Positions 1 to 32,126 of a stretch of DNA of 32,126 nt are shown in pieces. This DNA comes from Candidatus Aenigmatarchaeota archaeon (GTDB lineage: Archaea; Aenigmatarchaeota; Aenigmatarchaeia; CG10238-14). Within the stretch, counting starts at the first letter, position 1. Each line of letters starts with the position of its first letter. The translations under genes were made by a program, and so were the position numbers. Below the pieces are notes generated by a model that made no database searches, was not told the DNA's origin, and was given only the letters and a program-made list of their open reading frames with translations. The stretch lies in NCBI GenBank assembly GCA_038999265.1, contig JAWAAR010000006.1, positions 1 through 32,126 of the forward strand, given 5' to 3'.

Positions 1-76
1 AATTGAAGGTGTTTGCCTATAATTTTCTTATGAATTGTTGAAGTTGAATGAATTGATTTTTTTGGGAAGGATATAA

Positions 77-306
77 GTTAGTGAGAAGAAGGTTGGTTTC
101 TTTGGTTATAAGACACACTATACGGAATTTTCATTAAAGTTGAAGTTATTGAATTGATTGAAAAGGTAAATGAGTTAATTTTAGGTACATTTTCGGTTAT
201 AAAAAATAGTATAGAACGAAATTTTAAAAAATATGGTTTATTCTCGATCTTCTTGAAAGTGAACGCTTATCCTATCAAAAACCAAAATATTGATAATTTA
301 TCCTAA
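77..306 (+). pseudogene. possible remnant of a small coding region; otherwise no gene in 1-318
   Basis: The first 318 bases hold no intact gene. Two overlapping plus-strand frames read like pieces of one protein. One opens at 77 and reads VSEKKVGFFGYKTHYTEFS. The second is open from 112 to the TAA at 304-306 and continues with a hydrophilic, helix-like stretch (KVEVIELIEKVNELI). A shift near 128-138 would join them. Neither piece has an ATG start, and upstream stops interrupt further extension. I do not recognise a family. It may be a decayed gene or chance open frame in AT-rich DNA. Confidence 0.2.
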
Positions 307-318
307 ACAACTAAAGTA

Positions 319-432
319 TCCCCCCGGCCGGGCTCGAACCAGCAACCTCACGGTTCCCGCGAACGCCTGCTGGTGATGATGCAAAACAGCAAACATCTAC
401 AGCCGTGCGCTCTACCATTGAGCTACAGGGGG
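319..432 (-). tRNA. tRNA-Tyr (GTA) with a 42-nt intron
   Basis: A full cloverleaf can be drawn on the minus strand. The acceptor stem CCCCCTG pairs with CGGGGGG (one T-G pair), the D stem is GCTC/GAGC, the anticodon stem is CACGG/CCGTG, and the T arm is GCTGG-TTCGAGC-CCGGC. The discriminator base is A. The anticodon loop is CTGTAG plus A38, giving anticodon GTA. The C1-G72 pair is the known identity element of archaeal tRNA-Tyr. Bases 355-396 interrupt the gene between positions 37 and 38, the canonical archaeal intron site, and would be removed by the bulge-helix-bulge splicing endonuclease. No CCA is encoded, which fits the CCA-adding enzyme gene at 16146. Confidence 0.95.
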
Positions 433-456
433 TTGTTAATAGAATAGTATGGTAGA

Positions 457-1863
457 TTATTTAATTTTTCCTGCAACTGATACAGATTTGGACGTTATTT
501 TTCTGACCATCTTGAAACCGCTTTTATAGGTAAAATAGGATTTAGGCAAACTCAATTTCCCAATCACATCTATCATCGGTTTTATCTTGTATGTGAGTAA
601 TATCTCCTCACCCGGATTTATTTTGTCAATCTTCCATGTCAATTCAGTTCCCTGATTAGTTAATTTTATTTCAGGTTCCCTGGTATCGAATTGTTTAACA
701 AGTCTTGCTATTGCAGGCACAGTATCTTTTACAACAACATTTTTGATTGGATGTGGTTTCTTGTTTTTAACCAAAAGTGTTATCTTCAATTCTTCCCCAG
801 TCAATAAACTTCCAAGGTTTGTTTTCTTTATTACTGGCCTGGTTAAATACTCATAGCTGACTAATAGTAGCAATGTCAATAGAAGCGTCCCTATAAAGGC
901 ATTTATGAATCTTAACCTGTATTTTATCAAAATGGTTTCTCCTGGTTTTATACCAAAAATATACCATTTATATACAACTCTATTTTCTTTTGTCTCCTCA
1001 AAGTCTGGATTTTTTTCTGGCAGGAAAAAGCTCCTTGTAACTTTTGGTAAATTTTCCTCTAGGGTGTAGTCTGTCTCTATATTCCCCCTATTGGTTATGG
1101 TTATCAATATGTCAGTATAAAAGAACCCGTATTCCTTAACCCTTTGCTTTTCTATCTGAACATTTTTTCTTATTTCAAAAATTTCACTTTCCCTGTCTAT
1201 TAAATTATTCATCAAATTTCTCAGATCAGCCTCAACAATGTAATTCCCGGGATTATGAAAACTTGTAATTCCATAATTCTCTTTAATTGTCACAACCGAT
1301 CTTGGATCAACCTCAATTTTTTTCTCGAATCTCTTGACTAATTTCCCTCCCTCGTCCAAAATTCTCAATTCCAAATAAACCTCATTTCTGTTTATTCTAT
1401 TAAGGTTAGTAATTATTGCCTCTATTTCCAAAGTTTCCCCAGGATTTATAGATCCCTTGTTTATTTTCAAATCTGAAATAAAAACATCTGACAATCTCCT
1501 CACGCTCAAAAATATCGTCTCGGTCTTATTTTTATTGGAGGTTAAAGACTGGCTGTTTATTGTTAATAGATAAACTCCTTCTTCTATATCTTCTGGTGGC
1601 GTTAAAAATATTGTAAGAAATTCAGATTGTTTGGACTCTAGTGTGACCCAATATCTATCCAAATTAACCCATTGACTGGGCCACACCGAAATGTAGACCA
1701 CATCTTTCTCATACCCATCATTCTTCACCAGAATTTTCATTTCATTGGTTTTTCCCGCATAAACTGTTACTATGGAATCTGGGGAGGAGACAATAACCTC
1801 TGAAAAAACTTGAGCCAAAGAAAACAAAAATATCAATAATGGAATTAAGGATTTTTTGGACAT
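457..1863 (-). CDS. membrane-anchored protein with repeated beta-sandwich (DUF11/CARDB-like) domains
   Basis: This is a 468-residue protein. The ATG at 1863 is preferred over an upstream in-frame TTG at 1872. The N-terminus is a signal peptide: two lysines (SKKS), a hydrophobic core LIPLLIFLFSLAQ and a likely cut after VFS near residue 21. Beta-rich domains follow at about 22-125 and 130-235; they contain the phrase NPGETLEIEAIITN, typical of CARDB/COG1470-like domains. A DUF11-like unit at about 245-318 includes IKPGETILIKYRL. A strong transmembrane helix lies at about 320-340 (FIGTLLLTLLLLVSYEYL). A second DUF11-like unit at about 350-430 includes INPGEEILLTYKI. The role is probably cell-surface or envelope; the exact function is unknown. 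The gene ends 25 bases from the 5' end of tRNA-Tyr on the same strand. Confidence 0.8.
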   Translation of the reverse strand: MSKKSLIPLLIFLFSLAQVFSEVIVSSPDSIVTVYAGKTNEMKILVKNDGYEKDVVYISVWPSQWVNLDRYWVTLESKQSEFLTIFLTPPEDIEEGVYLLTINSQSLTSNKNKTETIFLSVRRLSDVFISDLKINKGSINPGETLEIEAIITNLNRINRNEVYLELRILDEGGKLVKRFEKKIEVDPRSVVTIKENYGITSFHNPGNYIVEADLRNLMNNLIDRESEIFEIRKNVQIEKQRVKEYGFFYTDILITITNRGNIETDYTLEENLPKVTRSFFLPEKNPDFEETKENRVVYKWYIFGIKPGETILIKYRLRFINAFIGTLLLTLLLLVSYEYLTRPVIKKTNLGSLLTGEELKITLLVKNKKPHPIKNVVVKDTVPAIARLVKQFDTREPEIKLTNQGTELTWKIDKINPGEEILLTYKIKPMIDVIGKLSLPKSYFTYKSGFKMVRKITSKSVSVAGKIK

Positions 1864-1909
1864 AATATCCAATAAAAAATTATCATTTTTAACAATTAAA
1901 TGTTTCTAC

Positions 1910-2623
1910 TTATTTTTTTCTTCTAAAAACATTTTTTATTTTATCAGTAATTTTTGCTTCCTTCTTTTCCAGTTCTTTCTTTTCTTCTCTTAATATTTTA
2001 ATTCTCCTTGAAAGTTCTTCTATTTGTTGATCAAGAGGTTTCCAATAAAATCTCCCCTGTCTTCCAAGATCCTTAAACCAATCTATTGGTTTCCCATAAA
2101 CCTCCTGCCAAGTCAATCTCTCAAAAGATATTCTTTCAGGTTTAATATCCATAGGCTCATATGGGACTGGAAAGCCCAATGTTATGATTGCTACTGGCCT
2201 TAATTTTTGTGGTATTCTCAAAACATCTGAAACTTCATCCTCATCAAAAGCCCCAACCCAACATGCTCCTAAGCCTAAATCATGGGCAACCAAAAGCATA
2301 TTTTGTATACACGCAGCCGTATCCTGAATTGAATACAAATTCTTGCCTCTCTCCTTATATTTCATTGATATTTTTTCCAAATTTGCAAGAACAACTATTA
2401 AAACTGGGGCATCCTCCACTTGTTTCTGATTTAATGCAGCCTTAGATAAATTTCTTTTTGTTTCTCGATCCCTTACTATTATAAATTCCCATTCTTGTGT
2501 GTTGCCAGCAGAAGGAGCATATGTCCCCGCCATTAAAATTTGGGCAATTAGTTCATTTGGAACATCCTTCCTCTCAAACTTCCTAACAGATCTCCTGGTT
2601 TCTATACAATCAAAAACATCCAT
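1910..2623 (-). CDS. nitroreductase-family flavoprotein with a coiled-coil tail
   Basis: 237 residues. Residues 1-175 form a nitroreductase fold, a family of FMN-dependent NAD(P)H oxidoreductases. Visible signatures are RRSVRKF at about 10-16 (FMN phosphate contact), APSAGNTQEWEF at about 36-47, and GLGACWVGAFDEDEV at about 116-130. The substrate cannot be read from the sequence; this family acts on quinones, nitro compounds, flavins and other molecules. The last 50 residues are an unusual lysine/glutamate-rich helix (LDQQIEELSRRIKILREEKK onward) predicted to form a coiled coil and ending FRRKK. The gene starts with ATG and is divergent from DNA ligase, with 53 bases between the start codons. 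Confidence 0.88.
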   Translation of the reverse strand: MDVFDCIETRRSVRKFERKDVPNELIAQILMAGTYAPSAGNTQEWEFIIVRDRETKRNLSKAALNQKQVEDAPVLIVVLANLEKISMKYKERGKNLYSIQDTAACIQNMLLVAHDLGLGACWVGAFDEDEVSDVLRIPQKLRPVAIITLGFPVPYEPMDIKPERISFERLTWQEVYGKPIDWFKDLGRQGRFYWKPLDQQIEELSRRIKILREEKKELEKKEAKITDKIKNVFRRKK

Positions 2624-2676
2624 GATATTTATTTGAATGGGTAAAATATTAACCTTTGGGAAAAGAAGTAAATATT

Positions 2677-4356
2677 ATGCATTATTCTGTCTTGGTTGAA
2701 GTCTATGAAAATCTTGAAAAGGAGTCTAGTAAATTAAAAAAAACAGAAATATTGGCGGAGTTGTTCAATAAAACCCCAACTTCAATCCTCCCAACAGTTG
2801 TTCTTCTATCTTCGGGAAAAATTTTTCCTTATCAGTCTGATGAAAATCTTGGAATAGCAGATAAAATGATAATAAGGATTTTGGCAAGGACCACGGGGTT
2901 GAGTGAAGAGGAAATAATAAAAAATTTTAAAAAATCCGGAGATTTGGGTTTGGTTGCCGAAAAATGTATCAAAGACAAGAAGCAGTTTTCACTGATGAAA
3001 AAGGAATTAACAATTGAACTGGTTTTTGAAAATCTAAAAAAATTATCACAGATAGAAGGAAAGGGTTCGCAAGATAGAAAGACGGATCTGATATCACAAT
3101 TACTAGTATCTGCCTCACCAAAAGAAGCAAAGTATATAGTGAGAACTATACTTGGAACTTTGAGAATAGGAGTTGCGGAAGGAATAGTTAGAGATGCCAT
3201 CTCAAAATCATTTGGGGTTGACAAAAAAATCGTTGAAAATGCATGGTTCTTATTGCCGGATTATGGGGAGATAGCAAGAATTTCAAAAGAAGAAGGAGAA
3301 GAGGGATTGAAAAAAGTGAGACTTGTTGTTGGCAACCCCTATGTGGTTATGTTGGGTGAATCTTCTCCCAGTTTAAAGGATGCATTGGAAAAATATGAGG
3401 AAGTTATAATTGAATACAAGTATGACGGGATAAGAATAGAAATCCACAAGAAAGGAAAGGAAATAAAATTGTTTACAAGAAGGTTGGAAAATGTCACAAA
3501 CCAATTTCCTGACCTAGTTGAGCTTTCACAAAAGGGAATAGAATGTGATGAATGTATAGTTGAAGGAGAATTGGTTGGGGTAGATCCAAAAACAAATGAT
3601 GAAATTCCTTTTCAAGAACTTTCAAAAAGAATACAAAGAAAGTATGAGATTGAAGAAATGATGAAAAAGATACCAATAAGGATGTATTTGTTTGATTTGG
3701 TTTACATAAAAGGAAGATCCCTGCTGAATGAGCCGTATAAAATCAGGAGAAAGGAACTTGAAAAGATAATAAAAGTAATCCCGGAAAAATTCATGTTATC
3801 CAAAAGCTTGATGACAAAAAATTTGAAAGAAGCCGATAAATTTTACAAGGAAGCTTGCAAGGAACAAGAAGGTGTAATGGTAAAAAACCTGAATGCAAAA
3901 TACCAACCAGGAAGACGTGTGGGTCAGTGGTTAAAAGTCAAACCAATCCTAGAACCTTTGGATCTGGTAATAATAGGTGCTGAATGGGGGACAGGGAAAA
4001 GATCCAAGTGGTTTGGTTCATTCACACTTGCCTGTTTGAGGGAGCATGGAACAAAAGAATATCTTTCTTGCGGGAGGTTGGGGACTGGCTTGAGTGATGA
4101 GCAATTCAAAGAACTGACAAGAAAACTTAAAGGGTTGATAATAGAAGAAAAAGGAAGAGAAGTGAGACTTGAGCCAAAAGTAATAGTTGAAGTGGGATAT
4201 GAGGAAATACAGAAATCACCAAAATATGATTCTGGTTATGCCTTGAGATTCCCAAGATTGTTAAGGTTCAGAGATGACAAAGATGGTCCAGATGAATTCA
4301 AGAGGTTAGAATATTTATTCAATCAGCAATTTAACTCAAAAAAGAAGAAAATATAG
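2677..4356 (+). CDS. lig: ATP-dependent DNA ligase
   Basis: 559 residues from the ATG at 2677; the longer TTG start at 2656 is less likely because archaeal ligases begin close to the MHYSVLVEVYE segment. The protein seals nicks in duplex DNA through a ligase-AMP intermediate and joins Okazaki fragments. The N-terminal helical DNA-binding domain covers about 1-215. The nucleotidyltransferase core has motif I EYKYDGIR with the AMP-accepting lysine at residue 248, a motif III-like segment IRMYLFDLVY, motif IV EGVMVKN, and motif V QWLKVKP. A C-terminal OB-fold domain follows, with LVIIGAEWGTGKRSKWFGSF. Length and layout match archaeal LigI-type enzymes. It is transcribed alone, facing away from the nitroreductase. 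Confidence 0.97.
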   Translation: MHYSVLVEVYENLEKESSKLKKTEILAELFNKTPTSILPTVVLLSSGKIFPYQSDENLGIADKMIIRILARTTGLSEEEIIKNFKKSGDLGLVAEKCIKDKKQFSLMKKELTIELVFENLKKLSQIEGKGSQDRKTDLISQLLVSASPKEAKYIVRTILGTLRIGVAEGIVRDAISKSFGVDKKIVENAWFLLPDYGEIARISKEEGEEGLKKVRLVVGNPYVVMLGESSPSLKDALEKYEEVIIEYKYDGIRIEIHKKGKEIKLFTRRLENVTNQFPDLVELSQKGIECDECIVEGELVGVDPKTNDEIPFQELSKRIQRKYEIEEMMKKIPIRMYLFDLVYIKGRSLLNEPYKIRRKELEKIIKVIPEKFMLSKSLMTKNLKEADKFYKEACKEQEGVMVKNLNAKYQPGRRVGQWLKVKPILEPLDLVIIGAEWGTGKRSKWFGSFTLACLREHGTKEYLSCGRLGTGLSDEQFKELTRKLKGLIIEEKGREVRLEPKVIVEVGYEEIQKSPKYDSGYALRFPRLLRFRDDKDGPDEFKRLEYLFNQQFNSKKKKI

Positions 4357-4410
4357 TTAGTAAACATAGAAATAAAAATCCATTATAATCTTAAAGTAAT
4401 AAATAAATCC

Positions 4411-4446
4411 TTAAATAGTCAATCACTTAAAAGTAATAAGGGGGTG
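4411..4446 (+). promoter_or_regulatory. promoter and ribosome binding site of the TrmB-like gene
   Basis: The AT-rich element TTAAATAG at 4411-4418 lies about 33-40 bases before the ATG at 4451, a suitable place for an archaeal TATA box. A very strong Shine-Dalgarno run GGGGGTG at 4440-4446 sits four bases before the start codon. Confidence 0.5.
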
Positions 4447-4450
4447 TAAC

Positions 4451-5287
4451 ATGTTAGCCTCATCCGAAGTCATGGATGCACTAAGAAGCATAGGGTTAAA
4501 CTTGTACGAGAGAAGGTTGTGGGTAGCACTTTTAGCAAAAGGAGTTGCAACAGCAGGTGAACTTTCAGCAGTAGCAAATGTCCCAAGATCAAGGAGTTAC
4601 GATGTCCTTCAAACATTAGCAGACAAGGGATTTGTAGTAGTTCAGACGTCAAAACCACTTAAGTATGTGGCGATACCACCAAGGGAGGCACTTGAAAAAG
4701 CAAAGGAGAAAATGAAAGAAAACTACGAAGCAAGTATTGAAAGGATAAACAGGCTTCAACAATCAAAGATACTTGGTGAATTGGAAAGTATACACAAGAC
4801 TGGTTTAAAATTAGTATTGCCAGAAGAATTGACAGGGTCGCTTAAAGGAAAATATTCAGTGCTTCAACAGATGGAAAGTATGTTCAAGGAGGCTACTTCT
4901 TCTATAAACATCGTCACGACTCCTTCTGGAATAAATGAATTGTTTGAATCGCATTACAATATATTAAAGAGATTAAAGGACAAAGGAGTAAAGATCAGAA
5001 TTGCAGCAAAGGTAGACGACCCATCATCAGAAGCTATAAAAGCATTGTCGGGAATTGCAGAAATAAAGGCAATACCACACAATGAAGTTCCATTGCACGG
5101 AAACTTTTTCATCATTGACGGGAAACAGATGTCAATGGGACTCTCAGATCCAGAAAAGGTTCACACATCCCAGCAAATGATGTTTTGGACAAAATCAGAA
5201 CATGCAGCAGAAAATATAGGTAAGCCGTTGTTTGATCTTGTTTGGAAAACGTCAAAACCCTTACTTCTTGATAAAAAAGGAAAGTAG
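4451..5287 (+). CDS. TrmB-family transcriptional regulator
   Basis: 278 residues, starting with ATG behind a strong GGGGGTG site. Residues 1-70 form a winged helix-turn-helix of the TrmB type: GLNLYERRLWVALLAKG, then the recognition segment VPRSRSYDVLQTLADKGFV. A charged linker helix at about 80-115 would mediate dimer formation. The C-terminal half (about 125-270) resembles the sugar-sensing, phospholipase D-like part of TrmB, including HGNFFIIDGKQMSMGLSD. TrmB proteins control sugar uptake and central carbon genes in Thermococcales. No sugar transporter lies nearby, so the target here is unknown and it may act globally. The gene is single and is followed by a T-rich stretch that could end transcription. 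Confidence 0.85.
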   Translation: MLASSEVMDALRSIGLNLYERRLWVALLAKGVATAGELSAVANVPRSRSYDVLQTLADKGFVVVQTSKPLKYVAIPPREALEKAKEKMKENYEASIERINRLQQSKILGELESIHKTGLKLVLPEELTGSLKGKYSVLQQMESMFKEATSSINIVTTPSGINELFESHYNILKRLKDKGVKIRIAAKVDDPSSEAIKALSGIAEIKAIPHNEVPLHGNFFIIDGKQMSMGLSDPEKVHTSQQMMFWTKSEHAAENIGKPLFDLVWKTSKPLLLDKKGK

Positions 5288-5311
5288 TTTTTTATTTTTG
5301 ACTTTTTATTT
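5287..5311 (+). terminator. T-rich terminator after the TrmB-like gene
   Basis: Directly after the TAG stop, three runs of T (TTTTTTATTTTTGACTTTTT) occur in 25 bases. Archaeal RNA polymerase stops at such U-tracts without needing a hairpin. Confidence 0.4.
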
Positions 5312-5329
5312 CTGATTTTAGTGAAATAG

Positions 5330-5545
5330 ATGTATAGATGTTTTAACTGCGGTAAATTTTTGGGTAAAAATAGAGGTTTTGAAGTTTATGAGAATGAAAG
5401 ACCAACTGGTGTATATTTCTGTGATTTTCAATGTCTAACTTTATGGGATTGTAGTGGACCCGGTTTCAAAGGTAATCAGGCGTTTAATTTGGCTAATGTT
5501 GATTTAAGAAGAATAAGAAATGAAGAAACTACCCATAAAATTTAG
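5330..5545 (+). CDS. small treble-clef zinc-finger protein
   Basis: 71 residues starting with ATG. Four cysteines are arranged as C4-x2-C7 (CFNCGK) and CDFQC some 25 residues later. This resembles the TRASH/L24e-type or MYM/FCS-type treble-clef fold, which binds one zinc ion. The spacing GVYFCDFQCLTLWD after the first knuckle is close to that of L24e (YYFCSGKC in the gene at 23693), but the rest differs. The function is unknown; nucleic acid or protein binding is likely. The last 17 bases overlap the 3' end of the ThrRS gene on the other strand. Confidence 0.65.
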   Translation: MYRCFNCGKFLGKNRGFEVYENERPTGVYFCDFQCLTLWDCSGPGFKGNQAFNLANVDLRRIRNEETTHKI

Positions 5546-7427
5546 GCCTCAAAGAAAGCATCTTTGGAAGTGAGAGTTTCTTGAAGGGTTTTTCTCCAAC
5601 TTTTTCCCTTATCATTTTCACTATTTCTTCAAAACTCATCTTTACTTGCTTTCCTTTTTCAGATCTTATTCTTACATTGAATTCCTCAGAATTTTTCTCT
5701 TTCTCACCAACTACTAATATAAATGGAACCCACTCCAATTCTGCTTCCCTTATTCTTTTCTGGACCGTGAGTTGCCTGTCATCAACATCTGCCCTTATAT
5801 TGTATTTTTCAAATTTTCCCAAAATTTCCTTTGAAAATTCTATGTAATTGTCATTGAATGGTATTATTCTAACTTGTGTTGGAGAAAGCCAAAGAGGCAA
5901 TTCAGCAACACCACCCTTTTTCTGTTTAATATAAGCCTTCTCAAGGAGTGCGTACATAACTCTTTCTACAGCGCCACTTGGTGAGCAATGAAGTATTATT
6001 ACATTCTGTTTCTTTCCTTCCTCATTAACAAAACTTATACCATATCTTTCAGCATTTTCTATATCTATCTGGTCTGTGGAAAGAGCTGCTGCCTTGTCTG
6101 AGGCATCTACAAAGTTGAATTCATATTTTAGAACAAAATAGAAAGCCCTTTTGTCCCACATCTCCACTAGTGCCGGTTTTCCGTGGAGTTTAATCAACAT
6201 TTCTATGAACTCCTTGTGTTCCTTGTAGAAATCCTTTGTGAACCTTATGGCCAATTCATAATCGTCCTTACTGAAACCTATACCATGAAGTGTTGACTGG
6301 CACATCTTGAATCTTTTTTCAAATTCTTGAAGAGCTTGCGGAATGTCCTTACAAAAAGCATGAACATCAGGCATTGTAAATGCTCTAAGTCTTCTAAGAC
6401 CAGCCAGTTCTCCTTCCTTTTCCCTTCTGAAACTGTATCTTGTCAATTCATACAACCAAAGTGGTAGGTTCTTGTGAGATATTTTCATGTCATGGGCCAT
6501 TGTAAACTGGGCAAAACAAGCGGCAAATTTAAGGAAAAATTCTTTATCCCCTGATTTCACTATATACTGCCTGGCTGGGAATTTGTTTAGGTATGATATT
6601 GCCGCTGGGTGTTCTACACTAAACATTATCGGTCCTTCTATCTCCATCCCGCCATTGTCAATAACGGTCCTTGTGACAAAATCCTCTATAAGTGATTTTA
6701 TCAATCTCCCTTTTGGATAAAACCTCAAGTTTCCTGGATCACTTGCAGGCTCATAATCTGCTATTTCCAGCTCCCTCATGATTTTTATGTGGGCTGGTGG
6801 TTCCCTTACCTCCCTGCTCTTTGCTATTTCATATTTTGCGAATTTCATCAGATTTTCATGTTTTTTTATGTCAAAATTCCCTTCAACCACTATTTTTCCA
6901 TCTTTTACATTTATCGGATACATCTTTCCGTTTATGTCCATGATATTCCAATAGGAAACTATCTTTTCCTCTTCCTGCAATGCCTTTGAAACTAATTCTT
7001 CCTTCTTTGAAGCTCCATCTGAAGTTATTGTTTTTGCTTGTTCAGCAAGTGGATGTCCCTTTATTTTCAAAGAAAATTGTTTATTCCAACCAAAAGGTGC
7101 CCTATGGACTTTTAAACCCAATTTCTTTCCTTCTGCTTCCATTTCTTTTATTATTTTTAAGGCATCAGATGGTTTTGCCAGGTTGCTGCTCAGGTGGGCG
7201 AAAGGGTAGATAAGTATTTCATCACATTTAATTACATCCAAACTCTCCTTTATTTCTTTCATGGCTTTTTTAGAAGTGGAAAGTGTATCCCCCTCCTCAG
7301 AGGCAACAAAAATAACCGCAATATTTTCATATTTGACCTTCTTTTTTTCGGCTTCCTCAGCCATTTTTATCTCTTTTTCTATTGGTTGATACTCTATGAA
7401 ATCAACGTGCAATTGAAGTATCCTCAT
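5529..7427 (-). CDS. thrS: threonyl-tRNA synthetase, archaeal type
   Basis: 632 residues from an ATG preceded by a good ribosome binding site (GAGGTGG, five bases upstream). The enzyme charges tRNA-Thr. The N-terminal 145 residues are the archaea-specific editing domain, related to D-aminoacyl-tRNA deacylase, which clears mischarged Ser; it starts MRILQLHVDFIEYQP. The class II catalytic core spans about 200-505. The three expected zinc ligands are visible: C304 (FAACFAQF), H356 (MPDVHAFC) and H480 (VIILHCSPSG). Motif 2 is TRYSFRREKEGE with the following LRRLRAFTMPD, and motif 3 is GAVERVMYALLE. The anticodon-binding domain covers about 515-632. Unlike some crenarchaea, editing and catalytic functions are in one chain. 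Confidence 0.97.
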   Translation of the reverse strand: MRILQLHVDFIEYQPIEKEIKMAEEAEKKKVKYENIAVIFVASEEGDTLSTSKKAMKEIKESLDVIKCDEILIYPFAHLSSNLAKPSDALKIIKEMEAEGKKLGLKVHRAPFGWNKQFSLKIKGHPLAEQAKTITSDGASKKEELVSKALQEEEKIVSYWNIMDINGKMYPINVKDGKIVVEGNFDIKKHENLMKFAKYEIAKSREVREPPAHIKIMRELEIADYEPASDPGNLRFYPKGRLIKSLIEDFVTRTVIDNGGMEIEGPIMFSVEHPAAISYLNKFPARQYIVKSGDKEFFLKFAACFAQFTMAHDMKISHKNLPLWLYELTRYSFRREKEGELAGLRRLRAFTMPDVHAFCKDIPQALQEFEKRFKMCQSTLHGIGFSKDDYELAIRFTKDFYKEHKEFIEMLIKLHGKPALVEMWDKRAFYFVLKYEFNFVDASDKAAALSTDQIDIENAERYGISFVNEEGKKQNVIILHCSPSGAVERVMYALLEKAYIKQKKGGVAELPLWLSPTQVRIIPFNDNYIEFSKEILGKFEKYNIRADVDDRQLTVQKRIREAELEWVPFILVVGEKEKNSEEFNVRIRSEKGKQVKMSFEEIVKMIREKVGEKPFKKLSLPKMLSLRPKFYG

Positions 7428-7461
7428 TTTTCCACCTCTTAAATTAATTTTATAATCATGT

Positions 7462-7734
7462 TTATATTATTGCCTCGAGTAGATTTGGCCTACCAGGACC
7501 CCTGTTTTTGACGATCACCTCAACTTTGTTCATTTTTAACTTCTCGACAATTATGGGATTGCATCTCTTGATTGCACTTCTTGAAAAGGATATCAATCTT
7601 ATTTTTGGATTTCTTTTGAGTATTTCATCTATCATCCTTTGACTGACAAATTTTCTCAGATGAATAGTATCAACCTCAGATGATATTTTTTTGATGTCCG
7701 AATAGTTAGAAATAGAGAAATGTTTTACATCCAC
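7462..7734 (-). CDS. unknown small protein, possibly DUF1699-like
   Basis: 90 residues. The frame opens just after a TGA and the only early start is GTG at 7734; a GGTAGGTG site lies about 12 bases upstream. The pattern is an alpha/beta mix: VDTIHLRKFVSQRMIDEI, then PKIRLISFSRSAIKR, then KVEVIVKNRGPGRPNLLE. The alternation of short strands (TIHL, IRLISF, VEVIV) with helices reminds me of the archaeal DUF1699 family, but I cannot confirm this. There are no cysteines in pairs, no membrane segment and no clear catalytic motif. It sits 34 bases upstream of thrS on the same strand and may be co-transcribed with it. Confidence 0.6.
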   Translation of the reverse strand: MDVKHFSISNYSDIKKISSEVDTIHLRKFVSQRMIDEILKRNPKIRLISFSRSAIKRCNPIIVEKLKMNKVEVIVKNRGPGRPNLLEAII

Positions 7735-7755
7735 CTTGTCCGATTTTCACCTACC

Positions 7756-7844
7756 ATCCCAATCACTTGGAATTTTAGTTGGGATTATAGGTATATATAG
7801 GTTGATGAAATGTCACTGTGGGATTGGGCCCCTATATAATACCT
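7756..7844. repeat. two inverted repeats in the gene-poor stretch 7735-8088
   Basis: ATCCCAA at 7756-7762 is matched by TTGGGAT at 7779-7785, a 7-bp stem with a 16-base loop. AGGTATATATAGG at 7789-7801 is matched by CCTATATAATACCT at 7831-7844, with one extra base. The first arm of the second pair contains a TATA-like core that could serve as the promoter of the minus-strand gene at 7462-7734. Confidence 0.5.
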
Positions 7845-8054
7845 GAGCATCATTGACCGTAACCCTCCTCAATCCATCTTTATCGACCACTGCAACTATA
7901 GTAATTCCAGTTGTAAAGTCTCTAAAACTCCTCTATCCACACTAGGATATTGCATACGTATTCCTCGTTCTCTCCCACTTAAATATAATATTATTACTTT
8001 TCTTTGAGGATCATCGACAACTAAATCTAATATCCCATCATACCTTCTTTTCAT
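7813..8054 (-). pseudogene. frameshifted small ORF of unknown family
   Basis: From the ATG at 8054 the minus strand reads MKRRYDGILDLVVDDPQRKV, then IILYLSGRERGIRMQYPSVD, before stopping at 7896. An overlapping frame open from 7932 to the TGA at 7813-7815 continues with RDFTTGITIVAVVDKDGLRR and VTVNDAQVLYRGPIPQ. Adding one T to the TTTT run at 7925-7928 joins them into an 80-residue protein with strand-rich halves. This is either a recent frameshift, a sequencing or assembly error in a homopolymer, or two small ORFs. Arg codons CGA and CGT appear here, while AGA/AGG dominate nearby. I do not recognise the family. Confidence 0.45.
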
Positions 8055-8088
8055 TAATATCTTTAGAAAAAGTAGTAAGGATAAAAAT

Positions 8089-8544
8089 CTATCCTACAAT
8101 ATCGCCCACCAAAGCCCTATTTAATCCAACAACATCTTGAGGTCTCATTTCTATCAAGGAAGTATTCGTCCCGCCTCCGCCAAATATAGTTGTATTTTCC
8201 AAAACCTTTTTGTCAACTATAACCATTTCTATATTTTCATAGAAACAAGGGGGTGTTGCTCCTGGTTCATACCCACTAAATTTATGTGCATCCTTAAATG
8301 GGCAAACTTTAACTCTTGACCCAACTATTTTTTCAACCTTTTCAAGATCCAATCTGCAATTCCCGGGAATTATACAAACTATTGGTTTTTCATTAATGCA
8401 AACAAGGGATTTTACAATTCTTTCAAGTGGTATTCCGGTTTTTGCGGCCGCATCTGCCGTGTGGACTGTTGATTCCTTTTCATGAATGATATACCAAATC
8501 CCCCTGTTCTCCAAAAAATTTATTAGATCATCCTGTGTCAGCAT
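8089..8544 (-). CDS. YbaK/ProX-type aminoacyl-tRNA deacylase
   Basis: 151 residues from the ATG at 8544; the TTG two codons earlier is less likely. This family hydrolyses amino acids wrongly attached to tRNA, such as Ala or Cys on tRNA-Pro. Family features are the segment IPLERIVKSLVC with the conserved lysine, CIIPGNCRLDLEKVEKIVG, and the glycine/proline loop FSGYEPGATPPC, followed by the typical C-terminal IFGGGGTNTSLIEMRPQDVV. Specificity cannot be read from sequence alone. A TATA-like element at 8559-8568 lies about 20 bases before the start, suggesting a leaderless transcript. It is divergent from the HPF-like gene. Confidence 0.88.
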   Translation of the reverse strand: MLTQDDLINFLENRGIWYIIHEKESTVHTADAAAKTGIPLERIVKSLVCINEKPIVCIIPGNCRLDLEKVEKIVGSRVKVCPFKDAHKFSGYEPGATPPCFYENIEMVIVDKKVLENTTIFGGGGTNTSLIEMRPQDVVGLNRALVGDIVG

Positions 8545-8558
8545 AAACAAAATCCGAA

Positions 8559-8570
8559 TTTATAAAATAA
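8559..8570. promoter_or_regulatory. shared TATA element between divergent genes
   Basis: TTTATAAAATAA reads as a TATA box on both strands. It is about 20 bases from the minus-strand ATG at 8544 and about 40 bases from the plus-strand ATG at 8607. Confidence 0.4.
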
Positions 8571-8606
8571 ATTTTTGAGAATGTAAATGTTTGATGGGTG
8601 AAGATA

Positions 8607-8942
8607 ATGGTAAATGTTGAGTTGACAGGTTTTGATGATTTTGGTAAAGAAACAATAGAGATGATAAGAAATAAGATGAAGCCTCTTTTGTTGAAATACG
8701 GGAAAATTTTCGGTGAGGAGAATATAGGAACCCTGAGACTTCATGTTAAAACTCTCAAGAAGGGGGGAAAAAAGGATGTGCATGAATTAACGATGAGCCT
8801 AAATACTTCAAAGGGTGATTTCAAGGTAAAAAGAAGTGGTTGGGATATTTTAGCACTTGTAGATGATGCAGAATCTGTTTTGGAAAGTCAGTTCAAGAAA
8901 AAGAAGGAAAAGCTCCTGACAGAAAGGGAAGGAAGGGCTTGA
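8607..8942 (+). CDS. HPF/RaiA-like ribosome-associated protein
   Basis: 111 residues from the ATG at 8607, which has GGGTGA five bases upstream; an in-frame GTG at 8598 would add three residues. The pattern matches the beta-alpha-beta-beta-beta-alpha fold of hibernation promoting factor: an N-terminal strand and helix (VELTGFDDFGKETIEMIRNK), strands with LRLHVKTL and HELTMSLNTSKGDFKVKRSG, then the helix WDILALVDDAESVLESQFKK and a lysine-rich end. In bacteria such proteins occupy the decoding groove and silence ribosomes. Assignment rests on pattern and length only. It lies just upstream of tRNA-Gln and the wobble-modification genes. Confidence 0.6.
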   Translation: MVNVELTGFDDFGKETIEMIRNKMKPLLLKYGKIFGEENIGTLRLHVKTLKKGGKKDVHELTMSLNTSKGDFKVKRSGWDILALVDDAESVLESQFKKKKEKLLTEREGRA

Positions 8943-8975
8943 ATTTTTAAATTGTTATTGATAAAATATGAGTAG

Positions 8976-9076
8976 AGTCCCTTCGTCTAGCGGTCAAGGA
9001 TAGCGAGGGTTTCCCTATAAGGCTTTGGTCGCTGGGAGGATACCCGTTGACGGCGGTTCGAATCCGCCAGGGACTA
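8976..9076 (+). tRNA. tRNA-Gln (TTG) with two introns
   Basis: The acceptor AGTCCCT/AGGGACT with discriminator A and the A1-T72 pair are typical of archaeal tRNA-Gln. The D arm is GTCT/GGAT and the T arm GGCGG-TTCGAAT-CCGCC. No single intron gives a good anticodon arm. Removing 9006-9020 (after position 29) and 9029-9041 (between 37 and 38) yields stem GCGGG/CCCGT, loop CTTTGGA and a 73-nt tRNA. The first intron contains a GGG-TTT-CCC hairpin. In the second, loop bases CTTT can pair with GAGG near the intron 3' end, as expected in a bulge-helix-bulge. Position 29/30 is a known but rare noncanonical intron site. Intron boundaries are inferred. Confidence 0.85.
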
Positions 9077-9104
9077 TATTAAACTTGACTTCTAAAAAAG
9101 AAGT

Positions 9105-9737
9105 ATGGATGAAGAGTTAAGAGATGTGTGGGATACCATTGCCGATTCTTGGAACAACCTAAGATCAAAACCTCAGCCGGAGGTTGTGGATTTTTCAAGA
9201 AAATATAGTGGTCTAGTAGTTGATATTGGATGCGGAAATTGCAGGAACCTAATTTCATTCAAAGGAAAATTGGTCGGTATTGATTTTTCAAAAAAAATGA
9301 TATTAGAAGCCAAAAAATTTTGTGAAAAAAGGGGAGTTGAAGTTTATCTGGTAATCGGTGATGCAACAAACCTACCCTTAAAGGATTCTATTGCAGATGT
9401 TATAATCTATACATCAGTAATCTCCCACCTAAAGAAAAGAGATGAAAGGCTAAAATCACTGAAGGAGATCAAAAGGGCTGGAAAGGATGGTTTTATTAGC
9501 ATCTTAAGTATTTGGAACAGATGGCAAATGAGGTTTGTTTGGAAATTGATATTAGGACTTTTCAAGGGAACCTATCCGGATGTTTATGTGGATTGGAATT
9601 ATCATGGAAAAAAATACAAGAGATTTTACCATTTATATACAAAAAAGGAAATGGAGAGGGACTTGAAAGAAGTTGGTTTTATAATAGAAAAAACCTTCAA
9701 AAGTAAAGGAGGGGTTTGGTTTTGGATAAGAAAGTAA
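9105..9737 (+). CDS. Trm9-like SAM-dependent methyltransferase, probably for wobble uridine
   Basis: 210 residues from ATG. Class I Rossmann methyltransferase: motif I VVDIGCGNCRNL at about 38-49, an acidic end of strand 2 in LVGIDFS, a motif II-like VIGDATNLPL and motif IV DVIIYTSVISHL. The N-terminal start WDTIADSWNNLRSKP and the order of motifs resemble Trm9/ALKBH8 enzymes, which methylate the carboxymethyl group on U34 of tRNA to give mcm5U. The C-terminal third has an insertion with NYHGKKYKRFYHLYTKKEME, where Trm9 proteins also have their substrate part. It follows tRNA-Gln(TTG) by 28 bases and overlaps the thiolase gene by 16 bases, so one operon is likely. Confidence 0.72.
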   Translation: MDEELRDVWDTIADSWNNLRSKPQPEVVDFSRKYSGLVVDIGCGNCRNLISFKGKLVGIDFSKKMILEAKKFCEKRGVEVYLVIGDATNLPLKDSIADVIIYTSVISHLKKRDERLKSLKEIKRAGKDGFISILSIWNRWQMRFVWKLILGLFKGTYPDVYVDWNYHGKKYKRFYHLYTKKEMERDLKEVGFIIEKTFKSKGGVWFWIRK

Positions 9738-10648
9738 AGTGTTCATTCTGCGAAAAAAAATCTGTTTATTCAATGAAATATGAGGGGCACAACTACTGCA
9801 AAAACCACTTCATTAAAAGTGTGGAAAAAAGGGTAAGAAAAACAATAAGAGAAAATAAATTGGTTGAAAATGGGGATAGGATAGTTGTCGCACTTTCTGG
9901 GGGGAAAGACAGTTCAACAACACTTTATTTACTTAAAAAAATATTCAAAAACAACCCCAAAGTAGAAATTGGGGCAATGACAATAGATCAGGGTTTTGGG
10001 TGTGTCAGTGAATATAATATTTCTTTTGCTTCACAATTGTGTAAGGACCTAAATGTGGAGCATCACATATTCTCATTTAAAGATGAATTTAAAAAAAGTG
10101 TTCAAGAGCTGGTCAAGAAAAATCCTGGATCCAGCTATTGTGAAATTTGTGGTGTTCTTAGGAGATATTTGATAAACAAAAAGGCAAGGAAATTGGGTTT
10201 TAATAAAGTTGCGACTGGACACAATCTAGATGATGAATGTCAAAGTATTATAATGAATTTCATAAAAGGAGATTTCTTGAGATTGGCTAGGGTTGGGGCA
10301 AAACCTCTACTTACAAATCATCCGAAATTTGTTCCCAGAATAAAACCTCTTGTAAAAATACCGGAAGATGAGGTGAGGCTTTTTTCAAATTTGGTTGGAA
10401 TAAGGTATTCAGACCAAAAATGCCCTTATAGGAAATTCAACACTTTTAGGGGTCACACAATAGAATATTTAAATAAAATGGAAGAGGATTCTCCAGGAAT
10501 AAAATATAGCATATTAGAGGGTGCATTGAGGTTAAAACCTCTTCTAGAGCAAAAATTCAGAAATGAAAAGATAGTTTTATGTGAAAGATGTGAAGAGCCC
10601 GCGAGCAAAAGAATATGCAAAACTTGCCAAGTACTGGGGGTGTACTAA
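9722..10648 (+). CDS. Ncs6/TtuA-family tRNA 2-thiouridine synthetase
   Basis: 308 residues from TTG at 9722, which sits seven bases after GGAGGGG (9708-9714); another TTG at 9716 is too close to that site. The protein activates a uridine C2 position with ATP and inserts sulfur. The PP-loop is ALSGGKDSS (serine-glycine-glycine at 59-61). C140 and C143 (YCEICGVLRR) with C234 (QKCPYRK) match the three cysteines that hold the [4Fe-4S] cluster in TtuA. An N-terminal zinc knuckle (CSFC, then CKNH) and a C-terminal one (CERC, then CKTC) are also typical. The family includes Ncs6/Ctu1 (U34) and TtuA (U54); sequence alone does not settle which, but the Trm9-like and Elp3 neighbours favour U34. Confidence 0.9.
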   Translation: MDKKVKCSFCEKKSVYSMKYEGHNYCKNHFIKSVEKRVRKTIRENKLVENGDRIVVALSGGKDSSTTLYLLKKIFKNNPKVEIGAMTIDQGFGCVSEYNISFASQLCKDLNVEHHIFSFKDEFKKSVQELVKKNPGSSYCEICGVLRRYLINKKARKLGFNKVATGHNLDDECQSIIMNFIKGDFLRLARVGAKPLLTNHPKFVPRIKPLVKIPEDEVRLFSNLVGIRYSDQKCPYRKFNTFRGHTIEYLNKMEEDSPGIKYSILEGALRLKPLLEQKFRNEKIVLCERCEEPASKRICKTCQVLGVY

Positions 10649-10651
10649 AGG

Positions 10652-10819
10652 CTAACGGGCTCTATCACCTTGAATCTCATTTATTTTGGCTGTCAAGAAG
10701 TTTATCCTATCTTGGAGAAATTTAACTTGCTTGACATTTTTTGCGTTAAACAATTTATTCTTGGCTTCGAATAATTGTTCTTGATAAAATCTTAGCTTAT
10801 GGTAGTCTTGCGGGTCCAT
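10652..10819 (-). CDS. small coiled-coil protein of unknown function
   Basis: 55 residues from the ATG at 10819. A longer frame to 10918 runs into the Elp3 start on the other strand and begins with an unlikely hydrophobic segment, so I take the shorter version. The protein is almost entirely one or two amphipathic helices: MDPQDYHKLRFYQEQLFEAK, then KNVKQVKFLQDRINFLTAKI. A TATA-like element at 10849-10857 lies about 34 bases upstream and is shared with elp3. It ends three bases from the stop of the thiolase gene, head-on. I do not recognise the family. Confidence 0.5.
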   Translation of the reverse strand: MDPQDYHKLRFYQEQLFEAKNKLFNAKNVKQVKFLQDRINFLTAKINEIQGDRAR

Positions 10820-10848
10820 GAAATCACTATTACTATATGGTAGTACTA

Positions 10849-10857
10849 ATATATAAA
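10849..10857. promoter_or_regulatory. shared TATA element for elp3 and the small coiled-coil gene
   Basis: ATATATAAA reads as a TATA box on both strands. It is about 40 bases upstream of the elp3 ATG at 10897 and about 30 bases from the minus-strand ATG at 10819. Confidence 0.4.
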
Positions 10858-10896
10858 TGTTACTACTATCCAAGTAGAAAAAAATGGGGAATTTGT

Positions 10897-12462
10897 ATGA
10901 AAAAAAAGGAAATATCAAGAGAAATAATTGAAAGATTGCTTACTATTGAAAAGATAGACGATTTTGTTATAGATAAGATTTCCAAAGAGGTTGCCCAAAA
11001 ACATAAAGTAAATAGAATACCTACTAAAGTTGAAATTTTGGGTTTTTGTGAAAAAAATGAGAAGGAAAAATTGGAAAAGTACCTTAAAACAAAACCTTCC
11101 AGATCGATATCTGGAGTCTCAGTAATAACTGTTGTTGCAAAACCAAGGAAATGCCCTGGGAAATGTATATATTGCCCAAAAGGCTCAAAAGCACCCAAAA
11201 GTTATACAGGTTTTGAACCCGCAATTCAAAGAGGTATAAGAAATAATTATGACCCCTTTTTACAGGTGAGAGATAGATTAAAACAATATGAAGCAACTGG
11301 ACACCCAAGAGACAAGATAGAAATAATAATATTGGGTGGAACTTTTTTATCGCTAGATAAAGATTACCAAGAGTGGTTTGTTAAAAGAATTTTTGATAGT
11401 TTGAATGGAAAGGAAAGTGAGAGTTTGGCATCTTCTCAAAGAATAAATGAGAATGCTAAACACAGGTGTGTTGGGCTTACAATTGAAACAAGGCCTGACT
11501 TTTGTTTTGAAGAACATATAAATCAGATGCTCAATTTAGGTGTCACTAGGGTAGAAATAGGTGTCCAAACAATATATCCAGAGGTACTTGAAAAGATATC
11601 AAGGGGGCATGATCTAGAATCCACAATAAAAGCAACCCAACTTTCAAAGGATAGTGGATTAAAAGTGACATATCACATAATGCCGGGACTTTTTGTAGAT
11701 TTTAAAAGGGATCTTGAACAGTTCAAAAGGATTTTTTCTGATGAGAGATTTAGACCAGATTCCTTGAAAATATATCCAACTTTGGTTATACCTGGAACAC
11801 CTCTATATAAACTCTGGAGGAAAGGTTTGTATAAACCTCTTGAGAATGAGGAAGGTGTCAAGCTTATCTCAGAAGCCATGAAATATATCCCGAAATATTG
11901 CAGAGTTATAAGGGTACAAAGGGATATTCCTTCTGATAAGATTGCTGCTGGTATCAAAAAAAGCAATTTGAGAGAATTGGTTGAAAGGGAATGTGAAAAA
12001 AGAGGAATAAGGATAAAGGAGATAAGATATAGGGAAGTTGGACACAAGATTTTGAGGGGTGGTTTTAGACAGGGAAAAATTGAAATATGCAGGACAGATT
12101 ATAGGGCGTCTGGAGGGAAGGAAATATTTCTAAGTTTTGAGGATTTGGAAAATGACATTATATTCGGTTTTCTTAGATTGAGAATACCAGATAAACCTTT
12201 TAGACAAGAGATAAACAAGGAAACAGCATTGGTTAGGGAATTGCATGTCTATGGTTCATCTCTAAAGATTGGGGAAAAGATGGAGGATTCTTGGCAACAC
12301 AGAGGCTTGGGAAAAAGGCTTTTGGAAGAGGCGGAAAGAATATCCAAAGATGAGTTTGGGAAAAATAAGATTTGTGTCATTTCTGGGATTGGCGTGAGGA
12401 ACTATTATAGTAAGTTTGGTTATTTTAAAGAAGGGGTTTATATGAGTAAAAAGTTGGGATGA
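10897..12462 (+). CDS. elp3: Elp3, radical SAM tRNA wobble-uridine carboxymethylase/acetyltransferase
   Basis: 521 residues from the ATG at 10897 (GGGGA ribosome site upstream); the frame extends further but the added residues do not look like protein. Elp3 uses acetyl-CoA and radical SAM chemistry to build cm5U at U34 of tRNA. The iron-sulfur ligands are C86, C90 and C93 in CPGKCIYCPKG, and the typical following segment SYTGFEPAIQRGIRNNYDP is present. The radical SAM barrel continues with IEIIILGGTF, GLTIETRPD and RVEIGVQT. The C-terminal GNAT domain has RELHVYG and the acetyl-CoA loop QHRGLGKRLLEEAE. Archaea lack most other Elongator subunits and Elp3 can act alone. It follows the Trm9-like and thiolase genes, completing the enzyme set for mcm5s2U. 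Confidence 0.95.
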   Translation: MKKKEISREIIERLLTIEKIDDFVIDKISKEVAQKHKVNRIPTKVEILGFCEKNEKEKLEKYLKTKPSRSISGVSVITVVAKPRKCPGKCIYCPKGSKAPKSYTGFEPAIQRGIRNNYDPFLQVRDRLKQYEATGHPRDKIEIIILGGTFLSLDKDYQEWFVKRIFDSLNGKESESLASSQRINENAKHRCVGLTIETRPDFCFEEHINQMLNLGVTRVEIGVQTIYPEVLEKISRGHDLESTIKATQLSKDSGLKVTYHIMPGLFVDFKRDLEQFKRIFSDERFRPDSLKIYPTLVIPGTPLYKLWRKGLYKPLENEEGVKLISEAMKYIPKYCRVIRVQRDIPSDKIAAGIKKSNLRELVERECEKRGIRIKEIRYREVGHKILRGGFRQGKIEICRTDYRASGGKEIFLSFEDLENDIIFGFLRLRIPDKPFRQEINKETALVRELHVYGSSLKIGEKMEDSWQHRGLGKRLLEEAERISKDEFGKNKICVISGIGVRNYYSKFGYFKEGVYMSKKLG

Positions 12463-12522
12463 GGGGTTGTGTTGATTAAAGTTATAAATATTTGGAGTAC
12501 AATATATACTTTTGGTGACCTT

Positions 12523-12687
12523 ATGGGTATAATTTATTCAATCCCAGTAAAGGCAATAAAAAATAATGGGGCATTAAAATGTACAATCCCAAAAGAAATA
12601 AGTGAAAAAATTGGAATCAAAAAAAGTGATAAGATAGTTTGGGTTTTATATGAAGATGGAAAAATAGAAGTTAAAATAGAAAAGTGA
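12523..12687 (+). CDS. AbrB/SpoVT-type small DNA-binding protein
   Basis: 54 residues from the ATG at 12523, with GGTGAC four bases upstream; the longer TTG frame from 12469 is unlikely. The swapped-hairpin AbrB fold shows as VKAIKNNGALKCTIPKEISE, then IGIKKSDKIVWVLYEDGKIE, the pattern of antitoxin-like or transition-state regulators that bind DNA as dimers. No toxin gene follows directly. The next gene, a DNA methyltransferase, starts four bases after its stop, so the two are likely co-transcribed and this protein may regulate that pair. Confidence 0.75.
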   Translation: MGIIYSIPVKAIKNNGALKCTIPKEISEKIGIKKSDKIVWVLYEDGKIEVKIEK

Positions 12688-12691
12688 TTTT

Positions 12692-13516
12692 ATGAAAATG
12701 TCATTAACTAAGAAAAATGAAATCAAAATAAGTAGAATTACTGAAAAACATCTTAAAAATAATAGTGTGAAAATTTGGGAACCGGAAAATTTTCAATTAC
12801 AAACAACTACAATCTGGAGTTTCCCCAAAAGAGGAAATTGGGCAACCCACCGAGGAGATTACAGGGGAAATTGGGCCCCAGAAATACCAAGAAATTTAAT
12901 TTTAAGATATTCAAATAAGGGTGATTTGGTTTTGGACCCTTTTGTTGGTTCTGGAACTACTCTTATTGAATGTAAATTACTTGGAAGAAAGGGTATAGGA
13001 ATTGATATAAATCCAGATGCAATAAAACTCGCTAAAAAAAGATTAGAATTTTCAAAACTATTTGAACAACCACAAGAATTAAGGATTGGGGATGCAAGAG
13101 ATCTTAATTTCATAGAAGATGGTTCTATAGATTTGATTTGTGCCCATCCACCATATGCTGATGCAATACAATATACAAATGGAATTAAAGGGGATTTATC
13201 TCTTATTAAAAATGTAGATGATTTTATAAAAGAAATTGAAAAAGTTGCGAAAGAGTGTTATAGAGTTTTGAAATATGGTAAATTTTGTTGTGTTCTGATC
13301 GGAGATATAAGGAGAAAAAAACGTGTAATACCAATTGGATTTAAAGTTATGAATGCCTTTTTAAATAGTGGATTTATTCTAAAAGAAATAATAATTAAAC
13401 TTCAACATGAATGTAAAACAACTCCCCTTTGGGAAAAAAAATCACTAGAATTTAACTTTTTATTGCTGGCCCATGAATATTTATTTGTTTTTGAAAAGAT
13501 AAAAGATAAGTTATGA
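12692..13516 (+). CDS. DNA methyltransferase (N4-cytosine/N6-adenine type)
   Basis: 274 residues from ATG. A motif X-like segment NWAPEIPRNLILRYS is followed by motif I LDPFVGSGTT (82-90), which binds S-adenosylmethionine, then GIGIDINPDAIKLA and the catalytic HPPYADAIQY (from 152), an amino-methyltransferase motif IV variant with His in place of Asp/Asn/Ser. The end, with TTPLWEKKSLEFNFLLLAHEYLFVF (a stretch shared by restriction-modification-type enzymes of this kind as I remember them), is well conserved in style. No long target-recognition domain is obvious. It may be a solitary methylase or protect DNA against an enzyme encoded by the convergent gene at 13525. Confidence 0.85.
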   Translation: MKMSLTKKNEIKISRITEKHLKNNSVKIWEPENFQLQTTTIWSFPKRGNWATHRGDYRGNWAPEIPRNLILRYSNKGDLVLDPFVGSGTTLIECKLLGRKGIGIDINPDAIKLAKKRLEFSKLFEQPQELRIGDARDLNFIEDGSIDLICAHPPYADAIQYTNGIKGDLSLIKNVDDFIKEIEKVAKECYRVLKYGKFCCVLIGDIRRKKRVIPIGFKVMNAFLNSGFILKEIIIKLQHECKTTPLWEKKSLEFNFLLLAHEYLFVFEKIKDKL

Positions 13517-13524
13517 TCTTTCAA

Positions 13525-14079
13525 CTATTTATTAGAAATTCTTGAATATTTAAGTGGGGGCGGCCAATTCCGAACAGCATTGGTTATAACTTTGTCAATT
13601 TCATTTTCTCCAGAAGCCACCCATCTTATAAATCTCATTAGAAATTCTCTCGGTGGTTCAACTTTCCCTTTCTTACAGCCATGAATACCATAATTAAATT
13701 CTTGTTCTATCATCAAAAGTTGGGTATAATATAAATTAACATCAGCATCATCAAGTTTCATAGGAAACTTCAAACAAAGAACGTCATTTGAATATTTCTC
13801 TGGATCATCTCCTCTATATATTTTTTCCAAGATAAAGAACAATTTTTCTGCATCTTTCTTATTACTAATTTTTTTTAAATATAAATCAAAAAGAAGCCTA
13901 ACATGTGTTGGTCTAAATTTTTTACCTTCAGATGTTAAAAGTTCAACAGCAAAATCGTGTGGGCAGATCTTATCAGTTCTTATAGCATAAACTTTAGTTC
14001 CTCCTCGACTTGTATAAATTAATTTCTTTTCATTTAATTTCATCTCTCTCAATATTGGAAATAAATCAAACATTTTCAT
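13525..14079 (-). CDS. unknown protein, candidate partner of the DNA methyltransferase
   Basis: 184 residues from ATG at 14079, or two codons later. No family recognised. It is soluble, with no membrane segments. Segments: FPILREMKLNEKKLIYTSRG, a strand pair around TKVYAIRTDKICPHDFAVEL, then helices FRPTHVRLLFDLYLKK and DAEKLFFILEKIYRG, and a C-terminal REFLMRFIRWVASGENEIDK. The acidic/basic pattern HDFAVELLTSEGKK loosely recalls a PD-(D/E)xK nuclease site but is not convincing. It converges on the methyltransferase with eight bases between stop codons and has its own promoter in 14080-14222. A restriction enzyme role is only a guess from position. Confidence 0.7.
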   Translation of the reverse strand: MKMFDLFPILREMKLNEKKLIYTSRGGTKVYAIRTDKICPHDFAVELLTSEGKKFRPTHVRLLFDLYLKKISNKKDAEKLFFILEKIYRGDDPEKYSNDVLCLKFPMKLDDADVNLYYTQLLMIEQEFNYGIHGCKKGKVEPPREFLMRFIRWVASGENEIDKVITNAVRNWPPPLKYSRISNK

Positions 14080-14222
14080 CTATTAAACCTCAAATTTTAT
14101 TCTTATAAGGTTATTAAAATTTTAATCTATCAAAATTTTATAAAATATTATTGTCATCTTTAATTTTTAGATTTCACCTAACATATTTTTTTATTTAAAT
14201 TTATCAAATTAAGAGTGATAAA

Positions 14223-14528
14223 ATGCCAGAAAAAGTCATCTTAGAATGCCCATTTTGTCATAAAAAAACAATAAATGCAATTTACCACCCACCAACTTTA
14301 CAGACATCAATTTCCAGAGCCGCCGGTCGAACGGCAACCAGATATTATCAAACTAAGGAAAAATATGAAATTTCATCCGATTGTCCAAATTGTGGGAAAA
14401 AATCCAATCAAATCCAAAAAGCAATAAATGAAGGAAAAATTTCAAAAAATGAAAAAAGAATAATTGAAAGACTTAAGAAAGAAGGACTATTTAGAGTAGA
14501 AATAAAGACTAAAATTTCCGATTACTGA
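14223..14528 (+). CDS. zinc-ribbon protein of unknown function
   Basis: 101 residues from ATG. Two knuckles, C9-x2-C12 (CPFC) and C54-x2-C57 (CPNCGKK), would bind one zinc ion. Between them is a polar segment with SISRAAGRTATRYYQTKEKY. The C-terminal half is a lysine-rich helix (ISKNEKRIIERLKKEGL) ending with a short strand. Proteins of this build often bind RNA or DNA. The 143 bases before it hold only AT-rich promoter sequence for this gene and the divergent one. The stop is 56 bases before the helicase gene. Confidence 0.75.
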   Translation: MPEKVILECPFCHKKTINAIYHPPTLQTSISRAAGRTATRYYQTKEKYEISSDCPNCGKKSNQIQKAINEGKISKNEKRIIERLKKEGLFRVEIKTKISDY

Positions 14529-14584
14529 AATTATTTTTTTAATATAATTAATTTATTTATCCCTAAAATTACTACCTATAAAAA

Positions 14585-16117
14585 ATGGAAATAGAAATAA
14601 ACGAAAAATTCAGAGAATGCCTCCATCTTATGGAAAATACAAGAAAAAATGTCTTTATTACAGGAAGAGCTGGGACAGGAAAATCAACTTTATTGAATTA
14701 TTTTAGAGAAAGGACAAAAAAGAAAGCAGTGGTTTTGGCCCCAACAGGTGTCGCTGCAATAAATGTGAATGGGCAGACAATCCATTCCTTTTTCAGACTC
14801 AAACCCGATGTCAACTTAAATTCTATAAAAAAACTAAAAGGGGGAGAAAGGGAACTTTATAGGAAATTGGAATGTATAGTAATTGATGAAATCTCAATGG
14901 TCAGGGCAGATCTTCTAGACTGTGTGGACAAATTTCTAAGACTGAATAGAGATATTGACAAACCTTTTGGTGGAATTCAGATGATTTTCTTTGGGGATCT
15001 CTATCAATTGCCACCTGTTGTAAGGGGAAAGGAAAAAGAAGCTTTTAAAAAATATTATAAAAGTCAATATTTCTTTGATTCAAAAGTCTTCAAGAATTTT
15101 GAAATAGAATTTGTCGAGCTTGAAAAAATTTATAGACAAACAGATCAGAAATTCATAGAACTGCTAAATTCAATAAGAAATAATACAATTTCAGAAGAAC
15201 AACTGAAAATAATAAATGAAAGAGTAGATCCTGATTTTAAAATACCAAAAGATCAATTATATGTCCAATTAACAACCACCAATGATTTGGCGACAAGAAT
15301 AAATGATAGTGAGTTATCAAAAATAAAAAAACCTTTACATGAATTTGAAGGAAAAATAAAGGGAGACTTTGGGGAACAATATTTACCAACCGATGTAATT
15401 CTTAGATTAAAGGCTGGATCGCAAATAATGCTTGTCAACAATGATCCGGATGGGAGATGGGTCAATGGAACTGTTGGTAAAATAACTGAAATAGATGATG
15501 ATTATATAGAGGTTGAATTGATTGATGGTTTTAAAGTGGAAGTTGGAAGGTACACATGGAAGGTTTCAGAGGTTTTTTACAACCAAGATACAGATATGAT
15601 AGAATCCAGGACTATAGGCTCATTCACCCAATACCCAATAAAATTGGCATGGGCAATAACAATACACAAAAGCCAAGGGAAAACTTTTGACAGGGTCGCG
15701 ATAGATTTGGGAAGAGGTGCTTTTACTCCCGGCCAAGTTTATGTTGCATTAAGCAGATGCAAAACCTTGGATGGGATTGTTCTCAGAAAACCTATTAGTA
15801 AAAAGCACATTTTCTTGGATTGGAAGATAGTAAACTTCCTTACCAAATACCAGTACAAAATATCTGAAAAAAAGCTGCCACTGGAGAAAAAGATTCAAAT
15901 AATAAGAGATGCCATCAAGAATAATTCAAAATTAGAAATAGTCTACCTGAAAACTAACGAAGAAAAATCTAGAAGGATAATAGAACCCCTGAAAGTAGGA
16001 GAGATGACATACATGGGTAAATCATATATTGGTGTCGAGAGTTTTTGTCATAAAGCTCAAGATAAAAGAATTTTCAGGGTAGATAGAATTTTAGAAATAA
16101 GACCACGGGGGGAATAG
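14585..16117 (+). CDS. Pif1-like superfamily 1 DNA helicase with C-terminal WYL domain
   Basis: 510 residues from ATG. Superfamily 1B helicase motifs in order: motif I GRAGTGKST (27-35), motif Ia VLAPTGVAAINVNGQTIHSF, motif II VIDEISM, motif III FFGDLYQLPPV, motif IV-like ELEKIYRQTD, motif V AITIHKSQGKTFDRV and motif VI YVALSRCKTL. These unwind DNA 5' to 3' using ATP. Residues about 425-508 form a WYL-like domain: KIQIIRDAIKNNSKLEIVYL, then RRIIEPLKV, ESFCHKAQDKRIFRVDRI. WYL domains sense nucleic acids or nucleotides and are frequent in defence and DNA-repair regulators. Helicase-WYL fusions are known in bacteria. The gene stands alone between the zinc-ribbon gene and cca. Confidence 0.92.
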   Translation: MEIEINEKFRECLHLMENTRKNVFITGRAGTGKSTLLNYFRERTKKKAVVLAPTGVAAINVNGQTIHSFFRLKPDVNLNSIKKLKGGERELYRKLECIVIDEISMVRADLLDCVDKFLRLNRDIDKPFGGIQMIFFGDLYQLPPVVRGKEKEAFKKYYKSQYFFDSKVFKNFEIEFVELEKIYRQTDQKFIELLNSIRNNTISEEQLKIINERVDPDFKIPKDQLYVQLTTTNDLATRINDSELSKIKKPLHEFEGKIKGDFGEQYLPTDVILRLKAGSQIMLVNNDPDGRWVNGTVGKITEIDDDYIEVELIDGFKVEVGRYTWKVSEVFYNQDTDMIESRTIGSFTQYPIKLAWAITIHKSQGKTFDRVAIDLGRGAFTPGQVYVALSRCKTLDGIVLRKPISKKHIFLDWKIVNFLTKYQYKISEKKLPLEKKIQIIRDAIKNNSKLEIVYLKTNEEKSRRIIEPLKVGEMTYMGKSYIGVESFCHKAQDKRIFRVDRILEIRPRGE

Positions 16118-16145
16118 TTTATACTGAAAAAAACAAATAATAAAT

Positions 16146-17573
16146 ATGGTTTCCAAAAAAATGAGAGAAGTTTTAAATGAAGTGCTCAAGGAAATAAAAC
16201 CGACCGCAGAACAGAAAAAGAGGTTAAATGATCTTAGCAAAAAGGTCCTTGAAGTCACAAAAAAATATTCAGAAAGGTTCAGGGCAGATGCAATAATAGC
16301 CGGATCATTGACTAGGGATACATGGTTGCCAAGCAAAAATGAGTTTGATATATTTGTGATATTTCCAGAGGAATTGCCCGAGGATAGCCTTGAGGAATAT
16401 GGTCTGGAGATAGGCAAAAAGGTTATAGAAGAGATGGGTGGAAGTTGGAGGATAGAGTATGCCCAACATCCATATATAAATGGAACAATTTTTGACGTGG
16501 ATGTAGATATAGTTCCTTGCTACCAAGTTAAATCCGGAGAAAAAATAAAATCTGCTGTAGACAGAACACCTTTTCATGTAAAATACCTAGAAGATAAATT
16601 CCCTAAACAGCTTTCGGATGATGTTAGGTTACTAAAAGCTTTCCTAAAAGCACATGAAATTTACGGGGCTGATTCAAAGACAGAAGGGTTCTCTGGATAT
16701 ATATGTGAATTGTTGGTTATGAATTATGGCAGATTTCCAAAGGTTCTTTCCGGTGTCTCAAGATGGAAGCCTCATGAGATAATAGATATAGAGGGTTATT
16801 TCAAGGAAAGTGAATACAAAAATCTAATAAAGAAATTTAAGGGGGATGTATTAATAGTAATAGACCCTGTAGACAGGAACAGAAATGCCGCCTCCGCTGT
16901 ATCTGCAGAGAGTTTCTTTAAATTCAAAAAGATTTCAAAAGAGTTTTTGGAAAATCCAACAAAAGATATGTTCTACAAAAAACTCATAAAACCATTGACA
17001 AGGAAGGAATTGGAAGTATACTTGCAAACCAGAGGTACGGATCTCATTCTAATCAGGTTTGGAAAGCCTGATGTGGTTCCAGACATACTTTGGCCCCAAT
17101 TAAAGAGAGCCACAAATAGGATAGAAGATATATTGGAGGAGTATGAATTCAGGGTTCACAGAAGTGATTATTGGAGTGATGAAAAGGACGAGTGTTTTAT
17201 TATTTTGGAAATGGAGGTTTCAAAATTACCTATAATAGATGAAAAAGTGGGACCCTATGTTTGGAATGAAGAGAATTCAAAAAATTTTATAAAAAAATAC
17301 GAGGGTGTTGCAATAAATGGGCCTTATATAAGGGAAAATACTTGGAGAGTGGAGGTTAGGAGGAATTGGAAATCCGCATCTGGTAAATTAAAAGATACTT
17401 TGAGTGTCAAGGAAGATGTGCTTAGATTAAAAGGTATGCCAAACTACATAGCAAGTGAATTGGTTCATGGTTTTGAAATTTTTGAAAATGAGAAGATAGG
17501 TGATGTGTTAAATAAGGATTTAGGTATATTTCTGAGAAAGTATTTTGAGAAGGAGAGGTTGTGGGTTGAATGA
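16146..17573 (+). CDS. cca: CCA-adding enzyme, archaeal class I
   Basis: 475 residues from ATG. It adds CCA to the 3' ends of tRNAs without a nucleic acid template; none of the five tRNA genes here encodes CCA. The nucleotidyltransferase head has the signature AGSLTRDTWLPSKNEFDIF. E66 and D68 with D121 (VDVDIVPCY) match the three carboxylates known in the Archaeoglobus enzyme (E59, D61, D110). The helical neck follows (RTPFHVKYLEDKF, SDDVRLLKAFLKAHEIYG, EGFSGYICELLVMNYG), then body and tail domains. Length is as usual. Its stop overlaps the start of the MEMO gene, so they form an operon. Confidence 0.96.
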   Translation: MVSKKMREVLNEVLKEIKPTAEQKKRLNDLSKKVLEVTKKYSERFRADAIIAGSLTRDTWLPSKNEFDIFVIFPEELPEDSLEEYGLEIGKKVIEEMGGSWRIEYAQHPYINGTIFDVDVDIVPCYQVKSGEKIKSAVDRTPFHVKYLEDKFPKQLSDDVRLLKAFLKAHEIYGADSKTEGFSGYICELLVMNYGRFPKVLSGVSRWKPHEIIDIEGYFKESEYKNLIKKFKGDVLIVIDPVDRNRNAASAVSAESFFKFKKISKEFLENPTKDMFYKKLIKPLTRKELEVYLQTRGTDLILIRFGKPDVVPDILWPQLKRATNRIEDILEEYEFRVHRSDYWSDEKDECFIILEMEVSKLPIIDEKVGPYVWNEENSKNFIKKYEGVAINGPYIRENTWRVEVRRNWKSASGKLKDTLSVKEDVLRLKGMPNYIASELVHGFEIFENEKIGDVLNKDLGIFLRKYFEKERLWVE

Positions 17574-18388
17574 TAAGAAGTCCTGCCGTAGCTGGGATGT
17601 TCTATCAACTAGAACCTGATAAATTGAAGAAGGAAATAAATTCATGCTTTTCTAGGGGAGGGGTTGAAATAAGTGAGGAAAGTTTCAAAGCTTGCGTGGT
17701 GCCCCATGCAGGATATATTTATTCTGGACCTGTGGCAGCACATGTATATTCAAAGATGGAAAAATCAAACTTCCTGATAATCGGCCCAAATCATCAACCA
17801 TCATTAAACAAATATTCGTTGATGTCTTCCGGAGTTTGGAAAACACCTCTTGGAAGTGTAAAAATAGATGAAAATTTTGCAAAAGAAATTTTAAAGTGTC
17901 CCTTAATCAAGGATGATCCAATATCACATAAATATGAGCATTCAATAGAGGTTCAACTTCCATTCCTTCAATACAGGTTTGGGGACGAGTTTGAGTTTGT
18001 TCCTTTGATAATGGTCAACGATTATTTGCCGGAGTTTCTGGAGGAATGTAGAGTCATGGGAAAACACATAGCAAAGGTAATAAAAAAGATAAAAGAGAGA
18101 TGGATTATAATAGCCTCTTCTGATTTTTCACACTATGTGCCATATGAATATGCATATAAGGTTGATAATTGGGTTATAGAAAGTATCCTTAAATTGGATG
18201 AGGAGGAATTTCTTGATAGGATAATTAAGAAGAGAGTTGGTGTTTGCGGTTTTGGTGGGATAATTGTAACAATAGTAGCAGCAAAAGAGTTGGGTGCCAA
18301 AAAAGGAGAACTTTTAAAATATGGAACTTCTGGGGATATTGAAGGGAAAACTAGTGTTGTGGGGTATGCTGGGATATTAATAAAATAG
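17570..18388 (+). CDS. MEMO-family protein
   Basis: 272 residues from an ATG that overlaps the cca stop (ATGA). MEMO is fold-related to extradiol dioxygenases. Visible landmarks are the N-terminal RSPAVAGMFY, the histidine motif VVPHAGYIYSGPVAA, IIGPNHQP, KYEHSIEVQLPFLQ and IASSDFSHYVPY, and the end TSGDIEGKTSVVGYAGI. The histidines and acidic residues of these motifs could bind a metal. The biochemical role in archaea is not established; eukaryotic MEMO1 binds metal ions. In many archaea the gene lies near ribosomal protein S2; here it is coupled to tRNA maturation instead. Confidence 0.93.
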   Translation: MIRSPAVAGMFYQLEPDKLKKEINSCFSRGGVEISEESFKACVVPHAGYIYSGPVAAHVYSKMEKSNFLIIGPNHQPSLNKYSLMSSGVWKTPLGSVKIDENFAKEILKCPLIKDDPISHKYEHSIEVQLPFLQYRFGDEFEFVPLIMVNDYLPEFLEECRVMGKHIAKVIKKIKERWIIIASSDFSHYVPYEYAYKVDNWVIESILKLDEEEFLDRIIKKRVGVCGFGGIIVTIVAAKELGAKKGELLKYGTSGDIEGKTSVVGYAGILIK

Positions 18389-18571
18389 TTATTCTATAAG
18401 TGCTTCTATATCATTTGCGTCAATCTCAATATTTTCCATCTCTCTTTCTATTTCCTGGTAAACTAAATTTTCATCATCCGTCTGTTTTTCTTCATTTGAA
18501 ATTGACAAAAATTTGAAAGCCACAAAAATTAGTGAGACAATCAATAAAAAAAGTAAAATTATCCTTATCAT
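18389..18571 (-). CDS. small single-pass membrane protein
   Basis: 60 residues from ATG, which overlaps the TGA of the upstream secreted-protein gene by four bases. Residues 3-22 form a transmembrane helix (IRIILLFLLIVSLIFVAFKF). The rest is acidic (NEEKQTDDENLVYQEIEREM and on) and would be helical. It ends directly at the stop of the MEMO gene. Translational coupling suggests that it works with the secreted protein at 18568. Family unknown. Confidence 0.65.
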   Translation of the reverse strand: MIRIILLFLLIVSLIFVAFKFLSISNEEKQTDDENLVYQEIEREMENIEIDANDIEALIE

Positions 18572-19494
18572 TTTCCTCTCCTTTCATCTATCTTTGATTT
18601 TATTGTCTCTTTCATTTTGTTTTTAGTTTCTATTTCTTGGTAGATTTTATCAAAGTTTCTAACTGTATTTCTTATTTTTATACATGTTGTTGAGTTTGGT
18701 CTTTCTTCGCAAAATCTTTTGGTCATCTTGACCATAAACCTCTGGCATCTCTCGTCTGTATTATTGGAACAATTTTGATTTAATATGGATCTGCATCTTG
18801 AATCATCAATATTATTCTCACAATAATCCAATATTATTTGTTTACAACTTTCATCTTCTGTGTTCTGCAAACACTTTTTTTCAATGTATTTGCATTTTTC
18901 ATTTTCATTTTGAGAACAATATTCTTTGATTTTTTCTTTTATTTCCAAATTCTTGAATTGCCTTGGTACATTGATTATGTATAGGTTGAAATTCTCGCTT
19001 AAATTCAATGTTCCTGCCCAGATTTCCATTTTCATTTCTTGATTCAAGTATGATTTTAATTGAATAGATCCAATTTTTTGATTGTCCGTGTTTTTTGGTA
19101 ATTGGTATATCTCTGCTGCCAATTCCCCATCTTTTATTAATACATTTTTTAATAGGTATTTTGTCCCGTCTAGTTCAATAATCCCTAAATTAAAATTCTT
19201 CTCTTCTGCTCCATTAGCAACTATTGCCCTAGCTATTCCAATTTTTACTGCTCTGAAATTGGATGAGTCTATTTGGGAAATTGCTATTCCTTTACCCAGC
19301 AAAGCGATCGTTTTCATTTTCAATTTTTGGTTTGAGAGTGTGGTTGAAGTGGTTGTTGTTATTGTGGTTGTTGTAACTGTTGTTTCAAAAATTGTTGTTT
19401 CCATATTTGGTGTTTCGGTTATCAAAGTTGTTGTTTCTTGAGAAAGAGATGTTGCGATTGTCAATAATATAAAAATTATGGTTAATTTTCTCAT
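18568..19494 (-). CDS. secreted protein with Thr-rich linker and cysteine-pair repeats
   Basis: 308 residues from ATG with GGTGAA six bases upstream. A signal peptide covers about 1-19 (RKLTIIFILLTIATSLSQ). Residues about 20-55 are rich in Thr (TTVTTTTITTTTSTT), a likely extended and possibly glycosylated linker. A beta-rich domain covers about 60-185. From about 190 to 280 come five repeats of two cysteines seven to nine residues apart with acidic/Asn-rich loops: CSQNENEKC, CLQNTEDESC, CENNIDDSRC, CSNNTDERC and CEERPNSTTC. Each pair could form a disulfide outside the cell. The end is a charged helix. The role is unknown; a cell-surface or host-contact protein is an inference. Confidence 0.8.
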   Translation of the reverse strand: MRKLTIIFILLTIATSLSQETTTLITETPNMETTIFETTVTTTTITTTTSTTLSNQKLKMKTIALLGKGIAISQIDSSNFRAVKIGIARAIVANGAEEKNFNLGIIELDGTKYLLKNVLIKDGELAAEIYQLPKNTDNQKIGSIQLKSYLNQEMKMEIWAGTLNLSENFNLYIINVPRQFKNLEIKEKIKEYCSQNENEKCKYIEKKCLQNTEDESCKQIILDYCENNIDDSRCRSILNQNCSNNTDERCQRFMVKMTKRFCEERPNSTTCIKIRNTVRNFDKIYQEIETKNKMKETIKSKIDERRGK

Positions 19495-19551
19495 TTTTTC
19501 ACCTTTATAGAAATTGTTTTTTAGGAGTTAAATATTATTTCAAATTAACAA

Positions 19552-19845
19552 TTAACTATAAACTCCTTTAACTCTGGGTTGCCTAATTGGGGATTGAGAT
19601 AAAACTTTACCTGTTTCTCTAGATCTACCATTCAAACAATAATCAAATTCTCTTAAACCTCTATCATAATTTTGTATAATTACTACTGCGTCTTCTGGGG
19701 TTATTGTATGACCTTCTGGCCCAATAGGTGTTCCAATTAAAAGATGGAGGGGACCTTGACAAATCCCACCAGGATATTTTATTTCAATAAAATAGAATTC
19801 TTCTCCTACATTTATTCTCTCTTTGACACTAATCTGAACCCTCAT
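19552..19845 (-). CDS. unknown small soluble protein
   Basis: 97 residues from the ATG at 19845; a TTG two codons earlier is less likely. No family recognised. The N-terminal half is strand-rich (VQISVKERINVGEEFYFIEI) and is followed by the glycine/proline-rich loop KYPGGICQGPLHLLIGTPIG, then TPEDAVVIIQNYDRGLREFD and a basic tail. Two cysteines (ICQG and DYCLNG) are not paired as in zinc fingers. It lies 57 bases before the secreted-protein gene on the same strand and is divergent from GluRS (84 bases between starts). Confidence 0.6.
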   Translation of the reverse strand: MRVQISVKERINVGEEFYFIEIKYPGGICQGPLHLLIGTPIGPEGHTITPEDAVVIIQNYDRGLREFDYCLNGRSRETGKVLSQSPIRQPRVKGVYS

Positions 19846-19929
19846 TCTCAAAAATAATAATAAAAGAAATTTATTCTCTTCGCAAAAAAGTATTAATCCT
19901 TTATTTCTTTACCATCCAAAAAATTATCT

Positions 19930-21582
19930 ATGGATGAAATCATACTAAAGTATACATTAATGAATGCTGTGCAATATGGAGGAAAGGCTAATGAAAAGGC
20001 CGTGATAGGAAAAATAATCCAAGAAAACCCTAATTTAAAGAAAAACATGAAAAAAACTATTGAGGAAGTTAAAAAGGTTATTAAAGAGGTTAACTCTTGG
20101 CCTTTAGAGAAACAAAAATTAAAACTAAAAGAATTGGGAATTAAAATAGAAAAAAGAGAAAAGGAAGAAAAACACGAACTTCCTGATCTACCAAATGCAA
20201 TAGAAGGAAGGGTTGTCACGGCATTTCCTCCGGAGCCAAGCAAATTTCCACATCTAGGACATGCAAAAGCAGCTCTAATAAACTACTTGTATGCCAAAAA
20301 ATACAAAGGCAAATTTATCCTGAGATTTGAAGATACAAACCCTGAATTGGCTAAAAATGAGTATTATGAAGCGATTTTGGATGGATTAAAATGGTTAGGG
20401 ATAGAGTGGGATCAACTGGACTATATTTCAGACCACATTGAAAAATACTATAAAAAAACAGAGGAATTGCTTCAAAAAGATCAAGCTTACGTCTGCTTCT
20501 GCAAATCAGAGGAAATAAAGAAGATGAGGAAGGAAATGAAGGAATGTCCTTGTAGAGAATTCAAACCCCAAAAAAATTTGGAAGAATGGAAAAGGATGTT
20601 AAGTGGGGAGATAAAGGAGGGGGAAGCAAGTGTCAGGTTGAAGATATCAATGTCACATATAAATGCCGCCATGAGAGACCCCTCGATAATGAGGATAATA
20701 GATAAAGAACATCCAAGAACCGGTAAAAAATTTAGAGTATGGCCTATGTATGATTTTGGGACCGCCATGATGGATTCGTGGGAAGGTGTAACCCACAGAG
20801 TAAGATCAAAAGAATTTGAACTTAGAAAAGAATTGCAGGCTTATATTCAAAAATTGATGGGTTATCCTGTAACCTACATAGATGAGATAGCCCGCTTCAA
20901 CCTAGAAGGAGTTGAGTCATCCGGGAGAAAGATAAGGGAACTTATAAACAAAGGTGAGTTAAGAGGCTGGGATGATCCAAGATTGACAACTCTTATGGCT
21001 CTTAGGAAGAGGGGATTTCAACCCCAAGCAATAAAAGAATTTCTACTATCAACTGGTATGACAAAAACCGAATCCACAATAAAATGGGATAAATTCGAGA
21101 GCTTCAACAGAAGGATATTGGACCCAATTGCAAATAGATATTTTGCGGTTTTTGATCCTATAAAAATATCCATAAATGATGCTCCAAAAATTTTAGAAGT
21201 TTCAGAGCCTCTTCATCCAGACTACCCGGAAAGAGGAGATAGAATTATACCTGTCGACACAAGGGATATCTTAATCTCCTCCGAAGATTTCAATAAATAT
21301 AAAGGTGAAAAAGTGAGGTTAATAGGACTCTTCAATGTTATTCTAGGGGATAAATGCAAATTTGCGGGAACAGAAATCTCACATGAAATGCCGAAAATTC
21401 AATGGGTCTCAAGAGGGTCAAGAAAAATAGAGGCATTGATGAATGATGGCAAAATTATTTATGGTATTGGGGAGCCGGAAATTGAAAGGTTGAAAGAAGG
21501 TGAAATAGTACAGTTTATGAGACTTGGTTTCTTCAGGTTGGTTGATAGAAATAAAATGTTGTTTTACTTCACCCATAAATAA
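19930..21582 (+). CDS. gltX: glutamyl-tRNA synthetase, archaeal type
   Basis: 550 residues from ATG. It charges tRNA-Glu, and in archaea usually also tRNA-Gln, whose Glu is then amidated. An N-terminal helical appendix covers about 1-90. The class I core starts at GRVVTAFPPEPSKFPHLGHAKAAL-type sequence, with the HIGH motif as PHLGHA at 107-112, then LRFEDTNPE. The KMSKS position carries SSGRK (330-334) in the context NLEGVESSGRKI, then RGWDDPRL, a substantial departure from the consensus. The C-terminal beta-barrel anticodon domain starts near 390 (DPIANRYFAV). Archaeal GluRS has this beta-barrel type. No GatD/E genes are in the window. Confidence 0.96.
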   Translation: MDEIILKYTLMNAVQYGGKANEKAVIGKIIQENPNLKKNMKKTIEEVKKVIKEVNSWPLEKQKLKLKELGIKIEKREKEEKHELPDLPNAIEGRVVTAFPPEPSKFPHLGHAKAALINYLYAKKYKGKFILRFEDTNPELAKNEYYEAILDGLKWLGIEWDQLDYISDHIEKYYKKTEELLQKDQAYVCFCKSEEIKKMRKEMKECPCREFKPQKNLEEWKRMLSGEIKEGEASVRLKISMSHINAAMRDPSIMRIIDKEHPRTGKKFRVWPMYDFGTAMMDSWEGVTHRVRSKEFELRKELQAYIQKLMGYPVTYIDEIARFNLEGVESSGRKIRELINKGELRGWDDPRLTTLMALRKRGFQPQAIKEFLLSTGMTKTESTIKWDKFESFNRRILDPIANRYFAVFDPIKISINDAPKILEVSEPLHPDYPERGDRIIPVDTRDILISSEDFNKYKGEKVRLIGLFNVILGDKCKFAGTEISHEMPKIQWVSRGSRKIEALMNDGKIIYGIGEPEIERLKEGEIVQFMRLGFFRLVDRNKMLFYFTHK

Positions 21583-21648
21583 TATTTACTACTAAATAGT
21601 TGTTAAAAAATAGAAATCCTTAAATATTACTCTACAAAATAGTAAAAA

Positions 21649-23046
21649 ATGACAGATGAGGTTTTCTTTGGTGTAAAAGATAGTGAATTGATAGTCAAAA
21701 TTTTCGGAAAATTAGAAGAATCGGGGGTAAATACACCGGAAAATATAAATGCAGCTCTATCACCAAATACAGCAGTAAATCCGTGGATCTCTCCTGAAGA
21801 AAGGGATATGGATCTCCCCAGAATATCAATTGGGGTAAAGGATGAAGAAACACTTAGGGTAGTTCATAAAAAATTAATAGAAATTGGTGGGAATGAAAGA
21901 AGAGAACCTGGAATAAGATACAATTCCCCCGACCTTCACACATATTCATCTGAAATTGAGTTTGATGGAAAAGTTGTTGAAATAGTTATTAGCGCTTCGG
22001 TTTTTTTGTATGATTGGGATGGAAAAAGGGAATATGGGATTAACAATCCAGAAATATGGGATGAAATTGGATTTGAAAATGTCGATGTAAATGGAACTAT
22101 GGTACCGGTTTTTTCGGCTGATACTGTAGCATCAATAAAAATGGTTTTGGAAGAGGCCGTATATGAAAGGCAAGTTAAAGATGGTTATCATGGGGTTGAC
22201 TATAATAGAATAAGAAGATATGTGGGTGATTTTGATACAAGTTTATACAGAAAAATAGCGAGAGAATCTATTCATCATTCAATAAGGGAGGATCTAGAGG
22301 AATTTTTAGGAGAATATGTGGAACCATATAGGGGTGTGTTTAACTCTTACAGAGAGATGCATCTTAGTAAGGGAAATGGGCTAATATTTCATTCATATCA
22401 GCATGGATATTCAACCATGGAAAGAGCTATTCAGCTAATTAGAAATACATCTGAAGAGATTGATGTAAAGGTTATAATTTTTGCAGCCTTACTGCATGAT
22501 ATCGGTAATATAGAAGGTAGAGCAGGACATGCGGAAAGTGGCTCAAGACTAGCTGAGGATTTATTGGCAAAACATCATGTGCCAGAAGATATTTCCAAAA
22601 GAGTCGCAGGGATAATAAGAGAGCATGATTCTTTTTCCCAAGAAGTCCCAACATCAACAGAATCAAAGATTGTAAGGGATGCTGATCTCGGTAGTTTTGC
22701 CGAACCTGATCAGAGAAACTTTCTTTGGGGAAACATACATCTTATAAAAGAATCAGGTATATCAGATCCTCATAGATATTTTGAAAATACAAAAGCAATG
22801 TTTCAAAATTTATTGTGCTCAATAGATCCAGATTTCTTTAATGGAAGGGAAGAGGAGATATCATCTCTTTACAACAGATTTAGCGGTTTTAGATATTTGA
22901 CAGATGCCGCTAAAAGAATCTACAGGGGGAGTTTAATAGGAAACTATAATTTATGGGTTCGATCAGGTGAGAGATTCTGCCAGGATGTCTACGATATGAT
23001 AAATAGAGGGGAAAAATACATAGAAGTCGAAAGATATCTTCAATAG
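21649..23046 (+). CDS. nucleotidyltransferase-like domain fused to an HD phosphohydrolase
   Basis: 465 residues from ATG; a TATA-like run (TTAAATATTA) lies about 25 bases upstream, so the leader is very short. Residues about 1-195 look like an AbiEii/MNT-type nucleotidyltransferase fold, with strands in PRISIGV and KVVEIVISAS and the family-like helix ADTVASIKMVLEEAVYERQV followed by KD. The catalytic carboxylates are unclear. Residues about 245-400 are an HD domain: H252, H284-D285 (ALLHDIGN), H294, H326-D327 (REHDSF) and D344/D346 (RDADLGSF), suited to two metals. Substrate unknown; nucleotide or phosphate ester hydrolysis is likely. Such pairing recalls GlnD-type and CCA-phosphatase architectures. 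Confidence 0.78.
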   Translation: MTDEVFFGVKDSELIVKIFGKLEESGVNTPENINAALSPNTAVNPWISPEERDMDLPRISIGVKDEETLRVVHKKLIEIGGNERREPGIRYNSPDLHTYSSEIEFDGKVVEIVISASVFLYDWDGKREYGINNPEIWDEIGFENVDVNGTMVPVFSADTVASIKMVLEEAVYERQVKDGYHGVDYNRIRRYVGDFDTSLYRKIARESIHHSIREDLEEFLGEYVEPYRGVFNSYREMHLSKGNGLIFHSYQHGYSTMERAIQLIRNTSEEIDVKVIIFAALLHDIGNIEGRAGHAESGSRLAEDLLAKHHVPEDISKRVAGIIREHDSFSQEVPTSTESKIVRDADLGSFAEPDQRNFLWGNIHLIKESGISDPHRYFENTKAMFQNLLCSIDPDFFNGREEEISSLYNRFSGFRYLTDAAKRIYRGSLIGNYNLWVRSGERFCQDVYDMINRGEKYIEVERYLQ

Positions 23047-23055
23047 GTAGAATCT

Positions 23056-23120
23056 TTTTAAATCTTTAAATCCTACACATGTTAGATAGATGAAGGAAGA
23101 ATTGATCCGATAAGGAGGTG
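23056..23120 (+). promoter_or_regulatory. leader of the L7Ae operon with a mini-ORF and strong ribosome site
   Basis: TTTTAAATCTTTAAA at 23056-23070 is a likely TATA region. About 25 bases later an ATG at 23090 opens an eight-codon frame (MKEELIR, then TAA at 23111-23113). Its stop overlaps the strong ribosome site AAGGAGGTG (23112-23120), which is seven bases before the L7Ae ATG. Confidence 0.45.
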
Positions 23121-23127
23121 AAATTTA

Positions 23128-23478
23128 ATGACCAATATATCAAAAGATTTGGAAACTAAAGTCCTTCAGACACTAGAAATAGCCAAAAATACAGGTAAAA
23201 TTAGGAAAGGAACAAACGAAACCACAAAAAGCGTGGAAAGAGGGGAAGCAAAGCTGGTTATAATTGCAAGTGACGTCCAACCAAAAGAAATAACCATGCA
23301 TCTCCCAGTAATATGCAATGAGAAAAAGATACCCTTTGTTTATGTTCAATCAAAAACAGAATTGGGGAGATCAAGCGGGATAAATGTTGGAACAGCTGCT
23401 GCTTGTATAATTGAACCAGGGGAAGGTAGATCTGGTTTGGAGGATATAATCAAGAGACTTGGTTCTGTAAAAGGTTGA
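23128..23478 (+). CDS. rpl7ae: ribosomal protein L7Ae
   Basis: 116 residues from ATG behind AAGGAGGTG. L7Ae binds kink-turns in 23S rRNA, C/D and H/ACA guide RNAs and archaeal RNase P. The family signature is complete: [13 protein letters not shown]-like sequence (here [20 protein letters not shown]), [36 protein letters not shown] and the C-terminal [16 protein letters not shown]. It is the first gene of the L7Ae-S28e-L24e operon; spacing to S28e is four bases. Confidence 0.97.
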
Positions 23479-23482
23479 TAAA

Positions 23483-23692
23483 ATGGCAGATGATGCAGTA
23501 CCCGCAGAGGTAGTTGAATTATTGGGCAGAACAGGCGTACGTGGAGTTATGCAGGTTAGGTGTAGAGTTCTGGAAGGAAAGGACAAGGGAAAGGTTCTCA
23601 TAAGAAATGTCTTTGGCCCGGTGAGAGTTAAGGACATACTAATGTTGAGGGAAACAGAGATGGAGTTTTCAGGAAAGATGGAGGTAAGATAA
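23483..23692 (+). CDS. rps28e: ribosomal protein S28e
   Basis: 69 residues from ATG. Small-subunit protein of archaea and eukaryotes. The family pattern is visible: [40 protein letters not shown] and the C-terminal [14 protein letters not shown]; this protein usually ends close to the LRETEREA-type motif, here extended slightly. It abuts L24e with no spacer. The conserved order L7Ae-S28e-L24e is common in archaea. Confidence 0.96.
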
Positions 23693-23875
23693 ATGTCAAA
23701 GTGCTCCTTCTGTGGAGAGAGACTAAAAACAGGAACAGGAAAAATGTTTGTTTCCAATGCTAACAGGATTTATTATTTTTGCTCGGGTAAATGTGAAAAG
23801 AACTGGAAAATGGGAAGGAATCCAAAAAAGTTAAAATGGACAGAAGATTTCAGGAAATACAAGAATGGACAATAA
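23693..23875 (+). CDS. rpl24e: ribosomal protein L24e
   Basis: 60 residues from ATG, directly after the S28e stop. A large-subunit zinc protein: C4-x2-C7 (CSFCGERL) and CSGKC at 31-35 form the treble-clef knuckle, with [20 protein letters not shown] and [10 protein letters not shown] typical of the family. In many archaea nucleoside diphosphate kinase and IF2 follow; here a tRNA gene follows 29 bases later instead. Confidence 0.96.
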
Positions 23876-23904
23876 ATATTATTTCCACTTCTAATTATTA
23901 TTGG

Positions 23905-23992
23905 GGGCCAGTAGATCAGCCTGGTAGATCGCATGCTTGGCATACTCTTTGGTCGATGCATGAGGCCTGGGGTTCAAATCCCCACTGGTCCA
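23905..23992 (+). tRNA. tRNA-Ala (GGC) with a 14-nt intron
   Basis: Acceptor stem GGGCCAG/CTGGTCC with discriminator A contains the G3-T70 wobble pair, the identity mark of tRNA-Ala. D stem GATC/GATC, anticodon stem CATGC/GCATG, T arm TGGGG-TTCAAAT-CCCCA. The loop reads TTGGCA up to position 37, giving anticodon GGC. Bases 23943-23956 form the intron between 37 and 38. No CCA is encoded. The next coding region starts one base after the discriminator. Confidence 0.93.
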
Positions 23993-23993
23993 T

Positions 23994-24566
23994 ATGGAAT
24001 TTTTGGATTTTGTATCAGAGATAGGAAAATTGAAAGATATTGAGAGAACTGGATGGAAAATAAGGGGTGTTAAAAAACCCGAAAGTGTTTCTGATCATTC
24101 ATTCAGGGTTGCTATTTTAGTTTTACTATATTCAAATAGACTCGATTTAGACGGAAATAAGTGTTTAAAGATGGCTCTTTTGCACGACATACAGGAAGTT
24201 TATACAGGAGACATAGCAACCAGATTTAAAGAGGAGGACCAGATTATTTCAAATATTGAAAAAAGGAGGATGGAAAGTGAGGGTTTTGAGAAACTTATTT
24301 CAAAATTGCCAATGAATCATGGGAAAGAGTTGAAAGACATTTGGGAGGAATTTTTCAACCAAGAAACCGATGAAGCCAGGTTTGTAAATGACATGGATAA
24401 GATAGAAATGGTTCTCCAGGCCCTTGAATATTTTGAAAAAGGTGGAATGAAAGATGCGGATGAATTTTTCCGGACGGCAGAAAACTCAATAAAGACGGAT
24501 ATTGGAAGAAAATTACTTGAATATTTGAAAGAAAGGTATTTTGAGGTGAAAAGAAATCGAAAATAA
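23994..24566 (+). CDS. HD-domain phosphohydrolase, YfbR/HDDC2-like
   Basis: 190 residues from the ATG that begins one base after tRNA-Ala. The start is supported by the family's usual beginning, here FLDFVSEIGKLKDIERTGW. HD motifs are SVSDHSFRVA, ALLHDIQEVYTGDI and the distal NDMDKIEMVLQALEYF, which match YfbR/HDDC2-type 5'-nucleotidases acting on deoxynucleoside monophosphates with a divalent metal. The C-terminus is a lysine-rich helix. Since the tRNA lies directly upstream, the mRNA may be produced by tRNA 3' processing, or translated from a transcript reading through the tRNA. No ribosome site is possible without using tRNA sequence. Confidence 0.88.
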   Translation: MEFLDFVSEIGKLKDIERTGWKIRGVKKPESVSDHSFRVAILVLLYSNRLDLDGNKCLKMALLHDIQEVYTGDIATRFKEEDQIISNIEKRRMESEGFEKLISKLPMNHGKELKDIWEEFFNQETDEARFVNDMDKIEMVLQALEYFEKGGMKDADEFFRTAENSIKTDIGRKLLEYLKERYFEVKRNRK

Positions 24567-24613
24567 TTTATAAACTTTAAAAACATTCACTTTAAAATAA
24601 ATGTGAGAATTCC

Positions 24614-25105
24614 ATGGAAAAAACAAAACAACCAAAACAGGAATTAAAGGGGATAGTTAGAATACTTGGCTCAGACATGAAAGGAGAGAGGAATCTCTAC
24701 GTGTCTCTTCAAACCATAAAAGGTGTAGGGCCAAGTATGGCAAATGCTGTCTGTAAGATAATTAAAAGTGACAGAAATAGAAAGGTTGGATCTTTAACAG
24801 ATGAGGAGATAAAAAAAATTGAAAGTATACTATCAGATCCTCTTAAATATGGGATACCATCATGGATGTTTAATAGAAGAAGAGATCCTTTAACAGGTGA
24901 AAACAAACATCTAACAGGTCCAGATGTCAAATTCACTGAAAAACAGGATATAAAGGAGATGATAAGGATAAAGTCATACAAGGGTGTTAGACATATGTTA
25001 GGCCTTCCTGTTAGAGGTCAGAGGACGAGAAGCTCATTCAGAAAGGGTGCGACTGTTGGTGTAGTTAGAAAGAAGACTCAACCCGCTACTGCAAAGAAGA
25101 AGTGA
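24614..25105 (+). CDS. rps13: ribosomal protein S13
   Basis: 163 residues from ATG. Archaeal-length S13 (uS13), which lies in the head of the small subunit and contacts tRNA and the B1 bridges. Visible: VRILGSDMKGERNLYVSLQT, the helix-hairpin-helix IKGVGPSMANAVCKI, RRRDPLTGENKHLTG and the C-terminal YKGVRHMLGLPVRGQRTRS. A TATA-like TTTATAAAC precedes at about 24567. It leads the conserved order S13-S4-S11-Rpo3. Confidence 0.97.
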   Translation: MEKTKQPKQELKGIVRILGSDMKGERNLYVSLQTIKGVGPSMANAVCKIIKSDRNRKVGSLTDEEIKKIESILSDPLKYGIPSWMFNRRRDPLTGENKHLTGPDVKFTEKQDIKEMIRIKSYKGVRHMLGLPVRGQRTRSSFRKGATVGVVRKKTQPATAKKK

Positions 25106-25109
25106 TTTA

Positions 25110-25619
25110 ATGAGGAAGATAAGAAAAAAATTCAAAAAACCCTTCAGGCCTTGGGATAAGGTAAGGATAGAAGAGGAGAAAAAAATAATGAAAAAATATG
25201 GTTTAAGAAGAAAAAGGGAAATCTGGAAGGCTGGTGCAATTCTAAGAAAATTCAGAAGAAGGGCAAGAGATATAACTGCAAAGAATGACAGGGAAGGAGA
25301 AAGAATACTTATTGAAAAACTTTATAATTTGGGTATATTAGAATCAAAGGATGTAAAGCTTGATGATGTACTTGATCTAAAAATAGATCATATTCTATCC
25401 AGAAGGCTTCAGACAATAGTTTTTGAAAAAAAATTGGCTAATACAATTCTTCACGCAAGGCAGCTTATAGTCCATGGCCATATAGCTGTGGATGGAAGAA
25501 GAAATGTCTTCCCAAGTTACCTTGTACCGAGAGACAAGGAAAATAAGATAGGATACTATGGTGGGTTTGAACCAAAAATAAATCAAATCAAAGAGGAGAT
25601 ACAAGAAAAAGGTGAGTAG
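25110..25619 (+). CDS. rps4: ribosomal protein S4
   Basis: 169 residues from ATG, four bases after the S13 stop. uS4 nucleates small-subunit assembly. It starts with the archaeal/eukaryotic S9-like N-terminus (KKFKKPFRPWDKVRIEEEKK, then KYGLRRKREIWKAGAILR), and carries the S4 RNA-binding domain: LSRRLQTIVFEKKLANTILHARQLIVHGHIAVDGRRN lies over about 92-130. Its TAG stop is followed at once by the start codon of S11. Confidence 0.97.
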   Translation: MRKIRKKFKKPFRPWDKVRIEEEKKIMKKYGLRRKREIWKAGAILRKFRRRARDITAKNDREGERILIEKLYNLGILESKDVKLDDVLDLKIDHILSRRLQTIVFEKKLANTILHARQLIVHGHIAVDGRRNVFPSYLVPRDKENKIGYYGGFEPKINQIKEEIQEKGE

Positions 25620-26054
25620 TTGGAAAAGGGAAAGAAAATAGATAAAAAGTATGAGCTGAAAACCCATAAGGAAGGTTTGTGGGGGGTTGCACACATCTTT
25701 TCAACTGTGAATAACACAATAGTTCACATAACCGATATAACTTGCTCTGAAACAATAGCCAAATATTCTGGAGGTATGATGACCACAAAAGATAGGGAGA
25801 AGGGTGAACCATACCCAGCAATGAAGGCTGCACAAAAAGCCGCCGAGGAAGCTATTGAAAAGGGTATAATAGGTGTCCATATAAGGGTTAGAGGAAAAGG
25901 TGGGCATCATAAGAAAGCACCTGGAAAAGGGGCTCAACCAGCTATTAGAGCTCTAGCAAGGGCTGGTTTGAAAATAGGGTTGATAGAAGATACAACTCCA
26001 ATACCAACTGACAGCACCAAAAAGAAGGGTGGAAAGAGAGGTAGACGTGTTTAA
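25620..26054 (+). CDS. rps11: ribosomal protein S11
   Basis: 144 residues from a TTG start immediately behind the S4 stop; GGTGAG lies only three bases before it. No ATG occurs before the conserved region [20 protein letters not shown], so the TTG is the best start. Other family landmarks are [26 protein letters not shown], the [20 protein letters not shown] stretch and the basic end GGKRGRRV. uS11 lines the mRNA exit site. Confidence 0.96.
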
Positions 26055-26089
26055 AATTATTGGATGTATAATTTAATTAAGGTGATTAA

Positions 26090-26701
26090 TTGAAAGTTGA
26101 TATTTTAAGAAAAAGCGATGAGATAATAGAATTTGAAATTGAGGGTTTGACATCAGGGCTTGCTGCCGAATTGAGAAGGATAATGTTATCGGAAATACCA
26201 ACAATGGCAATAGAATGGGTTGACTTTCACAAGAATGACTCGGTTTTATGGGATGAAATAATAGCAAATAGACTAGGGCTTATACCACTCGTTTTTGATC
26301 CCAAATTATACAGTATGAAGGAAGATTGTAAATGTTCTGGAAAAGGTTGCTCAAATTGTCAAGTTACTCTAGTTCTAAAAAAGAAAGGCCCATGCATAGT
26401 TTATTCTGGTGATTTGGTATCTTCTGATAAAAATGTAAAACCTGTATTTGATAGAATACCTATTGTTGAGTTAAAGGATGGGCAAGAATTAGAATTTGAG
26501 GCAACCGCAGAATTAGGTCGTGGAAAGGATCATGCAAAATGGCAAGGGGCTATTGTTGGTTATGAGGCCTCTGAAAAGAAATATAAGTTCTATGTGGAAA
26601 CTGCCTGTGGCTTAAAGGCAGAAGATATAGTAAAAATTAGTTTTGAGGTCCTGAAAAATAAATTGAATGAATTCACAGAAGATTTAACAAAGTTAAAATA
26701 A
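26090..26701 (+). CDS. rpo3: RNA polymerase subunit Rpo3 (D)
   Basis: 203 residues from a TTG start with GGTGA about five bases upstream. Rpo3 pairs with Rpo11 as the assembly platform of archaeal RNA polymerase, like the alpha dimer in bacteria. Signatures: LTSGLAAELRRIMLSEIPTM and IANRLGLIPLVFDP. Four cysteines, C80, C82, C87 and C90 (CKCSGKGCSNC), form the ferredoxin-like insert that holds an iron-sulfur cluster in some archaea. The usual followers L18e, L13, S9, RpoN and RpoK are absent; tRNA-Leu comes next. Confidence 0.96.
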   Translation: MKVDILRKSDEIIEFEIEGLTSGLAAELRRIMLSEIPTMAIEWVDFHKNDSVLWDEIIANRLGLIPLVFDPKLYSMKEDCKCSGKGCSNCQVTLVLKKKGPCIVYSGDLVSSDKNVKPVFDRIPIVELKDGQELEFEATAELGRGKDHAKWQGAIVGYEASEKKYKFYVETACGLKAEDIVKISFEVLKNKLNEFTEDLTKLK

Positions 26702-26724
26702 CCAATCCTATAATATTTAATCAA

Positions 26725-26852
26725 GCAGGGGTTGCCAAGTCTGGTCAAAGGCGCAGGATTTAAAGATGCGAAACTCAGAATGCGAGACTTAAGAAAGACT
26801 TGGGATATCCTGTCTCTTAGTGAGTTCGTGGGTTCAAATCCCACCCCCTGCA
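26725..26852 (+). tRNA. tRNA-Leu (TAA) with a 42-nt intron
   Basis: Acceptor stem GCAGGGG/CCCCTGC with discriminator A, D arm with GGTCAAAGGC, anticodon stem CAGGA/TCCTG, and the long variable arm with stem CTC/GAG expected of Leu. T arm GTGGG-TTCAAAT-CCCAC. The loop reads TTTAAA to position 37, anticodon TAA. Bases 26765-26806 are the intron between 37 and 38. Inside it, ATGCGAAACTCAGA is followed directly by the related ATGCGAGACTTAAGA. Confidence 0.95.
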
Positions 26853-26904
26853 CTTGGTGTTTTCCTTTCATAAAGGATAAATAATTTAATAAAGAAACTT
26901 TTTT

Positions 26905-27075
26905 ATGGAATTATCATCCCCCAAAAAAATATTCTTGATCCTTATTTGTATAATTATTGGTTAGTCTGGGATGATTCCTTTTTCTGGAGGACCTAGTTGC
27001 AGTTTCTGTGATTTTTGGTTTTTGATCAATAAAAAGGGGGTGATTAAATTTATACTTACACAATACAAGTGCTAG
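26905..27075 (+). other. short leader-type ORF, in frame across an internal TAG
   Basis: The 195 bases between tRNA-Leu and the next gene hold an ATG at 26905 coding for a 19-residue hydrophobic peptide (MELSSPKKIFLILICIIIG) that ends at TAG 26962-26964. The same frame continues with SGMIPFSGGPSCSFCDFWFL and on to a TAG at 27073-27075, which overlaps the next gene. AATTTAAT about 20 bases upstream could be a TATA box, giving a leaderless message. It could be a leader peptide, a decayed gene or chance. Confidence 0.25.
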
Positions 27076-27401
27076 CTGGTTTGGGTTTAGATGTTTTGAA
27101 AAGAGCCTTATCAAATTATGGTTTCAGAATTACTAAATCTTGGGAAGATCCGGGCCATAATTTAATGTTTGGGGAAATGGGTGATACTAGAACCACCCTT
27201 GATGTATATTTGGAAATAAAAGGACCAATAGAACCATATCAATTAAAAGAGATTTTGTGTAAATTAGAAATTAATCCTAACGGATGGAAAATTTTTGATT
27301 TTGATCTTTATATGGATGGAAAGAGAATTTCAAGAAATGATTTTGGATTTCCTAAATATCCATCTTGTTACAATATAACTCCAAATAGATTATTAAGATG
27401 A
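27069..27401 (+). CDS. unknown small protein
   Basis: 110 residues from GTG at 27069. A strong ribosome site GGGGGTGA (27036-27043) lies too far from this GTG, but only four bases before an in-frame ATT at 27048, which would add IYTYTIQ and give the fold a first strand. The frame is closed by TAA just before ATT. The protein has VLKRALSNYGFRITKSWEDP, a strand TTLDVYLEIKG, a helix EPYQLKEILCKLE and the end KIFDFDLYMDGKRIS. It is soluble with no clear catalytic motif. I do not recognise the family. The next gene converges with 16 bases between stops. Confidence 0.6.
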   Translation: MLAGLGLDVLKRALSNYGFRITKSWEDPGHNLMFGEMGDTRTTLDVYLEIKGPIEPYQLKEILCKLEINPNGWKIFDFDLYMDGKRISRNDFGFPKYPSCYNITPNRLLR

Positions 27402-27417
27402 CTAATTTATAAAGGAG

Positions 27418-28236
27418 TTATATCAACTCCACCTCTTCTTTCTTCCTATTTTTCAAATAGAAGCAGACCAAAGATATTGTGAAAACCGGTGTTAAAACAA
27501 ACCAATTACCAAAAGTAACCAAGAAGTTCACCAAAACTCCAATTATTGGTATCATCAAAACCAAATTATTAATTATTTGCAAAAGTACAACTATTAGAAG
27601 ATAAACTAAAAACAAGACAAATATTCCAAGATAATTTTTTTTGGAAACATTAAAAGCATTTTTTATTGCTGATGTAGGAGATGCGTCTTCCACAACCATG
27701 GATGGAGCAACTAATAGTATGGGTGGGATAAATAGTATAAATAAAATGAAACCCAAGCCAAATGTGAGAATTCCAATTAAAAAAATAATTGGTATAACCA
27801 ATAAGAAAATTCCGAAAAGTATAAGTACTGTCAGCAACCACCTAAATCCCATCTTCCTTGAAAAAAGAAACATTGTTTTTAGCCTGGTTCTTTTTTTGAG
27901 AGATTCATATGCCATTCCATATATACCAATCTGAAAATATGATCTAACCAATATAGCCAAAATTACAAACATCCCAAAAATCAATAAACCTTTCAAGAAT
28001 GAATAAATAAAACCAGTGGTTTCAAATAAACCTAATATATATTCTTTAAGAACCTCTTCCTCGGTAATATTTAAAACTGTTTCCCAATCCACCCAAGGTT
28101 TAAGCGAACTCAGTAGAAATAATAATCCAATAAAAAAAAGCATCAAGGATGGTAGCATTGAAACTATTTCTGCAAGTATAAAACTCCAGAAATTTTTCTT
28201 GTAACTTACCCAAGCACGAGATAAATATTCTATCAT
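27418..28236 (-). CDS. polytopic membrane protein, DUF4013/GPDP-membrane-domain-like
   Basis: 272 residues from ATG. About six transmembrane helices: near 17-44 (FILAEIVSMLPSLMLFFIGL), 84-100 (LLIFGMFVILAILVRSYFQI), 130-155, 155-175 (LGFILFILFIPPILLVAPSM), 205-230 (IFVLFLVYLLIVVLLQII) and 230-260. The segment VAPSMVVEDASPTSAIKNAF, followed by NVSKKNYLGIF, is characteristic of a broad family of archaeal and bacterial membrane proteins of unknown function with this repeated layout. It is divergent from the site-2 protease gene; 65 bases separate the starts. Confidence 0.8.
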   Translation of the reverse strand: MIEYLSRAWVSYKKNFWSFILAEIVSMLPSLMLFFIGLLFLLSSLKPWVDWETVLNITEEEVLKEYILGLFETTGFIYSFLKGLLIFGMFVILAILVRSYFQIGIYGMAYESLKKRTRLKTMFLFSRKMGFRWLLTVLILFGIFLLVIPIIFLIGILTFGLGFILFILFIPPILLVAPSMVVEDASPTSAIKNAFNVSKKNYLGIFVLFLVYLLIVVLLQIINNLVLMIPIIGVLVNFLVTFGNWFVLTPVFTISLVCFYLKNRKKEEVELI

Positions 28237-28301
28237 AAAATCTACTTATATTTTCACGGGAGTATTTTAATAATTTATTAATACAAAATAGATGTGATTG
28301 A

Positions 28302-29462
28302 ATGGATTTTGAATCTCTCTCAATTTTTGCATTCTTCTTGTTAATCATCTCAATACTCTTGATTGACAGAAAAAATATAGAGTTTGGTTTAGTTATAATA
28401 AGGAGAACAAAGAAGGGCAGGAAATGGATAAAAAAAATTGCAGAGAATAATGAGAAATTTTTCAATATATTTGCAAATATTAGTGTATTCATTGCCATCA
28501 TTCTCTCAATATTTGGTTTTTTCTACTTGCTAAAAGGAACTGGTGTCAGGCTTCTGTTACCAAAAATAATTCCTGGTGAGGTGAGTGAGGGAGCAAAAAA
28601 AGTCGCCTTTTTCATCCCACTTTGGTATTGGGTAATAGGTTTATTTGTAATAATAGTGCCCCATGAACTTTTTCACGGTTTCTTATTTTCTATAGAAAAA
28701 ATTAGAATAAAATCTACTGGTTTTCTTCTTTTCCTTATTTTTCCAGGGGGTTTTGTGGAACCTGACGAAAAACAATTCAAGAAAAGTTCTCCGAGAAAAA
28801 GGATGAGAGTGGCTTCTGTCGGAAGTATCGCCAACATGTGTGTTTCAATTGTTTTTATTCTATTATTGCTTCTTTGGAACTTCATAGGTTCCATGCTGTT
28901 TGATGAAAATGGTGTCAATTTTGAAAGGACGATACCAGAAACACCTGCCTATCAGGGAAATCTAACAGGGACAATTTTAGAAATAAATGATAGGCCTATT
29001 AAAAACAGCCTTGATCTTTCAATAGTTTTGGGAGAGATAAAACCAGGAGATGTTGTTAGAATAAAAACAACCACAGGGGAATTTGAATTAAAAAGTGTTG
29101 AAAATCCGGAAAATTCATCAAAAGGATTTATTGGAATAAGTGGCATCTATACAAATCTTGAGCTGAAAGAAAAATACAACTTTCTAAGTTTTGGGGGAAA
29201 ATTTCTTGGAGTTTACCTATGGTTCTCTGAACTCTTCCAATGGTTGATAATATTGAGTTTAAGTATAGCTGTGGCAAACTTACTCCCATTTCTACCTTTT
29301 GACGGAGGGGTGATGTGGAATGCAATTTTTGAAGAGATTAGCAAGAATAAGGATTTGTCCAGAAAAATGATATTGGTTTTATCGTCAATAACCTATCTTC
29401 TAGTATTGTTAAACCTTTTTGGAATAGAAAAAGTAGTAAATTTCATACAATCCTTATTCTAA
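28302..29462 (+). CDS. site-2-type intramembrane zinc metalloprotease (M50) with PDZ domain
   Basis: 386 residues from ATG. The zinc motif HELFH (H121, E122, H125) lies in a membrane helix after IGLFVIIVP. A PDZ domain at about 215-285 has AYQGNLTGTILEINDRPI and IKPGDVVRIKTTTGEFEL. The second active-site motif appears as LPFLPFDGG near residue 335, close to the family's NPDG position. Further transmembrane helices are at the N-terminus (8-25, 57-77) and C-terminus. Such proteases cut membrane-bound regulators or remnants of signal peptides inside the bilayer. The substrate is unknown. The stop overlaps the S3Ae stop on the other strand. Confidence 0.92.
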   Translation: MDFESLSIFAFFLLIISILLIDRKNIEFGLVIIRRTKKGRKWIKKIAENNEKFFNIFANISVFIAIILSIFGFFYLLKGTGVRLLLPKIIPGEVSEGAKKVAFFIPLWYWVIGLFVIIVPHELFHGFLFSIEKIRIKSTGFLLFLIFPGGFVEPDEKQFKKSSPRKRMRVASVGSIANMCVSIVFILLLLLWNFIGSMLFDENGVNFERTIPETPAYQGNLTGTILEINDRPIKNSLDLSIVLGEIKPGDVVRIKTTTGEFELKSVENPENSSKGFIGISGIYTNLELKEKYNFLSFGGKFLGVYLWFSELFQWLIILSLSIAVANLLPFLPFDGGVMWNAIFEEISKNKDLSRKMILVLSSITYLLVLLNLFGIEKVVNFIQSLF

Positions 29463-30031
29463 TTAAGATCCTTTTGCGTATATATTCTCTCAACTTTTCT
29501 GAAAATAAAATTGTGGATTGGATAGATTTTATTCCCCTGATCTATTATTGACCTTTTAATAGAATCATTCAATAATTTTTGCACAAAATCTTCGATTGTT
29601 CCGGATTTTATTTGCTCCTCCAATTTCTTGTCAATAAATTTTCTTAAAGCCAATTCAACTTCTCTTTTTGCCTTCTTGCTTACAATAGTCACCGTTTTTA
29701 CTCTAATATTGTATCCGTCTTTTGTTGTCAAAACTATATTATTATCTATTCTAAGTATACCATGCCTTATCATTCTTGATATATAATCTCTAAGACATTC
29801 TACTTTATGGAAATCTGTGTAAAGTTTGTTGTCTTTTATTTCATTCACCTTAAAACTGAACTTAAAATGGTATTTACTGGGGTCGTTTATTAGGTTCATA
29901 GCAGAAACTGAGACAACTCTATTTTTAGCTGTTTCCGGGTCCCCGACAGGCGTCTCACCCAATACTTTATTATCAAAATATTTTGGTGCTATCAAGGAAT
30001 ACCATTCTTTTCCTTTTAATTTCTTTCCCAT
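29459..30031 (-). CDS. rps3ae: ribosomal protein S3Ae
   Basis: 190 residues from ATG. eS1/S3Ae sits at the platform of the archaeal small subunit near the mRNA exit. Landmarks: GKEWYSLIAPKYFDNKVLGE, TPVGDPETAKNRVVSVSAMN, FKFSFKVNEIKDNKLYTDFH and the region HKVECLRDYISRMIRH. It is the distal gene of the S15-S3Ae operon, four bases after the S15 stop. In many archaea S15 and S3Ae are also neighbours. Confidence 0.95.
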   Translation of the reverse strand: MGKKLKGKEWYSLIAPKYFDNKVLGETPVGDPETAKNRVVSVSAMNLINDPSKYHFKFSFKVNEIKDNKLYTDFHKVECLRDYISRMIRHGILRIDNNIVLTTKDGYNIRVKTVTIVSKKAKREVELALRKFIDKKLEEQIKSGTIEDFVQKLLNDSIKRSIIDQGNKIYPIHNFIFRKVERIYTQKDLN

Positions 30032-30035
30032 TCAA

Positions 30036-30497
30036 TCACTTCTGTTGAATCAATAACTTGGCTTTCTCTGGATCATATACCCAATCTTCTGGTAAAACAC
30101 CTTTTCTAACATAATACTTTCCAAGTCTCCTTATTTTTGATTCCAATAATTCCAAACCTCTTTTTGATGTATAATCTTTTTTGTTTTTAGATAAATGTTC
30201 CCTGAGATTTACAGCACGAACAAACAAATTGAACAAATCCTCAGGAATTTTAGTATATAATTGATTTTCCTTCATGATCTGAGTTATACTCTTTCCAGTA
30301 GCTCTCTTAACAAGCGGTACTCCAAACTGATCCCTCAATATCATACCTATCTCGGAAGAAGATTTGCCCTCCTTCGCATATTTTATAACTAATTTTTCAA
30401 TCTCCTGCTTCTTGTATCTAACCCATTTTGGGACAGTCTTGCCTACAGGTCTTTTTGAACCGGCCTTTCCCTTTTTTCTGGCGTGAATTCTTGCCAT
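30036..30497 (-). CDS. rps15: ribosomal protein S15, archaeal type
   Basis: 153 residues from ATG. Archaeal uS15 has an N-terminal extension ([20 protein letters not shown]) absent in bacteria, followed by [20 protein letters not shown], the segment [19 protein letters not shown] and the core [20 protein letters not shown] with the end [15 protein letters not shown]. It binds 16S rRNA helix 22 and bridges to the large subunit. It directly follows the stop of a small membrane-protein gene. Confidence 0.97.
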
Positions 30498-30740
30498 TTA
30501 ATCACTCTTTAATTCCCTAATTAACCACACAAATATCAAACTTATTGTGGAGATAAAAGTCAAAAAAGCTCCCAACATGGCCAATATGGCAGAAATCCCT
30601 TTTGGATTTAAAATACTTAAACCTATTCCCAAGGAAAGGATAACTCCCCCGGAAAGTATTGAAAGTATTGCAAAACCCTCTGCTCTATCTATTTTGCTCT
30701 TACTTTTAAGGTTCAAAGTGTTTAATATACCCTTCAACAT
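30498..30740 (-). CDS. small two-helix membrane protein
   Basis: 80 residues from the ATG at 30740 (a GTG one codon earlier is possible), with AGAGGGTG close upstream. After a basic start (LNLKSKSKIDRAEG) come two transmembrane helices: AILSILSGGVILSLGIGLSI and ISAILAMLGAFLTFISTISL, then a short charged end. Its TAA is followed at once by the S15 ATG, so it leads the S15-S3Ae transcript. Function unknown; small membrane proteins near ribosomal genes sometimes belong to protein export, but nothing here shows that. Confidence 0.6.
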   Translation of the reverse strand: MLKGILNTLNLKSKSKIDRAEGFAILSILSGGVILSLGIGLSILNPKGISAILAMLGAFLTFISTISLIFVWLIRELKSD

Positions 30741-30837
30741 CACACCCTCTTAAAACTTTTTTTATATATTTATATTCTTTTAATACCTATAGTTTTAAAA
30801 ATTTAGATTGTAAATATTTGAGGTGTGTGAGTTTTAA

Positions 30838-31005
30838 ATGTGTCAGTTTGACCAGTGCAAGAGTTGCAAAGAATACAGTTCATGTCCTTTCCTTGCGGCA
30901 ACTGTCCAGAGAAGCTATGCAAACAGGACTTTGGATGAAATACTAAAAGCCCTTGTCAAAATAGACCAAAAGTTAGAATCTTTGAACGGTGGGAAGAAGG
31001 GTTAA
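30838..31005 (+). CDS. four-cysteine microprotein
   Basis: 55 residues from ATG: C2, C7, C10 and C16 (MCQFDQCKSCKEYSSCPFLA), then a helix TLDEILKALVKIDQKLESLN and the end GGKKG. The cysteine spacing 4-2-5 could hold zinc or an iron-sulfur cluster. AGGTGTGTGAG lies about seven bases before the start, and an AT-rich TATA-like run lies at about 30758-30775. The codon choice is like that of the neighbours and the stop is 26 bases before the glycosyltransferase, so co-transcription is likely. Family not recognised. Confidence 0.6.
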   Translation: MCQFDQCKSCKEYSSCPFLAATVQRSYANRTLDEILKALVKIDQKLESLNGGKKG

Positions 31006-31031
31006 AATCTGTAAAAATTCAATTAATCCAT

Positions 31032-31778
31032 ATGGCAACAGAAGTTGCAGTTATAATTCCTGCTTTTAATGAGGAAAAAAATATTTCTCGAGTAATAAAA
31101 AGAATTAAAAAAAGTATAAATGCAGAAATAATAGTAGTTGATGATTCTTCCAAGGATAGAACAAGAGAGGTTGCGCTAAAAAGTGGTGTCAAAGTAATAA
31201 GCCACAAGATAAACAAAGGAAAAGGTGGGGCCCTAAAAACTGGTTTTGAAGAGGTTTTGACTAAATATCCTGAAATTAAATACATAATCCTGATAGATGC
31301 AGATTCTCAATATGACCCTGAAGATATGCCTAAACTATTAGAAGCCCTTAAAAGGGGATACGATTATGTCACCGGATTTAGGAACTGGAAGAGAGACGTG
31401 CCATTCAGACATAGATTCGCCAACTTTTTGTGGAGAAATGCATTCAATCTTTTATTTGGGGTAAGGTTATTTGACAGTAACTGTGGTTTTATTGGGATGA
31501 ACAGAAGGGCTTTGAAAATTATCTCAAAAGATAGTTATGGGGGGTATATAATAGATAATATGATGATGGCCAATGCCATCAAGAGTGGGTTGAAGATAAA
31601 ACAGGTTCCGGTTAAGGTTTATTACAAAGAGAGGAGGGATATCATCACCGGAATAAGATTTTTCCTCGGTTGTCTTGTTTTTATAGTAGAAGAGGGCATA
31701 AGGTTTAGGTTTGGCTGGAATTTTAGAGTATATGTGCACCTTGCTAGAACAAAGTTGATATTCTCAAAAGGAGGATAA
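31032..31778 (+). CDS. family 2 glycosyltransferase, dolichyl-phosphate sugar synthase-like
   Basis: 248 residues from ATG. GT-A fold: VAVIIPAFNEEKNISRVIKR, IIVVDDSSKDRTREVA, NKGKGGALKTGF and the metal-binding LIDADSQYDPEDMPKLLEA. The pattern matches enzymes that transfer mannose or glucose from a nucleotide sugar to dolichyl phosphate, the first step in supplying lipid-linked sugars for N-glycosylation. There is a moderately hydrophobic segment at about 210-225 (GIRFFLGCLVFIVEEGIRF) that could touch the membrane, but no clear pair of C-terminal transmembrane helices. Acceptor and sugar are not determined. Confidence 0.88.
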   Translation: MATEVAVIIPAFNEEKNISRVIKRIKKSINAEIIVVDDSSKDRTREVALKSGVKVISHKINKGKGGALKTGFEEVLTKYPEIKYIILIDADSQYDPEDMPKLLEALKRGYDYVTGFRNWKRDVPFRHRFANFLWRNAFNLLFGVRLFDSNCGFIGMNRRALKIISKDSYGGYIIDNMMMANAIKSGLKIKQVPVKVYYKERRDIITGIRFFLGCLVFIVEEGIRFRFGWNFRVYVHLARTKLIFSKGG

Positions 31779-31787
31779 TTTAAAAAC

Positions 31788-31797
31788 CTAATTGATT
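31788..31797 (+). promoter_or_regulatory. TATA box of tRNA-Phe
   Basis: The AT-rich element ATTTAAAAAC lies about 20-25 bases before the first base of tRNA-Phe, matching archaeal promoter spacing. Confidence 0.4.
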
Positions 31798-31812
31798 AAT
31801 TTAATAGTATCT

Positions 31813-31886
31813 GGGACGGTAGCTCAGCCTGGGAGAGCACACGGCTGAAGACCGTGGTGTCGTGAGTTCAAATCTCACTCGTCCCA
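31813..31886 (+). tRNA. tRNA-Phe (GAA), no intron
   Basis: Acceptor GGGACGG/TCGTCCC with discriminator A, D stem GCTC/GAGC, anticodon stem CACGG/CCGTG with loop CTGAAGA (anticodon GAA), T arm GTGAG-TTCAAAT-CTCAC. It is the only one of the five tRNA genes here without an intron and encodes no CCA. Confidence 0.96.
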
Positions 31887-32123
31887 TCATTTGAAAATTA
31901 AGGATATCACTAAACCTATCAGAAAACCAATTAATAAATTGTATAAAAAATTGATATTTGCAATGTTGCACACTTCAAGGAGACAAATTAAAACCTTTAT
32001 CGTTAAATACAGTACTCCCGAAAGTGAATAACCCAAGTGATAAAATATTGCCAAAAAGACCAATTGATTCTCATAATTTTTGAAAATATTTTTCCCATTC
32101 TCGCCTTTTATTCTAGAAAAATC
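31887..32123 (-). CDS. possible small membrane protein or C-terminal remnant
   Basis: The minus strand is open for 78 codons from 32123 to the TGA at 31887-31889, bounded upstream by an in-frame TGA at 32124-32126. No ATG is present; a TTG would give about 58 residues. The sequence is hydrophobic with two likely transmembrane helices: VFLAIFYHLGYSLSGVLYLT and NLLIGFLIGLVISLIF. It could be a small membrane protein with a TTG start, or the end of a frameshifted gene that continues beyond the window. It abuts the 3' end of tRNA-Phe. Confidence 0.35.
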   Translation of the reverse strand, partial: DFSRIKGENGKNIFKNYENQLVFLAIFYHLGYSLSGVLYLTIKVLICLLEVCNIANINFLYNLLIGFLIGLVISLIFK

Positions 32124-32126
32124 TCA

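Follow-up and report, generated by a model that had tools for sequence, protein, structure and literature searches.

Interruption of archaeal tRNA genes at the 29/30 site, tRNAs with several introns, and sequential intron removal are already known (PMC4090602, PMC3218864, PMC8450103). In the Thermoproteales and other archaea, tRNA introns range in length from 11 to 129 nt, with a median of 15 nt, and canonical and non-canonical introns can occur within one tRNA gene (PMC4090602, PMC3218864, PMC4033280), with 29/30 as one of the listed non-canonical sites (PMC4090602). Closely spaced introns that need successive removal are provided for in the design of tRNAscan-SE 2.0 (PMC8450103). In Caldiarchaeum subterraneum, tRNA-Thr(GGU) has one or two introns, at sites 24/25 and 45/46 (PMC3293823), and in Nanoarchaeum equitans, tRNA-Gln(UUG) is assembled from trans-spliced halves that are split at 32/33 (PMC3218864). 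Our literature search, which was limited to open-access papers, turned up no publication on tRNA introns of the Aenigmatarchaeota.

The locus analyzed here is a tRNA-Gln(TTG) gene on a 32,126-nt stretch of DNA (the window) from a member of the Aenigmatarchaeota, a DPANN phylum, whose genome (G000) comprises 791,539 bp on 54 contigs and is 97% complete. The gene shares the 29/30 site, the mixture of intron types, and the short intron lengths with the multi-intron pre-tRNAs of the Thermoproteales type, but differs from them in that it belongs to the Aenigmatarchaeota, encodes tRNA-Gln, has introns only 8 nt apart, and has a second intron that is complementary to the D-arm. As in the case addressed by tRNAscan-SE 2.0, the second bulge-helix-bulge (BHB) is predicted to form only after the first intron is gone; here, a long helix involving intron 2 may also fix the order of removal. 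As with the Caldiarchaeum tRNA-Thr(GGU), close relatives differ in intron presence at one tRNA gene, although the Caldiarchaeum introns lie at other sites and were tied to a possible transposable element (PMC3293823). N. equitans is likewise a DPANN archaeon in which the same isoacceptor is broken in the anticodon arm, but its gene is split into halves, while the exons found here are in order and contiguous within a single gene that is neither split nor permuted. The coordinates and sequence given for the gene in an initial annotation of the window proved correct, and its features are as follows.

8976 to 9076, plus strand: tRNA-Gln(TTG) gene, 101 nt, giving a 73-nt mature tRNA once two introns are removed
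8944 to 8952, plus strand: putative TATA-box-like element TTTTTAAAT, 24 to 32 nt upstream of the gene, read from the sequence
8976 to 9005, plus strand: exon 1, tRNA positions 1 to 29
9006 to 9020, plus strand: intron 1, 15 nt, site 29/30, AGGGTTTCCCTATAA
9021 to 9028, plus strand: exon 2, tRNA positions 30 to 37, GGCTTTGG, with the anticodon TTG at 9025 to 9027
9029 to 9041, plus strand: intron 2, 13 nt, site 37/38, TCGCTGGGAGGAT
9042 to 9076, plus strand: exon 3, tRNA positions 38 to 73
9000 to 9022, plus strand: BHB of intron 1, with core helix ATAG (9000-9003)/CTAT (9015-9018), 4 of 4 pairs; 5' bulge CG^A (9004-9006); 3' bulge AA^G(G) (9019-9022); and a short inner helix (9007-9008/9013-9014)
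9003 to 9047, plus strand: BHB of intron 2, with outer helix GCG+GG/CCCGT, which is complete only when intron 1 has been excised; core helix CTTT (9023-9026)/GAGG (9036-9039); bulges GG^T and AT^A; and an inner helix of at most one pair (bulge-helix-loop type)
8986 to 9036, plus strand: predicted 14-bp helix in which the D-arm (8986-8999) pairs with 9023-9036, a stretch of exon 2 that continues into the first 8 nt of intron 2; candidate outer helix for the BHB of intron 1

Every one- and two-segment deletion between the D-stem and the variable region was enumerated. Among the single deletions, none yielded a 5-bp anticodon stem together with T33 and R37. Three of the two-segment deletions did so, and of these three, only the removal of 9006-9020 plus 9029-9041 left both BHB core helices with 4 of 4 pairs. 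Closure of the stem is by itself weak evidence, since 401 of 1,000 shuffled arms permit some two-intron arm with 5 bp and T33/R37; both BHB helices were present as well in 3 of the 1,000, in no case together with a Gln anticodon. An independent cloverleaf score applied across all 36 tRNA genes that we found in G000 (a census made with Rfam and our own scripts) chose the identical two introns, and ARAGORN reads the spliced 73-mer as tRNA-Gln(ttg). The proposal that removing these two segments yields a five-pair anticodon stem and a 73-nt tRNA is thus borne out by the enumeration, the cloverleaf score, and ARAGORN. As read from the sequence, three of the four bulges (the 5' one of intron 1 and the two of intron 2) match the BHB pattern of 3 nt with the cut after the second nucleotide; the fourth, on the 3' side of intron 1, is relaxed and can be drawn as 3 nt with an adjoining G.G mismatch or as 4 nt. 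Splicing in silico restores a standard tRNA with which the intron-free relatives agree. At the level of sequence, we therefore consider it confirmed that this is a real tRNA-Gln(TTG) gene with two mini-introns, at sites 29/30 and 37/38, and we infer that both are spliced. Among the 36 tRNA genes found, it is the only one with two BHB introns. Default-mode ARAGORN and an Rfam scan of the window both missed the gene, a warning that double-intron tRNA-Gln genes can be missed or misread by simple tRNA finders.

For G000 and, in equivalent form, for a congener (G002), the intron mode of ARAGORN gives a different solution, in which in G000 a single 17-nt intron (9006-9022) leaves an anticodon stem TAGCG/CGCTG and an 18-nt variable arm. 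The statement in the initial annotation that the arm cannot be closed with one intron was, to this extent, too strong. However, the one-intron fold requires a distorted D-arm together with a long variable arm, which is not a tRNA-Gln trait, and its BHB core has just 2 of 4 pairs. In addition, the same ARAGORN mode calls the more distant homologs of like architecture from G026, G047, and L107 as Arg or Pyl, and the uninterrupted genes of relatives fit the two-intron product and not the single-intron one. Single-intron folds, sought by enumeration and with ARAGORN, were rejected, and we regard this reading as very improbable compared with the presence of two introns.

Comparison with related tRNA-Gln genes, which the initial annotation had proposed, also argues for two introns. 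The predicted spliced arm, ATAGCGGGCTTTGGACCCGTTGAC, is present uninterrupted and letter for letter in four genomes of the family (G004, G008, G010, and G011). The congener G002 has both introns at the same sites, with lengths of 17 and 13 nt, and its mature tRNA is identical to that of G000 at 71 of 73 positions. A second congener, G001, has an intron-free tRNA-Gln(TTG) at what is apparently the same locus (downstream of what seems by eye to be the same gene), with an identity to G000 of 59 of 73; since this tRNA body is more divergent, gene replacement and intron loss are equally possible. Across lineages, the intron-1 core helix takes the forms ATAG/CTAT, ATAC/GTAT, ATGG/CCAT, ATGC/GCAT, and ATAA/TTAT, and in 14 genes, all 28 pairs at positions 26 and 27 are retained, compared to a mean of 17.7 on re-pairing, a difference that the kinship of the genes makes optimistic. 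The BHB core helix has 4 of 4 pairs in most homologs. Thus, the two introns at 29/30 and 37/38 are upheld by the congener, by the uninterrupted relatives, and by covariation.

Within the phylum, we also found the double architecture in G009, G026, G027, and G047, of which G027 was read as 29/30 by analogy (automatic segmentation put its intron 1 two bases earlier, and its core has 3 of 4 pairs). The 29/30 intron occurs alone in G024, and the 37/38 intron occurs alone in other genomes of the phylum. Repeating the pattern search across the whole phylum brought no gain, as phylum and class are represented by the same 156 genomes. In a scan of named genomes, the 29/30 plus 37/38 arrangement was found beyond the phylum in Jingweiarchaeum (L107), one genome of the Nanoarchaeota (L112), and one of the Woesearchaeota (L126), with longer-intron versions in Geothermarchaeota and Nitrososphaeria. 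Double-intron tRNA-Gln genes of this type are thereby extended to the Aenigmatarchaeota and other DPANN lineages, and while the 29/30 intron described in the initial annotation stands, its description as rare should be softened, since this site is among those catalogued in other archaea (PMC4090602) and tRNA-Gln genes of several phyla are also interrupted there. Alpha-proteobacterial and Pseudomonas matches in the same scan look like chance and were set aside. Separately, tRNA-Gln genes of several relatives have insertions inside the D-arm (L040, L043, L045, L046, L083, L094, and L101); these are probable further non-canonical introns, in which case tRNA-Gln would be interrupted at differing sites across the phylum.

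The unspliced gene has an Rfam score of 37.8 bits, the lowest of the 36 tRNA genes in G000. This score and the intron-free gene of G001 at the same locus could point to a decayed pseudogene, with CAA read by another tRNA. However, a second tRNA-Gln(TTG), which the initial annotation had named as part of what would count against its reading, was not found among the 36 tRNA genes of this 97% complete genome. The acceptor stem, D-arm, and T-arm are intact and, after splicing, so is every arm; the nearly identical mature tRNA of G002 coexists with retention of both introns; and the pairing of the introns is maintained despite base changes. We therefore consider decay highly unlikely. In the 28 open reading frames of the window, CAA is used 133 times and CAG 63 times; since CAA is common and no other TTG gene was found, the gene should be essential, and we conclude that this tRNA-Gln(UUG) gene is probably both functional and essential. 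From the sequence, it is very likely a functional gene whose two BHB introns are cut by the tRNA splicing endonuclease (EndA) of the genome and whose exons are joined by the ligase RtcB.

The arrangement of the two BHBs predicts an order of removal. The anticodon stem, which is the outer helix of the intron-2 BHB (GCG+GG/CCCGT), is absent until position 29 has been ligated to position 30; intron 1 would accordingly leave before intron 2. On this structural model, prior removal of intron 1 is probable, and ordered splicing of both introns is plausible. The initial annotation had raised alternative folding through GCGA and TCGC, and this pairing does exist and extends to 5 bp (AGCGA/TCGCT), but it is not the main alternative, because TCGC takes part in 14 contiguous pairs with the D-arm. 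In the most stable predicted fold of the precursor, these pairs join D-arm sequence TCTAGCGGTCAAGG (8986-8999) to CTTTGGTCGCTGGG (9023-9036), and the 14-bp helix directly flanks the core helix of intron 1. We propose that, before intron 1 is excised, exon 2 and the adjoining first half of intron 2 may pair with the D-arm, that this long helix would act as the outer helix presenting the intron-1 BHB, and that intron 2 would in this way serve as a splint for removal of intron 1. We put this proposal forward tentatively, as a model that is more doubtful than the introns themselves. If it is right, the gene would be a compact and testable example of tRNA introns that leave in order, one perhaps aiding removal of the other.

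Computed energies are consistent with such a helix while also complicating the subsequent step. With both introns present, the rod that includes the intron-1 BHB has an energy of -35.2 kcal/mol, versus -19.6 for the D-arm plus the intron-2 BHB. With intron 1 removed, the long helix (-34.6) is still better than the cloverleaf with the intron-2 BHB (-27.0), so refolding would have to be helped. The mature cloverleaf is itself not the computed minimum, which makes folding energies a weak guide; the minimum-energy fold also favors an AGGG/CCCT hairpin over the core helix of intron 1.

Part of the long helix is built into tRNA-Gln independently of introns (GGYCAAGG of the D-loop with CTYTGG), and intron 2 supplies the remaining pairs. 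Across nine double-intron genes, complementarity between the D-arm and the first half of intron 2 extends to 62 of 72 positions, compared to 39.7 +/- 3.4 for shuffled sequences, a value for which a one-base offset was allowed post hoc and which shared intron ancestry inflates. It is also possible, and in our judgment somewhat favored, that the introns are real and the complementarity has no role, arising from shared descent of a short intron consensus and from the pairing that the D-loop and anticodon loop of tRNA-Gln have in any case; this reading competes solely with the splint part of our explanation. In its favor, the second introns look related across lineages (roughly TC-R-Y-T-R-G-R-R-G-A), and a swap test of the helix was nearly flat (6.75 versus 6.41); because D-arm sequences hardly vary, this test is uninformative and true covariation for the splint is lacking. 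Geothermarchaeota-type double-intron genes are without the complementarity (3 to 5 of 8). In contrast, complementarity in the double-intron genes exceeds that of genes with only a 37/38 intron (permutation P = 0.0006), including when these are limited to short introns of similar length (P = 0.01), and when the genus of the window is left out and the first two bases of the intron are kept constant, the signal remains (P = 0.0001); both results speak against a complementarity that has no role.

Processing of these introns would depend on EndA and RtcB, and G000 has one gene for each. Its EndA is a 180-amino-acid open reading frame with PF01974 and PF02778 (L071:1264-1806, contig C5), and in many genomes of the phylum, the short EndA is the only PF01974 gene. 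We compared 40 short EndA frames of the phylum (L071, L131-L140, L142, L144-L160, and L162-L172); other families of the phylum have longer EndA-like proteins, of about 400 amino acids. Where A. fulgidus has its catalytic lysine (K287), these short frames carry Thr, Ser, or Ala, and some of them have a lysine one residue later, whereas the catalytic Tyr and His are retained. The G000 protein has T157 at this site and retains Y110 and H126, and so departs from the standard catalytic triad. In ARMAN-2 EndA, changing the catalytic lysine to alanine abolished cleavage, and an I243-E248 loop lies near loops that confer broad specificity (PMC12397907). Between the Tyr and the His, all 40 short frames contain an insertion that includes a conserved G-[PRK]-K motif and occupies the same interval as that ARMAN-2 loop (PMC12397907). 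In EndA enzymes with a CSL or ASL specificity loop, a loop bearing a conserved lysine reaches the vicinity of the active site from the other subunit or unit. That the lysine of this insertion stands in for the missing catalytic lysine is a guess. The points of interest are thus a possible splint and an EndA that would cut relaxed BHBs without the usual catalytic lysine; we consider it unlikely that the full combination holds, with a splint, an ordered two-intron unit, and an EndA with a replacement loop lysine between Tyr and His.

The G000 genome is also rich in other BHB introns. By our own reading, 12 of its tRNA genes have a 37/38 intron. In the Gln(CTG) gene, a 29-nt BHB intron whose core helix is perfect interrupts the T-arm at 53/54 (L061, contig C22:1457-1558, minus strand), Thr(CGT) has a non-canonical intron at 30/31, and Gly(TCC) and Ala(CGC) have non-canonical introns in the D-arm. 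Judged from their sequences, Pro(CGG) probably has a non-canonical intron in the variable region, and Lys(CTT) probably has 20 extra nt inserted at 9/10, close to its 5' end (L065, contig C1, about 50900-50992), a locus for which Rfam reports a truncated gene only. Within the window, the segment at 23905-23992, called tRNA-Pro(tgg) by ARAGORN, reads as tRNA-Ala(GGC) after subtraction of a 14-nt 37/38 intron, and 42-nt 37/38 introns occur in tRNA-Tyr(GTA) (319-432, minus strand) and tRNA-Leu(TAA) (26725-26852).
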